NCBI RefSeq assembly: GCF_003002815.1
Contig: NZ_PVTF01000001.1
Span: 1,178,001 to 1,242,000, forward strand
Direction: 5' to 3'
DNA length: 64,000 nt
Source of the DNA: Umezawaea tangerina
GTDB lineage: Bacteria; Actinomycetota; Actinomycetes; Mycobacteriales; Pseudonocardiaceae
Of the stretch, positions 1 to 64,000 are shown piece by piece. A model generated the notes under the pieces. The model was given only the letters and a program-made list of their open reading frames with translations. It made no database searches and was not told the origin of the DNA. A program made the translations under genes and the position numbers. Position 1 is the stretch's first letter; the number at the start of each line of letters is the position of its first letter.

Positions 1-146
1 AGGGCGATCTCGTCCATTCCGACGTCGGGGCCGTGCTTGGCGACGGCTCTGATCGTCGCCTCGACGAACTCGGCGCGGCGGGCCTCGCGGTGTCCCTTCC
101 ACCGTTCGCGGCGTGCGTCCGAACCACCCTTGACAGTGCGAGCCAT
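1..146 (-). CDS. TetR family transcriptional regulator, N-terminal part (cut by window edge)
   Basis: The reverse strand from the ATG at 144-146 reads about 48 codons before leaving the window. The peptide starts MARTVKGGSDARRERWKGHR and continues with a helix and ...AVAKHGPDVGMDEIA, the usual start of a TetR DNA-binding domain (basic arm, helix 1, then the 'G...MDEIA' entry to the helix-turn-helix). The recognition helix and ligand domain lie outside. It is divergent from the AurF-like oxygenase at 210 and shares a 63 bp gap holding palindromes, so it probably controls that operon and itself. Family call is good; ligand unknown. Confidence 0.75.
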   Translation of the reverse strand, partial: MARTVKGGSDARRERWKGHREARRAEFVEATIRAVAKHGPDVGMDEIA

Positions 147-159
147 GTGACGCACGCTA

Positions 160-190
160 CCAGAAGTAACCGTTACCTTAAGTAACACTT
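160..190. promoter_or_regulatory. Likely TetR operator between divergent genes
   Basis: Seen: two interlocked inverted repeats, GTAAC (166-170) with GTTAC (172-176) around a single C, and that same GTTAC with GTAAC (182-186) around CTTAA. The stretch is AT-rich against a very GC-rich background. Inference: it is the binding site of the divergent TetR regulator and overlaps both promoters. Confidence 0.6.
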
Positions 191-209
191 ATTCCTCGGG
201 GAGGACCTG

Positions 210-1109
210 ATGACGAGGCCCTTGAAGGTCGCCGGGCGGGAGAAGACCGCGGAACGGCTGCTCAACTCGTCGGCGGACAGGTTTTACGACCCCGAGGTGG
301 ACATCGACTGGAAGGCTCCGCTGGTCGACGGCCTGCGGTTCACCCCGGAGCACCGCTGCTCGCTCTACGGCACCGCGCTGTGGGACCGGATGGGCGAGGA
401 GCAGCGGATCGAGCTGAGCAGGCACGAGATCGCCAGCATCGCCAGCGTGGGCCTGTGGTTCGAGATCCTCCTGATGCAGATGCTGCTCAAGGAGGTCTAC
501 CGCTCGGACCCGACGACCATGCACGTCCAGTACGCGCTGACCGAGATCGCCGACGAGTGCAGGCACTCCACGATGTTCGCGCGCATGGTCGACCGCATCG
601 GCTGCCCGCCCTACGGCCCGCCCGCCCACGTCCACCGCCTCGGCAGGCTGCTGCCCACGATCGGCTACGGCCCCGCGCTGTACGGGTCGATCCTGGTGGC
701 GGAGGAGGTGCTGGACCGGTTGCAGCGCGAGACCATGGCCGACGAGACCGTGCAACCGCTGGTCCGGATGGTCAACCGCATCCACGTGCTGGAGGAGGCG
801 CGCCACGTGCGGTTCGCCCGCGAGGAGGTCGTGCGCGGCATGGAGTCGGTCTCCAAGGCCGAGCTGCCCTACCAGCGGTGGCTGCTCGCGACCGTCGCCA
901 TGTTCATCACCCGCAGCATCGTCAACCCCGAGGTCTACGCGGCCGTCGGCCTCGACGCCGCCGAGGCCCACCGCGCCGCCCTGGCCAACCCGGCCTGGCA
1001 GGAGACGATCCGGTGGTCCGGCGAGCGCATCATGAAGTTCCTCGACGAGACCGGCCTGGTCGGCAAGCCCGGCATGCGGGCGTGGCGCCGTTCGTTCCTG
1101 ATCGCATGA
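210..1109 (+). CDS. AurF-like non-haem diiron N-oxygenase (PF11583 type)
   Basis: 299 aa, soluble, all-helical. It carries the paired diiron ligand motifs of the AurF/CmlI p-aminobenzoate N-oxygenase family: WFEILLMQ (about 83-90), DECRHS (115-120, ExxH), VAEEVL (163-168) and LEEARHVRF (194-202, the second E..RH). Length fits the family. GGAGGACCTG just before the ATG is a good ribosome site. Its stop overlaps the start of the next hydrolase (ATGA), so the two are co-translated, and the partial TetR is divergent. Family members oxidise arylamines or act as general diiron oxygenases. No biosynthetic cluster surrounds it, so the substrate is unknown and a detoxification or lipid role is as likely as natural-product synthesis. 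Confidence 0.8.
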   Translation: MTRPLKVAGREKTAERLLNSSADRFYDPEVDIDWKAPLVDGLRFTPEHRCSLYGTALWDRMGEEQRIELSRHEIASIASVGLWFEILLMQMLLKEVYRSDPTTMHVQYALTEIADECRHSTMFARMVDRIGCPPYGPPAHVHRLGRLLPTIGYGPALYGSILVAEEVLDRLQRETMADETVQPLVRMVNRIHVLEEARHVRFAREEVVRGMESVSKAELPYQRWLLATVAMFITRSIVNPEVYAAVGLDAAEAHRAALANPAWQETIRWSGERIMKFLDETGLVGKPGMRAWRRSFLIA

Positions 1110-1894
1110 GGACGTCCGACGGAACTCCGCTGCACGTCGTCGACTCCGGGCCCGCGGACGCGCCGGTGACCGCCGTGCTGCTGCACGGCTGGACGTTGGA
1201 CTCGACGTCGTGGGACCGGGTCGCCGCCGCTCTGCCCGGCCGGGTGGTCCGCTACGACCACCGCGGGCACGGGCGGTCCGGGAACGTCGGCGCGCGCACG
1301 ATCGACCGGCTGGCCGACGACCTGGCCGAGGTGATCGCGGCGGAGGTGCCCAGCGGACGGATCGTGCTGGCCGGGCACTCCATGGGCGGGATGACGATCA
1401 TGGCGTTGGCCGAGCGGCACCCGGAGCTGTTGGCCAGGGTGGTCGGGGTGGCTTTCGTGGCCACGTCGTGCGGAGCCCTGCCACCGGTTCGGGCGGCGGA
1501 GAAGGTGCTCGGCGGGGTGGTGGGGCGACGGGCGCTCGTCGGGTTCGCGCGTGTGATGCCGGTGGGCCTGCGGTTCATGTTGTTCGGACGGCGGGCGGCC
1601 TGGGCGGACGTGGTCGCCAGTTCCGGGATGGTCTCGCGGTGCTCGGGATCTGCCTTCGTGGACTTCCGGTACGAGGTGGCGGCTCACGACCGCCGGAAAG
1701 CCTTGGTGGAACTGGCTTCCACGCCATCCGTCGTGTTAGCAGGCGGTGCGGACCTGTTGACGCCGGTGCGGCATTCGCGGGCGATCGCGGAGGAGTTGGC
1801 GAGTGCGGAGTTGGTGATCTTCCCCGGTGCCGGGCACATGCTGCCGATGGAAAGGGCCGACGAGGTCGCCGCCCGCATCGCCCGCCTGATGTGA
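1106..1894 (+). CDS. Alpha/beta hydrolase, partner of the AurF-like oxygenase
   Basis: 262 aa starting at the ATG that overlaps the oxygenase stop. Classic alpha/beta hydrolase motifs are visible: VLLHGWTLDSTSW (oxyanion HG), YDHRGHGRS, the nucleophile elbow GHSMGGM (Ser about residue 93), an Asp in AGGADLLTPV and the catalytic His in GAGHMLPME near the C-terminus. It likely hydrolyses an ester or related bond in the same pathway as the oxygenase. The substrate cannot be read from the sequence. It is followed by a repeat-rich convergent gap. Confidence 0.8.
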   Translation: MRTSDGTPLHVVDSGPADAPVTAVLLHGWTLDSTSWDRVAAALPGRVVRYDHRGHGRSGNVGARTIDRLADDLAEVIAAEVPSGRIVLAGHSMGGMTIMALAERHPELLARVVGVAFVATSCGALPPVRAAEKVLGGVVGRRALVGFARVMPVGLRFMLFGRRAAWADVVASSGMVSRCSGSAFVDFRYEVAAHDRRKALVELASTPSVVLAGGADLLTPVRHSRAIAEELASAELVIFPGAGHMLPMERADEVAARIARLM

Positions 1895-1904
1895 CGCTCC
1901 AACC

Positions 1905-2310
1905 CGATGCCCAGCCGAAGCGCAGCCAGGTGCAGTGTCCGAAGCGAAACCAGGATGCCCTGTCCGACGCAGTCGGATGCCGTTCAGCAAGCCCGCTGCC
2001 AAACCCAGAGCCAGGCCTCATCGGCGCCAGCCGATGCCTTGTCCGCCGCGAAGCGCGGATGCCTTGTCCGACGGCGAAGCCGAGGATGCCTGGTCCGACG
2101 CGCGGCGAGGATGCCCTGTCGGACGGAGTCCGATGCTTGAGTCGAGCGCAGCTCGATGCTGGCGAAGCCAGACTTCCCCTCTGCCCCCGATCCACAGCGC
2201 CCTCCTGCTTGATCTTGCTTGTCAAGACAGCCCTATCGTCTTGACAAGCAAGATCAAGCATTGAGACAATCGCGCGCCGGGGGCCGGGCTTCCCCAGTTG
2301 GTGGGCACAA
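1905..2310 (+). repeat. Convergent-junction repeat element, copy 1 (tandem units plus 23 bp hairpin)
   Basis: This fills the 458 bp gap between two convergent genes; I see no convincing gene here. Left part: units built on GGATGCCYTGTCCGACGG at 1953, 2057, 2084 and 2109, spaced 25-27 bp in the last three. Right part: a perfect 23 bp inverted repeat, 2206-2228 against 2238-2260, whose loop-proximal 10 bases are TTGTCAAGAC / GTCTTGACAA, with a 9 nt loop (2229-2237). Flanks GGGGAAGTCTGGCTTCGCCA and GATTGTCTCAATG (both on the reverse strand) recur in copy 2. The hairpin could end transcription from both sides, but no T-run follows it. Confidence 0.85.
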
Positions 2311-2352
2311 CGCGCACAGGGGCCGAGCTTCACCCTCTCCCCAACAACAAAG

Positions 2353-3000
2353 CTAGTGCTGCAACGGGAACCCGCCACCGATACCGCGCCACGCCAGATT
2401 CGAGATCAGCGTGACCGCCTCGTCCTTCGGCACCTTCCGCTCATCCGCCAACCACGCACGAGCCGTGACCTGACTCAGACCGACCAGTCCAGTGGCCAGC
2501 AGCCTCGCGCGATCCTCGTCCAGCCCCGCGTCCGCCGTGATCGTGTCCGTGATCGCGTCCACGCTGTCCGTCGTCGCCCGTTCGACCGCCTGCGCCACCG
2601 CGGGTTCGCCCCGCAGGTCGGACTCGAAGACCATGCGGAACGCCTGGCCCTCGCCGTCGACGAAGTCGTAGAAGGCGGCCACGGCGGCGTGCACGCGCAG
2701 CTTGTTGTCCGAACTGGACTCGATGGCGCCGCGGACCCTGGCGACCAGCTCGTCCACATGGGACTCCAGCAGCGCCATGTACAGCTCGAGCTTGCCGGGG
2801 AAGTGCTGGTACAGCACGGGTTTGCTCACCCCGGCGCGCTCGGCGATCTCGTCCATCGCCGCGGCGTGGTAGCCGTTGGTCACGAACACGTCCTGCGCCG
2901 CGGCCAGGAGCTGCGCCCGGCGGGCGGTGCGCGGGAGCCGCACCCCGCGTCCGGCCGGGGTGCTCTGGTGCCCGACCGCAGTCTGGGCCGTCTCCGTCAT
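2353..3000 (-). CDS. TetR/AcrR family transcriptional regulator
   Basis: 215 aa. The HTH is clear: ARRAQLLAAAQDVF, MDEIAERAGVSKPVLYQHF, then KLELYMALLESH. The ATG at 2998-3000 is chosen over an upstream in-frame start (3036) because CTGGAGG lies five bases before it. It is divergent from the hydrolase at 3148. A TetR regulator beside DUF3152 and moeZ genes matches my recollection of mycobacterial Rv3208, which suggests a conserved housekeeping regulator rather than a drug-efflux one. The effector is unknown. A weak palindrome, CCCTT (3083-3087) and AAGGG (3093-3097), in the divergent gap may be its operator. Confidence 0.85.
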   Translation of the reverse strand: MTETAQTAVGHQSTPAGRGVRLPRTARRAQLLAAAQDVFVTNGYHAAAMDEIAERAGVSKPVLYQHFPGKLELYMALLESHVDELVARVRGAIESSSDNKLRVHAAVAAFYDFVDGEGQAFRMVFESDLRGEPAVAQAVERATTDSVDAITDTITADAGLDEDRARLLATGLVGLSQVTARAWLADERKVPKDEAVTLISNLAWRGIGGGFPLQH

Positions 3001-3147
3001 GGTGCCTCCAGCCAGGTCATCGCACGGAGCCGACAAGGGGTCCGCCTCGTCCGTCCGGGGGCAACCTTACTCGCTGGTAGCACCCTTTCGTGAAGGGCGC
3101 TTCCCCCGATCTCGTCCTGCGGCCCGTTGACCAGGCATCCTGGAGTC

Positions 3148-4131
3148 ATGACCGACATCCTGGAGGCGGTCCGGCCCGCGCTGACGCACGTGCCGCTGTC
3201 CGCCACGCCGCTGCCCCCGCTCGACTGGACCGTGCGCCCGCTGCCGGGTGAGCACGTCCAGGTCGGCAAGCACCGGCTGCACGTGCGGCACACCCCCGGC
3301 GACCCGGCCGCGACGGCGGTCTACGTGCACGGGCTCGGCGGGTCGTCCACGAACTGGACGGACCTGTCCACGCAGCTCGCGGGCCAGGCCGACGGGTACG
3401 CGCCGGACCTGCCGGGGTTCGGCCGTTCGGAGCCGGTGGCGGGCTACGGCTTCACCATGGTCGAGCACGCCCGCACGGTCATCGCCTACCTGGAGCACCT
3501 CGACCGCGGCCCGGTGCACCTGCTCGGCAACTCGATGGGCGGCACGGTCGCGATGATCGTGGCCGCGGTCCGCCCCGACCTGGTGCGCACGCTGGCGCTC
3601 GTCTCGCCCGCCGTGCCGGACCTGCGGCCGAGCTTCCGCCGGGTGTCGGACCCGCGGCTGCCGTTCACGGTGCTGCCCGTCGTGGGCCGCGCCTTCCAGC
3701 GGCGGCTGGACGCGCTGGGGGCCCGCGTGCGCACCGAGCAGGTCATGCGGCTGTGCTTCGCCGACCCGGCGTCGGTGCCCGAGCACCGGATCGTGGAGAG
3801 CATGGAGGAGGCCGCGGAGCTCGGCCGCCACGCGTGGGCGAACCTGGCCCTCAACGGCAGCACGCTGTCGCTGTTCCGCACCTGGGTCGCCTCCGGCGGC
3901 CGGTCGATGTGGCGGCTCGCCGCGCTCGTGCGGGCCCCGTCGCTGGTCGTGTGGGGCGCGCAGGACCGGTTGATCAGCGTGCGCAAGGCGCCGCGGATCG
4001 CCCGGCTGCTGCCGCGCGGCCGCCTCCTGGTGCTGCCGGGGACCGGTCACGTGGCCCAGATGGAACGTCCCGTGTCGGTGGCGCGGGGTGTGCTCGGCAT
4101 GTGGGAGGCCGTCGGGAGGGGCGAGTGGTGA
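3148..4131 (+). CDS. Alpha/beta hydrolase
   Basis: 327 aa from the ATG at 3148, preceded by TGGAG. An in-frame TTG at 3127 is a less likely start. Motifs: VYVHGLGGSSTNW, DLPGFGRSEP, nucleophile elbow GNSMGGTVA (Ser about residue 126), WGAQDRLIS (Asp) and GTGHVAQMERP (His). The layout resembles epoxide hydrolase/lipase-like actinobacterial proteins (a LipV-like role is possible from synteny, not from sequence). No signal peptide is seen, so it is probably cytoplasmic. It sits between the TetR and the DUF3152 gene. Confidence 0.8.
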   Translation: MTDILEAVRPALTHVPLSATPLPPLDWTVRPLPGEHVQVGKHRLHVRHTPGDPAATAVYVHGLGGSSTNWTDLSTQLAGQADGYAPDLPGFGRSEPVAGYGFTMVEHARTVIAYLEHLDRGPVHLLGNSMGGTVAMIVAAVRPDLVRTLALVSPAVPDLRPSFRRVSDPRLPFTVLPVVGRAFQRRLDALGARVRTEQVMRLCFADPASVPEHRIVESMEEAAELGRHAWANLALNGSTLSLFRTWVASGGRSMWRLAALVRAPSLVVWGAQDRLISVRKAPRIARLLPRGRLLVLPGTGHVAQMERPVSVARGVLGMWEAVGRGEW

Positions 4132-4150
4132 CGGTGTGCCGGCCACCCGG

Positions 4151-5260
4151 ATGGCGGTGTGGGACCCTGACGCGGTGAACCGGACGACAGAGGAAGGCCG
4201 TGGCGGTTCCGGCCGCCGCCAACCCTCCGCGGGGGTTCGGCCGTCTGCCGCACAGCCGTCCGAGGAGCGCTACCGGCGCGGTGCGCGCCGGACGTCCGCC
4301 GAGCCGCTGGCGGCCTCGTGGGAACCGGACCCGACCGAGGTCGAGGAGTACCGGCCGCGCAGGCGCCGCACGGGGGTCGCGGGCCTGGTCTCGAACTACG
4401 GCTGGCGCATCTACGCGGTCCCGGTGCTGCTGGTGCTGACCCTGCTGGTGGTGCTGGACAGCACGGTGCCCGCGTCGTTCCAGATCGGTGCGGCGGGCAA
4501 CGGCGGCGACAGCTCCGGCACCGAGCCGCGCGCCGACCAGACGTCCACGAACCTCACCACGCCGCCCGCCGCGTCCGAGAGGCCGCCGCCGAAGCTGGAC
4601 CTCAACATCCCGACCGCGGAACTGCCCGACGGCCCCAAGTTCTCCGAGAACGGCGCGGGCACGTGGCAGGTCATCCCCGGCACGTCCGACCCCGTCGGCT
4701 CGGGCCGGATCTACAAGTACGCCATCGCCATCGAGGACGGCGTCGAGGGCGGCGACTACGGCGGCGACAAGGACGCGTTCGCGCGGACGGTCCAGTCGTT
4801 CCTGGCGGACAACCGCAGCTGGGTCGGCACCGGCGAGGTCGGCATGCAGCGCGTCGACGGCAACACCAAGGCCGACTTCGTGATCAGCCTCACCACCACC
4901 GGTACCACGCACCAGATCTGCGGCTTCCAGATCCAGTACGAGTCGTCCTGCTGGGACCCGCCGACCAAGCGCGTCGTCATCAACACCGCCCGCTGGCTGC
5001 GCGGCGCCAAGGCGTTCAGCAACGACATCTCGTCCTACCGCCAGTACGCGGTGAACCACGAGGTGGGCCACGCGCTCGGCCACGGCCACGAGGCGTGCCA
5101 GGAGAACAACGCCCCGGCCCCGGTGATGATGCAGCAGACGTTCGGCGTCTCCAACGACTACGTCGCGCAGCTCAACGAGGTCGACGCCAGCAACAAGGGC
5201 GTCGTGCCCGCCGACGGCAAGACCTGCACGACGAACGCCTTCCCCGTGGCCCCCAAGTAG
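4151..5260 (+). CDS. DUF3152 membrane-anchored putative zinc metalloprotease
   Basis: 369 aa from the ATG at 4151; GTG codons at 4136 and 4175 are alternatives and none has a strong ribosome site. The N-terminus is basic, Arg/Gly-rich and probably cytoplasmic. One membrane segment follows (YAVPVLLVLTLLVVL, about 75-95), then a Pro/Thr-rich linker and an extracytoplasmic domain. Near residue 303 is HEVGHALGHGH, an exact HExxHxxGxxH metzincin zinc site. The paired Cys in the domain (QICGF, SSCWD, HEACQ, KTCTT) fit disulphides outside the cell. DUF3152 proteins are conserved in actinobacteria next to moeZ, as here. Substrate unknown. Confidence 0.85.
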   Translation: MAVWDPDAVNRTTEEGRGGSGRRQPSAGVRPSAAQPSEERYRRGARRTSAEPLAASWEPDPTEVEEYRPRRRRTGVAGLVSNYGWRIYAVPVLLVLTLLVVLDSTVPASFQIGAAGNGGDSSGTEPRADQTSTNLTTPPAASERPPPKLDLNIPTAELPDGPKFSENGAGTWQVIPGTSDPVGSGRIYKYAIAIEDGVEGGDYGGDKDAFARTVQSFLADNRSWVGTGEVGMQRVDGNTKADFVISLTTTGTTHQICGFQIQYESSCWDPPTKRVVINTARWLRGAKAFSNDISSYRQYAVNHEVGHALGHGHEACQENNAPAPVMMQQTFGVSNDYVAQLNEVDASNKGVVPADGKTCTTNAFPVAPK

Positions 5261-5282
5261 CGGCGTCCACCGGTTGGGACGA

Positions 5283-5298
5283 CTTCCCACGCGGGAAG
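5283..5298. promoter_or_regulatory. Palindrome upstream of moeZ
   Basis: CTTCCC (5283-5288) and GGGAAG (5293-5298) are separated by ACGC, about 60 bp before the moeZ start. It could be a repressor site or a small hairpin. Nothing in the sequence names the binding protein. Confidence 0.4.
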
Positions 5299-5357
5299 AC
5301 GAGCAGGCAGTCTGGTGTTGTCCGATTTACGAGGACATGTTTCGTCGAGGAGGACAG

Positions 5358-6530
5358 ATGGCGCTTCCGCCGCTCGTGGAGCCCGCAGCGGAGCTGACCA
5401 AGGAAGAAGTCGCGCGGTACAGCCGGCACCTGATCATCCCGGACGTCGGGGTGGACGGGCAGAAGCGCCTCAAGAACGCGAAGGTGCTGGTCGTCGGCGC
5501 GGGTGGCCTTGGCAGTCCCGCTCTGCTCTACCTGGCCGCGGCCGGGGTCGGCACGTTGGGCGTGGTCGACTTCGACACCGTCGACGAGTCGAACCTGCAG
5601 CGCCAGGTCATCCACGGCCAGTCCGACGTGGGCAAGCCGAAGGCCGAGTCCGCGCGCGACTCGATCGCCGAGATCAACCCGTTCGTGAAGGTCAACCTGC
5701 ACCAGGTGCACCTGAACTCGGAGAACGCGCTCGACATCTTCCGCGACTACGACCTGATCCTGGACGGCACGGACAACTTCGCCACCAGGTACCTGGTCAA
5801 CGACGCGGCGGTGCTGCTGGGCAAGCCCTACGTGTGGGGCTCGATCTTCCGGTTCGAGGGCCAGGTCAGCGTCTTCTGGGACGACGCCCCCGGCGGCCAG
5901 GGCCTGAACTACCGCGACCTCTACCCCGAGCCGCCGCCGCCCGGCATGGTCCCGTCGTGCGCCGAGGGCGGCGTGCTGGGCGTGCTGTGCGCGTCCATCG
6001 GGTCGATCATGGTGACCGAGGCGATCAAGCTGCTCACCGGCATCGGCGACCCGCTGCTGGGTCGGCTCATGGTCTACGACGCGCTCGACATGACCTACCG
6101 GACCATCAAGATCCGGAAGGACCCGGAGAGCCCGAAGATCACCGAGCTGATCGACTACGACGCGTTCTGCGGCGTCGTGTCCACCGACGCCCAGGAGGCG
6201 GCGGCCGGCAACACGATCACCCCGCTGGAGCTGCGGCACAAGCAGGAGGCCGGTGACGACTTCCTGCTGGTCGACGTCCGCGAGCCGCACGAGTACGAGA
6301 TCGTGAGGATCCCCGGCTCGGTGCTGATCCCGAAGGACCGGATCCTGTCCGGCGAGGCCTTCGCGGAGCTGCCGCAGGACAAGCAGATCGTGCTGCACTG
6401 CAAGTCCGGGGCGCGCTCGGCGGAGGCGCTGGCGGCGCTGCACAAGGCCGGGTTCTCCGACGCCGTGCACGTCGGCGGCGGCGTGCTGGCGTGGGCCCGC
6501 GAGGTGGACCCGAGCCTGCCGACCTACTAG
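5358..6530 (+). CDS. moeZ: MoeZ: adenylyltransferase/sulfurtransferase (MoeB-rhodanese fusion)
   Basis: 390 aa, start fixed by GAGGAGG six bases before the ATG. The N-terminal ThiF/MoeB domain has the nucleotide site VVGAGGLGSPAL (45-56) and the LDGTDNFATRYLVND acceptor region. The C-terminal rhodanese domain has the persulfide loop HCKSGARS with Cys 348. The zinc-binding CxxC pairs of MoeB are absent (SCAEGG and FCGVVS only), which is typical of MoeZ. The protein adenylates and thiocarboxylates small sulfur carriers (MoaD, CysO, ThiS and others) for molybdopterin, cysteine and thioamide pathways. Molybdopterin is also needed by the nitrate reductase at 7895. Confidence 0.93.
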   Translation: MALPPLVEPAAELTKEEVARYSRHLIIPDVGVDGQKRLKNAKVLVVGAGGLGSPALLYLAAAGVGTLGVVDFDTVDESNLQRQVIHGQSDVGKPKAESARDSIAEINPFVKVNLHQVHLNSENALDIFRDYDLILDGTDNFATRYLVNDAAVLLGKPYVWGSIFRFEGQVSVFWDDAPGGQGLNYRDLYPEPPPPGMVPSCAEGGVLGVLCASIGSIMVTEAIKLLTGIGDPLLGRLMVYDALDMTYRTIKIRKDPESPKITELIDYDAFCGVVSTDAQEAAAGNTITPLELRHKQEAGDDFLLVDVREPHEYEIVRIPGSVLIPKDRILSGEAFAELPQDKQIVLHCKSGARSAEALAALHKAGFSDAVHVGGGVLAWAREVDPSLPTY

Positions 6531-6544
6531 ACCCGCGAAGACGC

Positions 6545-6582
6545 CGAAGGCCACCCCTGGAGAACACCGGGGGTGGCCTTCG
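6545..6582 (+). terminator. Hairpin terminator after moeZ
   Basis: CGAAGGCCACCCC (6545-6557) pairs perfectly with GGGGTGGCCTTCG (6570-6582) over a 12 nt loop, starting 14 bp after the moeZ stop. There is no T-run, as is usual in actinomycetes. Confidence 0.8.
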
Positions 6583-6661
6583 CACGTCGGGTGGTTGGGC
6601 CATTCGGACCCTCCGCCCTGCTCCGCGCCGCCCGGCGTGTCGCGGGGGTTACGGTCCTGGT

Positions 6662-6889
6662 GTGGCACCGGGATTCGCGTCGATGCGGGCATCGGTCCGG
6701 TCGAGGTACGAACGGCTGCTCGACCGGCTGGCGAACTGGACGATCTACCCCCTCGAACGTTTCAACGACCGCCTGGACGTGCGCGCGAGGGCGCGGGAGG
6801 TCGACGGGCTCTCGCCGATGGCGGTCGTGATGTGGTGCGCGGTGATGGGGTTCGGGTTGGTCGCCCTCGCGGTGTTCTTCACCCGCTAG
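6662..6889 (+). CDS. Small membrane protein, unknown function
   Basis: 75 aa from GTG 6662, or 68 aa from ATG 6683. The GTG is favoured because TACGGT (6651-6656) lies 5 bases upstream, as in a leaderless promoter. The N-terminal two thirds is charged and helical (RYERLLDRLANWTIYPLERF...), and the C-terminus is one membrane segment (MAVVMWCAVMGFGLVALAVFF). Coding is supported by typical third-position GC and by the terminator just before it. I do not recognise a family. Confidence 0.55.
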   Translation: MAPGFASMRASVRSRYERLLDRLANWTIYPLERFNDRLDVRARAREVDGLSPMAVVMWCAVMGFGLVALAVFFTR

Positions 6890-6992
6890 GGGTACTCGAC
6901 GGTAGGCATTCCCCCGGCGGCCGGTCGAGGGGCCGGGTTTCGGGGGCCCGCCTCCACCACCTGGACGGTGGGGGCAGGTAGCGTGCCGGACC

Positions 6993-7790
6993 GTGACCCC
7001 CACTCTGGAGCCGCCTCCTTCGCACGTCCGTGCGGCTTTCGGCGCACGTGACGCCGAGCCGGAGTTGATCGACGGCGGTCCGGTGTGGCGGTGCGGCGAG
7101 GCGGCCATCCGGCCCGCGGGCAACCCGGCCGAGGCGACCTGGGTGGCCAAGACGCTCGACGGGCTGATGGTGCCGAACCTGCGCATCGGGCGCCCGCTGC
7201 GCTCGACCGACGGGCGCTACGTGGTCGGCGGGTGGGCGGCGACGAAGTTCCTGTCCGGTCGGGCCGAGCCGCGGCACGACGAGGTCGTGGCGGTGGCCGA
7301 ACGGCTGCACCAGGCGACCGCCGAGCTGCCCAAGCCGAGGTTCCTGAGCGCGCGCACGGACCTGTTCGCGACCGCGGACCGGTGCGCGTGGGGCGAGGAG
7401 AAGGCCGACCTGGACGTCGACCTCGGCGGGCGGATGTTCGAGGTGCTGGCGGTGTCGCGCAAGCCCGTGGCGGCCAAGCCGCAGGTCGTGCACGGCGACC
7501 TGTTCGGCAACGTCCTGTTCTCCGGCACGCTGCCGCCCGCGATCATCGACTTCACGGCCTACTGGCGGCCCCCGCAGTGGGCCGCGGCCGTGGTGGTGGT
7601 CGACGCGCTGGCCTGGGGCGGGGCCGACAAGGGCATCGTGGAGCGGTGGGCGCACCTGGGCGACTGGCCGCAGGTGCTGCTGCGCGCCACGCTGTTCCGG
7701 CTCGCCGTGCACGCCCTGCACCCCAAGTCCAGCCGCCAGTCGCTGGGCGGGCTGGACCGGGCGGTCCACGTGGTCACCGAGGTCCTCTAG
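6993..7790 (+). CDS. TIGR02569 family protein (kinase-like fold, Rv3205c-like)
   Basis: 265 aa. TAGCGT (6979-6984) sits 8 bases before the GTG, so the message is probably leaderless. VVHGDLFGNVLF (about 166-177) and AIIDFTAYWRPP (about 183-194) resemble the HGDxxxxN and DxE/DFG-like elements of aminoglycoside-phosphotransferase/kinase-like folds, but the whole is the TIGR02569 actinobacterial family, whose role is not known to me. Its place after moeZ matches the order I recall in mycobacteria. A small hairpin (7808-7829) follows the stop. Confidence 0.75.
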   Translation: MTPTLEPPPSHVRAAFGARDAEPELIDGGPVWRCGEAAIRPAGNPAEATWVAKTLDGLMVPNLRIGRPLRSTDGRYVVGGWAATKFLSGRAEPRHDEVVAVAERLHQATAELPKPRFLSARTDLFATADRCAWGEEKADLDVDLGGRMFEVLAVSRKPVAAKPQVVHGDLFGNVLFSGTLPPAIIDFTAYWRPPQWAAAVVVVDALAWGGADKGIVERWAHLGDWPQVLLRATLFRLAVHALHPKSSRQSLGGLDRAVHVVTEVL

Positions 7791-7845
7791 CCTCCGACGC
7801 CTCACCGCTGTTCCACCCGTGTGGAGCAGGCAAGTTCGTCTTCCC

Positions 7846-7887
7846 GAAACACGCGGTCTTCCGTTGTTAACGGGTCGTTCCTAGCGT
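7846..7887 (+). promoter_or_regulatory. Nitrate reductase promoter with GlnR-like half-sites
   Basis: GAAACACGCGG (7846-7856) recurs exactly upstream of nirB (12870-12880). GTTAAC (7866-7871) is followed six bases later by TTCC (7878-7881). TAGCGT (7882-7887) is a plausible -10 box seven bases before the GTG start, implying a leaderless transcript. GlnR boxes in actinomycetes are built of GTnAC and GaAAC half-sites spaced by six; the fit here is partial. Assignment to GlnR is inference. Confidence 0.5.
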
Positions 7888-7894
7888 CGGTCCG

Positions 7895-9919
7895 GTGACC
7901 GATACGCACTGTCCGTACTGCGCCCTGCAATGCGCCATGACGTTGACGGACGGCGGGGTGTCGCCGCGGGAGTTCCCGACCAACCGCGGCGGCCTGTGCC
8001 AGAAGGGCTGGACGTCCGCCGAGCTGCTGACCTCGCCCGCGAGGCTGACGACGCCGCTGGTCCGCCGGTGCGGGGTGCTGGAGCCCGCGTCGTGGGACGA
8101 GGCGCTGGACCTGGTGGCCGGGCGGCTGCGCGAGCTGCGGGCCGAGCACGGGCCGGACGCGGTCGGCGTGTTCGGCGGTGGCGGGCTGACCAACGAGAAG
8201 GCCTACGCGCTGGGGAAGTTCGCGCGGGTCGCGCTGGCCACCTCCCAGGTCGACTACAACGGCCGGTTCTGCATGTCGAGCGCCGCGGCGGGCGGGATGC
8301 GGGCGTTCGGGCTCGACCGGGGGATGCCGTTCCCGGTGGAGGACCTGGGTGGCGCGGGCGCGATCCTGCTGGTGGGGTCCAACCCGGCCGAGACGATGCC
8401 GCCGTTCGTCCAGCACCTGCGCGGCGCGGACCTCGTCGTGGTCGACCCCCGCCGCACGGCCACCGCCGAGCTGGCGACGCTGCACCTGCAACCCGCGCCG
8501 GGCACGGATCTGGCCCTGGCACTGGGGTTGCTGCACGTGGTCGTCGCCGACGGGTACCTGGACAAGGACTACCTGGCCCAGCGCACGACCGGGTTCGAGC
8601 AGGCGTGGCTGGTCGCCGCGGGCTGGTGGCCGGAACGGGTCGAGCGGGTCACCGGGGTGTCGGTGGCCGACCAGCGCGCGGCCGTGCGGCTGCTCGCGGA
8701 GGCCGACAACGCCTACGTCCTCACCGGTCGCGGCACCGAGCAGCACTCCAGCGGGTCGGACGCGGTGTCGGCGTGGATCAACCTGGCGCTCGCCCTCGGG
8801 CTGCCGGGCACCCGCGGATCCGGCTACGGCTGCCTGACCGGGCAGGGCAACGGCCAGGGCGGCCGGGAGCACGGCCAGAAGGCCGACCAGCTGCCCGGCT
8901 ACCGCAAGATCGACGACCCGGCGGCCCGCGCGCACGTCGGCGGCGTGTGGGGGGTCGACCCGGACTCGTTGCCCGGCCCCGGCCGGTCGGCCTACGAGCT
9001 GCTCGACGCGCTCGGCACGCCCACCGGTCCCAAGGCGCTGCTGGTGTTCGGCAGCAACGTCGTGGTGTCCGCGCCGCGCTCCGACCACGTCGCCGACCGG
9101 TTGGCGGACCTGGACCTGCTGGTGGTGGCCGACCTCGTGCTGTCCGAGACGGCCGCGCTCGCCGACGTGGTCTTCCCGGTGACCCAGTGGGCCGAGGAGG
9201 AGGGCACGATGACCAACCTCGAAGGCCGGATCCTGCTGCGGCGGCGGGCCGTCGTGCCACCGGAGGGGGTGCGGAGCGACCTGGACGTGCTGCGGGGACT
9301 GGCGATCCGGCTCGGGCAGCCCGCCGGGCGGTTCCCGGTCGAGCCCGAGGAGGTGTTCACCGAGCTCCGCCGCGCGTCCGAGGGCGGCGCGGCCGACTAC
9401 TCCGGCGCCACCTACGACCGGTTGGCCAGCGGAGAAGCCCTGTACTGGCCGGTGATCCGCGACGGCAGCTCACCGCGGGTGTTCCTGGACCGGTTCGCCC
9501 ACCCCGACGGGCTGGCGCGCTTCCACCCCGTCGACCACCGCGGCCCGGCCGAGCCGCCCGACGCCGAGTACCCGTTGCAGCTCACCACCGGCCGGGTGCT
9601 CCAGCACTACCAGTCCGGCGCGCAGACGCGGAACGTGCCCGAGCTGCTGGCCGCCGTCCCGGAGGCCTTCGTCGAGGTGCACCCGGACACCGCCGAACGG
9701 GCCGGTCTGGCGGACGGCGACCTGGCCGCGGTGGTCTCCCGGCGCGGCCGGATGGAGGCCAGGATCCGGTGCACGGCCTCGATCCGGATCGACCTGCTGT
9801 TCCTGCCGTTCCACTTCGGTGGCGCGGGGCGGGCGAACCTGCTGACCAACCCGGTGCTGGACCCGACCAGCCGGATGCCCGAGTTCAAGGTGTGCGCCGT
9901 CCGAGTGGAGCCCGTGTGA
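7895..9919 (+). CDS. Assimilatory nitrate reductase, molybdopterin catalytic subunit
   Basis: 674 aa. Cys 6, 9, 13 and 35 (HCPYCALQC ... GGLCQKG) bind an N-terminal [4Fe-4S] cluster. The molybdopterin oxidoreductase domain follows (CMSSAAAGG with a Cys as possible Mo ligand, GSNPAETMPP, VVDPRRTATAEL), then the C-terminal dinucleotide-binding domain (LTTGRVLQHYQSGAQTRN). No Tat or Sec signal, so cytoplasmic, and the size fits NasA/NarB-type assimilatory enzymes rather than NarG or NapA. It reduces nitrate to nitrite using electrons from the flavoprotein encoded next, with which it overlaps (GTGA). Symbols differ between organisms (nasA, nasC, narB), so none is given. Confidence 0.9.
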   Translation: MTDTHCPYCALQCAMTLTDGGVSPREFPTNRGGLCQKGWTSAELLTSPARLTTPLVRRCGVLEPASWDEALDLVAGRLRELRAEHGPDAVGVFGGGGLTNEKAYALGKFARVALATSQVDYNGRFCMSSAAAGGMRAFGLDRGMPFPVEDLGGAGAILLVGSNPAETMPPFVQHLRGADLVVVDPRRTATAELATLHLQPAPGTDLALALGLLHVVVADGYLDKDYLAQRTTGFEQAWLVAAGWWPERVERVTGVSVADQRAAVRLLAEADNAYVLTGRGTEQHSSGSDAVSAWINLALALGLPGTRGSGYGCLTGQGNGQGGREHGQKADQLPGYRKIDDPAARAHVGGVWGVDPDSLPGPGRSAYELLDALGTPTGPKALLVFGSNVVVSAPRSDHVADRLADLDLLVVADLVLSETAALADVVFPVTQWAEEEGTMTNLEGRILLRRRAVVPPEGVRSDLDVLRGLAIRLGQPAGRFPVEPEEVFTELRRASEGGAADYSGATYDRLASGEALYWPVIRDGSSPRVFLDRFAHPDGLARFHPVDHRGPAEPPDAEYPLQLTTGRVLQHYQSGAQTRNVPELLAAVPEAFVEVHPDTAERAGLADGDLAAVVSRRGRMEARIRCTASIRIDLLFLPFHFGGAGRANLLTNPVLDPTSRMPEFKVCAVRVEPV

Positions 9920-11337
9920 GACGCGTCGTGGTGGTCGGGTACGGCATGGCGGGAGCCAGGTTCGCCGACGAGGTGCTGCGGCGCGACTCGGGCGTGCGGC
10001 TGACCGTGCTGGGCGAGGAGGAGCACGCGGCCTACAACCGGGTGCTGCTGTCGAGCGTGGTCGCCGGGTCGATGACCCCTGACTCCGTGCGGCTGCACGG
10101 ATCCGACTGGGCGGCGCGGCACGGCGTCGACCTGCGGCTGGGGGTGGAGGTCACCGGCGTCGACCGGGCCCGCCGGGTCGTGCTGGCCGACGGCGACGAG
10201 ATCCCCTACGACGCGCTGGTGCTGGCCACCGGCGCGCGGCCGTGGATCCCGCCCACCGAAGGGCTCCAGGACCCGGACGGCGCCCTCGCGCCCGGCGTCG
10301 TGCCGTTCCGGACGCTGGAGGACTGCGAGCGGATCGTCGCCGCGGCCCGCCCCGGCACCCCGGTCGCGGTGCTGGGCGGCGGGCTGCTCGGCCTGGAGGC
10401 CGCCCGCGGCCTGGCCGGGCGCGGCTGCCTGGTGACGGTCGTGCACCCGTTGGGACACCTGATGAACCGGCAGCTGGACGTGGGCGCGGGCCGGGTGCTG
10501 GCCCGCGTGCTCGGGGAGTTCGGCATCGAGTTCCGGCTCGGCACGTCGGCCGCGAAGTACCTGCCGGGCGACGGGCTCGTGCTGGACGACGGCAGCCGCG
10601 TGCCCGCCGAGCTGGTGGTCGTGTCGGCCGGGGTCCAGGCCGCCACCGAGGTCGCCGAGCGGGCGGGCATCACCGTCGACCGCGGCATCCTCGTCGACGA
10701 CGCCTTGCGCACCAACGACCCCCGCGTGCACGCCATCGGCGACTGCGCCCGGCACGCGGGCACGGTGTCCGGGCTGGTGCAGCCCGCGTGGGAGCAGGCC
10801 GCCGTGCTCGCCGACCGGTTGACTGGCGTCGCACCCGCCGCCCGCTACCGCGGCACGGCCGTGGTGACCAGGCTGAAGGCCCGCGACGTCGACCTGGCCG
10901 CGCTCGGCGACGTGCACGTCGACCTGGACAGCCCGGACCACGAGGTCCTGTCCTTCCAGGACCCGGTGCGCGGCCGGTACGCGAAACTGGTGCTGCGCGA
11001 CGACCTCGTCGTCGGCGCGATCCTCATCGGCGCACCGGACGCCGCCGCCGCGATCGCGCACCTGTTCGACCGCGGCCTGCGGGCACCGACCGACCGCCTC
11101 GCGCTGCTGCTCGGTCGCGCGCTGACACCGGAGGTGGCGAGCAGCCCGGCGGACCTGCCCGCCGCGGCGGTGATCTGCAAGTGCAACACCGTGAGCAAGG
11201 GCCAGCTCGTCACGGCTTACCGCGGTGGTGCTTCCACCGTGGCCGCCTTGACCGCAGCCACTCGTGCGACGACGGGCTGCGGCGGGTGCAAGGACACCGT
11301 CTGCGGCCTGCTCGACTGGCTCAACAACACCGCCTGA
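9916..11337 (+). CDS. FAD/NAD(P)H-dependent electron-transfer subunit of nitrate reductase
   Basis: 473 aa from the GTG overlapping the previous stop. Pyridine-nucleotide disulphide oxidoreductase fold: VVVGYGMAGARFADEV (FAD site at the N-terminus), VLATGARPWIP, VLGGGLLGLEAARGL (NAD(P)H site), HAIGDCARHAG (second FAD motif). The C-terminus ends with a BFD-like [2Fe-2S] domain, ICKCNTVSK ... TTGCGGCKDTVC. This is the NirB N-terminal half without the sirohaem part, as in NasB/NasC-type nitrate reductase partners. Translational coupling to the catalytic subunit supports that role. Confidence 0.85.
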   Translation: MRRVVVVGYGMAGARFADEVLRRDSGVRLTVLGEEEHAAYNRVLLSSVVAGSMTPDSVRLHGSDWAARHGVDLRLGVEVTGVDRARRVVLADGDEIPYDALVLATGARPWIPPTEGLQDPDGALAPGVVPFRTLEDCERIVAAARPGTPVAVLGGGLLGLEAARGLAGRGCLVTVVHPLGHLMNRQLDVGAGRVLARVLGEFGIEFRLGTSAAKYLPGDGLVLDDGSRVPAELVVVSAGVQAATEVAERAGITVDRGILVDDALRTNDPRVHAIGDCARHAGTVSGLVQPAWEQAAVLADRLTGVAPAARYRGTAVVTRLKARDVDLAALGDVHVDLDSPDHEVLSFQDPVRGRYAKLVLRDDLVVGAILIGAPDAAAAIAHLFDRGLRAPTDRLALLLGRALTPEVASSPADLPAAAVICKCNTVSKGQLVTAYRGGASTVAALTAATRATTGCGGCKDTVCGLLDWLNNTA

Positions 11338-11426
11338 CCCGCGAGTCCCCCGATCGGACACCTCACAGCCCGAAATCCCACGAGTGCGGCGGAGTTGCCG
11401 TCGCCGACACGCGCCCGCACACCGGG

Positions 11427-11447
11427 GTAACGGGCCCTTCCTACGTT
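11427..11447 (+). promoter_or_regulatory. Nitrate transporter promoter with GlnR-like half-site
   Basis: GTAAC (11427-11431), six bases, then TTCC (11438-11441), and TACGTT (11442-11447) as a possible -10 box. The arrangement copies that before the nitrate reductase gene, where GTTAAC, six bases, TTCC and TAGCGT occur in the same order and spacing. Shared control by GlnR and/or NnaR is inferred. Confidence 0.5.
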
Positions 11448-11475
11448 CGTCCCAACCGTTCCAGGAGGTCAGCGC

Positions 11476-12825
11476 ATGAGCTCAGCCGTGGAGACCGTGG
11501 TAACCGACACCGCGCCCCGTGGCGGTCGGTGGATCGACCGGTGGGAACCGGAGGACCCGGAGTTCTGGGAGGGCGGTGGCAAGCGGATCGCCCGCAAGAA
11601 CCTCGGGTTCTCGATCCTCGCGGAGAACCTGGGCTTCAGCGTCTGGGTGCTGATGAGCATCGTGGTCGTCAGCCTCGGCTCGGTGGGCTACTCCTTCAGC
11701 GTCGGCCAGACGTTCTGGCTGCTCATCGTGCCCAACCTGGTCGGTGCCGCGCTGCGCGTCCCGTACACGTTCGCGGTGCCCCGGTTCGGCGGGCGGGCGT
11801 GGACGACGTTCAGCGCGGGGCTGCTGCTGATCCCGTGCACGATGCTGGCGTTCGCCGTGCTCAACGACGGGACGCCGTACTGGTTCTTCCTCCTCACCGC
11901 GGCCGCGACCGGGTTGGGCGGCGGGAACTTCTCCTCGTCGATGGCGAACATCTCGTTCTTCTACCCCGAGGGCAAGAAGGGGCTGGCGCTCGGGCTGAAC
12001 GCGGCGGGCGGCAACCTCGGCGTCGCGGTGACGCAGCTGGTCGTGCCGGTCGTGATCACCATCGGCACCGGGATCAACCTGGTCTACTCGGCGCTGATCT
12101 GGATGCCGTTCATCGTGCTGGCCACCGCGTGCGCGTGGTTCTTCATGGACAGCCTCACCCAGGCCAAGCCCGACGGCGTGTCCTACCAGCGCGCGCTGGC
12201 CAACAAGCACACGTGGGTCATGTCGTTCCTCTACATCGGGACGTTCGGCTCGTTCATCGGGTTCTCGTTCGCCTTCCCGTCGCTGATCAAGATCAGTTTC
12301 GTGGACTACAAGGGGTTCGTGGCGCTGGCGTTCCTCGGCGCGCTGATCGGGTCGGTCGCCCGGCCGCTGGGCGGCTGGCTGTCGGACCGGTTCGGCGGCG
12401 CCCGGATCACGCTGTGGACGTTCCTCGGCCTGGCACTGGGCTCGGTCGGTGTGATGGTCAGCGTGGACACCCGGAACTTCCCGCTGTTCTTCTGCTCCTT
12501 CATGGCGCTGTTCGTGCTGGCGGGCGTCGGGAACGGGTCGACCTACCGGATGATCCCGGCGATCTTCGCCACCCAGCACGAGGACACCACGTCGGCCAAG
12601 CGGCAGGCGGCCGCGGTGGTCGGCATCGCGGGCGCGATCGGCGCGCTCGGCGGCGTGCTGGTGAACCTGGTCTTCAAGTTCTCCCTGGAGGGCGGCGGCA
12701 CGCTCACCCCGGCGCTGATCGCGATCCTCGTGTTCTACGGCCTGTGCGTGGCGACCACGTGGTGGTTCTACCTGCGCAGCCGGGTGTTCGCGCGGGTGCC
12801 CAGCCTCGCCCACGCGGGGGTCTGA
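11476..12825 (+). CDS. narK: NarK/NasA-type nitrate/nitrite MFS transporter
   Basis: 449 aa, start ATG with CCAGGAGG seven bases upstream. About 12 hydrophobic segments are visible, with the nitrate signature glycines GLGGGNFSSSMANISFFYPEGKKG (split here: GLGGGNFSSS, then MANISFFYP) after helix 4, and the second-half counterpart NGSTYRMIPAIF. The arginine-containing PLGGWLSDRFGG loop is the MFS motif. It imports nitrate for the reductase upstream, or exports nitrite. It has its own promoter between two nitrate operons. Confidence 0.9.
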   Translation: MSSAVETVVTDTAPRGGRWIDRWEPEDPEFWEGGGKRIARKNLGFSILAENLGFSVWVLMSIVVVSLGSVGYSFSVGQTFWLLIVPNLVGAALRVPYTFAVPRFGGRAWTTFSAGLLLIPCTMLAFAVLNDGTPYWFFLLTAAATGLGGGNFSSSMANISFFYPEGKKGLALGLNAAGGNLGVAVTQLVVPVVITIGTGINLVYSALIWMPFIVLATACAWFFMDSLTQAKPDGVSYQRALANKHTWVMSFLYIGTFGSFIGFSFAFPSLIKISFVDYKGFVALAFLGALIGSVARPLGGWLSDRFGGARITLWTFLGLALGSVGVMVSVDTRNFPLFFCSFMALFVLAGVGNGSTYRMIPAIFATQHEDTTSAKRQAAAVVGIAGAIGALGGVLVNLVFKFSLEGGGTLTPALIAILVFYGLCVATTWWFYLRSRVFARVPSLAHAGV

Positions 12826-12857
12826 CGCACACGCCCTGACGTGCGGTGTGAGCCCGC

Positions 12858-12892
12858 GTTAACGCCCGTGAAACACGCGGGCACCTGGTACG
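12858..12892 (+). promoter_or_regulatory. nirB promoter with best GlnR-like box
   Basis: GTTAAC (12858-12863), six bases, then GAAAC (12870-12874): a TnAC-n6-GAAAC arrangement matching the GlnR consensus better than the other two sites. GAAACACGCGG is shared with the nitrate reductase promoter. TACGAC (12889-12894 region) may serve as -10. No other strong element is seen before the nirB ribosome site. Confidence 0.55.
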
Positions 12893-12940
12893 ACACGGTT
12901 CCCGGTGAGCATGGGCCGGGCGGAGGGAGGACTGGTTCAC

Positions 12941-15433
12941 ATGGCGCGAACGCTCGTCGTGGTCGGCCACGGGATGGTCGGACACCGCCTGGTCCAGGCA
13001 CTGCGCGACCGGGACACCACCGGCCGGTGGCGGGTCGTCGTGTTCGCCGAGGAGAACCGGCCCGCCTACGACCGGGTCGCGCTGTCGTCCTACGTGGACA
13101 GCTGGGTGCCCGACGACCTGGCGCTCGCACCGCACGGCCCCGAGGTGGAGCTGCGCCTCGGCGACCCGGTCACCGAGGTCGACCGGGTGCGCAAGACCGT
13201 GACCACGGCCTCCGGGGTCGAGCAGCACTACGACGCGCTGGTGCTCGCGACGGGCTCGTTCCCGTTCGTGCCACCGGTGCCCGGCCGCGACCTGCCCGGC
13301 TGCCACGTCTACCGCACCATCGAAGACCTGGACGGCATCCGCGCCACCGTGGCGGCGGCGCGGGGTGTCGGCAGGCGGGCGGGCATGGTGCTCGGCGGCG
13401 GGCTGCTCGGCCTGGAGGCCGCGAACGCGTTGCGCGGCATGGGGTTGTCGCCGCACGTGGTCGAGCTCGGCCCGCGGCTGATGCCGCTGCAGGTCGACGA
13501 GGGCGGTGCCGCCCTGCTCAAGCGGCTGGTGGAGAAGCTGGACCTGACCGTCCACACCGGAACGTCGGCGTCGTCGATCGAACGCGACGGCGAGCGGCTG
13601 TTCGCCAGGCTGTCCAACGGGCTCGAGCTCGACCTGGACGTGGTCGTGTTCTCCGCGGGCATCCGGCCGCGCGACGACCTGGCCCGCCGGTCCGGTCTCG
13701 AGGTCGGCGCGCGCGGCGGCGTCGTGGTGGACGACGCCTGCCGCACCGCCGACGCGGACGTGTACGCGATCGGCGAGTGCGCCGCGCTGGGCGGGATGGT
13801 CTACGGGCTCGTCGGTCCCGGCTACTCGATGGCCGAGGTCGTCGCGGACCGCCTCCTCGGTGGTGGCGCGGTGTTCCCCGGCGCCGACCTGTCCACCAAG
13901 CTCAAGCTCCTCGGTGTGGACGTGGCCAGCTTCGGCGACGCGCACGCGACCACCGAGGGCGCGCTGGAGGTCGTGGTCAACGACGCCGTCGCGGGCACGT
14001 ACGCGAAGGTCGTCGTGTCCGACGACGCGAAGACGCTGCTGGGCGGTGTGCTGGTCGGCGACGCGGCGGCGTACCCGTCGCTGCGCCCGCTGGTCGGCCG
14101 CGACATCCCCGGCGACCCGGTGCAGCTGATCGCGCCCTCCGGCGGCGGCGTCGAGCTGGCGCTGCCCGCCGACGCGCAGGTCTGCTCGTGCCACGCGGTC
14201 ACCAAGCAGGACATCACCGACGCGATCCACGCGGGCGAGTGCGCGGACGTGCCGGGCATCAAGGCGTGCACCAAGGCCGGGACGGGCTGCGGGTCGTGCG
14301 TGCCGATGCTGAAGAAGCTCCTCGCGGAGTGCGGGGTCGAGCAGTCCCGCGCGCTGTGCGAGCACTTCGACCACTCGCGCGCGGACCTGTTCGAGATCGT
14401 CCGCTCCACCGGTGTGACCACGTTCAGCGCGCTCATCGCCAAGCACGGCCGCGGTCGCGGCTGCGACATCTGCAAGCCCGCCGTGGCGTCGATCCTGGCG
14501 TCGCTGGACACCGGCCACGTGCTCGACGGCGAGCAGGCGACGTTGCAGGACACCAACGACCGGTTCCTGGCCAACATCCAGCGCAACGGCACGTACTCGG
14601 TCGTCCCGCGCATCCCCGGCGGCGAGATCACCCCGGAGAAGCTGATCGTCATCGGCGAGGTCGCCAGGGACTACGGCCTGTACACCAAGATCACCGGCGG
14701 GCAGCGGATCGACCTGTTCGGCGCGACCGTCGACCAGCTCCCGCGGATCTGGAGGCGCCTGGTGGACGCCGGGTTCGAGTCCGGGCACGCCTACGGCAAG
14801 GCGCTGCGCACGGTGAAGTCCTGCGTGGGCACCACGTGGTGCCGCTTCGGCGTGCAGGACTCGGTCGGCCTGGCCATCGAGCTGGAGCTGCGCTACCGGG
14901 GCCTGCGCGCCCCGCACAAGATCAAGTCTGCGGTGTCCGGCTGTGCCCGCGAGTGCGCCGAGGCCCGCGGCAAGGACTTCGGCATCATCGCCACCGAGAA
15001 CGGCTGGAACCTCTACGTCGGCGGCAACGGCGGCTTCACGCCCCGGCACGCCGAGCTCCTGGTGTCCGATGTGGACACCGAGACGCTGGTCCGGGTCGTC
15101 GACCGGTTCCTGATGTTCTACGTGCGCACCGCGGACCGGTTGCAGCGCACGGCTTCGTGGATCGAGGCCATGGACGGCGGCCTCGAGCGCCTGCGCTCCG
15201 TCATCGTCGACGACAGCCTCGGCATCTGCGCCGACCTGGAGGCCGCGATGGCCGTGCACGTCGAGAGCTACGCCGACGAGTGGCGCGGCGTGCTCGACGA
15301 CCCCGAGAAGCTGTCCCGCTTCAGCTCGTTCGTCAACGCACCGGGCACCCCCGACCCGACGATCTCCTTCCGGGAGGAGCGCGGGCAGCGGGTCCCGGTG
15401 CCGCTGGGCCTACCGGAGGTGGCTGCCAGATGA
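12941..15433 (+). CDS. nirB: NADH-dependent nitrite reductase large subunit
   Basis: 830 aa from the ATG at 12941, preceded by GGAGGGAGG; an upstream in-frame GTG (12905) lacks this. Domain order: FAD/NADH oxidoreductase (VVVGHGMVGHRLV, MVLGGGLLGLEAANAL, YAIGECAALGG), BFD-like Cys-rich region (VCSCHAVTK ... CTKAGTGCGSC), a further GRGCDICKP stretch, then two nitrite/sulfite reductase halves with the sirohaem-[4Fe-4S] cysteines in SCVGTTWCRFG and SGCARECAEARG. It reduces nitrite to ammonium with six electrons from NADH. The full length fits. Its stop overlaps nirD. Confidence 0.95.
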   Translation: MARTLVVVGHGMVGHRLVQALRDRDTTGRWRVVVFAEENRPAYDRVALSSYVDSWVPDDLALAPHGPEVELRLGDPVTEVDRVRKTVTTASGVEQHYDALVLATGSFPFVPPVPGRDLPGCHVYRTIEDLDGIRATVAAARGVGRRAGMVLGGGLLGLEAANALRGMGLSPHVVELGPRLMPLQVDEGGAALLKRLVEKLDLTVHTGTSASSIERDGERLFARLSNGLELDLDVVVFSAGIRPRDDLARRSGLEVGARGGVVVDDACRTADADVYAIGECAALGGMVYGLVGPGYSMAEVVADRLLGGGAVFPGADLSTKLKLLGVDVASFGDAHATTEGALEVVVNDAVAGTYAKVVVSDDAKTLLGGVLVGDAAAYPSLRPLVGRDIPGDPVQLIAPSGGGVELALPADAQVCSCHAVTKQDITDAIHAGECADVPGIKACTKAGTGCGSCVPMLKKLLAECGVEQSRALCEHFDHSRADLFEIVRSTGVTTFSALIAKHGRGRGCDICKPAVASILASLDTGHVLDGEQATLQDTNDRFLANIQRNGTYSVVPRIPGGEITPEKLIVIGEVARDYGLYTKITGGQRIDLFGATVDQLPRIWRRLVDAGFESGHAYGKALRTVKSCVGTTWCRFGVQDSVGLAIELELRYRGLRAPHKIKSAVSGCARECAEARGKDFGIIATENGWNLYVGGNGGFTPRHAELLVSDVDTETLVRVVDRFLMFYVRTADRLQRTASWIEAMDGGLERLRSVIVDDSLGICADLEAAMAVHVESYADEWRGVLDDPEKLSRFSSFVNAPGTPDPTISFREERGQRVPVPLGLPEVAAR

Positions 15434-15774
15434 CCGCAGTGGTCGAACTGACGTGGACATCGGTCTGCGCGCTGTCCGCGCTCCAGCCCGAGGCCGGGGT
15501 CGCCGTGCTCCTGCCCGACGCGTCGCAGGTGGCCCTGTTCCGCACCTTCGACGGGGCGCTGCACGCCGTCGACAACATCGACCCGTTCAGCGGGGCCGCG
15601 GTGCTGTCGCGCGGGATCGTCGGCGACCGGGGCGGGGTGGCCGTGGTGGCGTCGCCGATCTACAAGCAGGCGTTCGACCTCACCACCGGCGCCTGCCTGG
15701 ACGACCCGGCCGTGTCGATCGCGGTCCACGAGGTCCGGGTGCTCGACGACGTCGTCCAGGTGAGGTGTCCGTGA
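15430..15774 (+). CDS. nirD: Nitrite reductase small subunit
   Basis: 114 aa, ATG overlapping the nirB stop. The Rieske-like fold is recognisable (VALFRTFDGALHAVDNIDPFSGAAVLSRGIVGD ... in short pieces: ALFRTFDG, HAVDNIDP, SPIYKQAFDL, VHEVRV). The Cys/His ligands of true Rieske proteins are missing, as is usual for NirD. It partners NirB. Its stop in turn overlaps the regulator gene. Confidence 0.93.
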   Translation: MTAVVELTWTSVCALSALQPEAGVAVLLPDASQVALFRTFDGALHAVDNIDPFSGAAVLSRGIVGDRGGVAVVASPIYKQAFDLTTGACLDDPAVSIAVHEVRVLDDVVQVRCP

Positions 15775-16895
15775 TCTCCCTGGACGTCGCCCCGCTGGCC
15801 GGGTACACCGTCGGCGTCACGGCCGCCCGTCGTGCCGACGAGCTGTCGGCGCTGCTGGAGCGCAAGGGCGCGACCGTGCTCCAGGCGCCCGCGATCCGGA
15901 TCGTGCCGCTGTCCGACGACACCGAGCTGCTCGCCGCGACCCGGCGGCTGGTGACCGAGCCGGTCGACGTCGTGGTCGCGACCACCGGCATCGGGTTCCG
16001 CGGCTGGGTCGAGGCCGCCGAGGGGTGGGGGCTCGGCGCGCGGCTGCTCGACTGCCTCGGCCGCACGAAGGTGCTCTCCCGCGGCCCCAAGGCGAAGGGC
16101 GCGGTGCGCGCCGCCGGGCTGACCGAGGCGTGGTCGCCCGACTCGGAGAGCAACGCCGAGCTGCTGGAGTACCTGCTGCGGTCCGGTGTGGAGGGTCGGC
16201 GGATCGCCGTGCAGCTGCACGGGGAACCGCTGCCGCACTTCGTCCGCACGCTGCTCGAGGCCGGGGCGGAGGTCGTCGAGGTCCCGGTCTACCGCTGGAC
16301 CCTGCCGGTCGACCCCGCGCCGCTGCACCGGCTGCTGGACGCGGTGCTGGCCCGGCAGGTGGACGCGCTGATGTTCACCAGCGCGCCGGCGGCCGCGAGC
16401 GTGCTGCGGGTGGCCCGCGACACCGACCGGCTCTCCGCGCTGCTGGCGATGCTGCGGCGGGACGTGCTGGTGGTGGGCGTCGGGTCGATCACGGCCGGTC
16501 CGCTGGTCGAGATGGGCGTCCCGGTCGTGCAGCCCGCGCGGTCCCGGATCGGGGCCATGGCGCGGGAGCTGGCGCTGGTGCTGCCCGAACGCGCGGTGCG
16601 GCTGAGGATCGCCGCGCGGGAGGTCGAGGTGCGCGGACAGGCGGTCGTGGTGGACGGCGAGCTCCGACCGGTCGCACCCGCCCCGATGGCGGTGCTGCGC
16701 GCGCTGGTGGACGCGCGGGGACGGGTGGTGTCGCGCAAGGAACTGCTGGCCGTGCTGCCCGGCGGCGGTGAGGAGCACGCGGTGGAGACGGCGATCGGGC
16801 GGCTGCGGACGGCGCTGGGCGAACCGCGGCTGGTGTGCACCGTGGTGAAGCGCGGGTACCGGATGGCGATGGAACCGTCGGGGGTGGCGGTGTGA
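15771..16895 (+). CDS. nnaR: NnaR-type nitrate regulator (HemD domain plus OmpR-like HTH)
   Basis: 374 aa from the GTG that overlaps nirD. Residues 1-265 are a uroporphyrinogen-III synthase fold (GYTVGVTAARRADEL, ATTGIGFRGW, FTSAPAAASVL, VGSITAGPL). About 285-370 is a winged helix of the trans_reg_C type (PAPMAVLRALVDARGRVVSRKELLAVL, AVETAIGRLRTAL, VKRGYRM). This fusion is the NnaR regulator described in Streptomyces and Mycobacterium smegmatis, which activates nitrate/nitrite assimilation with GlnR. A residual role in sirohaem supply is possible given the sirohydrochlorin chelatase gene next door. Confidence 0.88.
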   Translation: MISLDVAPLAGYTVGVTAARRADELSALLERKGATVLQAPAIRIVPLSDDTELLAATRRLVTEPVDVVVATTGIGFRGWVEAAEGWGLGARLLDCLGRTKVLSRGPKAKGAVRAAGLTEAWSPDSESNAELLEYLLRSGVEGRRIAVQLHGEPLPHFVRTLLEAGAEVVEVPVYRWTLPVDPAPLHRLLDAVLARQVDALMFTSAPAAASVLRVARDTDRLSALLAMLRRDVLVVGVGSITAGPLVEMGVPVVQPARSRIGAMARELALVLPERAVRLRIAAREVEVRGQAVVVDGELRPVAPAPMAVLRALVDARGRVVSRKELLAVLPGGGEEHAVETAIGRLRTALGEPRLVCTVVKRGYRMAMEPSGVAV

Positions 16896-17551
16896 CGCTG
16901 GTGCTGGTGGCCCACGGGACGCGGGATCCGCGCGGGGCGGAAGTGGTGGAGGAGATCGCGGCGCTGGTGCGGGCGCGGTTGGGGGACGTGGGGGTCGAGG
17001 TCGCCTACGCGGACGTGCGGGGGCCGGACGTGGCCTCGGTCCTGCGGGGGATCGCGGGTGGTGCGGTGGTGGTGCCGGCCTTTTTGGCGGCCGGGTACCA
17101 CGTGAGGGTGGACGTGCCGGGGCAGGTGGTCGCCAGCGGACATCCGGACGTGGTGGTCACGGAGCCGATCGGGGCGGCGTTGGTGCCGGTGCTGCGGGAG
17201 AGGCTGAAGGAGGCGGGGTGGCGGCCGGGGGACGCGGTGGTGCTGGGTGCCGCGGGGTCGTCGGACGCGAGGGCGTTGGGGGACGTGGAGACGGTGGGGA
17301 GGGCGTTGGGGGCCGAGGTGGGGTACGTGGCCACCGCTGCGCCGTCGGTGGGGGACGTGGTGGCGGGGTTGAAGGCGTTGGGGCGGAGGGTGGCGGTGGC
17401 GTCGTGGTTGTTGGCGCCGGGGGTGTTCCAGGGGAGGTTGGAAGGGGTGGGGGCGGATGTGGTGGCGGGGCCTATAGGGGCGCATTCGCGGGTGGTGGAG
17501 GCGGTGCTGTTGAGGTATTACGAGGCTCGGTGTTTTTTGCAGGTGGCTTGA
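16892..17551 (+). CDS. Sirohydrochlorin chelatase (CbiX/SirB-like)
   Basis: 219 aa, GTG overlapping the nnaR stop. Two CbiX-like halves: LVLVAHGTRDPRG with the metal-site His at residue 8, and VPAFLAAGYHVRVDVP with a second His; the second half is more degenerate. It inserts iron into sirohydrochlorin to make sirohaem for NirB, which explains its place as last gene of the nitrite operon. The coding strand is unusually rich in GGG, GTG and TTG codons, especially in the last 300 bases. Confidence 0.85.
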   Translation: MTLVLVAHGTRDPRGAEVVEEIAALVRARLGDVGVEVAYADVRGPDVASVLRGIAGGAVVVPAFLAAGYHVRVDVPGQVVASGHPDVVVTEPIGAALVPVLRERLKEAGWRPGDAVVLGAAGSSDARALGDVETVGRALGAEVGYVATAAPSVGDVVAGLKALGRRVAVASWLLAPGVFQGRLEGVGADVVAGPIGAHSRVVEAVLLRYYEARCFLQVA

Positions 17552-17568
17552 GGGTGTGGGTTTTGTTG

Positions 17569-17590
17569 GTGTGTGTGTGTGTGTGTGTGT
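17569..17590 (+). repeat. GT dinucleotide run
   Basis: Eleven GT units lie 18 bp after the sirohydrochlorin chelatase stop, followed by GGGTTTTGTTTTGGGTTTTT. Such runs are rare in this GC-rich sequence. It may act with the T-runs in transcription stop, or be slippage-prone DNA. No function is shown. Confidence 0.85.
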
Positions 17591-17689
17591 GGGTTTTGTT
17601 TTGGGTTTTTTGTCTGTGGTGAAGTTTGGTCTTCTCGCCTGTGGCGGAGTCTTGTTTCGGAGGCCCTACCTTTGGTGAAGTCCGGCTCC

Positions 17690-17995
17690 CGGCCGTCCCA
17701 CCCCGCGAGTCTGGCTCTCGACCCTCCCACCCCTGGGAAGCCCGGCCCCCGGCGCGCGATTGTCTCAATGCCCGATCTTCGTTGTCAAGACGATAAAGCC
17801 ATCTTGACAACGAAGATCGGGCAGGAGGGCGCTGTGGATCGGGGGCAGAGGGGAAGTCTGGCTTCGCCAGCATCGGCTTCGCCGACTCAAGCATCCTCGC
17901 TGCGCGTCGGACAAGGCCCCAGGCGCTTCGCGCCGGATGCGCGCTGGCGGGCTGCGCCCAATGTGTGTGGGGTGCTCGTTGTGCGTTGGGCCTAG
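17690..17995 (-). repeat. Convergent-junction repeat element, copy 2 (inverted relative to copies 1 and 3)
   Basis: It lies in the 454 bp gap between the 3' ends of the chelatase gene and the alkyltransferase-like gene; no gene is supported there. Perfect 22 bp inverted repeat, 17769-17790 against 17802-17823, core TTGTCAAGA / TCTTGACAA. The left flank has GATTGTCTCAATG and the right flank GGAGGGCGCTGTGGATCGGG, then GGGGAAGTCTGGCTTCGCCA, all matching copy 1 in reverse. Further right, about 95 bp (17893-17990) closely matches the reverse complement of 48723-48820 in copy 3. Read in its own direction the loop is similar to those of copies 1 and 3. Confidence 0.85.
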
Positions 17996-18005
17996 AGGCG
18001 TCCCG

Positions 18006-18335
18006 TTAGAAGAGGGTGGGGGTGTTGTCTTCTTCTTGGGGTTTTACTGCTTCTTCCCAGCGGTAGGTGTGGAGGTTGATTTTGCCGTTGGTGGAGGGGA
18101 CGCCTTCTTCTTCGAGCAGGCGTAGTTGTTCTTCGGCGATGTGGGGGGCGCAGGTGCCGTTGGCGCGGAGGACTCGGTGCCAGGGGAGGGAGGTGTGGTC
18201 GGTGTTGAGGAGGTGGCCGACCAGTTTTGCGGTGGGGGCGTGGGAGAGGTCGGCTATGTCGCCGTAGGTGGCTACGCGGCCGGCGGGGATTTTTCTGATG
18301 GTGTCGCGGATCATCTCGTGCAGCAGCTCGTCCAC
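18006..18335 (-). CDS. Alkyltransferase-like (ATL) DNA repair protein
   Basis: 109 aa from GTG 18335 (VDELLHEMIRDTIRKIPAGRV...); longer upstream reading is low-complexity and unlikely. MGMT-like DNA-binding domain: GRVATYGDIADLSH, TAKLVGHLLN, then LPWHRVLRANG. The catalytic PCHR of O6-alkylguanine transferases is PWHR here, with Trp replacing Cys, so it cannot accept alkyl groups. ATL proteins bind alkylated guanine and hand it to nucleotide excision repair. Next to adnAB this is the order I recall for mycobacterial Rv3204. Confidence 0.88.
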   Translation of the reverse strand: MDELLHEMIRDTIRKIPAGRVATYGDIADLSHAPTAKLVGHLLNTDHTSLPWHRVLRANGTCAPHIAEEQLRLLEEEGVPSTNGKINLHTYRWEEAVKPQEEDNTPTLF

Positions 18336-18357
18336 GGGACAAGTCTGGCAGTTGGAA

Positions 18358-18402
18358 CTCCGGTGACCGGGCGGGGTCGGGGTCACTGCCCGGCCACCGG
18401 AG
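18358..18402. promoter_or_regulatory. Hairpin between divergent ATL and adnA genes
   Basis: CTCCGGTGACCGGGC (18358-18372) pairs with GCCCGGCCACCGGAG (18388-18402), 14 of 15 bases, over a 15 nt loop. Both genes point away from it, so it is more likely a shared operator or 5' leader structure than a terminator. The rest of the 281 bp gap shows no clear -35/-10 pair. Confidence 0.5.
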
Positions 18403-18616
18403 GAGACGGGGTGTGTGGGATCAAAATGGCCTAGACCACTGTGGGTGTCAAGATCTTCGGGGGTTTCTGTCGTCGCTGGTCCGGTGGTTGTGGGGTGTTC
18501 GGGCTTTCTCCGTCCTTTTCCTTCTTCTTTGTCACCGGGAGTGAGGTGGGGGCGACGCTGGGCCACCCGGCGGGTGCTCCCTCGTCTTGTCGGTGCAACG
18601 TGGTTCCATCACACCC

Positions 18617-21600
18617 GTGGTTTCCAACTCCTCACCCCTGCTGGTGCGCCGGTCGCCGGAGGACCGGCCCCGTCCGCAGTGGGACGAGTCGGCTCGGCGG
18701 GTGTTCGGGCACGGGGCGGGGTTCCTGCGGGTGTTGGGTGGGCCGGGGACGGGGAAGACCACGTTGTTGGCCGAGGTGGCGGCTGAGCGGGTGCTGCGGG
18801 GTGGGGCGGATCCGGAGAGCGTGCTGGTGCTGACGGCGAACCGGCAGGCGGCGGAGGCGATGCGGGCGCGGGTGACCCGGTTGCTGACCCGTGAGGCCGA
18901 GTCGGGTGAGGCGGTGTTGCGCACGGTGCGCGAGCCGCTGGTGCGCACGGTGCACTCGTACGCGTTCGCGGTGCTGCGCGCGCGGGCGGTGCTGGCGGGG
19001 GACCCGCCGCCGCGGCTGCTGTCCGGGCCGGAGCAGGACGCGCTGGTGCGGGAGCTGCTGGCCGGTGACGTGGAGGACGGGGCGTGGAACTGGCCGGAGC
19101 GGTTGCGGCCCGCGATCGGGCTGCCGGGGTTCACGGCGGAGCTGAGGGACTTGCTGCTGCGGGCGACCGAGCGGGGGCTGGGGCCGGAGGACCTGGTCGA
19201 GCTGGGGCGCCAGCAGGGGCGGGAGGAGTGGGTGGCGGCGGGGCTGTTCGGGCGGCAGTACGAGGAGGTGCTGCTGCTGATGGGCGGCGACTCCTCGCCG
19301 TCGATGGCGCCCGCGCTGGACGCCGCCGAGCTGGTCGACAGCGCGCTGCTGGCGTTCGACGAGGACCCGGAGCTGCTGGAGGCCGAACGGCGGCGGGTGC
19401 GGCACCTGTTCGTCGACGACGCCCAGCACCTCGACCCGCAGCAGTACGCGCTGCTGGAGCGGATCGGCTCGACGGCGGAGGAGTTCCTGCTCGCGGGTGA
19501 CCCGGACCAGGCGATCTTCTCCTTCCGCGGCGCCGATCCCGCGCTGCTGGCGGAGGCCGACCCGCACGAGCGGGCCACGGTCGTGCTGAGCCAGGGCCAC
19601 CGGATGACGCCGGAGGTGCGCGCGGCCGTGCACGGGCTCGCGGCCCGGCTGCCGGGGCACTCGCCCGCCCGCGAGGTGCTGGGCGCGGGTGGTGAGGGCA
19701 CCGTGCAGGTGCGGCTGCTGGCGTCGGCCGCGCAGGAGGCGAGCTGGGTCGCCGACCAGCTGCGCCGCGCGCACCTCATCGACGAGGTGCCCTGGTCGGA
19801 GATGGCGGTGATCGCGCGGTCGGCGACCAGGGCGCTGCCGGTGCTGCAACGGGCGCTGCTCGCGGCCGGGGTGCCGGTGGCGGTGCCGGGGGACGAGCTG
19901 CCGCTGGCCCAGCAGCCCGCCGTGCGGCCGCTGCTGGCCGTGCTGCGCTGCGCCGCGGTGCCGGGCAGCCTGGACGAGGACACGGCGGCGATGCTGCTGT
20001 CGTCCGCGCTGGGCGGCGCGGACCCGTTGGCGCTGCGCCGGTTGCGGCGCGGTCTGCGCAGGCTGGAGATGGCCGCGGGCGGCGACCGGCCCAGCGGGCA
20101 GCTGCTGGTCGAGGTGATCGAGTCGAACGACCGGCTGGCCGCGCTGGAGGACGCCGAGGCGATGCCCGCGCGCCGGGTCGCGAACCTGATCAGCGGTGCC
20201 CGCAAGGACATCGCGGCCGCGCGCAGCGTCGAGGTCGTGCTGTGGAACCTGTGGCAGGGCTGCGGGCTGGAGAACCGCTGGGTGAACCAGTCGTCGCGGC
20301 GCGGCACGGTCGGCATGCAGGCCGACCGGGACCTGGACGCCGTCGTCGGCCTGTTCGAGGCGGCCGCGAAGTACGTCGACCGGCTGCCCGGCTCCACCGT
20401 GGAGGGCTTCGCGGACTACCTTGCGGCGCAACGGATCGCGGGCGACTCGCTGGCCGCGTCCGCCCCGGTCGGCGAGGCCGTCGCGGTGCTGACCGCGCAC
20501 GCCGCCGCCGGTCGCGAGTGGACGGTCGTGGCGATCCCCGGCGTGCAGGAGGGCAGCTGGCCGGACCTGAGGCTGCGCGGGTCGCTGCTCGGCGTCGAGC
20601 GGATGGTCGACCTGGTCGGCGGGATGGACCCGGCGGACAAGGTGTCCGCGGTGGCGCCGCTGCTGGCCGAGGAGCGCAGGCTGCTGCTGGTCGCGGCCAG
20701 CCGGGCCCGCCGGACGCTGATGGTGAGCGCGGTGCGCGGCGAGGACGAGCAGCCCTCGCGGTTCCTGGACGAGCTGGACGACCTGACCACGGACGCCGTG
20801 GAGCGGCCGACGTTCACCCCCGAACGCGGGCTCGTGCTGGCCGAGCTGGTCGGCGAGCTGCGCCGGGTGCTGTGCGACGACGACACCGAACCGGACCGGC
20901 GGCAGCGCGCCGCCGTGCAGCTGGCCCGGCTCGCCGAGGCCGGTGTGCCCGGCGCGCACCCGGACTCCTGGTACGGCCTGCCGGAGGTGTCCACGGGCGT
21001 CCCGCTGTGGACCGAGGAGCACACGGTCAGCGTGTCCCCGTCGACCATCGAGGTGCTCGCCAAGTGCCCGCTGCGCTGGGTCGTCGAACGCCACGGCGGC
21101 CAGGACCCGGCCGAGCTGGCCTCGGTCACCGGCACGCTCGTGCACGCGCTGGCGCAGGCCGCGGCCAGCGGCGCGGACGAGAAGGAGCTGCGGGTCAGGC
21201 TGGACGAGGCGTGGACGGCCGTCGACGCGGGCGCGCCCTGGTTCTCCCGGCGCGAGCGCATCCGGGTCGAGAAGATGCTCGACACGTTCCTGGACTGGCT
21301 GGTCGGCAGCCGCGGGCAGCTCACCCAGGTCGCCGTCGAGGAGGAGATGCTCGTCGACGTCCCCAAGCTGGAGGGCGGCCCGTCGCTGAAGGTCCGCGGC
21401 CGGGTGGACCGGCTGGAGACCGACGCCGACGGCCGCCCCGTCGTGGTGGACCTCAAGACCGGCAAGCAGCCCGTGTCGCGCGACGACGCCGAGGCCCACC
21501 CGCAGCTCGCCGTCTACCAGCTCGCGACCGCGCTCGGCGGCTTCACCCACCTCGGCCTCGCCACCGAGCCGGGCGGCGCCCGGCTGCTGTACGTGGCGAA

Positions 21601-21805
21601 GGAGGACAAGAAGACCGGAGCCGTCGAACGGGCCCAGGCCCCGCTCGACGAGCAGGGCGTCCGCGTCTGGCTGGAGGCCGTGCAGGACGCCGCCGGCTCC
21701 AGCGTCGGCCCGCGCTACCAGGCACGGGAGAACTCCGACTGCGACCGCTGCCCCGCGCGCACGACCTGCCCGGTGCACTCGTCGGGCAGACAGGTGGGAC
21801 AGTGA
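18617..21805 (+). CDS. adnA: AdnA: subunit of AdnAB helicase-nuclease
   Basis: 1062 aa from GTG 18617; a TTG at 18587 is in frame but neither has a strong ribosome site. UvrD-like SF1 motor: Walker A LGGPGTGKTT (about 40-49), Walker B region HLFVDDAQHLDP with DDAQ rather than DEYQ, GDPDQAIFSFRGA, LSQGHRM. C-terminal RecB-family nuclease: VRGRVDRLE, VVVDLKTGKQ. Four Cys (AKCPLRW, then DCDRCPARTTCPVH) form the AddB-like [4Fe-4S] pattern. AdnAB resects double-strand breaks in mycobacteria. Followed after 31 bp by adnB. Confidence 0.9.
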   Translation: MVSNSSPLLVRRSPEDRPRPQWDESARRVFGHGAGFLRVLGGPGTGKTTLLAEVAAERVLRGGADPESVLVLTANRQAAEAMRARVTRLLTREAESGEAVLRTVREPLVRTVHSYAFAVLRARAVLAGDPPPRLLSGPEQDALVRELLAGDVEDGAWNWPERLRPAIGLPGFTAELRDLLLRATERGLGPEDLVELGRQQGREEWVAAGLFGRQYEEVLLLMGGDSSPSMAPALDAAELVDSALLAFDEDPELLEAERRRVRHLFVDDAQHLDPQQYALLERIGSTAEEFLLAGDPDQAIFSFRGADPALLAEADPHERATVVLSQGHRMTPEVRAAVHGLAARLPGHSPAREVLGAGGEGTVQVRLLASAAQEASWVADQLRRAHLIDEVPWSEMAVIARSATRALPVLQRALLAAGVPVAVPGDELPLAQQPAVRPLLAVLRCAAVPGSLDEDTAAMLLSSALGGADPLALRRLRRGLRRLEMAAGGDRPSGQLLVEVIESNDRLAALEDAEAMPARRVANLISGARKDIAAARSVEVVLWNLWQGCGLENRWVNQSSRRGTVGMQADRDLDAVVGLFEAAAKYVDRLPGSTVEGFADYLAAQRIAGDSLAASAPVGEAVAVLTAHAAAGREWTVVAIPGVQEGSWPDLRLRGSLLGVERMVDLVGGMDPADKVSAVAPLLAEERRLLLVAASRARRTLMVSAVRGEDEQPSRFLDELDDLTTDAVERPTFTPERGLVLAELVGELRRVLCDDDTEPDRRQRAAVQLARLAEAGVPGAHPDSWYGLPEVSTGVPLWTEEHTVSVSPSTIEVLAKCPLRWVVERHGGQDPAELASVTGTLVHALAQAAASGADEKELRVRLDEAWTAVDAGAPWFSRRERIRVEKMLDTFLDWLVGSRGQLTQVAVEEEMLVDVPKLEGGPSLKVRGRVDRLETDADGRPVVVDLKTGKQPVSRDDAEAHPQLAVYQLATALGGFTHLGLATEPGGARLLYVAKEDKKTGAVERAQAPLDEQGVRVWLEAVQDAAGSSVGPRYQARENSDCDRCPARTTCPVHSSGRQVGQ

Positions 21806-21836
21806 CGTCCGTGGACGTCGACCGCCGGGTTCTGGC

Positions 21837-24800
21837 ATGAGCTTCGCCAGCCCGTTCGAGGTCGCCACCGCGCTGGGGCTGCCCAAGCCGACGGCCGAGC
21901 AGGCGGCGGTCGTGGCGGCGCCGATCGAGCCCGCGCTGGTCGTGGCGGGCGCGGGCGCGGGCAAGACCGAGACGATGGCCGCCCGCGTGGTGTGGCTGGT
22001 CGCGAACGGCATCGTGACCCCGGACCAGGTGCTCGGGCTGACGTTCACCCGCAAGGCCGCCCGGCAGCTCGCCGAGCGCATCCGGCTGCGGCTGCGCAGG
22101 CTCGCCGGGTCGGGGCTGCTCGACGAGCTGGACCCCAGCGGCGAGCGGCGGGCGGCGGTGCTGACGGCCGAGCCGGTCGTGCTGACCTACCACGCGTACG
22201 CGGGCAGGCTGGTGACCGAGCACGGGCTGCGGCTGCCGGTCGAACCGGGCGTGCGGCTGCTGACCGAGACGTCGTCGTGGCAGCTCGCGCACCGGGTGGT
22301 GTCGACGTGGACCGAGGACCTGGACACCGACAAGATCCCCGCGACCGTCACCGGGTACCTGCTGGCGCTCGCAGGCGAGCTGGGGGAGCACCTGGTGAGG
22401 CCGGAGGCGCTGCGGGAGCACGCCGACCGGCTGGTCGCGGTCATCGAGAACGCGCCGAAGACCAAGCGGCAGAAGGACGGCCTGCCGGAGAAGCTGCGCG
22501 ACATCATCGCGGCGCAACGCCTGCGGGTGAACCTGCTGCCCCTGCTGGAGGCCTACCAGCAGCGCAAGCGGCGTGAGGCGGCGATGGACTTCGCCGACCA
22601 GATGAGCCTCGCCGCCCGGCTCGCCAGCGAGCACCCGGAGGTCGCGCAGGGCGAGCGCGAGCGGTACGGGGCGGTGCTGCTCGACGAGTACCAGGACACC
22701 GGGCACGCGCAGCGCGTGCTGCTGCGGTCGCTGTTCGGGCGGGGCGAGCCGATGCCGGTCACCTCGGTCGGCGACCCGGCGCAGGCCATCTACGGGTGGC
22801 GCGGGGCGAGCGCGGCGAACCTGCCCCGGTTCACCACGGACTTCCCCGGCCCGGAGGGCAGACCGGCCACCCGGTACGGGCTGCTGACCAGCTTCCGCAA
22901 CCCGCCCGAGGTGCTGACCCTGGCCAACGCCGTGTCCGGGCCGCTGCGCGACGCCGGCCTGGAGGTCGACGAACTGCGGGCGCGCGACGGCGCCGGGCCC
23001 GGTGACGTGCGGCTGGCGCTGCTGCCGGACGTGCGCCAGGAGCTGGACTGGCTGGCCGACTCCGTCGCGCGGCAGTGGCAGGAGCACCTGGACGAGAACG
23101 ACACCCCGCCCACGGCCGCGGTGCTGGTGCGCCGCCGGGCGGACATGGGGGCCATCGCGGCCGCGCTGCGCGAACGCGGGCTGCCGGTCGAGGTCGTCGG
23201 GCTCGGCGGCCTGCTGGACGAGCCCGAGGTGCGCGACCTGACGTCCGCGCTGCGCGTGCTGGTGAACCCGCTGGCGGGCACGGCCGCGGCCCGGCTGCTG
23301 ACCGGGTCCCGGTGGCGGGTGGCGGCGTTCGACCTCGCCGCCCTGTGGCAGCGGGCCCGCGAGCTGGCGGGCGCGCCGAGCCGCCAGTCCGTGGTGGACG
23401 ACCCGCTGTCGGTGCTGGCGGACGCGCTGCCGGGCGAGCACGCCGAACAGGCCGGGCTGGCCGACGCCTTGGACGACCCCGGTGACCCGGCGGCGTACTC
23501 GCCCGAGGGCTACCGGCGGATCCGCAGGCTCGGCGGCGAGCTGGCGGCGTTGCGGCGCAGGCTGGACCAGCCGCTGTCGGAGCTGGTCGCCGACGTCGAG
23601 CGGACGCTGCTGCTGGACATCGAGTCGATGGCCAGGCCCGGCGGGGTCGGCCGCGCGCACCTGGACGCGTTCGCCGACGTCGTCTCGGACTTCGCCGCCG
23701 CGAGCCCGTCCGCGACGCTGCCGTCGCTGCTGGACTACCTCTACACCGCCGAGCACGCCGAGGACGGCCTGGAGCCCGGCGAGGTCGAGGTCGCCGAGAA
23801 CCGGGTGCAGATCCTGACCATGCACTCCGCCAAGGGCCTGGAGTGGCACATCGTCGCCGTGCCGCACGTCGTGAAGGACGTGTTCCCCGGCCGCCGCAAG
23901 ACGTCGTGCTGGCTCAAGGCCGTCGCCGAGCTGCCCGCCGACCTGCGCGGCGACGCCGCCGACCTGCCGACGCTGCGGATCCCGCGGGGCAGCGACCGCA
24001 AGGAGGTCGAGGTCGCGCTCGACCTGCACGCCGAGGAGTTCGAGGAGCGGCGGCTGATCGAGGAGCGGCGGCTGCTCTACGTGGCGCTGACCAGGTCCGA
24101 GCACAGCCTGCTGGTCTCCGGGCACTGGTGGGGCGAGACGGGCGAGAAGGTGAAGGGCCCGTCGCCGTTCCTGGTCGAGATCCACGAGCTGTTCAAGACC
24201 GCCGAGGACCCGCCCGGCGAGATCGTCACGTGGTCGGGCCCGCCGACCGACGACGAGGCCAACCCGCTGTCCAGCGAGGTCAAGACGGCCCAGTGGCCCG
24301 CCGACCCGCTGGGGAGGCGGCGGCAGGCGGTCGTCGACGGCGCGGAGATGGTGCTGGCCGCGCTGGACCTGCGGGCGCGGGCGTCGGCCCGGCCCGTCGA
24401 GGTCCCCGAGGAGCTGCCCGAGGACTTGGCGGGGCTGGTGGAGCCGCCCGAGGACGAACCGGACTACGAGCCGCCGGAGGACGAGCCGGAACCGCACGAC
24501 GACCTGGCTGGGCTGGAGGAGCCGCCGGAGGACGAGTGGGACGAGCCCGCCTCCGTCATCGAGCCGGTCCCGGAGCCGGTGGTCGAGCCGGTCGCCGAAC
24601 CGCTGGTGGAGCCGGTCGTGGGGCAGGCCGTGGAGTCGCTTGTCGACGAGGAGGTGCCCCCGGAGGACGAGGACGACCTCGACCCCGAGGGCTGGTCGCG
24701 AGACGTGGACGTGCTGCTCGCCGAACGCGCGGCGGCGGCGAACCGGCGCGAGCAGGTCACCATGCCGGGGCACCTGTCGGTCAGCCAGCTCGTCGAGCTC

Positions 24801-25370
24801 GCCGCCGACCCCGACCAGCTGGCCCGCAGGCTGCGCCGCCCGCTGCCGTTCCCGCCCAACCCGATGGCCCGCCGCGGCACCGCGTTCCACACGTGGCTGG
24901 AGAAGCGGTTCGGCGCGAGCAGGCTGCTGGACCTCGACGAGCTGCCCGGTGCCGCCGACGACGGCGCGGCCCCGGACACCGAGCTGGAACGGCTCCAGCG
25001 GGCGTTCCTGGCCAGCGAGTGGGCCGACCGGATGCCGCACGACGTCGAGGTGCCGTTCGAGGCGGAGGTCGACGGGATGTCCGTGCGCGGCCGGATGGAC
25101 GCGGTGTTCGCGGACCCGGACGGCGGCTGGACGGTCGTGGACTGGAAGACCGGTGCGGTGCCGGACGCGGACAAGCTCCCGGCGCTGTCCGTGCAGCTGG
25201 CGGCCTACCGGCTGGCCTGGGCGGCGCTCGCGGGCGCCGAGGTGCAGAGCGTGCGGGCGGCGTTCCACTACGTGCAGCACGACCACACGCTGCGACCGAC
25301 CGACCTGCTGGACGCGGAGGGCCTGAGGGCCCTCATCCGCTCGGTGCCCGACCGAACGGCTAGGAGGTGA
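21837..25370 (+). CDS. adnB: AdnB: subunit of AdnAB helicase-nuclease
   Basis: 1177 aa. SF1A motor with Walker A VAGAGAGKTET (36-46), GLTFTRKAA, LLDEYQDT, GDPAQAIYGWRGA, LLTSFRNP, LTMHSAKGLEW. The C-terminal RecB-like nuclease has RRGTAFHTWLE, VRGRMDAVF and VVDWKTG with the active Asp and Lys. No [4Fe-4S] Cys set is seen, unlike AdnA. Between motor and nuclease (about 850-960) lies a long acidic, proline-rich linker with EPPEDE repeats. Its 3' end overlaps the convergent gene by 11 bp. Confidence 0.92.
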   Translation: MSFASPFEVATALGLPKPTAEQAAVVAAPIEPALVVAGAGAGKTETMAARVVWLVANGIVTPDQVLGLTFTRKAARQLAERIRLRLRRLAGSGLLDELDPSGERRAAVLTAEPVVLTYHAYAGRLVTEHGLRLPVEPGVRLLTETSSWQLAHRVVSTWTEDLDTDKIPATVTGYLLALAGELGEHLVRPEALREHADRLVAVIENAPKTKRQKDGLPEKLRDIIAAQRLRVNLLPLLEAYQQRKRREAAMDFADQMSLAARLASEHPEVAQGERERYGAVLLDEYQDTGHAQRVLLRSLFGRGEPMPVTSVGDPAQAIYGWRGASAANLPRFTTDFPGPEGRPATRYGLLTSFRNPPEVLTLANAVSGPLRDAGLEVDELRARDGAGPGDVRLALLPDVRQELDWLADSVARQWQEHLDENDTPPTAAVLVRRRADMGAIAAALRERGLPVEVVGLGGLLDEPEVRDLTSALRVLVNPLAGTAAARLLTGSRWRVAAFDLAALWQRARELAGAPSRQSVVDDPLSVLADALPGEHAEQAGLADALDDPGDPAAYSPEGYRRIRRLGGELAALRRRLDQPLSELVADVERTLLLDIESMARPGGVGRAHLDAFADVVSDFAAASPSATLPSLLDYLYTAEHAEDGLEPGEVEVAENRVQILTMHSAKGLEWHIVAVPHVVKDVFPGRRKTSCWLKAVAELPADLRGDAADLPTLRIPRGSDRKEVEVALDLHAEEFEERRLIEERRLLYVALTRSEHSLLVSGHWWGETGEKVKGPSPFLVEIHELFKTAEDPPGEIVTWSGPPTDDEANPLSSEVKTAQWPADPLGRRRQAVVDGAEMVLAALDLRARASARPVEVPEELPEDLAGLVEPPEDEPDYEPPEDEPEPHDDLAGLEEPPEDEWDEPASVIEPVPEPVVEPVAEPLVEPVVGQAVESLVDEEVPPEDEDDLDPEGWSRDVDVLLAERAAAANRREQVTMPGHLSVSQLVELAADPDQLARRLRRPLPFPPNPMARRGTAFHTWLEKRFGASRLLDLDELPGAADDGAAPDTELERLQRAFLASEWADRMPHDVEVPFEAEVDGMSVRGRMDAVFADPDGGWTVVDWKTGAVPDADKLPALSVQLAAYRLAWAALAGAEVQSVRAAFHYVQHDHTLRPTDLLDAEGLRALIRSVPDRTARR

Positions 25371-25896
25371 CGCGGGAGCTGGCCGGGACGTCCTTGAGCA
25401 CCCGGTCGTAGAGCACTTCCAGCAGCCACCGGCCGAACAGCGACGGCCCGAACTCGGTCGACCGGTCCTCCGGCGGCACCAGCAGTTCGGCCACACCGGA
25501 CTCCTGGACGGCCACGACACCGATGCCGTAGTAGTCGAGCTCGATCAGCGGCCAGGACTCGCGGCCCTGCGGTCCGGGGAGGACCACCGCGCACGGCGCC
25601 AGCGTCATGAGCGTGCCGCAGGACTGCAGCGCGCGGTCCACGGTGGACTCGCCCACCAGGACACCGACGAGCTCCACCGCGGACACCGGGAGCTGGTCGT
25701 GGACGGTCGGCTCGAACCAGGACCGGAACCACGACGGGTCGGCCTGGGGAGGCCAGCCGTTGGCGGTCCGCCACGCGTGCACGTCGTCGCGAACCCGGAC
25801 TACGGCGGACACCTGGTGGCCGAGCACGGCCACGTCGGGGACGACGATGCCGCGCCAACCAAGTGCCGACGCGGCTTGGTGGAGGAGCGGTTGCAC
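25360..25896 (-). CDS. Hypothetical protein
   Basis: 178 aa. The start is a GTG with TAGGAT six bases upstream, fitting a leaderless transcript. No signal peptide or membrane segment; the protein is mixed alpha/beta with two WF pairs (PSWFRSWFEP) and ends LLEVLYDRVLKDVPASSRVTS in short pieces. I recognise no family. Its stop lies inside the end of adnB on the other strand (11 bp overlap), so the two 3' ends constrain each other. Confidence 0.65.
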   Translation of the reverse strand: MQPLLHQAASALGWRGIVVPDVAVLGHQVSAVVRVRDDVHAWRTANGWPPQADPSWFRSWFEPTVHDQLPVSAVELVGVLVGESTVDRALQSCGTLMTLAPCAVVLPGPQGRESWPLIELDYYGIGVVAVQESGVAELLVPPEDRSTEFGPSLFGRWLLEVLYDRVLKDVPASSRVTS

Positions 25897-26021
25897 TCGG
25901 GCATCCTATGGGTCGTTGCGGGGTCAAGGACAGTGGTCGCCGGCGTTGGGTGCCTACCCGGCCGCTGAGCGTGATCAGATCACATCGACGGCGCTCGCGG
26001 CGGTGCCGAGTGGCAGTGGTC

Positions 26022-26402
26022 TCATGCGGCCGAACGGCGTACCCGCAGCGCCCAGATGATCAACGGGATCTGGCCCGGCAGCCGTCCCCACGCGATCGCC
26101 TTCGCGCGCGGTCCCCTGTCCCGGTAGTCGATCGCCATCTTCACGTTGGCCGGGAACACCGCCGCGAACAGGCCCGCCGCCAGCAGTCCGCCGAGCCTGC
26201 GCGTCCTCGGCACGGCCACCGCCGCCGCGACCGCGATCTCCGCCACACCCGACGCGTAGGTCCAGGTGCGGGGCTCGCCGGGCAGCACGCGGGGCACGAT
26301 CGAGTCGTACGGCCGCGGCTTGGCGAAATGCGTCACACCGGCCACGCCGAGCAGCCCGGCCAGCGCGAGGGCCGACCGGGACCGGGAACGAGTGGAAGCC
26401 AT
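26022..26402 (-). CDS. DoxX-like small membrane protein
   Basis: 126 aa with four hydrophobic stretches (ALALAGLLGVAGVTHF, ASGVAEIAVAAAVAVP, LGGLLAAGLFAAVFPANVKM, GQIPLIIWALRV). The pattern THFxxPRPYDSIVPRxLPG followed by SGVAE and NVKMAIDYR is typical of DoxX/DUF4345-like integral membrane proteins. Function unproven; relatives are linked to thiol/redox or organosulfur metabolism. Divergent from the M20 peptidase gene with a 59 bp gap. Confidence 0.75.
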   Translation of the reverse strand: MASTRSRSRSALALAGLLGVAGVTHFAKPRPYDSIVPRVLPGEPRTWTYASGVAEIAVAAAVAVPRTRRLGGLLAAGLFAAVFPANVKMAIDYRDRGPRAKAIAWGRLPGQIPLIIWALRVRRSAA

Positions 26403-26461
26403 GGGGCAACACTGTCACGAGCCGGTTCGGGCCGCACCCAGGGGGTTTATTCTTCCCGCTC

Positions 26462-27877
26462 GTGACCGCTGATCCCGCGAATCCCGAACATCCCGAGCGC
26501 GCGGCGGTCGCCGCCCTCGCGGACGACTTCCTGACCCGGCTGCGGGAATGGATCGCCATCCCCTCCATCGGGGCCGACCCGGCGCACCACGGGGACGTGG
26601 CCGGATCGGCGCACTGGCTCGCCGACGCGCTGCGCGCGGACGGCTGGCCGGAGGTCGCGGTCTGGGACGAGGGGCCCGCGCTGCCCGCCGTGCACGCGTG
26701 CTGGCCGTCGGCGGACCCGGCCGCGCCGACCGTCCTGGTCTACGCCCACCACGACGTGCAGCCGGTCGACCCGCTGGAGCAGTGGGAGCACCCGCCGTTC
26801 GAGGGCGTGGTCGTGGGCGAGGAGCTGTTCGGCCGGGGCGCCAGCGACGACAAGGGGCAGGTCGCGATGCACCTGCTCGCCGTCCAGGCGCACCTGCGGG
26901 CCACCGGCGCGACGGCACCGGCGGTGACGCTCAAGCTGTTCGTCGAGGGCGAGGAGGAGTCCGGGTCGCCGCACCTCGGCGAGCTGCTGGACCGGCACGC
27001 GGACGACCTGGCGTGCGACCTCGTCGTGTTCACCGACACCCCGATGTACTCGCGCGACGCGCCGACCGTGAACACCGGGCAGCGCGGGGTGCTCGGCGCC
27101 GAGGTGTTCTTCACCGGCGGCACCTCCGACGTGCACTCCGGCCGGGCCGGTGGCGGCGTGCCCAACCCGGCGACGGCCATCGCGCGGCTGGTCGCGGCCC
27201 TGCACGACGCCGACGGGCGGGTCCTGCTGCCCGGCTTCTACGCCGACGTGGTCGAGCCGACCCCGCTGGAGCGCGCCGACTACGCCGCGCTCCCGTTCGA
27301 CGAGGCCGAGTGGCTCTCCGCCAACGCGGGCGGGGCGCGCGCCGGGACCGGGGAGGCGGGCTGGTCGACCCTGGAACGGGTGTGGGTGCGGCCGACCGCC
27401 GAGGTCAACGGGATCCAGGGCGGGTACACCGGGCCGGGCCTGAAGACGATCGTGCCCGCGTCCGCGTCGGTGAAGCTGTCCTTTCGGCTCGTGCCCGACC
27501 AGCAACCCGCGAAGGTCATGGCCGCGCTCCGCGAGTTCGTCGCGGCGAACACCCCGGAGGGCGTCGAGGCCGAGGTGGTGGTGCGCGGCGACGGCGTGCC
27601 GGCGTACGCGGCCGACGTGACCCACCCGGCCACGCTGGCCGTGCACGAGGCCATGAGCGCCTCGTTCGACCAGCCCGTCCGGTACAGCCGCACCGGCGGC
27701 TCCGGACCCGCCGGTGTCCTGCACGACCGGCTCGGCGTGCCCGTCGTCTACTTCGGCGCGACCTTGCCGGATGATCGGATCCACGCGCCCAACGAACGCG
27801 TGGTCCTGCCCGTGCTGCTACGGGGCGCCGAAGCCGCCGCCCGCTTGTGGCGTCTACTCCCCGAGAGGCTGTCATGA
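26462..27877 (+). CDS. M20 family metallopeptidase (dipeptidase)
   Basis: 471 aa. GTG start with TATTCT (26448-26453) eight bases upstream, so probably leaderless. Dinuclear zinc site motifs: VYAHHDVQPVDP (His), GRGASDDKGQ (bridging Asp), EGEEESGSPH (catalytic and ligand Glu), VFTDTPMYS (Asp), and the C-terminal HAPNERV (His). The inserted dimerisation domain starts near GLKTIVPA. Cytoplasmic; cleaves dipeptides or N-acyl amino acids. Stop overlaps the start of the channel gene. Confidence 0.9.
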   Translation: MTADPANPEHPERAAVAALADDFLTRLREWIAIPSIGADPAHHGDVAGSAHWLADALRADGWPEVAVWDEGPALPAVHACWPSADPAAPTVLVYAHHDVQPVDPLEQWEHPPFEGVVVGEELFGRGASDDKGQVAMHLLAVQAHLRATGATAPAVTLKLFVEGEEESGSPHLGELLDRHADDLACDLVVFTDTPMYSRDAPTVNTGQRGVLGAEVFFTGGTSDVHSGRAGGGVPNPATAIARLVAALHDADGRVLLPGFYADVVEPTPLERADYAALPFDEAEWLSANAGGARAGTGEAGWSTLERVWVRPTAEVNGIQGGYTGPGLKTIVPASASVKLSFRLVPDQQPAKVMAALREFVAANTPEGVEAEVVVRGDGVPAYAADVTHPATLAVHEAMSASFDQPVRYSRTGGSGPAGVLHDRLGVPVVYFGATLPDDRIHAPNERVVLPVLLRGAEAAARLWRLLPERLS

Positions 27878-28941
27878 TTCGGCGGCTCAACCCGGCCGAC
27901 CGGCTGACCGACCGGCCCGACCACTCCCTGGTCGGCGTCATCCGGATGCCCGACCGCCCGGAAAGCCCGGCCCGCGCCATCATCAAGCGCGTCGTCGGCG
28001 CCACCGCGGCCCTGTTCGTGGCCGTGCTCATCGTCTACCTCGACCGCGACGGCTACCGCGACGTCAACGGCGACGGCCTGTCCTTCCTGGACGCCGTCTA
28101 CTACGCCACGGTCTCCCTCTCGACCACCGGCTACGGCGACATCGCCCCCGCCAGCTCCTCCGCCCGCCTGGTCAACGTCCTGGTCATCACCCCGCTGCGG
28201 GTGCTGTTCCTCATCGTCCTGGTCGGCACGACCCTCGAGGTCCTCACCGAGCGCTCTCGGCAGGCCTTTCGCATTCAGAAGTGGAGGACCAAGGTGCGCA
28301 ACCACGTGGTCGTGGTCGGGTACGGGACCAAGGGCCGTTCCGCGGTCAGCGCACTGCTCGGCGACGACGTGCCGCCCAGCCACATCGTGGTGGTCGACAC
28401 CAACCAGGAGTCCCTCGACTCCGCGTCGTCCATCGGGCTGGTCACCGTGCACGGCTCGGGAACGCGCAACGACGTCCTCCGCGTCGCCGGGGTGCCCAAC
28501 GCGCGCGCCGTCGTCGTGGCCGCGAACCGCGACGACACGGCCGTGCTGGTCACCCTGACCGCCCGCGAACTCGCCCCCAAGGCCCAGATCGTGGCCTCGG
28601 TGCGCGAACGCGAGAACGAACACCTGCTCCGCCAGTCCGGCGCGGACTCCGTCGTCGTGTCCAGCGAGACCGCGGGCCGCCTGCTCGGCATGGCCACCTC
28701 CACCCCGTCCGTGGTCGACATGGTCGAAGACCTGCTCACCCCGGACGCCGGATTGGCCATCGCGGAACGCGACGTCGAACCGTCGGAGATCGGCGGATCA
28801 CCCCGACACCTGCCGGACATCGTGCTGGGCGTCGTGCGCGGCGGGAGGCTGTTCCGGGTGGACGCGGCGGAGGCGGACGCGATCGAGTCGGGGGACCGGC
28901 TGCTGTACATCAAGAAGGTCACCCCGCCGGACGAGGACTGA
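27874..28941 (+). CDS. Potassium channel with RCK (TrkA-N/TrkA-C) domains
   Basis: 355 aa from the ATG overlapping the M20 stop. Two membrane segments (about 42-57 and 102-122) flank a pore helix and the selectivity filter TTGYGD (84-89). A cytoplasmic Rossmann RCK domain starts VVVVGYGTKGRS (146-156), followed by a TrkA-C-like domain. The two-helix-plus-RCK plan matches MthK/Kch-type K+ channels and the Rv3200c-like gene near adnAB. The nucleotide-site motif suggests NAD(H) or ATP control. Confidence 0.9.
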   Translation: MIRRLNPADRLTDRPDHSLVGVIRMPDRPESPARAIIKRVVGATAALFVAVLIVYLDRDGYRDVNGDGLSFLDAVYYATVSLSTTGYGDIAPASSSARLVNVLVITPLRVLFLIVLVGTTLEVLTERSRQAFRIQKWRTKVRNHVVVVGYGTKGRSAVSALLGDDVPPSHIVVVDTNQESLDSASSIGLVTVHGSGTRNDVLRVAGVPNARAVVVAANRDDTAVLVTLTARELAPKAQIVASVRERENEHLLRQSGADSVVVSSETAGRLLGMATSTPSVVDMVEDLLTPDAGLAIAERDVEPSEIGGSPRHLPDIVLGVVRGGRLFRVDAAEADAIESGDRLLYIKKVTPPDED

Positions 28942-29050
28942 CGGGGGTACGGGGTCATCTTGGTCGAGGTGGCCCCGTTTTCGATGGTGACTTCTGGTCT
29001 TGTGGTGCGTTGGGTCCTGCTTTGTCTCTTGTCCGGTTCTTCGTGCCTTG

Positions 29051-29079
29051 GGTGTCGGCCTCGGTTCGTGGCCGACACC
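29051..29079 (+). terminator. Hairpin downstream of the K+ channel gene
   Basis: GGTGTCGGCC (29051-29060) pairs perfectly with GGCCGACACC (29070-29079) over a 9 nt loop, 110 bp after the channel stop. No T-run. Likely a transcription stop for the M20-channel operon. Confidence 0.55.
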
Positions 29080-29330
29080 ATGCACGCTCATCCCTCACCG
29101 CCAGGAGCTTGGTGCGGTGTCCCGGTGCTGGGTTTGTCCGGTTTGGAGTGTCGCCTGAGTCTGGCTTCGGATGGTGCTGAGGTCCTGTGGCTTTCGGCGG
29201 CAGTCACGCCCATCCCGGTGCCGGGTGTCTCTGGCGTCACACCTCTCCCGCCCCCAACCTGCACCCCTGTCTATGCGTTTGCCTGTCACCGCGCACCGCG
29301 CACCGCGCACCGCCTGGACTCCGAACCCGT

Positions 29331-29730
29331 GCAGCGTGGCCTTCGACTTCCGACCCTCGACCCCGCGCAGCGCGCCCCGGCCCATGGGCCTCGGACTCCC
29401 GTGCAGCGTGGCTGGATGTCCGCGTGTCCCGGCCCCCGGCCCCGTGCAGCGTGGTTGCGAATCCCCGAACCCGGACCCCGCGCAGCGTGCCTCGAACCCC
29501 CGACCTCGGACTCCCATGCGGCGTGGCCGGATGTCGGCGTGTCCCAGACCCCGGACTCGACCCCCGACTCCGCCCCGGATCTCGGGTCCCCGACACGCGC
29601 AGCGTGCCTCAGACCCCCACCTCGGACTCCCGCGCAGCGTGGTCGGGTGCCCGTATGCCCCGGCCCCCGGACTCCGCCTCCGGACCTCGGGTTCGGACCC
29701 CGCCCCGGACCTCGAACCCCGTGCAGCGCG
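29331..29730. repeat. Nested minisatellite, 36 bp units in a ~115 bp higher-order repeat
   Basis: Units begin with GCAGCGYG or a one-base variant at about 29331, 29367, 29403, 29446, 29482, 29518, 29599, 29634 and 29723. Steps are mostly 36 bp, with one of 43. Units resemble each other best three steps apart: 29367/29482/29599 share CTCGGACTCCC or CGACCTCGGACTCCC; 29403/29518/29634 share GGATGTCSGCGTGTCCC-like text. So the higher-order period is 36+36+43, about 115 bp, with roughly three copies, the last decayed. Confidence 0.8.
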
Positions 29731-29929
29731 CCTGGTGACCGCTTGCTCAAGATCCGAAGTTGTCCACACCCACCCCACCCATCCACAGGCAAGATCCACA
29801 TCACCCCCTCAGACCCCCACCACCGGTAAACTGGCCGAAGGGCCAGCCCCCCTGGGAGTGGCGGGGGATGTCCGGGATGCGGCGGCTTGAGTCGGTGGTT
29901 TGGGTTAGGTCCTCCAGTCGGTGGCCCGG

Positions 29930-31276
29930 TCAGCCCGGCGGCAGGCTGCGGCTGGTCAAGCCCGGTGTCAGGGGCAGGGTCAGGGCGAAGGTGGCGCCTG
30001 GTTCGCCGGGTTGGGGGGTGGTGCAGGTGAGGTCGCCGCCGTGGGCGCGGGCGACGCCGCGGGCGATGGCGAGGCCGAGGCCGGAGCCGCCGTGGCGGCG
30101 GTCGCGGGCTTCGTCGAGGCGGGTCAGGCGGTCGAAGATGCGTTCGCGGTCGGGGTTGGCGACGCCGGGGCCGTTGTCCTTGACGGTGAGCACGGCGCGG
30201 CCGGCGAACACGCCGACGTCCAGCCGCACCTTGCCCTGGGGGCCGGTGGCCTGGCGGGCGTTGTCGGAGAGGTTGACGAGGATCTGGGCGAGGCGTTGGG
30301 GGTCGCCGAGGACGACGACCGGGATGCCGTCGGCTTCGATGTCGAGGTCGGCGGCGAGGAGCCTGCTGCGCGACACCTCGGCTTCGGCGAGGGCGAGCAG
30401 GTCGACGCGTTCCAACTGGAGCTCCAGGCCCGCGTCGATGCGGGCGAGGGCGAGGAGGTCGTCGACGAGCCGTCCGGCGCGGCGGGACTCGCGGACGAGC
30501 AGCAGGTTCATCCGGTCGCGTTCCTCGGCGCCCGCCTCGTCGAGGCCGGTCTGCATGAGCGCCTCGGCGACGGCCTGAACGCCCGCGAGCGGGGTGCGCA
30601 GCTCGTGCGCGGCGTCCGCGACGAACCGCTTGGTCCGCTCCTCCGACGCCCGCGCGGTCGTCTCGGCGCCTTCCAGCGAGTCCAGCATGTCGTCGAACGC
30701 GGCGGCGGTCCGACCCAGCTCGTTGTTGGTGCGCAACGGGTTCAGCCGGTGGCCGCGGTCGCCGCCGCTGATCGAGCGGGCGAGCGTGGTCATCGCGTCC
30801 AGCGGTGCCAACGCCCGCTGCACCACGAACACCAGCGCGCCCGCCGTGACCGCCAGCGCGCTGAGCCCGACGGCCACCAGCAGGTTCCGCAACCGGATCT
30901 GCGCCGCGGACAGCACCGACGTGTCGCCGTAGAACGTCATCGTCGACCCGTCCGGCAACGTGCGGGTGATGGTCTTGAACCGCTCGTTGTCGTCGGGTCG
31001 GCCGCCGTAGGTCGCGCCGCTCTGCAGCACCAGCTCCACCTGGACGCCGCGGCCGTCGACCTTGTGCACCAGCTCGTTGCCCGACACCTTCTGCGTCTTC
31101 ACCAGCTGCTGCGCGGTGCGCGCCCGGTCCAGCAGGACGGTCTCGATGTCGCGGCTCGACTGCGAGGCGAACAGCGCGTCGACGACGAACACCAGCGTCA
31201 CCATCACCGCGAACAGCACGATCATCACCGACAGGGTGACCCGCCGCCGCAGGGAGACCGTCTTGAGCCTGTTCAC
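29930..31276 (-). CDS. Two-component sensor histidine kinase
   Basis: 448 aa from the GTG overlapping the response regulator stop (GTGA). TM1 about 14-36, an extracytoplasmic sensor of about 95 residues, TM2 about 131-153, HAMP (RALAPLDAMTTLARSI...), then the H-box DAAHELRTPL with His 224, N-box NLSDNARQA, G1 DNGPGV and G2 GGSGLGLA. It phosphorylates the OmpR-type regulator encoded just upstream in the operon. The signal is unknown; the sensor domain has no Cys pair. Confidence 0.93.
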   Translation of the reverse strand: MNRLKTVSLRRRVTLSVMIVLFAVMVTLVFVVDALFASQSSRDIETVLLDRARTAQQLVKTQKVSGNELVHKVDGRGVQVELVLQSGATYGGRPDDNERFKTITRTLPDGSTMTFYGDTSVLSAAQIRLRNLLVAVGLSALAVTAGALVFVVQRALAPLDAMTTLARSISGGDRGHRLNPLRTNNELGRTAAAFDDMLDSLEGAETTARASEERTKRFVADAAHELRTPLAGVQAVAEALMQTGLDEAGAEERDRMNLLLVRESRRAGRLVDDLLALARIDAGLELQLERVDLLALAEAEVSRSRLLAADLDIEADGIPVVVLGDPQRLAQILVNLSDNARQATGPQGKVRLDVGVFAGRAVLTVKDNGPGVANPDRERIFDRLTRLDEARDRRHGGSGLGLAIARGVARAHGGDLTCTTPQPGEPGATFALTLPLTPGLTSRSLPPG

Positions 31277-31950
31277 GGCTCGTCGGCCCGCAACACGTAC
31301 CCCAGGCCGCGCACGGTGTGCAGCAGGCGGGGGCCGTTCTCCTCGAGCTTGCGACGCAACGCGCTCACGTGCACCTCGACCAGGTTCGGGTCGTAGTCCT
31401 CGTAGCCCCACACGGCCGTGAGGATCTGGGTCTTGCCGACGACGCGGCCGCGCTGCGCCGCCAGGTAGCGGAGCAGCCTCAACTCCGTCGCCGTCAGGTC
31501 GACCGGTTCGGAACCGCGCAGCACCACACCGGAGTCGGCGTCCACCACGAGGTCGCCGATCTGCACGGTCGACGGCGTACGACCCAGCCTACGCAGCACC
31601 GCGCTCACCCTGGCCACCAGCTCGGCCAGCACGAACGGCTTCACCAGGTAGTCGTCCGCGCCCCGGTCCAGCCCGCGCAGCCGGTCCGCCACGCCGTCGC
31701 GGGCCGTCAGCATCACCACACCGGCCCCGCTCGACCGCCGCACGACCTCCAGCAGCGCGAACCCGTCCCGCCCCGGCAGCATCACGTCCAGCACCACGAG
31801 GTCCGGCCGGAACCGCCCGAGGTCGTTCTCCAGCTCCCGCCCGTCCGGGCGCACCTGCACCTGGTAGCCCGCGTCGCGCAACGCCGACCCCACGGCCGCG
31901 CCGATGGCCTCGTTGTCCTCGATGACCAGCACCCTGGCAGCAGTAGACAC
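31273..31950 (-). CDS. OmpR/PhoB family response regulator
   Basis: 225 aa, GTG start. Receiver: acidic pair ED (11-12), phospho-acceptor Asp 55 in VVLDVMLPGRDG, Thr in VMLTARDG, Lys in DYLVKPF. C-terminal winged helix: LTATELRLLRYLAAQRGRVV, VEVHVSALRRKLE, VRGLGYVLR. First gene of the pair, overlapping the kinase gene by 4 bp. Targets unknown. Confidence 0.94.
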   Translation of the reverse strand: MSTAARVLVIEDNEAIGAAVGSALRDAGYQVQVRPDGRELENDLGRFRPDLVVLDVMLPGRDGFALLEVVRRSSGAGVVMLTARDGVADRLRGLDRGADDYLVKPFVLAELVARVSAVLRRLGRTPSTVQIGDLVVDADSGVVLRGSEPVDLTATELRLLRYLAAQRGRVVGKTQILTAVWGYEDYDPNLVEVHVSALRRKLEENGPRLLHTVRGLGYVLRADEP

Positions 31951-32067
31951 CCGCTCATTCTGGGGCCGCGCGGCGCGACCGGCCCACCACCTTCAGCATC
32001 CGCTCAGGTGATCATCAACTGCCGGGCGGGGTTACCAGGCACCGGCCGGTCTGCAACGATCCTCGGC

Positions 32068-32523
32068 GTGGCGGTCAGAAGGAGCCCGGTGACGTGGGGT
32101 CTGGTCCTGCTGGTCATCGCACTGGTGGGCCTGGGCACAGCGGTCGCCTTGTGGTGGCCGCTCACCGGCGCGGGCACCGCCGCCCTGCAACGCGCCTCGG
32201 CGACCGTGACCCGACCCGCGTCCTGCGGGGCCGGGGGGAGCGCGCTCGACGAGGTCGAGGTGAAGGTGGACGGGCAGGTCCGCAAGGCGAAGCTCGACGG
32301 GTGCGGGCACCGGCAGGCCGAGGTCGTCGAGGTGCTGCTGCCGGAGGACCGGTCGGGGGAGCTGACCGTGCAGACGGCCGGTGCCGCGTCGGACGCGCCG
32401 CCGCTGAGGGCGCGGCTGGAGACGTTGATGCTGTGCCTGAGCGGGTTGGCGGGCGGGTTCTACGCGTACCTGGTCAGCAGGCCGGTGCCGCGGCTGAGGT
32501 CGGTGTTCCCGGCGATCTCCTAG
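32068..32523 (+). CDS. Hypothetical membrane protein
   Basis: 151 aa from GTG 32068. TM1 about 9-31 (WGLVLLVIALVGLGTAVALWW), a roughly 75-residue extracytoplasmic domain with two Cys (PASCGAGG, LDGCGH) that could pair, then TM2 near 123-140 (LMLCLSGLAGGFYAYLV). No family recognised. Divergent from the two-component system; convergent with the metallopeptidase gene, 18 bp apart. Confidence 0.6.
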   Translation: MAVRRSPVTWGLVLLVIALVGLGTAVALWWPLTGAGTAALQRASATVTRPASCGAGGSALDEVEVKVDGQVRKAKLDGCGHRQAEVVEVLLPEDRSGELTVQTAGAASDAPPLRARLETLMLCLSGLAGGFYAYLVSRPVPRLRSVFPAIS

Positions 32524-32541
32524 TCCGGGCGCGACACCGGG

Positions 32542-34338
32542 TCAGCCGACCTGGTCGGCGGGGGCCGCGTAGGTGTTGCACGAGGCGGTGCTGTTGGACT
32601 CGTAGCCGCTCTGGGCCCAGTTGCCCTGGTTGGCGGGGCTGCCGTGGGCGTTCTTGTCGGGGGCTTCCTCCATGGCGTACTGGAAGTCCTCCTCGGCGCG
32701 GTTGGCGAGCTCCGAGCTGATGGACCCCTTGCCGCCGGTGGCGCTGAGGAACATGCCCGCGAAGCAGTTGGCCTGGAGCTCGATGCGGCGGGACATCTCC
32801 AGGCCCGCGGGGGTCTTCTCGCCCGCGTTGACGATCTTCTGGTCGGCGGCCCGGAGGATGCCGGTCAGGGCCTGGACGTGGTGGCCGTACTCGTGCGCGA
32901 GGGTCGCGAGGTGGGTGGCGGGGCGGTCGCCGCCGCCGTTCTCGCGCAGCCTGCCGGTGGGCATGTAGATCATGCGGTTGCGGCCGCAGTAGTAGGCGAC
33001 GGCGTCCTCGGAGGCGGGGGCGGCGCCGCAGGGGCCGTCCGACAACTCCGGCGAGGCGTCGAGCTGGGGCGGGTCGAAGGGGAGGTTCTCGGCCTTGAGG
33101 ACGGGACCCCAGGCGTCGTTGAGGCAGAGGACGCCCGCCGTGTAGTAGGCGGCGAGCTGGTCGTCGGAGGTGCCGAACTTCGGGAGGTCGCAGGTGATCT
33201 CGGGCAGGGAGGTGGGCTTGACGAGCAGCGGGTGGTCTTCCAGGCGCTGGATGGCGCGCGGGCGGACGGGCTCGGTGCTGGACGGCTTGGCCAGCGCGAG
33301 CGGGGCGGCCACGGGCCTGCCGGTGACGGTGGTGGACTTGTCCATGCGGCTGACCACGGCCAGGCCGAGCACCGAGCACACGACCATGGTCAGCACGCCG
33401 ACCAGCATCGCCGGGCTGTTCTTCTGACGGGTGGCGCGGGTGGTGCGGGTGGCCTGGGCCGGGATGACCGGGTCGGCGTCCGCGTCGTCGGAGTGCGCGC
33501 TGTCGGAGGCCTCGCTGTCGGGGTCCGAGGTGTCGGAGTCGGGGATGTCGGAGTCGGGGGTGTCGGCGTCCGGGGTGTCGAGGTCCGAGGTGTCCAGGAC
33601 ACCGGCGAACACGACCGTCTCGGCGTCGTCGAACGGGCGCGCCGACTCGTCCGCGGGCTCGTCCACGGCATCGAGGGCGTCGGAGGCGTCGGGTGCGTCC
33701 GCGTCGGGCGCCTCCTCGGGCCAGTCGACCACGTCGGCGGCCTCGACCACCTCGACGGGCCGCACGACGACGGTGCCGTCGGACACGTCCGCCGCCGGGA
33801 CGTCCCCGACCGGCCGCATGATCGCGGTGCCGTCGGGCTCGACGTACTCCGTCCGCGCGGTCTCGGCGGCGGCCGGGGTCTCGGCGGCGGCCGGGGCGGT
33901 GCTGACGGGTCGCATGATCGCGGTCCTGTCGGGTGCGGTCTCGGCGGCAGTCGGAGCGGCCTCGACCGGTCGCATGATCGCGGTGCCGTCAGCCGGCGTG
34001 GTCGGACCGGACTCGGCGTCCTCCGCCTGCTCCTTCACCACCGCGTCGACGACCACGGCCTCGGTGGCGGGAACGTCCCCGACCGGCCGCACGACCACGG
34101 TGGCGTCGGCGCTCGCCTCGAACACCCGCACGGGGCGCACGACGACGGTGGCGTCGGCGCTCGCCTCGAACACCCGGACCGGCCTCACGACCACCGTCGC
34201 GTCCGCTCCGCCCGAAGCCGTCCCGACACCCCCGTCCGGTACCCGACCGGTGTCGACTTCGGACACGGGACCGTCCTCACCAGCCGCCGAATCCCCCGAC
34301 ACCGCACCCGCGGCGTCCACCGGCTCCTCAGCGACCAA
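32542..34338 (-). CDS. Membrane-anchored neutral zinc metallopeptidase with RPV-repeat cytoplasmic tail
   Basis: 598 aa; TTG start, since an in-frame stop lies just upstream and GGGGGCGG precedes it. The N-terminal ~270 residues are disordered: seven copies of a motif of the form D-x-T-[AV]-[IV]-[MV]-RPV or ATVVVRPV, then an Asp/Ser-rich block (DTPDADTPDSDIPDSD). One membrane segment (MLVGVLTMVVCSVLGLAVV). The outside domain is the neutral zinc metallopeptidase family (YpfJ-like): LAHEYGHHVQALTGI, RRIELQANCFAGMF with the third ligand, and paired Cys. The tail is probably cytoplasmic. A paralogue follows upstream in the same direction. Confidence 0.85.
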   Translation of the reverse strand: MVAEEPVDAAGAVSGDSAAGEDGPVSEVDTGRVPDGGVGTASGGADATVVVRPVRVFEASADATVVVRPVRVFEASADATVVVRPVGDVPATEAVVVDAVVKEQAEDAESGPTTPADGTAIMRPVEAAPTAAETAPDRTAIMRPVSTAPAAAETPAAAETARTEYVEPDGTAIMRPVGDVPAADVSDGTVVVRPVEVVEAADVVDWPEEAPDADAPDASDALDAVDEPADESARPFDDAETVVFAGVLDTSDLDTPDADTPDSDIPDSDTSDPDSEASDSAHSDDADADPVIPAQATRTTRATRQKNSPAMLVGVLTMVVCSVLGLAVVSRMDKSTTVTGRPVAAPLALAKPSSTEPVRPRAIQRLEDHPLLVKPTSLPEITCDLPKFGTSDDQLAAYYTAGVLCLNDAWGPVLKAENLPFDPPQLDASPELSDGPCGAAPASEDAVAYYCGRNRMIYMPTGRLRENGGGDRPATHLATLAHEYGHHVQALTGILRAADQKIVNAGEKTPAGLEMSRRIELQANCFAGMFLSATGGKGSISSELANRAEEDFQYAMEEAPDKNAHGSPANQGNWAQSGYESNSTASCNTYAAPADQVG

Positions 34339-34431
34339 GATCCGCCCCCGTCACATCACCGCGACCAACAGCCCCGACACCGTACGTCCCCGGCCGCGAG
34401 TCCGGTGCGGACACGCCCCCGTGAGCCCGGC

Positions 34432-35703
34432 TCAGCTGACGCTCTCCGCGTCCGACACCCACGTGTTGCAGGCGCTGGTCTGGTTCGTGGTGAACCCGCG
34501 GTTGACCCAGGCGGCGTTGCGCTCGGGCGCGCCGTGGTCGCGGTTGGGGTAGATCGGGTAGTCGCCGCGGGTGCTCGCGTCGCGCAGCGCGACGTCGATC
34601 ACGTCGCCGGGGATGGCGCCGTGCGAGAGGGGCGCGAGGGACATGCCGCCGAAGCAGGTGGCCTGCAGCTCCTTGCGGCGGTTGAGGTCGAGCCCGGCCG
34701 GGGTGTCCCAGCCGCCCTTGTCGTACTGGGCCTCGCTCGACGCGCGCAGGACGCCGGACAGCCACTGGATGTGGTGGCCGTACTCGTGGGCGAGCTGGCC
34801 GAGGTACTTGCCGGGGTGGTTCGGGTTGTTCGTGCCCTGCTCACCGGCGTAGTAGTTCGCGGTCCAGTAGATCGTCCCGTCGCAGTACATGGCGGTCCGG
34901 TCCGGGCCCATCGAGCCGCACGGGTTGGTGATGGTCGTGGTCACGATGACCAGCTCGACCGGCTGGTAGGGCAGGTTGGCCTTGGTGAACGACGGCTTCC
35001 ACATTGCCTCGATGCACGGCAGCGCGGCGCGCAGGAAGACCTCCTGGCCGGAGGGCGAGTAGTCCATGCCGGGCAGCGGGCAGCCGTCGATGTCGAACGC
35101 GCCGAGCCCGGCGCCGTGGATGGGGTTGTCACCGAGCTTGATGACCGCCTTGGGCCCGGCGGGCTTGGACGAGGTGGCCGACGTGGCGGAACGGCTGGTG
35201 GGGGTCCGCGCGCTGGTCGTCGTCGTGGCGCTGGTCGTGGTCGTCGTGGGGGCCGTGTAGCTGTAGGTCGAGTACCCGGAGTAGGCCGAGTCGCTGGCCC
35301 GCTTCGGCGTGCCGGTGGCCGCGACGACCCCGATGATCGCGATGCCGAGGATGGCCACCGCGAACAGGACGCCCGCGACGAGCGGACCGTTGTTCTTGCG
35401 GGGCGGCGGGTAGGGCGCGTACTGGGGAGGACCCCACTGCTGCGGGGGGAGCTGCGGCGGGGACTGCTGGAACGGCTGCCGGCCCCAGGGCGCGGGCGGC
35501 GGCGCGGCCATCGGCGGCGGCATCACCGGGCGGGGCGGCGGCAGCGGCGGCTGGCCCTGCGGGGGCTGCGGCCCGCCGTACCAGGGAGGGGGCGGCGGCG
35601 CCTGGTTGTGGGGCTGCTGCTGGGGGTGCAATGGCGCAGGCACGGGCGGAGGCCCGACCGGTCGCGGTGGCGGCCAGCCACCCGGCGGTGGTGGTTGCGT
35701 CAT
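34432..35703 (-). CDS. Membrane-anchored neutral zinc metallopeptidase, Pro/Gln-rich tail
   Basis: 423 aa from the ATG at 35701-35703, chosen for the GGGGGAA upstream; an in-frame ATG at 35721 is possible. The tail (1-105) is Pro/Gln/Gly-rich (PPPPGGWPPPRP and similar). TM about 107-130 (PLVAGVLFAVAILGIAIIGVV), then a Thr/Ser-rich linker and the protease domain with QLAHEYGHHIQWLSG near residue 303 and RRKELQATCFGGMSL. It is a paralogue of the gene at 32542-34338 with an unrelated tail. Substrates unknown; probably extracytoplasmic. Confidence 0.87.
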   Translation of the reverse strand: MTQPPPPGGWPPPRPVGPPPVPAPLHPQQQPHNQAPPPPPWYGGPQPPQGQPPLPPPRPVMPPPMAAPPPAPWGRQPFQQSPPQLPPQQWGPPQYAPYPPPRKNNGPLVAGVLFAVAILGIAIIGVVAATGTPKRASDSAYSGYSTYSYTAPTTTTTSATTTTSARTPTSRSATSATSSKPAGPKAVIKLGDNPIHGAGLGAFDIDGCPLPGMDYSPSGQEVFLRAALPCIEAMWKPSFTKANLPYQPVELVIVTTTITNPCGSMGPDRTAMYCDGTIYWTANYYAGEQGTNNPNHPGKYLGQLAHEYGHHIQWLSGVLRASSEAQYDKGGWDTPAGLDLNRRKELQATCFGGMSLAPLSHGAIPGDVIDVALRDASTRGDYPIYPNRDHGAPERNAAWVNRGFTTNQTSACNTWVSDAESVS

Positions 35704-35780
35704 TGGTCGAGGTTCCCCCATTATCGCTTCTACCCGAATCAGCACAAGAGCATAGGCGGACTCCGCTATTGTCCGCGGCC

Positions 35781-37457
35781 GTGTTGAAAAACTGGGGAAT
35801 GGCGATCATCGGCGCGGTCGCGCTGTGCGGTTTCGCGGGACCGGCTTTCGCCCAGCCCAGCCAGCAGCCGCTGCCCGGTGCCGTGGGCACCGACGTGCGG
35901 CTCAAGCTGGAACGCGACGGCAAGGTGACCGTCACCGAGGTGGTGACCGTGCCCGAGGGCAAGGCGGTCCACCGTTCCGTGCCTCTGCGGATCGCCGTCG
36001 GCGACAACCGCGACCGGGTGTTCGAGATCAATGACGCCTCCGTCGAGGGCTCTGGCTCGGCGTCCGCGAACGCCGAGGAGTTCACCGTCTCGTTGAACTC
36101 CGGCACCTCCACTGTGCACTACGTGCTGACGGGCGCGGTCGCTCAAATCGGCGACGCTTTGGAGCTGAGGTGGCAGCCCGCGAGCGGGTGGGACACCACC
36201 CTGGACTCGGTCTCCATCTCGGTGATCGCCCCCGACGCGCCGCGTTCGGTGACCTGCCTGGCCGGTCCTCCTGGCACTTCTTCGCCATGCACGACGGCCG
36301 AGCTCGGCGACGGCCGGGGCGTGCGCGCGAAGGAGATCTCGCTGGCCGCGGGCGACCGGGTCGACATCGCGATCGGCCTGCAGGACGGCGCCGCGCCGGC
36401 GAACGCCGTGGTCGTGGAGAGCGGGGGTCTGGCGGCCGCGTTCGCGCTCACCCCGGCCAGCGCGCTCGGCCTCGCGGTGCTGGTGGTCGCGCTGGTCGGC
36501 GGGTTCGTCCTGCTCTGGTTCCTGCGCGGCCGCGACGCCCGCGCGCTGGCCGCCGACGTCGGCCCGGTCGACGTCCTGGTCACCAGCCCCGGCGGCGGGG
36601 TCGCGTTCGCCTCGCCGGACGGCGTGCTGCCCGGCCAGGTCGGCACGGTGGTCGACGAGCACGTCGACGTGGTGGACGTGACGGCGACCGTGATCGACCT
36701 CGCCGTGCGCAACTACCTGTGGATCTCCGAGGTCGGCTCCGACGGCGGGGTCATGGACTGGCGGCTGGTCCGGCGCAACCCGGTCGACGACTCGCTGTCG
36801 GGCTACGAGCGGGCCGTGTGCGAGGTGCTGCTGCCCGAGGGCACCGACGCGGTGCTGCTGTCGGAGCTGCGCTCCCGCCGGATCGACCTGGCCGAGGTGC
36901 GCGACCGCCTCTACACCGACGTGGTCGACAAGAACTGGTTCACCCGCCGCCCCGACTCCGTCCGCGGCCGCTGGTCCCTCTACGGCGTCGTCCTGGCGGT
37001 CCTCGGCGCCGCGCTCACCGTCGGGCTCGCGCTCAGCGGCGGGGCGGCGCTGCTCGGCCTGGTCGTCGTGGTCGCGGGCCTCGCCCTCACCTTCGGCGCC
37101 CGGTCGATGCCCGCCCGCACCAAGCGGGGTAGCGCGCTGCTGGAGCACGTCCGCGGCCTGCGCGGCTACCTGCACTCGGTCGCGCCCGGCGACATCCCCG
37201 AGGCCGACCGCGAGATGGTCTTCTCCCGGTCCCTGCCCTACGCGGTGGTCCTCGGCGCCACCGAACGCTGGCTCGGCACGTTCGCGCCCCTGAAGTCGGG
37301 GGCGGGCGGCACGCCGGGGCTGTACTGGTTCGGCGAGTCCGAGGGCAGCGCGGACCTCGGCCGGTTCGCCCGGCACTTCCCGGCGTTTCTGGGCGCGCTC
37401 GACGGCGTGCTCGCCCAGGCGGGGCACCTCCGATCGCTCCGGGGGCAGAAGCCGTAG
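35781..37457 (+). CDS. DUF2207 membrane protein
   Basis: 558 aa. GTG start with TATTGT (35767-35772) eight bases upstream, suggesting a leaderless transcript. Signal peptide (NWGMAIIGAVALCGFAGPAFA, cleavage after AFA), an extracytoplasmic beta-rich domain (LKLERDGKVTVTEVV..., the DUF2207 start), a TM near 220-245, a cytoplasmic domain, then two adjacent TMs near 400-440. Function unknown in the family. Divergent from the metallopeptidase, with a relatively AT-rich 77 bp gap. Confidence 0.8.
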   Translation: MLKNWGMAIIGAVALCGFAGPAFAQPSQQPLPGAVGTDVRLKLERDGKVTVTEVVTVPEGKAVHRSVPLRIAVGDNRDRVFEINDASVEGSGSASANAEEFTVSLNSGTSTVHYVLTGAVAQIGDALELRWQPASGWDTTLDSVSISVIAPDAPRSVTCLAGPPGTSSPCTTAELGDGRGVRAKEISLAAGDRVDIAIGLQDGAAPANAVVVESGGLAAAFALTPASALGLAVLVVALVGGFVLLWFLRGRDARALAADVGPVDVLVTSPGGGVAFASPDGVLPGQVGTVVDEHVDVVDVTATVIDLAVRNYLWISEVGSDGGVMDWRLVRRNPVDDSLSGYERAVCEVLLPEGTDAVLLSELRSRRIDLAEVRDRLYTDVVDKNWFTRRPDSVRGRWSLYGVVLAVLGAALTVGLALSGGAALLGLVVVVAGLALTFGARSMPARTKRGSALLEHVRGLRGYLHSVAPGDIPEADREMVFSRSLPYAVVLGATERWLGTFAPLKSGAGGTPGLYWFGESEGSADLGRFARHFPAFLGALDGVLAQAGHLRSLRGQKP

Positions 37458-37466
37458 GCTGCTTTC

Positions 37467-38756
37467 ATGGCGCTACCCGAACTGCACAGGTTCACGCTTC
37501 CCAACGGACTGCGGGTGGTGCTCGCCCCCGATACGAGTGCCCCGGTGGTCGGCGTGAGCGTGCACTACGACGTCGGCTTCCGGTCCGAGCCCGAAGGGCG
37601 CACCGGTTTCGCGCACCTGTTCGAACACCTGATGTTCCAGGGCAGCGAGAGCCTCGAGAAGCTCGCCCACTTCCGGCACGTGCAGTCCTCGGGCGGCACG
37701 TTCAACGGGTCGACCCACCCCGACTACACCGACTACTACGAGGTGCTGCCGTCGGCGGCCCTGGAGCGCGCCCTGTTCCTCGAGGCGGACCGGATGCGCG
37801 CCCCGAAGATCACCCAGGAGAACCTCAACAACCAGATCGACGTGGTCAAGGAGGAGATCCGCCTCAACGTGCTGAACCGGCCGTACGGCGGGTTCCCCTG
37901 GATCCTGCTGCCGCCGGTGCTGTTCAAGACGTTCCCGAACGCCCACAACGGCTACGGCGACTTCACCGACCTGGAGAACGCGACCGTCGAGGACTGCGCC
38001 GCCTTCTTCGACACCTACTACGCGCCGGGCAACGCCGTGCTGACCGTGGCGGGCGACTTCACCGTCGAGGGCGCGACCGCGCTGGTCGAGAAGCACTTCG
38101 GCGACGTGCCCGCCCGCACCGTGCCGCCGCGGCCGTCGTTCGCCGAGGAGCCCCCCAAGGGCGAGGTCCGCTCGGAGCACACCGACCCGCACGCGCCGTT
38201 CCCCGCGGTCGCCATCGGCTACCGCGTCCCGGACCCGGTGGCCGAGCTGGACGCCTACCTCGCCTACCTGGTGCTCGCGGGCGTGCTGACCGACGGCGAC
38301 GGCTCGCGCCTTCAGCAGCGGCTGGTGCACCGCGACGCGATCGTCACCGACATCAACGCGGGCTGCGGCCTCTTCGGACCGCTCGAGGCGCGCGACCCCG
38401 ACAGCTTCACGATCACCGCGATCCACGCGCCCGACGTGCCGGTCGAGCGGGTCGTCGCGGCGCTGGACGAGGAGCTCCAGCTGCTGGCCGAGCAGCCGCC
38501 GACGGCCGAGGAGCTGGCCAAGGTCACCGCGCGCTGGGCGTCCACCATGCACCGCGAGCACGACCGGCTGACCAACCGGACGCTGGGCCTCGGCTCCGCC
38601 GAGCTGCTGTTCGGTCGCGCCGAGCTCATCCACGAGCTGCCCGAGCGGATCGCCGCGGTGACCGTCGACGAGGTCGCCGCCGCCGCGAAGGCGCTGCGCC
38701 CCGACTCGCGCGCCATCCTCATCGTCAACCCCGCGAACGCCGGAGGTACCGAGTGA
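37467..38756 (+). CDS. M16 family zinc peptidase, active subunit
   Basis: 429 aa. TAGGCT (37455-37460) six bases before the ATG suggests a leaderless start. The inverted zinc motif HLFEH (50-54) with the distal Glu near EEIRLNVLNRP makes it the catalytic half of an insulinase/processing-peptidase-like enzyme. It overlaps the non-catalytic partner gene by 4 bp, so the two are expected to form a heterodimer that closes around peptides. No export signal is seen. Confidence 0.9.
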   Translation: MALPELHRFTLPNGLRVVLAPDTSAPVVGVSVHYDVGFRSEPEGRTGFAHLFEHLMFQGSESLEKLAHFRHVQSSGGTFNGSTHPDYTDYYEVLPSAALERALFLEADRMRAPKITQENLNNQIDVVKEEIRLNVLNRPYGGFPWILLPPVLFKTFPNAHNGYGDFTDLENATVEDCAAFFDTYYAPGNAVLTVAGDFTVEGATALVEKHFGDVPARTVPPRPSFAEEPPKGEVRSEHTDPHAPFPAVAIGYRVPDPVAELDAYLAYLVLAGVLTDGDGSRLQQRLVHRDAIVTDINAGCGLFGPLEARDPDSFTITAIHAPDVPVERVVAALDEELQLLAEQPPTAEELAKVTARWASTMHREHDRLTNRTLGLGSAELLFGRAELIHELPERIAAVTVDEVAAAAKALRPDSRAILIVNPANAGGTE

Positions 38757-40168
38757 CCACGCAGTCTCCGACGCTCGACTCTGCAGGCAGGTCCGCGCAC
38801 CGCAGCGCCGAGGACATCGGTCGCACCGAGCAGGGGCCCCGTCCGCTGCCCGAGCTGAGCGAGCAGCGCGCGCCCGCCGACCTGTCCACTGTCGACACCA
38901 CGATCGCCAACGGCCTGCGGGTGGTCGCGGTCCGCCGCGCGTCCGTGCCGATGGTCGAGGTCCGGCTGCGCGTCCCGTTCGCCGACCCGGCCCCCTCCAG
39001 CGTCGGCTCGCAGCACTCGGCGTGGGGGGAGGTGCTGGCGAACACCATCCTCACCGGCACCGCGACCCGCGACCGCGTCGCGATCGACACCGAGCTGGCG
39101 CTGGTCGGCTCCGAGCTGGACGCGGTCGTGGACCCGGAGCGCCTGAGCATCTCCGGCAGCGTCCTGGCCGCGGGCCTGGGCACCGTGCTCGACGTCGTCC
39201 GCGACGTGCTGACCGGCGCCACCTACCCGGCCGACGAGGTGGACCGCGAACGCGACCGCCTGGTCGAGCGGATCGCGCTGGCCAGGTCGCAGCCGAACGT
39301 GATCGCGCGCGAGGCGCTGCAGAAGCACCTCTACGGCGACCACCCGTTCGCCAAGGAGATGCCGGAGGCCGACGAGGTCGCGCGGGTGACCCGCGACGAG
39401 GTCGCCGCGCTGCACGCCAGGGCCGTGCTGCCCAAGGGCTCGGTGCTCGTGCTGGTCGGCGACATCGACCCGGACACCATCGTCGGCACGGTCGAGTCCG
39501 TTCTCGGCTCGTGGACCGGCGAGGGCACCGCGGTCACGATCAGCCCGTTGCCGCAGGTCACGCCCGGTGACGTCCTGCTGGTGCACCGCCCCGGCGCCGT
39601 GCAGTCGCAGATCAGGCTGGCGGCCCGCGCGCTGGAGCGCACCGACCCGAAGTACCCGGCGCTCCAGCTGGCGAACCTGGTCTACGGCGGCTTCTTCTCC
39701 TCCCGCCTGGTGGAGAACATCCGCGAGGACAAGGGCTACACCTACAGCGCCCGCTCGCACCCGGAGTTCACCCCGCACGGCGCCACCCTGATGGTCGACG
39801 CGGACACCGCGAGCGACGTCACGGCCGCCGCGCTGCTGGAGACCCGCTACGAGCTGGCCCGCCTCGGCCTGGTCCCGCCGAGCGAGGAGGAGGTGGAGGT
39901 CGCCCGCCGGTACGCCATCGGCTCGCTGCTGACCGCCACCTCGTCGCAGGGCGGTCTGGCCTCGTTCCTGGTGAGCCTGGCCGGTCTGGGGCTCGACCTC
40001 GACTGGTTCGTCGCCCACCCCGAGCGGTTGGAGAAGGTCACCGTCGAGGAGGTCGCCGCCGCCGCGCTGGAGTTCTTCGCCCCCACCGCGTTCACCGGCG
40101 TGCTCGTCGGCGACGCGGACAAGCTGGCCCCGCAGCTGAAGGCGCTGGGCGGTGTGAAGCTGCCGTGA
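38753..40168 (+). CDS. M16 family peptidase, inactive partner subunit
   Basis: 471 aa, GTG overlapping the active subunit's stop. Same M16 fold (IANGLRVVAVRRASVPMVEV, GGFFSSRLVENIREDKGYTYS near the C-terminal half), but HxxEH is replaced by SQHSAWGEVLAN, so it lacks the zinc site. Such partners supply the arginine/tyrosine-type substrate grip (R..Y in LVENIREDKGYTY). It also overlaps nudC. Confidence 0.9.
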   Translation: MTTQSPTLDSAGRSAHRSAEDIGRTEQGPRPLPELSEQRAPADLSTVDTTIANGLRVVAVRRASVPMVEVRLRVPFADPAPSSVGSQHSAWGEVLANTILTGTATRDRVAIDTELALVGSELDAVVDPERLSISGSVLAAGLGTVLDVVRDVLTGATYPADEVDRERDRLVERIALARSQPNVIAREALQKHLYGDHPFAKEMPEADEVARVTRDEVAALHARAVLPKGSVLVLVGDIDPDTIVGTVESVLGSWTGEGTAVTISPLPQVTPGDVLLVHRPGAVQSQIRLAARALERTDPKYPALQLANLVYGGFFSSRLVENIREDKGYTYSARSHPEFTPHGATLMVDADTASDVTAAALLETRYELARLGLVPPSEEEVEVARRYAIGSLLTATSSQGGLASFLVSLAGLGLDLDWFVAHPERLEKVTVEEVAAAALEFFAPTAFTGVLVGDADKLAPQLKALGGVKLP

Positions 40169-41133
40169 CCCACCCGTTCGAACTGCTCGACCTGCCCGCG
40201 CTCTCCCGGTTCACCGTGGACCGGCGGGAGCCGCTGCGAACGGATGTCGAGCGACTGGCCGCGCTGTGGCCGAAGTCCCGCGTGCTGGTCGTCGACAAGC
40301 GCGGCCGCACCCTGGTGGCGGACAAGGGGACCCGGCTGGTCGACCAGCCCGCCCTCGAGTTCGGCGACAACCCGCCGTCCGACGCCGTCCTGCTCGGCGA
40401 GCAGGACGGCGTGGCGTACTGGGGCGTGCCGTCGGTCGACGACGGGACCGAGGCCCAGGTCAGCCCGGCGCGGGCCTGGCAGTTCCCGGAGCTGACCGAC
40501 GAACCGCAGCTGCTGGACCTGCGGGCTGTCGGCGCACTGCTGGACGACACCGGCGCGGGCCTGCTCACCTCGGCGGTGGCGGCCTTCGCCTGGCACCGCA
40601 ACGCGCGCTTCTGCGCCCGCTGCGGCTCGCCGACCGAGTCGGTCAAGTCCGGCTGGGCCCGCGTCTGCGCGAAGTGCTCCCACGAGGAGTACCCGCGCAC
40701 CGACGCCGCCGTCATCTGCCTGGTCCACGACGGTGTCGGCACCAACGGCGAGAACGTGCTGCTGGCCAGGGGAGCGGGCTGGCCGGAAGGCCGCTACTCG
40801 GTCCTCGCCGGTTTCGTCGAGGCGGGGGAGTCGCTGGAGTCCTGCGTCGCGCGCGAGATCGCGGAGGAGGTCGGCGTCACCGCCACCGCCATCCGCTACC
40901 TCGGCAGCCAGCCCTGGCCGTTCCCGCGCTCGCTGATGGTCGGCTTCACCGCCGTCGCCGACCCCACCGAGCCGCTGGTGCCCGCCGACGGCGAGGTCGC
41001 CCAGGCCAAGTGGGTCAGCCGCGCCCTGGTCCGCCAGGCCCTGGCCGAGCCGGGCAGCGTGGACGACCTGCTGCTCGCTCCCGGCGCATCCATCGCGTAC
41101 CGGATGATCTCCTCCTGGGCCGAGGCTTCCTGA
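40165..41133 (+). CDS. nudC: NudC: NADH pyrophosphatase / NAD-RNA decapping hydrolase
   Basis: 322 aa. Zinc ribbon Cys 150, 153, 168, 171 (FCARCG ... VCAKCS), Nudix box GFVEAGESLESCVAREIAEE (216-235, continuing VG) and the NudC-specific SQPWPFPRS (248-256). It cleaves NADH and removes NAD caps from RNA. Last gene of the M16 operon, with a 4 bp overlap. Followed directly by a strong bidirectional terminator. Confidence 0.95.
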   Translation: MTHPFELLDLPALSRFTVDRREPLRTDVERLAALWPKSRVLVVDKRGRTLVADKGTRLVDQPALEFGDNPPSDAVLLGEQDGVAYWGVPSVDDGTEAQVSPARAWQFPELTDEPQLLDLRAVGALLDDTGAGLLTSAVAAFAWHRNARFCARCGSPTESVKSGWARVCAKCSHEEYPRTDAAVICLVHDGVGTNGENVLLARGAGWPEGRYSVLAGFVEAGESLESCVAREIAEEVGVTATAIRYLGSQPWPFPRSLMVGFTAVADPTEPLVPADGEVAQAKWVSRALVRQALAEPGSVDDLLLAPGASIAYRMISSWAEAS

Positions 41134-41138
41134 GCACG

Positions 41139-41170
41139 GGTGCGGTGACCACGCCCGTGGTCACCGCACC
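41139..41170. terminator. Bidirectional terminator between nudC and the NmrA-like gene
   Basis: GGTGCGGTGACCA (41139-41151) pairs perfectly with TGGTCACCGCACC (41158-41170), 6 nt loop. It begins 5 bp after the nudC stop and contains the stop codon of the convergent NmrA-like gene (41161-41163). Confidence 0.85.
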
Positions 41171-42027
41171 GCCGCTCGCAGCATCGCGTCCCAGGGCAGC
41201 CCGCGCACGAACTCGGCGTAGGTGTGCCAGCTGATCTCCGGCAGAGCGGCCCGCAGCGCGGGCACGTCGACGTCCATGCCGGGGTCGGTGAAGTAGCGGA
41301 ACATCGCCGCCAGATCGGGCGAGTACCGCTCCACCACGTCCACCGGCGGCCTGCGGTGCCTGATCGGCTTCCCGATCGCCGCGCTCAGCGCCTCCGCCAT
41401 CCCCACCGGCGTCAACGCCTCACCCGCCAGGTCGAGCCGCACTCCCGCGAACCGCTCCGGCTGCTCCAGCACGAGCACCGCGACCGCCGCGATGTCGGCC
41501 ACCGCGACCAGGTGCAGCGCCCGTTCCGACGGCAACGGCAACCCCAGCACCCCGTCGCGCAGCCCGCTCAACGACCACTCCCCGAACTTGTCGTCCACGA
41601 ACGCGGCCGGACCCAGCACCGTCCACCGCACCCCGCTGCCCCGCAGGTGCTCCTCGATCCGCTGCTTGCTGTCGAAGTGCGGGACCCCCGTACCCCGGTC
41701 GGCGTTCGCCGCCGACGTGAACACCACGTGCTCCACCCCGCGCACCGCGTCGACGAGCGCGATCCCTTGGCGCACCTCGGTGTCCACGTCCGTCCCGAAC
41801 GGCGTCGACACCGCGAACACGGCCGTCGCACCGTCCACAGCGGCCTTCAGCGACACCGGATCGTCGAAGTCACCCCCGACCACCTCCGCCCCCGCCACCC
41901 GCAGCCGCTCGGCAGCAGGACTATCGGGACGTCGAGTAAGCGCACGGACCTTCTCGCCGTGCGCGAGAAGCAACCGGGCAACCGCCCCACCCTGAGCACC
42001 CGTGGCGCCGGTGACCAACGTTGTCAT
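41161..42027 (-). CDS. NmrA/YesF-like NAD(P)-binding protein
   Basis: 288 aa. N-terminal VTGATGAQGGAVARLLL is the GxxGxxG NAD(P) site; VFAVSTPFG, VFTSAANADRGTGVPHFDSK and WTVLGPAAF follow the NmrA-like atypical SDR layout (no YxxxK). Such proteins are redox sensors or quinone/NADPH reductases. Divergent from a MarR regulator, with only 57 bp between starts, so it is the likely MarR target. Confidence 0.87.
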   Translation of the reverse strand: MTTLVTGATGAQGGAVARLLLAHGEKVRALTRRPDSPAAERLRVAGAEVVGGDFDDPVSLKAAVDGATAVFAVSTPFGTDVDTEVRQGIALVDAVRGVEHVVFTSAANADRGTGVPHFDSKQRIEEHLRGSGVRWTVLGPAAFVDDKFGEWSLSGLRDGVLGLPLPSERALHLVAVADIAAVAVLVLEQPERFAGVRLDLAGEALTPVGMAEALSAAIGKPIRHRRPPVDVVERYSPDLAAMFRYFTDPGMDVDVPALRAALPEISWHTYAEFVRGLPWDAMLRAAVR

Positions 42028-42084
42028 GCGCAAAGATTGACCGTAAAAACATCCCGACGTCAAACGAATTGCTACGATCGCGCC
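42028..42084. promoter_or_regulatory. Shared promoter region of NmrA-like and MarR genes
   Basis: AT-rich 57 bp. TACGAT (42073-42078) is a good -10 box six bases before the MarR GTG, so that message is probably leaderless. TTGAC (42037-42041) and GTCAA (42059-42063) form a loose inverted repeat that could be the MarR site. Confidence 0.5.
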
Positions 42085-42555
42085 GTGACCGAACCGAGCG
42101 ACGCCCTGCTGGCCTGGTTGTACGCGCACCAGGGTGTGGAAGCCGCGCAGGCGGCGATGAGCGAGCGCATGGAGTCCGTCGCGGGCTGCTCGCTGCTGGA
42201 GCACTCGGCGCTGTACCGGCTGAAGATGAACGGCGGCAGGCTCCGCATGCTCGACCTGTCCGACTACCTGTCGGTAAGCCCCAGCGGGGGGACCAGGCTG
42301 GTCGAGCGCCTCGTAAAACGCGGCTGGGTCGCCCGCGAGCAGCCGGAGGACAACCGCAGGCTGGTGCACGCCGTGCTGACCGCCGAGGGGAGGCGCGTTC
42401 TGGAGAGAACCACCGCCCCCGCCTACCGCGACACCGTCGCCGTGTCGTTCTCCGACCACCTGAGCGACCGCGACGTGGCCGACCTGAAGCGGATCGGCCG
42501 CAAGCTCCTCGAAGCCCACGGCCGGTGGGACGCCCAGCGCTTCGCCACCGACTAG
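42085..42555 (+). CDS. MarR family transcriptional regulator
   Basis: 156 aa, GTG start. Winged-helix features: LRMLDLSDYLSVSPSGGTRLVERLVKRGWVAREQ in pieces (recognition helix SPSGGTRLVERLVKRG), wing EDNRRLVHAVLTAEG (the D-x-R motif). The N-terminal and C-terminal helices are dimerisation arms. One Cys (AGCSLLEH) could sense oxidants. Probably represses the divergent NmrA-like gene. Confidence 0.85.
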   Translation: MTEPSDALLAWLYAHQGVEAAQAAMSERMESVAGCSLLEHSALYRLKMNGGRLRMLDLSDYLSVSPSGGTRLVERLVKRGWVAREQPEDNRRLVHAVLTAEGRRVLERTTAPAYRDTVAVSFSDHLSDRDVADLKRIGRKLLEAHGRWDAQRFATD

Positions 42556-42629
42556 CGCGGCGACCGCCGACCCCCGTCGGGGAGGTGTGGCCGGGCCCGG
42601 AGATGCCCGGTGAGGATCGTGGTCGCCGA

Positions 42630-43241
42630 CTAGCGCGGGGGCGCGAACGACCCGATGTGGTCGATCATCGAGTCCAGTGCCGCTTCCAGTGCGACCGTGT
42701 CGCGGCGGACCTGGGTCAGCAGCAGTCCGCCCTGCAACGCGGTCAGCGTGGCGAGTGCCAGTCGGTCCGGGTCGGCGTCGGGACGCAGGTCGCCCCGGTC
42801 GCGCATGGCGTGCAGCCCGGCGCGGATGCTCGTCTCCCACCGGGTGTACCCGGTCGCGACGGCCTGCCTCGCCTCGTCGTCCACGTCGGCCAGTTCGCTG
42901 CCGAGCGATCCGATGGGACATCCGCCGCGGCAGCCGTAGCCCTGCTGGAGCGCGACCAGGAAGTCCCGCCACGCCCGCAGCGCCTCCAGGCTGTCCAGGG
43001 TGGACAGCAGGGGTTCCTGGGTGGTCAGCACGGCCTCGGTCTGGTGCGCGATGACCGCCAGCACGAGCGTCCGCTTGTCGCTGAAGTAGTGGTAGATCTG
43101 CGAGGTGCTGACGCCCGCCGCGGCGCGCACGTCGTCGGTGCTGGTCCCCGCGACCCCGCGTTCGAACATCAGCTCCGACGCCGCGGCGACGATCCGGTCG
43201 CGGGTCGCCTGCCCCTTCCGCGTCAGCCGCACCTCGGTCAT
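42630..43241 (-). CDS. TetR family regulator of the peroxiredoxin gene
   Basis: 203 aa. HTH: TRDRIVAAASELMFERG, TSTDDVRAAAGVSTSQIYHYFSDKRTLV in pieces. The ligand domain has GYGCRGGCPIGSLGSEL, the Cys-containing GCPxGSLxxE signature of a TetR subgroup often placed beside quinone or redox genes. Divergent from the peroxiredoxin gene with two matching operators in between, so autoregulation and control of that gene are likely; the Cys pair hints at thiol or electrophile sensing. Confidence 0.88.
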   Translation of the reverse strand: MTEVRLTRKGQATRDRIVAAASELMFERGVAGTSTDDVRAAAGVSTSQIYHYFSDKRTLVLAVIAHQTEAVLTTQEPLLSTLDSLEALRAWRDFLVALQQGYGCRGGCPIGSLGSELADVDDEARQAVATGYTRWETSIRAGLHAMRDRGDLRPDADPDRLALATLTALQGGLLLTQVRRDTVALEAALDSMIDHIGSFAPPR

Positions 43242-43264
43242 GCCGAAGACCCTACGCCCATTTC

Positions 43265-43313
43265 TGGAGTTGACACTCCAAAAGTCCGCCGGCAGAGTGG
43301 AGTAATCACTCCA
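43265..43313. promoter_or_regulatory. Two tandem TetR operators, TGGAGT-n4-ACTCCA
   Basis: Two perfect 6+6 palindromes: TGGAGTTGACACTCCA (43265-43280) and TGGAGTAATCACTCCA (43298-43313), centres 33 bp apart (about three helical turns). The first overlaps a TTGACA (-35-like) at 43270-43275. They lie between the TetR start and the peroxiredoxin start. Confidence 0.85.
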
Positions 43314-43333
43314 AAACGATGAGGGGTCAGCCC

Positions 43334-44014
43334 GTGACGAGCACCAAACCCACGATCGCCGATCAGGTCGGCGCCTTCCAGGCGACCCTGTCCACCCGGC
43401 TCCCGGCCGGGGTCGCGACCGCCTTCGCCGCCGAACGGGCGGCTTTCGCCACGTTGGGGACGCCCGCCGAAGCCGTCGGACCGGGTGTCGCGATGCCGGA
43501 CGGAGCCCTGCTCGACGTCCACGGTGAACCGACCACGCTCGCCCGCGCCAGGGGAGGCAGGCCCGCGGTCGTGGTCTTCTACCGCGGCGCGTGGTGCCCG
43601 TACTGCAACCTGGCCCTGCGCGCCTACCAGGACCAGCTCGTGCCCGAACTGGCGGAACGCGGGGTGGGGCTGATCGCAGTCTCCCCGCAGAAGCCCGACG
43701 GATCGCTGTCGATGGCCGAGGCCAACGACCTCACCTTCACGGTGCTGACCGACCCCGGCAACGGGATCGCGGCCGCGCTCGGCGTCCTCAGCCCGGACCG
43801 CGACCCCGCCGTCCGGGACGCGGCGCTCTCGCTCGGCGTGGACGTGGCCGCGGGCAACGCCGACGGCACCGACGCGCTGCCGATGCCGACGGTGGTCGTC
43901 GTGGACGCGGACGGTGTGATCCGCTGGGTCGACGTCCACCCCGACTACACCACGCGCAGCGAACCGCGGGCGATCCTCGACGCCGTGGCGGATCTCCGGG
44001 GCGAAGAGGGGTGA
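43334..44014 (+). CDS. Peroxiredoxin-like (AhpC/TSA) protein
   Basis: 226 aa from GTG 43334, which has GAGGGG eight bases upstream; an ATG at 43319 is possible. Thioredoxin fold with VVVFYRGAWCPYCNLAL, redox Cys 88 and 91. Longer than simple peroxiredoxins, with about 50 extra helical residues first, as in AhpC/TSA proteins that react with peroxides or quinones. TetR-controlled (see operators). Convergent terminator follows. Confidence 0.85.
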   Translation: MTSTKPTIADQVGAFQATLSTRLPAGVATAFAAERAAFATLGTPAEAVGPGVAMPDGALLDVHGEPTTLARARGGRPAVVVFYRGAWCPYCNLALRAYQDQLVPELAERGVGLIAVSPQKPDGSLSMAEANDLTFTVLTDPGNGIAAALGVLSPDRDPAVRDAALSLGVDVAAGNADGTDALPMPTVVVVDADGVIRWVDVHPDYTTRSEPRAILDAVADLRGEEG

Positions 44015-44017
44015 AGC

Positions 44018-44045
44018 GGGTGGGAGGCCCGCCGGCCTCCCACCC
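44018..44045. terminator. Bidirectional terminator between peroxiredoxin and GH18 genes
   Basis: GGGTGGGAGGCC (44018-44029) pairs perfectly with GGCCTCCCACCC (44034-44045), 4 nt loop. A second small hairpin, CCTACC / GGTAGG (44063-44077), covers the stop codon of the GH18 gene. Confidence 0.85.
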
Positions 44046-44063
44046 CCTTCGGTCCGCCGGGCC

Positions 44064-45431
44064 CTACCCCCGGTAGGCCGCCAACGTCCGCGTGAACTCC
44101 CACGCCTGCTGCGACACCCCGGAACAGGTGTCGTCGTTCGGGTAGGCCCCTGGACACGGCCGGTCCCGGTTGCTCGACCAGAACGTCAGCCGCGCGATGT
44201 GCTTCTCCTGCGCGTACGCCAGGATCGTCCGGAAGTCGGCCACGGTGACCGTCTCGCCGACGTCCGTGATCCCGTTCATCGACGAGATCCCCGTGTTCCG
44301 GTAGGCCTGGTCGTCGCTGTACCCGTACGCGCTCTTGACCGCGTTCTTCAGCCCTTCCGCGGCCTGCCGCGTCAGGGTCCCCATGTTCTGCCCGTTGCCG
44401 CCGAAGTCGAACGGCATGATCGTCCACGCGGTGATGCCCAACCCGGACGACGCCGCCCGCCGGATGAGACCGCTGTCCGGTCCGCTGATGTTCGTCCCGA
44501 TCGTCACGTACACCGCGATGCCCGCGTTGTTCGCCTTCACGACCTTCAGCGCGTCCACCGTCCGCTGCTGCACCGCCGGGTTGTCGTAGGCGGCGGCCTC
44601 CAGGTCGATGTCGATCGCCTTCAGCCCGTAGGCGTTGATCACCTTCTGGTAGGCCGCCGCCAGTTCGGCGGCCGACCCGCACGACGACTCCAGCTTGTTC
44701 CCGTTGGCGCCGCCGAAGGACACGACGACGTCGCCGCCGGCCGCGCGGATCGAGTTGACCATCGTCTGGTCGGGGCCGCCGGTCAGCGGCCTGCTGCTGT
44801 CCCACTGGGGGTTGCAGTACCCGTTGGACAGCATGAACGCCATGGTGAACCACTTGACGCCGGTCGCGGACATGACCGCCTGGGCGTTCGGCGGGTTGCC
44901 CCACCCGTTGTAGACGTAGGGCGCCACGGCCATCGTCGGGTCCCCTGGCGCCGGCGGGGTCGTGCCTCCGGTCGGCACGGTCCACTTCTGGTTCGCGCCA
45001 CCGCCGCACGCCCAGATCTGGATCGGGGCGCCGTTGGCGGAGCTGTTGTCGGTGACGTCCAGGCACTTGCCCGTGGCCGGGTTGACGACGTCCTTGGCGC
45101 TGTTGGGTTTCCACTGCTTGTTGGCACTGGCCGAGCAGTCCCAGATCTGGAGCTTGGACCCGTCGGCGGTGCCGTTGTCCTTGATGTCCAGGCACTTGCC
45201 GAGCGCGCGCAGCGTGCCGTCGCTCTCGACGGTCCACTGCTGCGCCGCGGAACCGTTGCAGTCGTAGAGCTGCACGGCCGTCCCGTTGGCGCTGTTGGCC
45301 GCCGCGACGTCCAGGCACTTGCCCGCGAGCCCGGTGATCGGGCCGACCGGCCCGGCGGCGTCGGCCGCCGGGACCGTGATCAGGAACAGCGGCGCGACGA
45401 CCGCCGCGACGACCGCGAGTGCGCGCTTCAC
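44064..45431 (-). CDS. Secreted GH18-like chitinase with N-terminal ricin-type lectin domain
   Basis: 455 aa from the GTG overlapping the GH30 stop. Signal peptide (VKRALAVVAAVVAPLFLITVP..., cleavage near ADA-AG). Residues 29-152 are a ricin B-type trefoil with three repeats (GKCLDVA ... QLYDCNGSAAQQW; GKCLDIKD ... IWDCSASANKQW; GKCLDVTD ... IWACGGGANQKW). After a PTGGTTPPAPGD linker comes a GH18 domain with KAIDIDLE (Asp 274, Asp 276, Glu 278, the DxxDxDxE line). It probably degrades chitin or another N-acetylglucosamine polymer outside the cell. Co-translated with the GH30 gene. Confidence 0.85.
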   Translation of the reverse strand: MKRALAVVAAVVAPLFLITVPAADAAGPVGPITGLAGKCLDVAAANSANGTAVQLYDCNGSAAQQWTVESDGTLRALGKCLDIKDNGTADGSKLQIWDCSASANKQWKPNSAKDVVNPATGKCLDVTDNSSANGAPIQIWACGGGANQKWTVPTGGTTPPAPGDPTMAVAPYVYNGWGNPPNAQAVMSATGVKWFTMAFMLSNGYCNPQWDSSRPLTGGPDQTMVNSIRAAGGDVVVSFGGANGNKLESSCGSAAELAAAYQKVINAYGLKAIDIDLEAAAYDNPAVQQRTVDALKVVKANNAGIAVYVTIGTNISGPDSGLIRRAASSGLGITAWTIMPFDFGGNGQNMGTLTRQAAEGLKNAVKSAYGYSDDQAYRNTGISSMNGITDVGETVTVADFRTILAYAQEKHIARLTFWSSNRDRPCPGAYPNDDTCSGVSQQAWEFTRTLAAYRG

Positions 45432-47293
45432 GCGGTGACCGTCCACTTCTGGTTGGCCGCACCGGTGCAGGCCCAGACCTGGACGGGCGTGCCGTTGGCG
45501 GAGCTGTTGCCGGTCGCGTCCAGGCACTTGTTCAGCGTCGGGTTGACGATGTCGCGCCCGGCCGTGACCGTCCACCTCTGGTTGTTGCCGCCCGCGCAGT
45601 CCCAGATCTGCAGCTTCGTGCCGTCGGCGGTGCCGTTGTCCTTGATGTCCAGGCACTTGCCCAGCGCGCGGATCGTGCCGTCGGAGCCTGCGGTCCACTT
45701 CTGCGCGGTGCTGCCGTTGCAGTCGTAGAGCTGGACCGCGGTGCCGTTGGCGCTGTTGGCACCCGCGATGTCGAGGCACTTGCCGCCGAGACCGGTGATG
45801 GTGCCGCCCGCGGGCGGCGTCGTGCCGCCCTGCGTGCCGTTCCAGGTGAAGGTGGCCGACGTGCGGGCGGGCAGGCTGTAGGTGAACGACGAGTTGCCCC
45901 AGTTCACCTTCACGTTCTGCGTGCTGCCCGTCGTGTTGTACGCGATCAGCGCCTTGGAGCCGTCGGTGTTGCGCCACGCGACGTTCTTCACCGCCCCGTT
46001 GTCCGAGGACTCGATGCGCTGCGCGCCCGGCTTCACGAACTTGGTCAGGTGGCCCATCGTGTAGTACTCGACGGTGTAGTCGACCTGGCCGCGGCGGGAG
46101 TCGTTGTTGTGCACGGTGATGAAGCCGGTGCACGTGCCGCAGCCACCGTTGTGCGGGTTCATCGTCTCGTCGAGCGCCAGGCTCCACTTGACCACCGAGC
46201 TGCCCCAGTTGCGGGTGTAGTCGATGATGTTGGCCATGTCCTCGCCGTGCTGGTCGGAGATCCAGGTGCCGCCGGAGTGCTCGGTGTCGAACGCCTTGAC
46301 GTTCGGGAACTCGTTGTGCGCCGTGGTCTGCGCGGAGACGTCGCCGACGTAGCCGTGCCACGCGATGCCGCCGAACAGCGGGTCGTTCACGATCGCCGGG
46401 TCCTGCAGCTGCGGCTTGACCCAGGTGTTGTAGCCGTCCCAGTTCCAGTCGTAGACCAGCACCTTGGTGTTGATCCCGGCCGCGCGGAACGCGGGGTAGA
46501 TGCCGTTCTTGGTGAAGTTGATCAGGCCCGCGGTGTTCCACTGCATCGACGGGTAGCCGGGGCAGCAGCCGGGCTCGTTCTGCGGCGTCACGTAGTCGAT
46601 CGGGATGCCCCGCGACTGGTAGGCCTGCACGTACTTGGCGAAGTACTGGCCGTAGGTGCCGTAGTACTCGGCCTTCAGCCAGCCCTGCCGCATCGAGTTG
46701 TTGTCCTTCATCCACGCGGGCGCGCTCCACGGCGACGCCACCACGCGCAGCGCCGGGTTCAGCTCCTTGGCCCGCTTGGTCAGCGGCAGCACGTCGGCGA
46801 GGTCGTGGTCGATCTTGAAGTCGTTGACGTCGCAGCAGGTGTCGTCGTAGGAGTAGTCGAACCGCGCGAGGTCCGTGGACGCCATCGGGTTGCGGGTCAT
46901 CGACAGGCCGATCCCGTTGACCGGGTCGAACAGCTTCTTCATGGTGTCCTCGCGGGTGGCCGCGCTGAGGATGCCGCTGCTGTTCATGAGCCAGGCGGCG
47001 GAGTCGGTGAACGACGCGCCACCGCCCTCGAACGTCTGGTACCGGGTGTTCTCGTTGACGTTGATCGTCTGGCCACCGGTCCCGGTGCCCGCCGCGAAGG
47101 TCACCGGCGTCTGCTGCTGGAGCCCCCGCGTGACCTCCGTCCCGCGGTTGGCGCCGGTGGTGGTCGTGAGCCAGACGTTCACCTGTTCGCCCGCGGCCTG
47201 GGCGGGGGCGTTGGGCGCGGCGACCGCGGCGGTTGCCAGCAGTGCCGCGCCGAGCGCGGAGAGTAGTGACCTTCGAGGCGAGGACTTCGGCAT
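45428..47293 (-). CDS. Secreted GH30 glycosidase with C-terminal ricin-type lectin domain
   Basis: 621 aa. Signal peptide with twin Arg (PRRSLLSALGAALLATAAVA, cleavage near AQA-AG). GH30 domain: FEGGGASFTDSAAWL, SWSAPAWMKDN (SPWSAPAWMK), acid/base Glu 240 in TPQNEPG and nucleophile Glu 338 in FDTEHSG, then the beta-sandwich. The C-terminal ~125 residues are a ricin trefoil very close to that of the GH18 protein. GH30 members act on glucosylceramide, beta-1,6-glucan or xylan; beta-1,6-glucan together with chitin would suit fungal walls. First gene of the operon, divergent from the ROK regulator. Confidence 0.88.
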   Translation of the reverse strand: MPKSSPRRSLLSALGAALLATAAVAAPNAPAQAAGEQVNVWLTTTTGANRGTEVTRGLQQQTPVTFAAGTGTGGQTINVNENTRYQTFEGGGASFTDSAAWLMNSSGILSAATREDTMKKLFDPVNGIGLSMTRNPMASTDLARFDYSYDDTCCDVNDFKIDHDLADVLPLTKRAKELNPALRVVASPWSAPAWMKDNNSMRQGWLKAEYYGTYGQYFAKYVQAYQSRGIPIDYVTPQNEPGCCPGYPSMQWNTAGLINFTKNGIYPAFRAAGINTKVLVYDWNWDGYNTWVKPQLQDPAIVNDPLFGGIAWHGYVGDVSAQTTAHNEFPNVKAFDTEHSGGTWISDQHGEDMANIIDYTRNWGSSVVKWSLALDETMNPHNGGCGTCTGFITVHNNDSRRGQVDYTVEYYTMGHLTKFVKPGAQRIESSDNGAVKNVAWRNTDGSKALIAYNTTGSTQNVKVNWGNSSFTYSLPARTSATFTWNGTQGGTTPPAGGTITGLGGKCLDIAGANSANGTAVQLYDCNGSTAQKWTAGSDGTIRALGKCLDIKDNGTADGTKLQIWDCAGGNNQRWTVTAGRDIVNPTLNKCLDATGNSSANGTPVQVWACTGAANQKWTVTA

Positions 47294-47479
47294 GGCAGGG
47301 TTCCTCGTTCCGTGCGAGCAGACAGCTGGTCAGGGTCAGCTGGGCGTGGCGTCGACCTCGCGTTACCGGGTTCTCGTGCCGGCTGGCATAGTCGGGGTGT
47401 CCGGCATCACGCCTTATTTCAAGATGTGATTTAACCCATGCGACCTCGGGGCGTCAAGGCTTGGCAAAGGGGAGTGACA
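47294..47479. promoter_or_regulatory. Divergent control region of GH30-GH18 operon and ROK gene
   Basis: An AT-rich imperfect palindrome, TTATTTCA (47414-47421) and TGATTTAA (47427-47434), stands out in GC-rich DNA. CAGCTG occurs twice 14 bp apart near 47324-47343. GAGGA precedes the GH30 ATG. ROK repressors usually bind such AT-rich inverted repeats; the assignment is inferred. Confidence 0.5.
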
Positions 47480-48697
47480 GTGCAGCGGAGCAAGCGGACG
47501 ATGCGCGATCTGAGGACGAGCAACCGCGCCCGCGTGTTGCGACGGCTGTACTTCGACGGCCAGTTCAGCCGCCACGAGCTCGCGGGCGCGACCGGTCTGA
47601 GCCAGGCGTCGGTCAGCAACGTCGTCGGTGAGCTGGTCGACGACCAGGTCGTCGTCGAGGCGGGCCTGGTCGGCTCGGACGGCGGCAGGCCCCGCGTCCT
47701 GCTCCGCGTCAACCCCGACCACGCGTGCGTCGTGGGTGTCGACGTCGGCGAGACCCACGTGCTCGTCGAGGTCTTCGACCTCACCCTCCGCAGGCTCGCG
47801 ATGAGCACCTTCCAGATGGAATCCATCGCCAACCGCGGCGAGGCCGTCGTCGAACGCGTCCTCGCCGGTCTCAGCCAGTGCATCGAGGACAGCGGCGTCG
47901 ACCCCAGCCGACTCCTCGGTGTCGGTGTCGGCGTCCCCGGCCTGGTCGAACGCGGCTCCGAGCTCCTCGTCCACGCCCAGACCGTCGGCTGGAACGGCGT
48001 CCCCCTGGAACGCATGCTCCGCGCGGGCACCGACCTGCCCCTCTTCATCGACAACGGCGCCAACACCCTCGGCCAGGCCGAGATGTGGTTCGGCGCCGGC
48101 CGCGGCGCCCGCAACGCCGTCATCGCCCTCGTCGGCTCCGGCGTGGGCGCCAGCGTCATCGCCGACGGCGTCCCCTACCGCGGCGCTTCCGGCGGCGCGG
48201 GCGAATGGGGCCACACCACCCTCGCTCTTGATGGCAGGCCATGCAGATGCGGCGCCAACGGCTGTCTGGAGGCCTACATCGGCGCCAAGGGCGTCCTCGC
48301 CCGCCACCGCGAACTCGCAGGCCTCCCCGGCGTCGTCACCGACGAGGAAATCGCCCTCCGCGACCTCCTCGCCGAAGACTCACCCGCCGCCCGCGAAGTC
48401 CTCAACGAAACCGCCCGCTACGCGGGCGCGGGCATCGGCAACCTCATCAACCTGTTCAACCCCGAACGCGTGATCCTCGGCGGCTGGGCCGGCCTCCTGC
48501 TCGGCAGCCAACTCCTCCCCGCCATCCGCGAGGTAGCCGCCAAACACGCCCTCCACCACCCCTACCAACAGGCGAAGATCAAACTCTGCGAACTCGGCAC
48601 CGAATCCGTAGCCATGGGCGCCGCCACCCTCCCCGTCACCGAATTCCTCAACGCCGGCGGCGTCCGCAACCCCGCCCTCATGCGCCCAACCGCCTAA
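47480..48697 (+). CDS. ROK family transcriptional regulator
   Basis: 405 aa from GTG 47480 with AAGGGGA upstream; an ATG at 47438 in frame is an alternative. N-terminal winged helix (MRDLRTSNRARVLRRLYFDG, FSRHELAGATGLSQASVSNVV). ROK sugar-kinase-like body: VVGVDVGETH, GVGVPGLVE, FIDNGANTLGQAEMWFGAG (short pieces of the nucleotide site) and the zinc motif GHTTL ... CRCGANGCLEAY. It likely senses a sugar released by the divergent GH30/GH18 enzymes. The last ~300 bases are very C-rich on the coding strand. Confidence 0.9.
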   Translation: MQRSKRTMRDLRTSNRARVLRRLYFDGQFSRHELAGATGLSQASVSNVVGELVDDQVVVEAGLVGSDGGRPRVLLRVNPDHACVVGVDVGETHVLVEVFDLTLRRLAMSTFQMESIANRGEAVVERVLAGLSQCIEDSGVDPSRLLGVGVGVPGLVERGSELLVHAQTVGWNGVPLERMLRAGTDLPLFIDNGANTLGQAEMWFGAGRGARNAVIALVGSGVGASVIADGVPYRGASGGAGEWGHTTLALDGRPCRCGANGCLEAYIGAKGVLARHRELAGLPGVVTDEEIALRDLLAEDSPAAREVLNETARYAGAGIGNLINLFNPERVILGGWAGLLLGSQLLPAIREVAAKHALHHPYQQAKIKLCELGTESVAMGAATLPVTEFLNAGGVRNPALMRPTA

Positions 48698-48721
48698 CCG
48701 CCTAGCTGCCTAACCAACCCC

Positions 48722-48990
48722 CCGAAGCGCAGCGAGCACGCCAACACCACGTTGGGCGCAGCCCGCCAGCGCCCATCCGGCGCGGAGCGCCTGGGGCCTT
48801 GTCCGCCGCGCAGCAAGGATGCCCTGTCCGACGGCGAAGCCAAGGATGCCCTGTCCGTCGCGGAGCGTCGGATGCCCTCCCCACCCACACTCCCCCCACG
48901 CACCCCGACGAGAAAGCCCCTCTATGCCCACCGCCGCTTGTCAAGACAGCTCCACCGTCTTGACAAGCGGCGGTGGGCATAGAACACTAG
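48722..48990 (+). repeat. Convergent-junction repeat element, copy 3
   Basis: It fills most of the 309 bp gap between the 3' ends of the ROK gene and the short gene at 49007; no gene is supported. Left part (48723-48820) matches copy 2 in reverse. Then GGATGCCCTGTCCGACGG at 48817 and near-copies at 48844 and 48870. Then a 27 bp perfect inverted repeat, 48921-48947 against 48957-48983, core TTGTCAAGAC / GTCTTGACAA, loop 48948-48956. The outer stem (ATGCCCACCGCCGC) differs from copies 1 and 2 but still pairs fully. Confidence 0.85.
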
Positions 48991-49006
48991 GCGACCGGGG
49001 TGCCCC

Positions 49007-49555
49007 TCACCCCCCAAACCCAGCCACCCTCCACACCTCCCCCTCCTCCAAAACGCCCCCCGGCACCCCCACCCCGAACGCCAACGCCACCCCCCGAACC
49101 ACAACCCTCCTCACCACCTCATCCTCCAACTCCCCAGGCCACTCCCACTCCGGCCCCGCCAACACCACCTTCAACACCCGATCCGCCACCCCGATCACCT
49201 CGGCGAACCTCTCCTCCGGGATCCCCTCGTACCTCCGCACCTGCGCCAACCACCGCGACCTCCACGCCATCTGCCCCGCGGGCTCCTCGACGGCCCTCCC
49301 GTGCACGATCCGCAGCACCTCCACCAGCGACGTCCCCTCCTGCCGCAGGTGCTCGTCCAGCCGCACGAGCGACACCTGCCGCCGCGCCGCCACCTCCACC
49401 GGTTTGTGCAGCACCACGCTCAACGCCGACGCGGTCTCCTCGTCGGCCACCCGCATGCTGAACGCCGACTTCCCGGCTTCCATGGTCTCCACCGCGAGCC
49501 GCCACAGCTCCGCCAGTCCGGGCCCCCTGTACACCGCCCGCAACTCCTGATCCAC
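49007..49555 (-). CDS. Short protein, candidate N-terminal remnant of JetD (DUF3323/TIGR02679-like)
   Basis: 182 aa from GTG 49555, which has a perfect AGGAGGT six bases upstream; a longer reading from 49651 lacks one. Residues 1-175 (GPGLAELWRLAVETMEAGKS, SLVRLDEHLRQEGTSLVEVL, WLAQVRRYEG, VVRRVVVRGVALAFG) resemble, by eye, the N-terminal helical half of TIGR02679/JetD proteins. The C-terminal Toprim-like DUF2399 nuclease half is absent; the frame ends 17 bp from repeat copy 3. Same strand as jetABC, downstream of jetC. It could instead be an unrelated short gene. Similarity is my recollection, not a search. Confidence 0.5.
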   Translation of the reverse strand: MDQELRAVYRGPGLAELWRLAVETMEAGKSAFSMRVADEETASALSVVLHKPVEVAARRQVSLVRLDEHLRQEGTSLVEVLRIVHGRAVEEPAGQMAWRSRWLAQVRRYEGIPEERFAEVIGVADRVLKVVLAGPEWEWPGELEDEVVRRVVVRGVALAFGVGVPGGVLEEGEVWRVAGFGG

Positions 49556-50011
49556 GAACGCACCTCCTGTGACCACTCGAATACCCCTGGTCGCGAAATC
49601 TTCCGCGATCAAGTCCGAATATGTGGAAGATCCGTTGAACCGAACCTCCACAACTCCCGTACCGCCATCTGGCGGTGTTGTAGAGCGCTAAACGATTACC
49701 GCACATCCGGGAAGCGGGCGCAGTGGGTTCGGGCAGCCTTTGTTGATCATTGTTGACCCGCGTCCCGCGGTCTGGTCAAGTCGTTGTCGAAGGTTATGCG
49801 CAGGTTAAGGCTCCGGCTGTTCGCGCTGGGTGCCGTCCCGATGGCGGTGGAAGGCGCGGGTGGTCCCATGTGCTGGTTGCCCGATTCCGGTACGGCGACG
49901 GGACATTCCCATGTGTGACGTTTTCGAGGGTCCGCGGAGGCCCGAGAGATTTCGCGGGCCGATTTCGCCGCACTTCGCGAATGGCGCCCCGGTCAAGCAC
50001 GTCGGCTACCT
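49556..50011. other. Intergenic gap between jetC and the short gene, with a palindrome
   Basis: 456 bp. ACCGCCA (49661-49667) and TGGCGGT (49670-49676) form a perfect palindrome around TC, bordered by CAAC and GTTG, about 110 bp upstream of the short gene: a likely operator or promoter element. TTGATCA lies near 49742. The remaining open frames have no ribosome site or recognisable product, and I see no jetC or jetD remnant in them. Confidence 0.55.
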
Positions 50012-53000
50012 CTACGGATCCACCCGGTCCAATGCGGCGCCGTCCCAGGTCGTCTGGGTGCAGGCCACACCACGTCCGTTGCGGGGACGCAGGACGTCGT
50101 AGATGTGCATGCGGGGAATCCGGTCGGACACCCCCCACCCGCTGGGCCAGGTGATGACCCAGTCCATGTCCAGGTCGACCAGGAGCCCGAGCATCCGGGC
50201 GATCGTCGGGTCGTCCAGCCGCTCGAACGCCTCGTCCAGCAGGACCAGCCGCAGCGGGTCGAAGGACTCCGAGCCGCTGCTCACCGCGTCGTAGAACGAG
50301 GCGGCGGCCGCGAACAGCGTCACGTACGAGATCAGCCGGGTCTCCCCCGAGGACAGCTGCTTGAGCCGCCGTTCGCGCGGGTTCCCGTCGGGGCCGGTGT
50401 CGCCCACGGTCACCGTGAACTGGTGCCACGTCCGGTAGTCCAGGGCCCGCGACAGGATCTCCGCGTAGCCGCCGGTGTCGCTGTCCCGCTCGGCCTCGAT
50501 CCGCTCGGTGAACACCCGCCGCAGCGTCGCGTCCTGCTCCGGCGTCCGCTCCGCGTACGGCAGCCTGACCAGCGCCAACGCCTGCCGCGTCTCCTCGTCC
50601 AGCGCGGAGGACGACTTCCACGACAGCTTCACGTGCACGCCCTGGCTGGAGCGGGCCCTGCCGAGCACGTCGTTCATCCGCTTGCACAGGTCCTCGGCGA
50701 CCGCGATCTGCCCGCGCAGCCACTCGGCCAGGTCGCGGATCAGGTAGTCGGCGAAGATGCCCTGGTAGCGCTCGTCGAGGAACCCGCGCTGCTCGCCGAG
50801 CTTCACGGTCACCTGCCGGGCCGCCACGGCCACCGGCCGGGTGCCCTCCTCGCCGGTCACCGTCACGGTCAGCAGCCCGGCGTGCTGCTCGGCGGCGATG
50901 TCGTGGCTGCTCGCTAGCGACGTCTGCAACGCCTGGAGCTTGGTGATCACGGTCGCCTCGCCCGCGCCCCGGCGGTCGCCCGCCGCCGCGATGGCCTCCT
51001 GGACCGCGTCCAGGTCGTCCTCCACGTCGGGCAGCGCCGCGACCAGGACACCCGGCGCGGCGACGGTGGCCCGGAACTGGTCGGCCACCCGCGTGCGGTG
51101 CGCCTCGGCCGACCCGAGCTGCTCGCGCGCGCCGTCGAGCTGCGCCTCCAGCTTCGCGGCCTGCTCACGTGAGGACGCGACCTGCTCGCGCATGCCCTTG
51201 AGGTCCTCGCGGAGCTTGCGCCGCGACGACTCCAGCGACCCCAGCTGGTCCGCGATCTCCCGCGCCTCGCCGCCGATCGCCTCGGTCAGCTCGGCCAGCG
51301 TCGCCGCCTGGGTCGTGTAGTCGACGCACCTGGCCTCGGCGTCGGCCTCGGCGGCCACCCGGTCCTCGCCCGCCGCGTGGTAGCGGTGGGTCGCGTCGGT
51401 CAGGTCCGTCACGGCGCCCTGGCACTGCCTGCGCAGCAGGTCGCCGAGCCGGTCGGCGGTCCGCTGCGCGTCACCCGCGGCCTGCTGGGACTGCCGCAGC
51501 CCTTCGGTCTCCGCGGGCAGCCCCGCCTCGCCCGCCTGCCGCACCAGCTCGCCGCGCGCGGCCTCACCGCGGGCCTGGGCCTCCTCCAGCTCGGCCCGCA
51601 GCTCCCGCGCCCGCGCCTGCGCCCGGTCGGCCGACTCGCGCGCGGCCTGCTCACGGCTGTGCTTGGCGATCAGCTCGCCCTCGGACGGGAACCCGTCCAG
51701 GTGCGCCTCCCACCGCGCGACCAGGTCACCCGCGGCGGCCAGCTCGTCCTCGGCCACGCCCAGCTCGCCGCGCAGCCCGGCCAGCTCGTCCTCCAGCTCG
51801 CCGATCCGGCGCCGCCGGGCCGACTCGCGCGCGCCCGCGCCGATGAACTCCGCGGCGGGCTTGCGCCACGCGCCGCCGAGCACCCCGGCCCGCCAGCGGC
51901 CGTCGGTGGACAGCGCCAGCGAGTCGCCCGAGTCCAGCGACACCGCGGCCAGCAGCGCGGCGACCACGTCCGCGGCCACCGCCGAACCGGGCTCCACGGC
52001 CGGGACCAGCACCGACCCGAGCGACGGGCCGTCGACCGCAGGGCGGGCGGTGGCCATGATGTCGTCGGCCACCACGGACCCGTCACCGGTCACCCAGGCG
52101 TCCAGCAGGCCGCTGGCCTGCAACGCGGACTCCAGGCCCGCGCGCCCGGCCTCGTCCAGGTCCGGCCGGAAGTCGACCAGCCGGTAGAACGGGGAGCCGG
52201 TCAGCGGGTCGCGGTCCGCGGCCACGTACCGGCCGGGCTCGGGCACCCGCTCCTCGCCGGAGCGCAGCCCGGCCAGCTCGGCGTCCAGCCCGTCGATCCG
52301 GCCGCGCAGGTCGGTGCGCTGCCGGGTGAACGCGTGCGCCGCGTCGCGGGCCGCCCGGACCAGGGGAGCGGTCCACTCCCGCGCCGCGGCGGTCACCGCG
52401 CGGGCGGTCTCCGGGTCCACCGCCCCTGGCAGCTCGAACGACCGGTCCGGCAGCCCGTCGGCCAGCGGCCCGGTGCCGCACCAGCGCTCGACGTGGTCCA
52501 GCCACGTCCGGCCGACGACGGCCAGCTCCTGGCCCTCCCGCTCGCACAACGAGGTGGCCTCGGTGGCGCCGACCAGCGCGTCCTTCGCCTTCTGCCGCAA
52601 CACCTCCACCCGCTGCTGCCGCTGGTCCAGCTCGCCCGCCTGCTGGTGCAGCGCGAGCGCCAGCGCCCCGCGCTGCCGGGCGGTCGACGCGATCCGCGCG
52701 GTGGCGTCGGCGGCGTCCGCCAGACCGGTCAGCACGGTCTCGGTCGCGGCCGTCGGCGGCACCCGCCGTTCCACCGGGAGCGGCCCGGCCTCCGGGTCGG
52801 GCTTCATCCGGACCTGCTGGGTCACCGTCGTGGCCTCGGCGTGCGGGACCTTCGGCACGACCGGTGCCAGCGCCGCGTCCAGCCCGGCCGCGCGCAGCTG
52901 CCTGCGCAGGGGCTCGGTCAGCTCGTCGGCCGACCCCAGGTCCTCCTGCAGGCGCCGCAACGACCTCAGCACGGCCTCGACCGCGCCGTCTTCCTGGAGC

Positions 53001-54079
53001 CGCTGCTTGTTCGCCATCTCCAAGGCCGCGATCGCCGAGGACCGCTTCTCCGCCACCAGCTTCTCGCGGGTCTGGAGGTCCTGGAGGTCGCGGAACGCGG
53101 GCAGCTCCTTGAGCGCCGCGATGGTCTCCTCGGCCTGGCCCTCACCGGTCTCCAGCGCCGTCTGCGCGCTCTCCGCCTCGGCGCGCGCGGCCCGCGTCCG
53201 CTCCAGGTTCCCCTCCAGCCTCGTGCACTCGCGGGCCAGCTTGCGCACCGCCTCCTCGGCCGTGCGCAGCCGCTCGCAGGACGTGCGCAGGCCGCCGAAC
53301 GCGTAGTCGGAGTAGGTCTTGAGGAACGTGCCGAGCGCGGCGTCCGCCGACGACAGCCGGGTGATGTTCTCCCGGATGGACTCCAGGTCGTCGAACGAGG
53401 TCGCCAGCTGCTCGACCATCGTCTGGTCCAGCGGCGGCAGCGCGTCGGACAGGATCTGCTCCAGCTGCCCCTCCAGCACCTTCAGGCCGACGTCGGGGTT
53501 GCGCAGCGTCCGCTGGAGGTGCAGCAGGTCGCCGTACCGGGCGGCGGGCACGCCGTACACCGTCTCGGCGATCTTCGCCCGGAACGCGGCGTCCTCCAGC
53601 ACGCAGTCGGCGCCGATGGCCTCGCGCAGGTGCGCCGGGCCGAGCGGGATCCGCTCGTGGCCCGCCAGCTGGAGGTCGCGGCCGACGCGGGCCGGGGTGA
53701 TGAACCGCCACGAGTCGGTGATCGCCTGCGAGGTCTTGGACGCCTTCACGCCGAGCCCGCAGGTCAGGAACTCCTCGACGCCGTCGACCACCCGGCGCAG
53801 CTCGATCCACGCGTAGCCGATCCGGTTCGGGCCGCCGTTGTAGTCGTCCAGCATGAGCCGCCGCAGGCTGACCGTGTCGAAGCCCTTGGACCCGACCTGC
53901 CGCAGGTCGCCGTCCAGGCACAGCGGCAGCAGCAGCTCCAGCGTCCGCGACTTGCCGGACCCGTTGGTGCCCTGGAAGATCGCCCGCCCGCCGGAGAAGT
54001 CGAACGTCTGCTCGGTGTACTGCCACACGTTGACGATGCCGCCGCGGTGCAGCCGCCACCTGTCCCGCTCCTGCGTCAC
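50012..54079 (-). CDS. jetC: JetC-like SMC ATPase (TIGR02680), Wadjet type III
   Basis: 1355 aa from the GTG overlapping the jetB stop. ABC head split by long coiled coils: Walker A FQGTNGSGKSRTL (36-48), ABC signature LSSGETRLISY (about 1242-1252), Walker B LRLVLLDEAFERLDD (about 1276-1290). The middle is heptad-rich (250-450, 780-1080), with a globular insert near 600-760 that may be the hinge. This is the SMC/MukB-like motor of the type III Wadjet plasmid-defence system, expected to extrude plasmid DNA loops with JetA and JetB. Confidence 0.87.
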   Translation of the reverse strand: MTQERDRWRLHRGGIVNVWQYTEQTFDFSGGRAIFQGTNGSGKSRTLELLLPLCLDGDLRQVGSKGFDTVSLRRLMLDDYNGGPNRIGYAWIELRRVVDGVEEFLTCGLGVKASKTSQAITDSWRFITPARVGRDLQLAGHERIPLGPAHLREAIGADCVLEDAAFRAKIAETVYGVPAARYGDLLHLQRTLRNPDVGLKVLEGQLEQILSDALPPLDQTMVEQLATSFDDLESIRENITRLSSADAALGTFLKTYSDYAFGGLRTSCERLRTAEEAVRKLARECTRLEGNLERTRAARAEAESAQTALETGEGQAEETIAALKELPAFRDLQDLQTREKLVAEKRSSAIAALEMANKQRLQEDGAVEAVLRSLRRLQEDLGSADELTEPLRRQLRAAGLDAALAPVVPKVPHAEATTVTQQVRMKPDPEAGPLPVERRVPPTAATETVLTGLADAADATARIASTARQRGALALALHQQAGELDQRQQRVEVLRQKAKDALVGATEATSLCEREGQELAVVGRTWLDHVERWCGTGPLADGLPDRSFELPGAVDPETARAVTAAAREWTAPLVRAARDAAHAFTRQRTDLRGRIDGLDAELAGLRSGEERVPEPGRYVAADRDPLTGSPFYRLVDFRPDLDEAGRAGLESALQASGLLDAWVTGDGSVVADDIMATARPAVDGPSLGSVLVPAVEPGSAVAADVVAALLAAVSLDSGDSLALSTDGRWRAGVLGGAWRKPAAEFIGAGARESARRRRIGELEDELAGLRGELGVAEDELAAAGDLVARWEAHLDGFPSEGELIAKHSREQAARESADRAQARARELRAELEEAQARGEAARGELVRQAGEAGLPAETEGLRQSQQAAGDAQRTADRLGDLLRRQCQGAVTDLTDATHRYHAAGEDRVAAEADAEARCVDYTTQAATLAELTEAIGGEAREIADQLGSLESSRRKLREDLKGMREQVASSREQAAKLEAQLDGAREQLGSAEAHRTRVADQFRATVAAPGVLVAALPDVEDDLDAVQEAIAAAGDRRGAGEATVITKLQALQTSLASSHDIAAEQHAGLLTVTVTGEEGTRPVAVAARQVTVKLGEQRGFLDERYQGIFADYLIRDLAEWLRGQIAVAEDLCKRMNDVLGRARSSQGVHVKLSWKSSSALDEETRQALALVRLPYAERTPEQDATLRRVFTERIEAERDSDTGGYAEILSRALDYRTWHQFTVTVGDTGPDGNPRERRLKQLSSGETRLISYVTLFAAAASFYDAVSSGSESFDPLRLVLLDEAFERLDDPTIARMLGLLVDLDMDWVITWPSGWGVSDRIPRMHIYDVLRPRNGRGVACTQTTWDGAALDRVDP

Positions 54080-55293
54080 GACACGTTCTCCTCGTCGAAC
54101 AGCGACCAGCTCGGCACTTCCGGCTCGATCGGGGCGGGGGCGGCGACCTCGCGCTCGGGGTCGCCGTCGGGTTCGGGTATCCACCGGTGGGCGGCCGGGG
54201 CGAGCAGCCAGCCCTCGTCGCACGGGACCGCCAGGCCCATGCGCCGCAACAGCTTCGTCACCTGGACGACGAGCTTGTCCGGGTCCTCCACGATCTGCTT
54301 CGACCACGCGGCCGGGTAGTCGTCGACCAGCTGGTCGCACACCTCGCGCAACCGGGCCGGGGACACCGGGTGCCGCCCGTCCGGACGGGTGATCGGCTCG
54401 TCGTGCTCGTCGTACTCCAGCTCCAGCAACGACGGCAGCGCGAGCAGCGCCAGGCGCGCGACCGTCGAGGAACCGGGGAAGTACATGTCCGTCAGGTAGT
54501 CCTCGGGGTCCGCCGCGAGCACGCCCTCCAGCCGCGACTCGGTGTAGAGCCCGAAGCACTTCTCCAGCAGCACGGACTCCTTGCGCTGGTTGCGCCGCAA
54601 CCAGTCCGCCTGCTCGGGCGGCAGGTCCGCGTAGAGCACCAGCGGCGTCTCGACCAGCCTGCGCCGCACCGCGTGCTCGACCCCGCGCGGCCCCGGCCTG
54701 GCGGCCAGCTCCACCAGTCGCGACGGCGAGTCCGCCTCGGCCACCGGGCCGGTCAGCAGCTGGCCGAGCAGGTCGGTGTCGATCGTGATCAGCGCCTCGG
54801 TCTGCACGTCCGCGCCCACCTGGCCCTCGGTCTCGTGCAGCACGCCCAGCGACACCAGGTGCCGCAGCGCCGCCGTCAACGCGCGCCGGTCCACCACGTC
54901 GTCCACGACCTCGATGCCCGCCTCCACGGCGGCCGACCGGACGTCGGACACCAGGCGGGACAGCAGGGTCTGCCTGCCGACCCCGGTCAGCACGGCCAGC
55001 GTCAACGCGAGGTAGGCGTACGCGCGCGGCGACATCCCCGGCACCCCTCGGGTGTCGTCCACGCCCGGCCCGGACTTGTAGAGCCGCGCGAACCGCCGCT
55101 CCACCACCAGCCGGTAGCCGAGCAGGCCCGCGAACAGGTCCTGGAGCACGAACCGGTGCCGGTACACCAGTGCCAGCAGCTCGCCGTCCGGGCCGTCGCC
55201 GCGCAGCAGCGGCCTGCGCAGCAGCGTGCGCGCGCACCGCACCGCGTTCGCGGCGTCGATGTCGGGGAGGTCGTCCAGCGCCGTGCCGCTCAT
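54076..55293 (-). CDS. jetB: JetB-like subunit (TIGR02678/DUF2398), Wadjet type III
   Basis: 405 aa from the ATG overlapping the jetA stop. Features match TIGR02678: VRCARTLLRRPLL, LVYRHRFVLQDLFAGLLGYRLVV in pieces, ERRFARLYKSG, and a C-terminal HLVSLGVL...WLLAPAAHRW region with winged-helix character. In the SMC complex it acts as the MukE-like kleisin-associated subunit. Overlaps at both ends imply one transcript and fixed subunit ratio. Confidence 0.83.
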   Translation of the reverse strand: MSGTALDDLPDIDAANAVRCARTLLRRPLLRGDGPDGELLALVYRHRFVLQDLFAGLLGYRLVVERRFARLYKSGPGVDDTRGVPGMSPRAYAYLALTLAVLTGVGRQTLLSRLVSDVRSAAVEAGIEVVDDVVDRRALTAALRHLVSLGVLHETEGQVGADVQTEALITIDTDLLGQLLTGPVAEADSPSRLVELAARPGPRGVEHAVRRRLVETPLVLYADLPPEQADWLRRNQRKESVLLEKCFGLYTESRLEGVLAADPEDYLTDMYFPGSSTVARLALLALPSLLELEYDEHDEPITRPDGRHPVSPARLREVCDQLVDDYPAAWSKQIVEDPDKLVVQVTKLLRRMGLAVPCDEGWLLAPAAHRWIPEPDGDPEREVAAPAPIEPEVPSWSLFDEENVS

Positions 55294-56780
55294 TCGCTCA
55301 GCGCCAGTCGTGCGTCGTGCAGGGTCAGGGTCCCGGCCTCCGAGGTGATCCTGGTGGTCTCGCCCAGCGCGTGGTCGACGGTGACCCGCAGCCCGCGCAC
55401 CGGGTCCGCGGCCGACCCGGAGTCCGCCGCGCTCTCCCGCTGCGCCATCGCCAGCGTCAGCAGCTCGCACAGCACGCCCAGCGCGTCACCGGACAGCGTC
55501 GTCGAGGCCAGCCGGGGCGCGGCGGCGGCCAGCTCGGCCACCGACGCCGCGCGCTGCTCGTCGGCCTCGCGGGCCTGCGCCAGCAGCGACTGCTCGGTGA
55601 TCGGGTCGTCCAGGATCCGCGACGTCCGGCCTCGCGCGCCCCGGTCGCCGCGGCTGCGGACGCTCACCGCCACGTCCCGCACCGGCCCGTCGCGCCACGG
55701 CGTGCGCTCGTTGTCGCTGTCGTGCTCCGGGGCGGGCAGCAGGTGCCGCGCCGAGTAGAGCCCGAACGCCGCCGCGTACAGCTCGTGCCCCTGCTCGCGG
55801 GTGCCGGAGTCGAACCACGCCGCCAGCTTCAGCAGCTCCGCCCGCCGACCGGGCAGCAGCCCGCCACCGGAGGTCGCCCGCTTCACCGACGCCAGCAGCG
55901 ACCCGATGGCACGGGCCGTCGCCTCGCGCAGCGCCGTCACCTGGCTCGGGTGGCCGGGGCGGTCGACGAACCAGCCCGCCAGCTCCTGCCAGTCCGCCGC
56001 GGACCGGCCGCGCGCCCGTTCGACCTCGCCGCCGAGCCCGTCCGTGCCGCCGAGCAGCCTCAGCAGCTCGCCGCGCGCCTTGGCCAGGCCCGCGAGGGCG
56101 TCCGCGATGGCCGGGGTGTGCCGCAGCACGTCCTCCACCACCATCTGGATGTACTCGACCAGCAGGTTGCGGAACCCGGAGATCTCCTCGGGCGCCAGGT
56201 GGTGCCGCGTCACGACCTGCCCGAGGTAGGCGTAGAAGTCGCGGACCGTGGCCGCCAGCTCGGCGTGCTGGAGGAACACCGTCGTGACCCGCTCGGCCAG
56301 CACCTCGCGCGACCGCCTGCCCTCGCCGGTGACCAGCGCCTCGGACAGCGCGCCGCCCAGCTCGCCCAGGCCGCGCTCGATCGCGGGCAGCAGCTCGCGC
56401 GACACCTCGCGGGCGCCCTCGGGCACCCGCAGCAGCTGGTCGACGTCCCGCTGCACCCGCACCGCGAGCTTGCTCACCTGGTAGCGGACGCTGCCGTGCT
56501 GGAACTCCGCGATGCTCGTCGCCACGACCTCGCGCCGCCCCTGGACCAGGTTGCCCCACTCCACGAGCTGCCTGAGCCTGTTGATGACGTTCTCGATGCG
56601 GGACTCGCCCGCGTCGACGGTGCCCAGCCGTTCGGCGCCCGCGAGCGCCCCCGCGACCTCGCCCGCGGACAGGTCGGCCAGCAGCGTGGAGGTGAACAAC
56701 CGCATGATCGCCAGGTAGGTGCGCTGGTAGTCGCGTGCGTCGAGGTACGCGTAGAGCTTCAGGCGGCCGGCGGGTTCCAC
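55290..56780 (-). CDS. jetA: JetA-like subunit (TIGR02677/DUF2397), Wadjet type III
   Basis: 496 aa. GTG start with TAGGGT (reverse strand, 56094+; at 56894 side: bases 56789-56794 read as ACCCTA on the top strand) eight bases upstream, so the operon probably begins here with a leaderless message. Helical protein fitting TIGR02677: YAYLDARDYQRTYLAIMRLF, NRLRQLVEWGNLV, LLRVPEGAREVSREL, FRNLLVEYIQMVVED. It is the MukF-like kleisin of the complex. Divergent from cobD. Confidence 0.82.
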   Translation of the reverse strand: MEPAGRLKLYAYLDARDYQRTYLAIMRLFTSTLLADLSAGEVAGALAGAERLGTVDAGESRIENVINRLRQLVEWGNLVQGRREVVATSIAEFQHGSVRYQVSKLAVRVQRDVDQLLRVPEGAREVSRELLPAIERGLGELGGALSEALVTGEGRRSREVLAERVTTVFLQHAELAATVRDFYAYLGQVVTRHHLAPEEISGFRNLLVEYIQMVVEDVLRHTPAIADALAGLAKARGELLRLLGGTDGLGGEVERARGRSAADWQELAGWFVDRPGHPSQVTALREATARAIGSLLASVKRATSGGGLLPGRRAELLKLAAWFDSGTREQGHELYAAAFGLYSARHLLPAPEHDSDNERTPWRDGPVRDVAVSVRSRGDRGARGRTSRILDDPITEQSLLAQAREADEQRAASVAELAAAAPRLASTTLSGDALGVLCELLTLAMAQRESAADSGSAADPVRGLRVTVDHALGETTRITSEAGTLTLHDARLALSE

Positions 56781-56897
56781 GATCGGCCACCCTAATGCCG
56801 GGCACCGACAGTCCTGGCCACCGGGAACTCCGGCCCTACCTCGATCGAGTGAACGTGGACGCTATACGGTGCCGTGTCGACTTCGGGGAGGTCTGCC

Positions 56898-57842
56898 TTG
56901 GGCGTGGGACGAGCGGCGGGGTTGTTGCTGGGAGTGGCCGCCGACGCGGTCTTCGGCGACCCCCGGCGGCACCACCCGGTGGCGGTCTTCGGCCGCGCCG
57001 CGGGAGCGACCGAACGGACCACCTACCGCGACAGCCGCGCGGCGGGCGCCCGGCACACCGCCCTGCTCACCGGGGGAGTGCTCGCGCTCGGCGTGGCCGT
57101 GGAGCGGGTCGGCGGGCGCAGCGAGCTGGTCAAGGCGGCGACCACGGCCGCCGCGACCTGGGTCGTGCTCGGCGGGTCGTCGCTGGCCAAGGAGGGCACG
57201 GCCATGGGCCGCGAGCTCGACGGCGGCGACCTGGAGGCCGCCCGCGCCCGGCTGCCCAACCTGTGCGGCCGCGAGCCCGCCGCCCTGGACACGCTCGCGC
57301 TGGCCAGGGCCACCGTGGAGTCCGTGGCGGAGAACACGTCCGACGCCGTCGTCGCCCCGCTGCTGTGGGGTGCGGTGGCCGGGGTGCCCGGCCTGCTGGC
57401 CTACCGCGCGGTGAACACCCTGGACGCCATGATCGGCCACAAGTCGGAGCGCTACCTGCGCTTCGGCTGGGCCGCCGCCCGCCTCGACGACCTCGCCAAC
57501 CTGGTCCCCGCGCGCGCCGCCGCGCTGCTCACCGTCGTCGCCGCGCCGGTCGTCGGCGGCTCGGCCGCGGAGGCGTGGGAGGTCTGGCGGCGCGACGCCT
57601 CGGCCCACCCGAGTCCCAACGCGGGCCAGGTCGAGGCCGCGTTCGCGGGCGCGCTGGAGATCCGCCTCGGCGGTCGCACGGTGTACTCCTACGGCGCCGA
57701 GGACCGCGCTGTGCTCGGCCACGGCCGCAACCCGGACGCGGGCCACGTGACCAGGGCCGTGGAGCTGTCGAGGGTGGTCGGGGCGCTGTCCGCGCTGCTA
57801 GCGGCCGCCCTGGCGCTGTTCGCCCGACGCCGCCAGCACTGA
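56898..57842 (+). CDS. cobD: CobD/CbiB: adenosylcobinamide-phosphate synthase
   Basis: 314 aa. GGGGAGG lies six bases before TTG 56898; GTG 56904 and GTG 56874 are alternatives. Integral membrane protein with LLLGVAADAVFGDPRRHHPV at the start (the GDPxxxHPV signature), ATVESVAENTSDAVVAPLLWG and AYRAVNTLDAMIGHK, the conserved CobD core. It attaches aminopropanol to cobyric acid in cobalamin synthesis. Its 3' end overlaps the convergent SURF1 gene by 45 bp. Confidence 0.92.
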   Translation: MGVGRAAGLLLGVAADAVFGDPRRHHPVAVFGRAAGATERTTYRDSRAAGARHTALLTGGVLALGVAVERVGGRSELVKAATTAAATWVVLGGSSLAKEGTAMGRELDGGDLEAARARLPNLCGREPAALDTLALARATVESVAENTSDAVVAPLLWGAVAGVPGLLAYRAVNTLDAMIGHKSERYLRFGWAAARLDDLANLVPARAAALLTVVAAPVVGGSAAEAWEVWRRDASAHPSPNAGQVEAAFAGALEIRLGGRTVYSYGAEDRAVLGHGRNPDAGHVTRAVELSRVVGALSALLAAALALFARRRQH

Positions 57843-58646
57843 CCCGGACCCGGCCCCGGACCCGGTTCCGGCCTCGTCCTCGGCCAGCATCTCGGCGACC
57901 GACTTCCGCTTCGGCCTCGGCTCGGCGAGGGCGCCGCCGGGCTGGATCTCGCGCCAGCTGAAGTACGCCCAGCCGCCGATCGCCATCACGCCGAACGCGA
58001 TCCACTGCAACGCGTAGGAGAAGAACGGCCCGGACTCCATCCGGGGCAGCGGCAGCGAGTCGAGCACACCGGGCTGGCCCTCGGAGAGCTGGAAGTAGCC
58101 GGGCCGGATGTCGAGCCCCGCGGCCCGGCCGACGACCGCCGAGTTGATCGCGTACACCTGCCTGCGGCCGTCCTCGGTGAACGCGTCGCGGTCGTCGTTC
58201 TCGCCCGCCCGCACCCACGCCACCGTCGTCACCTCGCCGGTCGGCGCGGCGGCGAAGTCGGGCACGCTCACCCCGCTGGCGGGCCGCAGGTAGCCGCGGT
58301 CCACGAGCACGGTCTGCCCGCTGTCCAGCCGGAACGGCGTCAGCACCTCGAAGGCGGCCTCGCCCTGCACGGTCCGCAACCTGGCCACGGCCTCGCCCTC
58401 GGGGAGGAACTTCCCGGTCAGCGCCACCTTGTGCCACTCGACCTCGGCGTTCGGCCGGTCCAGCACGGTGCCCACCGGCACCGGGTCCGACTTCATCGCC
58501 GTCGACAGCGCGTTGTTCTGCGCCACGCGCTCGTCGTTGCGCCCGAACTGCCAGGGCATCAGCATCGTGAAGCAGGCGCCCGCGAACACCCAGACGGCCA
58601 GCGTCAACGCCAGCCAGCCTGGCCGCAACAAGAACCGGAACCGCAC
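57798..58646 (-). CDS. SURF1 family cytochrome oxidase assembly protein
   Basis: 282 aa. GTG start preceded by GGAGGG and TACCGT. TM1 near 13-33 (LALTLAVWVFAGACFTMLMPWQFGR), the periplasmic SURF1 core (VLTPFRLDSGQTVLVDRGYL, PGYFQL), TM2 near 220-240 (FFSYALQWIAFGVMAIGGWAYF) followed by a basic tail KRKSVAEMLAEDE. It helps insert haem a into cytochrome c oxidase. Convergent with cobD (45 bp overlap), the same arrangement I recall in mycobacteria. Confidence 0.9.
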   Translation of the reverse strand: MRFRFLLRPGWLALTLAVWVFAGACFTMLMPWQFGRNDERVAQNNALSTAMKSDPVPVGTVLDRPNAEVEWHKVALTGKFLPEGEAVARLRTVQGEAAFEVLTPFRLDSGQTVLVDRGYLRPASGVSVPDFAAAPTGEVTTVAWVRAGENDDRDAFTEDGRRQVYAINSAVVGRAAGLDIRPGYFQLSEGQPGVLDSLPLPRMESGPFFSYALQWIAFGVMAIGGWAYFSWREIQPGGALAEPRPKRKSVAEMLAEDEAGTGSGAGSGSVLAASGEQRQGGR

Positions 58647-58671
58647 CCCTCCACGGTAAGCGCTGCGCGGA

Positions 58672-59211
58672 TCAGGAGCGGACCAGGGTCCGTTCGAACC
58701 TCGCCTCGAACCCCTTGCCGGTGGGCGCCGCGCACATCACGCCCACCAGCGCGGGCACGCCCGGCGGGAAGTAGGCCAACCGCAGCATCGTCACCGGCTC
58801 GGCGTCGCCGAGGCCGTACCGGACGGTGACGGTGTCGCCGGTCCTCTCGGCGGAGATCGTCACCCGGTCCGCGGTCGCCACCGGGACGACCGACCAGTCG
58901 GAGACGCCCCTGGTCACGACCGCGCTGACCTGGAACTCGCCGTCCACCAGCTCGACCCCGGCCTTGATCCAGTTCTCCGCGTCGATCCGCAGCGCGACAC
59001 CGGCCTGGTCGTACAGGTCGGTGTAGTCGGCGCCGAACGTCGTGGTCACCGCGCAGTCGCCGTCGACCCACCGGCCGCGGACGTGCCCGGTGTCGCGGAC
59101 GAAGCCGTAGTGGGTGGTGCGCCAGAGGTCGGTGTCCGGGTCGGCTGTGACGAACAGCTCGCCGTCCGGACCGGTCGACCACTTCGCGGGCTCGTTGAAC
59201 CACTCGTCCAT
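58672..59211 (-). CDS. DUF1349 family protein
   Basis: 179 aa from the ATG at 59211. Concanavalin-like beta sandwich: EWFNEPAKWS, TDLYDQAGVALRIDAENWIKAGVEL in pieces, SDWSVVPV, RYGLGDAEPVTMLRLAYFP. Matches the DUF1349 'regulation of enolase' family seen across bacteria and fungi. Cytoplasmic. The role is unclear. A strong hairpin separates it from the SDR gene upstream. Confidence 0.82.
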   Translation of the reverse strand: MDEWFNEPAKWSTGPDGELFVTADPDTDLWRTTHYGFVRDTGHVRGRWVDGDCAVTTTFGADYTDLYDQAGVALRIDAENWIKAGVELVDGEFQVSAVVTRGVSDWSVVPVATADRVTISAERTGDTVTVRYGLGDAEPVTMLRLAYFPPGVPALVGVMCAAPTGKGFEARFERTLVRS

Positions 59212-59219
59212 GCCGCCAT

Positions 59220-59260
59220 CGTGGTCCCCCGGCGGCCCTGGTGACCACCGGGGGACCACG
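59220..59260 (-). terminator. Hairpin terminator after the SDR gene
   Basis: CGTGGTCCCCCGG (59220-59232) pairs perfectly with CCGGGGGACCACG (59248-59260), 15 nt loop. It lies 5 bp after the SDR stop and just before the DUF1349 start, so it would separate the two units. Confidence 0.75.
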
Positions 59261-59265
59261 GCGCC

Positions 59266-60024
59266 TCACGCCGCGTTGCGGCCCCCGTCGACGTCGAGGA
59301 CCGCGCCCTGCACGAACGACGCCTGGTCGCCCGCGAGGTAGGCGATGGCGGCGGCGATCTCCTCCGGTGCCGCGGGCCGCCCGGCGGGGGCGAGCGAGGC
59401 GAGGTGGTCGAGCTGGTCGCCGAACACCGCGGTGCCCTCGGTGCGGGTCGGGCCGGGGCTGACCGCGTTGACCCGCACCCCGCTCGGCCCGAACTCCGCC
59501 GCCCACGACTTCGTGAGCAGCAGCAGCGCCGCCTTGCTCGACCCGTACAGCGCCATCCCCGCCACGCCGAACCGGGCGACCATCGTCAGCACGTTCACGA
59601 CGGCCCCGTGCCCGCGCGCCGCCATCGCCGGGGCGAGCTCCGCGGTCAGCAGGAACGGTGCCCGCACGTTGACCGCGAACACCGCGTCGACCTGCTCGGC
59701 GGTGGTCGCGGCGGTCGGCCCCGCCGGGAAGACGCCCGCGTTGTTGACCAGCACGTCCACGCGCCCGCCACCGAGGTCCACGGCCCGCCGGGCCAGCGCC
59801 CGCACCGCCTCGGCGTCCCCGAGGTCGCTCGCGGCGAAGTCCGCCTTGCCGCCCGCCGCGCGGATCGCCGCGACGACCTCGTCCCCGCGCCCGGCGTCCC
59901 GGCCCGCGACGACCACGTGCGCGCCGCGCGCCGCCAGCAGCACCGCCGTCGCCCGCCCGATGCCGCTCGTGGCACCGGTGACCAGCGCCGTGGACCCGGC
60001 CAGGTCGTTGTGCTCGGGTGCCAC
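59266..60024 (-). CDS. Short-chain dehydrogenase/reductase
   Basis: 252 aa, GTG start one base after the hydrolase stop. Classical SDR: TGATSGIGRA (NAD(P) site), VLVNNAGVF, catalytic YGSSK (Tyr-x-x-x-Lys) and VSPGPTRTEGT. AGRDAGRGDE after the second strand, with Arg, favours NADPH. Co-transcribed with the alpha/beta hydrolase; both are probably controlled by the divergent WYL regulator. Substrate unknown. Confidence 0.9.
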   Translation of the reverse strand: MAPEHNDLAGSTALVTGATSGIGRATAVLLAARGAHVVVAGRDAGRGDEVVAAIRAAGGKADFAASDLGDAEAVRALARRAVDLGGGRVDVLVNNAGVFPAGPTAATTAEQVDAVFAVNVRAPFLLTAELAPAMAARGHGAVVNVLTMVARFGVAGMALYGSSKAALLLLTKSWAAEFGPSGVRVNAVSPGPTRTEGTAVFGDQLDHLASLAPAGRPAAPEEIAAAIAYLAGDQASFVQGAVLDVDGGRNAA

Positions 60025-60025
60025 G

Positions 60026-60751
60026 TCAGACCACCTCGTCCAGGATCGCGGCCAGCTCGGCGGCCCGGTTGACCATCGGCCAGTGCCAGCTGGGCAGCTC
60101 CCGGAAGACGAGCCCGTCGTCGGTCATGTGCCGGAACGCGGGGGAGGTCTCGGCCCGCGCCTTGAGCTGCTCCAGGCCGAAGCTGCACAGCACGTGCAGG
60201 CGCGGCAGCTCCTCCCACGCCCCGGTCAAGCGGACCGGTGCCGTGGCGGTGGCCCACGGCTGCGGCGCGGAGAGCTCCACCAGCCGCCGCACCGCCTCCT
60301 CGGTCACGCCGGGCACGTCCGCGGCCAGCTCCGCCCACGGCGGTGGCGGCAACCGCCAGCCGTCACCCACCAGCGCGGCGTTGCGCGCCTGCTCCTCCGG
60401 CGGCACGAACCCGCTCTGCGACATCCCGTCGGGCAGCGGCCCGCTGTCGACGAACACCAGCCGGTCGATCCGGTCCGGCATCCGGTCGGCCACGCTCGGC
60501 ACCACGACGGACCCGGCGTAGCTGTGCCCGACCAGCACCACGTCGTGCAGGTCCTCGTAGCGGATCAGGTTCAGCACGTCGGTGACGTGCGTTTCGAGGT
60601 CGGTGTCCGGCCGCGCCAGGTGCACCCGCTCACCCAGCCCGGTAAGGCTCAGCGCGTGCACGTCGTGGCCGCGTCCGCGCAGGTCGGCGGCCACCGACCG
60701 CCACGCCCACGCGCCGAGCCAGAACCCCGGTAGAAGTACGTAAGTCGACAT
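60026..60751 (-). CDS. Alpha/beta hydrolase (esterase-like, plant-HNL/MES type)
   Basis: 241 aa from the ATG at 60751. YVLLPGFWLGAWAWRSV, the nucleophile elbow GHSYAGSVV (Ser about residue 80), and the C-terminal ELPSWHWPMVNRAAELAAIL with the catalytic His match the small alpha/beta hydrolases of the salicylate-esterase/hydroxynitrile-lyase-like group. First gene of the operon with the SDR. Divergent from the WYL regulator across a strong palindrome. Confidence 0.85.
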   Translation of the reverse strand: MSTYVLLPGFWLGAWAWRSVAADLRGRGHDVHALSLTGLGERVHLARPDTDLETHVTDVLNLIRYEDLHDVVLVGHSYAGSVVVPSVADRMPDRIDRLVFVDSGPLPDGMSQSGFVPPEEQARNAALVGDGWRLPPPPWAELAADVPGVTEEAVRRLVELSAPQPWATATAPVRLTGAWEELPRLHVLCSFGLEQLKARAETSPAFRHMTDDGLVFRELPSWHWPMVNRAAELAAILDEVV

Positions 60752-60769
60752 GCCGAGGACGCTAGGAGC

Positions 60770-60796
60770 GATACCGGGCAGGATCCGCCCGGTATC
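60770..60796. promoter_or_regulatory. Operator, 27 bp near-perfect palindrome
   Basis: GATACCGGGC (60770-60779) and GCCCGGTATC (60787-60796) pair exactly around AGGATCC. It lies 19 bp from each of the two divergent starts (hydrolase 60751, WYL 60815), so a protein bound there would cover both promoters. The WYL regulator is the natural candidate. Confidence 0.85.
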
Positions 60797-60814
60797 CGTG
60801 GTTGTCTTTCCGAC

Positions 60815-61783
60815 GTGACCAGACCGACCGCACGAGTGCTGGCGTTGCTGGAGATCCTCCAGGCGGGCGGCACCCGCACCGTCGCCGACCTCGCGGCCAG
60901 ACTGGGCGTCGACGAGCGGACGGTCCGCCGCTACGCCGAGCACCTGACCGCCCTGGACATCCCCGTCCGCTCCATCCGCGGCCGCTACGGCGGCTACCGG
61001 CTGGCCCCCGGCTTCCGCATGCCCCCGCTCATGCTCACCGACGAGGAAGCCCTCGCGGTCCTGCTCGGTCTCGTCGCCGGCCGCCGCGCCGGCCTCGTGT
61101 CCACCTCGGTCGCCGCCATGGAAAGCGCCGCCGCCAAGGTCCGCCGCGTCCTCCCCGACACCCTGAGCCGCCGCCTCGACGCCCTGCTCGACACCACCGA
61201 GTTCACCACCCGCCCCCGCCCCACGACCACTCCGGAGACCAGCACCCTGCTCCTGCTCGCCGAGGCCGCCCGCCACCGCACCCCCGTGGCCCTGACCTAC
61301 ACCGCCTGGAACGGCCGCCAGAGCAACCGCACCCTGCACCCCTACGGCCTCGTCGCCCACTCCGGCCGCTGGTACGTCACCGGCGCCGACTCCACCAGCG
61401 GCCAGATCCGCACCTTCCGCCTGGACCGCGTCGACTCCGCCACCGAGTCCACGGGCACCTTCACCGTCCCCACCGACTTCGACCCCACCACCCACGTCCT
61501 CACCGGCTTGGCCGAAGTCCCCCGCCCCCACCAGGTCTCCCTGCGCGTAGAAGCCACCCCCGACCACCTCCGCACCCACCTACCCCCCAGCGTCGCCACC
61601 ATCACCCCCCTCCCCACCACCCCAACTTGGTCCCGCGTCCAATTACATACAGAACGCCTCGACTGGCTCCCCGCCCTACTAGCCAGAATCGACCGCCCCT
61701 TCGTCATCGAACAGCCACAATCCCTACGCACCCACATACACGCCCTAGCCAAACGCCTAACCAACTCAGCCGACGCCACGTAA
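60815..61783 (+). CDS. WYL domain-containing HTH regulator
   Basis: 322 aa, GTG start. N-terminal winged helix (ARVLALLEILQAGG, TVADLAARLGVDERTVRRYAEHL), a linker helix pair, then the WYL fold (ALTYTAWNGRQSNRTLHPYGLVAHSGRWYV in pieces; TAWNGR, LHPYGL, RWYVTG, RTFRLDRV). DeoR/YafY-like regulators of this kind bind DNA and sense a small ligand or nucleic acid. The 3' third uses unusually C-rich codons. Confidence 0.9.
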   Translation: MTRPTARVLALLEILQAGGTRTVADLAARLGVDERTVRRYAEHLTALDIPVRSIRGRYGGYRLAPGFRMPPLMLTDEEALAVLLGLVAGRRAGLVSTSVAAMESAAAKVRRVLPDTLSRRLDALLDTTEFTTRPRPTTTPETSTLLLLAEAARHRTPVALTYTAWNGRQSNRTLHPYGLVAHSGRWYVTGADSTSGQIRTFRLDRVDSATESTGTFTVPTDFDPTTHVLTGLAEVPRPHQVSLRVEATPDHLRTHLPPSVATITPLPTTPTWSRVQLHTERLDWLPALLARIDRPFVIEQPQSLRTHIHALAKRLTNSADAT

Positions 61784-61851
61784 AAGCAAAAGACAAAGAC
61801 AAAGACAAAGAAAAAGACAAAGACAAACACAAACACAAAGACCCAACCCAG
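61784..61851 (+). repeat. AAAGAC hexanucleotide low-complexity run
   Basis: Directly after the WYL stop: AAAGAC units with AAACAC variants, about 68 bp, almost pure A/C/G with no T. Strongly A-rich in a GC-rich genome. It reads as slippage-derived; no coding role. Confidence 0.85.
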
Positions 61852-61877
61852 CTGGAAGCGAGCATGCTCGTCCGCTC

Positions 61878-61997
61878 GTGCGGTCGGCTTGACTTGGGGT
61901 TTTTGGGCTTACAATGAGTCGGCGGGCAGGCTCTACCACCTGCCCTTTTTCGCCCGACGAAGCCCAAAAAAGGGGCCCCAAGTCAAGCCGACCGCAC
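61878..61997. repeat. 120 bp compound hairpin containing a Rho-independent terminator
   Basis: Outer stem: 22 perfect pairs, 61878-61899 against 61976-61997 (core GGTCGGCTTGACTTGGGG). Middle stem: TTTTTGGGCTT (61900-61910) with AAGCCCAAAAA (61960-61970). Inner stems: GTCGG with CCGAC, and GGGCAGG (61924-61930) with CCTGCCC (61939-61945) followed by TTTTT, a textbook terminator for the + strand. AGGGG (61971-61975) is bulged. It sits between convergent genes. Confidence 0.85.
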
Positions 61998-62010
61998 CTA
62001 GGTCCGCTGT

Positions 62011-62071
62011 AGCGACACCCCCGGAGTCCGCGGCTAGCGACACCCCCGGAATCCACCGCAGCGACACCCGG
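62011..62071. repeat. Three 25 bp direct repeats (AGCGACACCCCCGGA)
   Basis: AGCGACACCCCCGGA at 62011 and 62036, and a shortened AGCGACACCCGG at 62060, each after a T or C and 24-25 bp apart. They follow the compound hairpin immediately. They could be protein-binding iterons or the end of a lost insertion element; the remaining ~80 bp to the next gene shows nothing recognisable. Confidence 0.7.
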
Positions 62072-62151
62072 TTTCGAGCAGCTGCCAATCAGACCCGACG
62101 TCGAGGAACAAGCCCATCACTTGCCAAGCGCGGAGGCTCAAACCCCCACCC

Positions 62152-62607
62152 TCACAACCGCTCCCTGACCCAATCCATCAACCCCGGCACGGCCGCCTCC
62201 GTCATCCCCAACACCTCGTCGAACCCCTCCTTCCCCCCGTAGTACGGATCCGGCACGTCCACCCCGTCCGCCTCCGGGTCGAACGACCTCAACAACCGCA
62301 CCCGGTCCGGATCCCCCGACAGCCTCCGCAGCTCCCTCGCGTGCCCCGAGTCCAGCGCCACCAGCAGGTCCGCCCCCAGGTGCAGCTCCCCGACCTGCGC
62401 CGCCACGTGCTCGGCCGGGTACCCCGCCTCCACCAGCGACCGGGCCGCCCGGTGGTCGGCCGCGTCCCCGACGTGCCACCCGCCGGTCCCCGCGCTGGAC
62501 ACCTCCACCACGTCCTCCAGCCCGGCCCGCCGAAGGTGCTCCCGGAACACGATCGCGGCCACCGGAGAACGGCAGATGTTGCCCGTGCAGACGAAGGTCA
62601 CATGCAT
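62152..62607 (-). CDS. ptpA: Low-molecular-weight protein tyrosine phosphatase (PtpA-like)
   Basis: 151 aa. ATG with TAGGGT six bases upstream, so probably leaderless. P-loop VCTGNICRS with Cys 7 and Arg 13, and the general-acid loop VPDPYYGG. Length and motifs are those of LMW-PTP. Position near SURF1 and cobD matches the mycobacterial ptpA neighbourhood as I recall it, though the companion kinase ptkA is not here. Dephosphorylates tyrosine on unknown partners. Confidence 0.9.
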   Translation of the reverse strand: MHVTFVCTGNICRSPVAAIVFREHLRRAGLEDVVEVSSAGTGGWHVGDAADHRAARSLVEAGYPAEHVAAQVGELHLGADLLVALDSGHARELRRLSGDPDRVRLLRSFDPEADGVDVPDPYYGGKEGFDEVLGMTEAAVPGLMDWVRERL

Positions 62608-62660
62608 GCCCCGACCCTAATCTCAGCGGCCTCTAAGCTCGCCCGCGAGACGATCGCGAC

Positions 62661-63647
62661 GTGTCCACCACGACCGCTCCGACCACCGGCTTGTCGATCC
62701 CGGCCCTGGCGCGGGCACTGCCGCGCGTGGAGGACGAGATCCGCCGGATGGCGACCTCGTCCTCCCTCCCGATCGTGAACGAGTTCTCCGGCCGCATCAC
62801 CGCGGCGGGCGGCAAGCGCTTGCGGTCCGTCCTGATCCTCGCCGGCGCGCTGGCCATGCGGGGCAGCGTCACCGACAAGGCCGTCACGTCCGCCGCGTGC
62901 GTGGAGGTGCTGCACGCCGGGTCGCTGGTGCACGACGACCTGATGGACAACGCCACCGAGCGGCGCGGGGTCAGGACCGTGAACGCGGACTGGGGTCCCG
63001 GTCCGGCGGTGCTGGTCGGCGACTTCATGCTGGCCCGCGCCAGCCAGGTCGCGCTGCGGGAGATCTCCCCGTTCGCCGCGGAGCAGCTGGCGGCGGCGGT
63101 CGCCGACCTGGTCGAGGGCCAGGTGCTGGAGGTGCTCGACCTGCACAACCCGGACCGGTCGCCGGACGACGCGCTGCGCTCGATCGCGCTCAAGACCGGG
63201 GCCCTGTTCCGGGTCGGCTGCGTGCTGGCGGCGCACTGCGCGGACGCCGACGAGGTGACGACGACGCGGATGGCGGAGTACGGCGCGAGCTTCGGGCTGC
63301 TGTTCCAGATCCTCGACGACCTGCTGGACCTGGCGTCGACCCGGTTGCGGCTGGGCAAGCCGGTCGGCACCGACCTGCGGCAGGGCGTCTACACGTTCCC
63401 GCTGCTCAGGGCGATGGACCCGGAGCTGCGCGCGCTGCTGGTCCGCGACCCGGACGACGACCGGGTGGCCGAGGTGCTGGCGGTGCTGCGGCGCGGGTCG
63501 CTGGTCGAGGACACCCTGGGCTACTGCCGCAACCTGGCCCGGCAGACCGTCGCGGCGCTGCCCGTGCTGCCCTCGTCGGAGACGGCCGACATCCTGCGCG
63601 AACTGCCGGGGGCCTACCTGGACTGGGCGGCCACCCTCATCGCCTGA
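62661..63647 (+). CDS. Polyprenyl diphosphate synthase (trans, long-chain)
   Basis: 328 aa, GTG start. GGKRLRSVLIL, first Asp-rich motif HDDLMDNATERRG, LVGDFMLARA, and second motif FQILDDLLDL (DDxxD) are all intact. The residues before the first motif (VLHAGSLVHDD) lack large aromatic stops, which suits a long (C30-C45) product such as the menaquinone side chain. Divergent from the ptpA-like gene. Confidence 0.9.
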   Translation: MSTTTAPTTGLSIPALARALPRVEDEIRRMATSSSLPIVNEFSGRITAAGGKRLRSVLILAGALAMRGSVTDKAVTSAACVEVLHAGSLVHDDLMDNATERRGVRTVNADWGPGPAVLVGDFMLARASQVALREISPFAAEQLAAAVADLVEGQVLEVLDLHNPDRSPDDALRSIALKTGALFRVGCVLAAHCADADEVTTTRMAEYGASFGLLFQILDDLLDLASTRLRLGKPVGTDLRQGVYTFPLLRAMDPELRALLVRDPDDDRVAEVLAVLRRGSLVEDTLGYCRNLARQTVAALPVLPSSETADILRELPGAYLDWAATLIA

Positions 63648-63675
63648 CGTGGTCGGGGCGGCGTGCCCGGCGCAC

Positions 63676-63681
63676 TAGAAT
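63676..63681 (+). promoter_or_regulatory. -10 box of a leaderless promoter
   Basis: TAGAAT, six bases before GTG 63687 and nine before ATG 63690. With transcription starting about seven bases after a -10 box, the message would begin at the start codon itself. Confidence 0.6.
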
Positions 63682-63689
63682 TCCAGGTG

Positions 63690-64000
63690 ATGACCAGCCT
63701 GGACACCGAGCGCGCCCTCCTGCGCCACCACGGGGACGTCGACGCCGCTCCCGGCCTCGTCGACTTCGCCGTGAACGTGCGCGTGCCGCGCCCGCCCGCG
63801 TGGCTGCGCGACCGGCTGGTCGCCGCCTTGGACGACCTCGGCCGGTACCCCACGGACCTCGCGGACCTCACCGCGCGCCGGACGGTGGCCGAGCGCCACG
63901 GGCGCACGCCGGACGAGGTGCTCGTGCTCGCCGGCGCCGCCGAGGGGTTCGCGCTGCTGCCCGTGCTGGAGCCGCGGCTCGCCGCCGTGGTGCACCCGTC
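63690..64000 (+). CDS. cobC: CobC-like aminotransferase, N-terminal part (cut by window edge)
   Basis: About 103 codons before the window ends; an in-frame GTG at 63687 touches the ATG. The peptide has HHGDVDAAPGLVDFAVNVR, a variant of the 'HGG...DFSxNxNP' opening of L-threonine-O-3-phosphate decarboxylase/histidinol-phosphate aminotransferase-like enzymes, then LGRYPTDLADLTARRTVAERHGRTPDEVLVLAGAAEGF in pieces (YPT, GAAEGF). The PLP lysine lies outside. Fits cobalamin synthesis with cobD 6 kb away, as in the Rv2231c block. Confidence 0.75.
   Translation, partial: MTSLDTERALLRHHGDVDAAPGLVDFAVNVRVPRPPAWLRDRLVAALDDLGRYPTDLADLTARRTVAERHGRTPDEVLVLAGAAEGFALLPVLEPRLAAVVHP

Follow-up and report, generated by a model that had tools for sequence, protein, structure and literature searches.

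Sequence analyses revealed that three long perfect hairpins in a 64-kb stretch of the Umezawaea tangerina genome (the window) are copies of a dispersed family of intergenic palindromic repeats, the two arms of which evolve as mirror images of each other. That the family is large and real, and that its mirrored evolution is real too, are well supported. The explanation of the whole that we prefer, tentatively and at somewhat less than even confidence, is that the repeat acts as folded DNA, in which one arm is copied from the other within the hairpin and which carries a promoter-like unit.

Anatomy and extent of the repeat family

Recomputation returned exactly the coordinates and arm lengths that a first-pass annotation had given for three perfect inverted repeats: copy 1 (2206..2260, minus strand; 23-bp arms, 9-nt loop), copy 2 (17769-17823, plus strand; 22-bp arms, 11-nt loop) and copy 3 (48921..48983, minus strand; 27-bp arms, 9-nt loop). 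They are the longest perfect inverted repeats in the window with loops of 3-20, the runner-up having 14 bp, and 14 bp was also the longest found in 30 order-1 Markov sequences of window length. The repeats hold a core shared by all three copies, as described in that annotation; copies 1 and 3 carry TTGTCAAGAC on both arms and copy 2 carries TTGTCAAGAC/TTGTCAAGAT. With up to one mismatch, TTGTCAAGAC has six matches in the window, all inside the hairpins (shuffle mean 1.05; 0 of 100 shuffles reached 6). A DNA-uptake-type word was considered and rejected, since TTGTCAAGAC (up to one mismatch) is absent from the window outside the hairpins and so is not an abundant single word there. Copies 1 and 3 have the opposite orientation to copy 2, and when they are read on the minus strand the three loops are indeed alike, as had been claimed. 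The flanks of the hairpins are conserved too, and the element is therefore longer than the hairpin. Covariance model R1 (119 positions, made from alignment A4 of 55 copies, the rows of which were preselected by flank words) placed the element bodies at 2178..2294 (minus strand, 118 bits) for copy 1, at 17735..17851 (plus strand, 116.8 bits) for copy 2 and at 48896..49012 (minus strand, 100.7 bits) for copy 3, which has another flank class.

The element body of about 110-120 bp is ordered as follows: an outer stem (CCCCG paired with CGGGG), a one-sided A[TG]TGT motif, a variable arm of about 13-17 nt, the core TTGTCAAG[AG]C, a loop of 9-13 nt (e.g., GATAAAGCT or GGGAAAGAT), the mirror core, and the mirror arm, followed by GGCGCT or GGCT and then by a GATCGGGG-like end. 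At least two flank classes occur among the copies of the own genome. On the plus strand of copy 2, the outer stem consists of CCCCCG (17746..17751) and CGGGGG (17840..17845), which are paired in the fold. The conserved left motif ATTGTCTC is located at 17759..17766, and its reverse complement gives the -10-like GACAAT. The inverted-repeat search placed the left arm, with 13 variable nucleotides and the start of the core, at 17769..17790 and the right arm at 17802..17823. The left core TTGTCAAGAC (17782..17791) contains TTGACA on the minus strand, the loop CGATAAAGCCA occupies 17791..17801, and the core-word search found the mirror core TTGTCAAGAT at 17801..17810 on the minus strand. Directly left of copy 2, at 17679-17733, there are two 26-nt direct repeats with a spacing of 29 that are 85% alike, and similar units are located left of another family copy, L005.

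In 60 copies selected on core and loop alone, without the A[TG]TGT motif, this motif was found within 50 nt left of the core in 60 of 60 and in mirrored form on the right side in 0 of 60. All 55 rows of A4, which were found by the core pattern, have the core in mirrored form, and its fixity is partly ascertained because copies were sought in this way. The ninth base pair of the core switches in both halves between species.

The first-pass annotation had proposed a repeat family, and this was confirmed, with more copies in the host and its relatives. A search of the own genome (G000, 10.68 Mb) gave 174 perfect-core copies, with none for the reversed-pattern control. The strict AC-core pattern was found in 3 of 60 genomes including the own one, namely the own genome, the congener G002 (40 copies) and G031 (1 copy). 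The single match in G031 was set aside as a family member, its flanks being unrelated and its arms 10 bp; this lone TTGTCAAGAC..GTCTTGACAA palindrome of another genus (L061, 1501-1530) is perhaps an ordinary operator. The copies read from G001 (Umezawaea endophytica DSM 103496, also a congener) and from other genera have TTGTCAAGGC or variants in place of the AC core. Forward/reverse matches of the pattern TGTCAAGRC..CCTTGACA, in which symmetric copies count on both strands, numbered 77/76 in G001, 93/92 in G002, 44/49 in G102, 35/31 in G088 and 21/13 in G198. At E up to 0.001, R1 matched 30 of 200 genomes of the bacterial family that includes Umezawaea and Amycolatopsis, spread over 9 of 46 genera, with match numbers per genome that are to be read as at least so many. 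In an order-wide scan with R1, 14 of 298 genomes were positive (E up to 1e-5), and all 14 belong to the same bacterial family. The named genomes among the matches listed (80 of 120 stretches) include many Amycolatopsis species, Umezawaea endophytica and an Actinokineospora.

The copies read are part of the total, 110 of 174 in the own genome, 58 in G002 and 18 in G001. Together with 101 copies from named genomes (104 had enough flank, from 120 covariance-model stretches) and 11 others, they give a set of 298 oriented copies, which was oriented partly by A[TG]TGT itself and excludes four copies of ambiguous orientation (1 named, 2 from G001, 1 other) and copies with less than 60 nt of flank. 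The element lies only a few bases from the start of the draft contigs G185:C69, C127 and G011:C5, which suggests that assemblies break at these hairpins. A second repeated intergenic block, around TGTCGGACCC..GTACCTTG, was seen upstream of L195, L068, L198, L188, L154 and L160.

Mirrored change of the arms

Covariation in A4 was far above that in shuffled alignments. The consensus structure pairs 97.2% of the cells, against 80.8% in shuffles, and 273 cells were changed on both sides, compared with a shuffled mean of 78.4 (0 of 500 shuffles reached 273) and with 37-84 in controls with slid partners. The number of further pair types was not unusual (43 vs 40.1 in shuffles, reached by 52 of 500). 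Cells changed on one side were absent from 9 of the 12 variable arm pairs and totaled four in the other three, and 14 of the 29 unpaired variable-arm cells were at the outermost pair. A short helix outside the arms (columns 32-35/97-100) had 49 one-side-changed cells, mostly U-G.

The copies of the own genome revealed the same pattern. All 13 arm pairs were Watson-Crick in 101 of the 110 copies read, with 54 distinct arms, and among 1430 arm cells there were 3 G-U, 6 A-C and 5 other mismatches. When, as a control, the left arm of one own-genome copy was paired with the right arm of another, 5.4% were perfect (maximum 10.0%). Perfect arms were also found in 39 of 58 copies from G002, 16 of 18 from G001, 80 of 101 named copies and 7 of 11 others. 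Thus, the claim that the arms co-vary without losing their pairing was borne out. A single mirrored step separates 38 of the 54 distinct perfect arms of the own genome from another arm, and only six copies have exactly one arm mismatch. This suggests that the one-sided intermediate is short-lived in the own genome.

Orthologous sites gave a second view of these changes. We compared 104 copies of the own genome with 57 from G002, taking as orthologous a pair in which both flanking regions are shared, and found 24 such pairs, with a mean flank identity of 89.9% and the same orientation in 23 of 24. Between the two members of a pair, the median number of differing left-arm positions is 6 of 13. 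The 155 arm differences comprise 138 on both arms and 17 on one; thus, neither of the outcomes that the first-pass annotation had named as speaking against its claim, no further copies or arms mutating independently, was found. Cores, loops or entire flank classes are often switched at these sites, and in the pair L196/L149 the core and loop are identical and nine mirrored arm positions are changed. The pattern is concerted evolution with rewriting of the arms. Gene conversion of resident copies fits it better than fresh insertion, because orientation is kept while arms, cores and flank class change.

A few copies suggest the direction in which arms are corrected. Each of the two arms of the chimera L047 is found as a perfect arm in other copies, and L008 resembles a version of this chimera that was half-corrected, next to the core only. 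G002 is less clean than the own genome: 19 of its 58 copies have at least one mismatch within the 13 arm positions. Nine of its copies (L063, L067, L149, L153, L155, L159, L161, L165 and L170) form a sub-lineage with similar mismatches beside the core. Arm correction is therefore not universal or fast, as imperfect copies of G002 share mismatches next to the core.

Wobble pairs bear on whether RNA is selected. They are scarce in the named copies as well (5 G-U, 8 A-C); G002 has 4 G-U and 24 A-C, an excess that partly comes from one shared sub-lineage and could mean that wobble is tolerated in the RNA of the other strand. Selection on the RNA of one strand would be expected to leave wobble pairs on that strand, and there are few on either in the own genome and the named copies. 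A search of Rfam 15 at the gathering score gave no match in the 64-kb window. A known RNA family was rejected, as only microRNA precursors below threshold were found (best mir-232), which we took as generic perfect hairpins. Hence the structured RNA suggested at first is without direct support, having no Rfam match and few G-U cells in its arms. Scarce wobble does not prove a DNA-level cause, because selection on both strands also removes wobble.

Hairpin-templated copying of DNA is, as best we can infer, the likely cause of the mirrored arms. The arms would stay alike mainly because one serves as the template for the other within the hairpin, in a template switch primed by the core and loop, and gene conversion would carry arm types from copy to copy. 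Changes mirrored in the two arms with few intermediates, as expected from template switching, were found at the orthologous sites, in the own genome and less cleanly in G002. Most of the data agree with template switching; quick correction is at odds with the shared mismatches of the G002 sub-lineage. An inverted loop was sought as a sign of intermolecular switching, and there was one candidate (L277) in the 298 oriented copies; two further G002 copies, unclassified for loop direction by the script, were forward by eye. For this reason, only intrastrand switching fits. Template switching in DNA is described as able to make and mend perfect stems and to produce mirrored multi-base changes with loops kept (PMC8794818, PMC8604942), and the quasipalindrome homogenization presented there resembles our case in its mirrored multi-base changes, perfect stems and retained loop. 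The cases in these papers are presented as RNA genes or single coding loci, whereas here a dispersed family offers many parallel cases. How the two sides of a stem come to change jointly has been puzzling; PMC8794818 offers template switching as an answer, and its authors call the evidence for stem maintenance circumstantial.

The first-pass annotation had read the paired changes as maintenance of the structure or of arm identity. In its interpretation, the repeat family, the co-varying and still complementary arms, the alike loops and the further copies hold, but paired changes need not mean that the structure is selected, since template switching can make mirrored changes too.

Genomic place and other readings

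None of 256 copies (92 from the own genome, 57 from G002, 13 from G001 and 94 named) was inside an ORF called by a simple ORF caller. The copies favor convergent gene pairs. In the own genome, 49 of the 87 placed copies were in such pairs, compared with 7 of 43 other pairs of the window (p=1.2e-5), a background from the simple ORF caller, which misses the gene at 18006-18566 and so counts window copy 2 as tandem. The proportions were 26 of 62 placed named copies vs 67 of 487 other pairs (p=5.4e-7) and 26 of 52 placed copies in G002. Copies at locus edges were left unplaced in these counts (5 of 92 in G000, 5 of 57 in G002, 32 of 94 named and 11 of 13 in G001). All three window copies sit between convergent ORFs; copy 2 has on its left a gene of the CbiX family (PF01903; 16892..17551, plus strand) and on its right a convergent gene with a 6-O-methylguanine DNA methyltransferase DNA-binding domain (PF01035; 18006..18566, minus strand). 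Orientation in tandem contexts is inconsistent, with same/opposite counts of 12/23 in G000, 13/11 in G002 and 12/17 in the named copies.

This location would suit a bidirectional transcription terminator or insulator between convergent genes, in which the RNA hairpins of both strands are selected and double changes arise by compensatory selection. The inconsistent orientation and the strong predicted folds on both strands of copy 2 agree with it, and selection on two strands would also exclude G-U. However, no T-run follows either arm of copy 2 in the sequence, and the hairpin is therefore not a canonical intrinsic terminator; the silence of a terminator scan on copy 2 weighs little, as its loop limit of 8 excludes the 11-nt loop. 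The invariant core, the one-sided motif and the fixed loop direction are left unexplained by termination, 38 of the 87 placed own-genome copies lie outside convergent ORF pairs, and a safe landing place would yield the same location bias. Thus, of the bidirectional terminator put forward in the first-pass annotation, the preference for convergent pairs stands and a T-run after the hairpin is missing. We regard this explanation as possible though unlikely.

That the repeat is a passive MITE-like mobile palindrome, which has no host function, spreads with the help of an enzyme, is tolerated between convergent genes and has arms kept alike only by template switching, also appears possible though unlikely. 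It fits the copy numbers (174 in G000; 40 with the AC core and 93 with the CC pattern in G002; 77 in G001), the draft contigs that start or end at an element, and the grading of arms into each other by single mirrored steps. It also fits the empty sites: neither G001 nor G002 has the core word where the window has copies 1 and 2, and the copy 3 site in G001 is 96 bp without the core word; in G002, that site has a copy whose core is GC and whose arms are imperfect. The intergenic DNA around the empty sites is too diverged to align for exact insertion ends, and no insertion boundary or target duplication is definable. The orientation kept at 23 of 24 orthologous sites despite changed arms, cores or flank class counts against this reading. 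The IS200/RAYT-type Y1 domain (PF01797) was found in 0 of 12 element-rich genomes, 2 of 12 others and 5 of 14 control genomes, and mobilization by IS200/RAYT was rejected because this domain, the only one searched, is absent from 12 of 12 element-rich genomes. The non-autonomous mobile palindrome of the first-pass annotation is partly supported, by presence and absence between species, and opposed by the missing PF01797. A double-stranded operator-like site, where a dimeric protein would bind TTGTCAAG[AG]C-N9-GYCTTGACAA as ordinary dyad DNA, would account for the mirrored core of A4 (its rows found by the core pattern) and for the ninth pair changing in both halves, but it does not require the palindromic outer 13 nt or the one-sided motif, and a location downstream of genes is unusual for operators, so that we consider it very improbable.

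Among known repeats, ERIC is an enterobacterial intergenic palindrome of about 127 bp, the mover of which is unknown. The present family has many dispersed intergenic copies and coreless sites in relatives, as MITE/ERIC-like repeats do; ERIC differs, by description, in lineage and sequence, and we know of no report of hypervariable yet mirrored arms in it. REP/BIME and REPIN repeats (GTAG- and CGTC-tagged) are alike in being high-copy intergenic palindromes and hairpin mosaics, as outlined in PMC3733652, which places REPs mostly between unidirectional and convergent ORFs. The same source describes REPs as tagged units of 20-40 bp, with GTAG families tied to RAYT transposases. In contrast, the window hairpins span 55-63 nt with perfect stems of 22-27 bp in a body of 117 nt, and neither the 20-40 bp unit nor, in the 12 element-rich genomes, the dedicated Y1 transposase of GTAG/RAYT-type REPs was found. 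This family is a variant of intergenic palindromic repeats of which no earlier description was found, at the level of titles and abstracts of open-licence PMC papers.

Promoter-like layout of the folded strand

A consensus scan of 1.6 kb revealed one promoter-like site, TTGACA-18-GACAAT on the minus strand of copy 2 (17788-17759; shuffled mean 0.0). In the family, the fixed letters on one strand are TTGACA, a spacer of 17-19 nt that contains the arm, and NACANT. The spacing of 17-19 nt was found in 59 of the 60 copies selected blind to the motif, and was 20 nt in the remaining one. In the 298 copies, which are of common descent and were oriented partly by the same motif, the distance between TTGACA and NACANT was 15-22 nt in 280, of which 263 had 17-19 nt; the spacer was 20 nt in 15, and NACANT was missing in 18. 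By set, 17-19 nt was found in 107 of 110 copies of the own genome, 55 of 58 of G002, 13 of 18 of G001, 83 of 101 named and 5 of 11 others. The -10-like NACANT fits TATAAT only partly, as the first T is absent.

In the fold predicted for this strand with DNA energy parameters, TTGACA and the first 13 bases of the spacer are part of a duplex. In 279 of 280 copies, bases 2-6 of NACANT lie in an internal loop and are mostly unpaired (mean above 0.5). The predicted fold thus resembles single-strand promoters, with a stem-loop of one strand that presents -35- and -10-like boxes as far apart as in a promoter. We hypothesize that the element has a promoter-like function, in which TTGACA from the core stem, a duplex spacer of 17-19 nt from the variable arm and NACANT from the unpaired internal loop would form a hairpin promoter working on single-stranded DNA. 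Such a layout would explain the invariance of the core and motif, and also an arm that may have any letters provided that it is duplex.

Two of the three members of the genus, G000 and G002, also have a tandem array of mini-hairpins on the right side of the element. The mean number of right-side hairpins per 400 nt was 4.87 in G000 (n=110), 3.47 in G002 (58), 0.00 in G001 (18) and 0.01 in named copies (82), against 0.00-0.06 for the left side or the reverse orientation; for the 11 copies from other genomes it was 0.27 on each side. The 110 arrays of the own genome contain 3-19 hairpins (median 6), with 48 distinct sequences among 717 hairpins preselected for TNC loops. Spacing is most commonly 24-26 bp, with a linker like GGACARGGCATC. 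Without loop preselection, 396 of 498 perfect triloop hairpins (stem of at least 5) have TNC loops and two have GNA. TNC loops on the array strand mean GNA loops on the strand that carries the promoter-like layout, and GNA triloops are exceptionally stable in DNA. When arrays of G002 were picked by array similarity, the core was upstream in 13 of 13. In the window, the array of copy 2 is at 17857..17960 on the plus strand, with hairpins at 17858, 17873 and 17922 and with GGGCTGCGCCC. Those of copies 1 and 3, with extents set by eye, are on the minus strand at 1903..2171 (hairpins at 2159 and 2142; matches in G002) and at 48725..48879 (matches in G002 to 48756-48879).

Frpo-type single-strand promoters are described as folding so that -35 and -10 boxes are rebuilt (PMC9849209, PMC11541004). 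Single-strand promoters and origins, which include Frpo of the F plasmid, ssi, and the sso of rolling-circle plasmids and ICEBs1, are presented as strand-specific stem-loops that offer -35/-10-like boxes to RNA polymerase on one strand (PMC9849209, PMC11541004, PMC4595007, PMC10085688). The likeness of our family to them lies in sequence layout and predicted fold; unlike them, it is chromosomal, has tens to more than 100 copies per genome, and has hypervariable mirrored arms and a NACANT box. That these repeats are chromosomal promoters of the folded strand, or single-strand origins, at tens to more than 100 copies per genome and with arms rewritten within the hairpin, is a doubtful proposition at present.

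The family offers many parallel stems, with the same core, similar loops and flanks, differing mirrored arms, orthologous sites, chimeras and half-corrected copies, so that the rate, direction and strand of arm copying are measurable in genomes and in culture. It also cautions against taking covariation by itself as proof that an RNA is selected. If folded-strand promotion is true, the family would be a DNA element independent of sequence and constrained in length and duplex, used when its strand becomes single-stranded in replication stress, repair or DNA uptake, and its -10-like box would be open on the same strand where the mini-hairpins expose GNA triloops. If the promoter-like layout is real, single-strand promoters would extend from mobile elements to a large chromosomal family.
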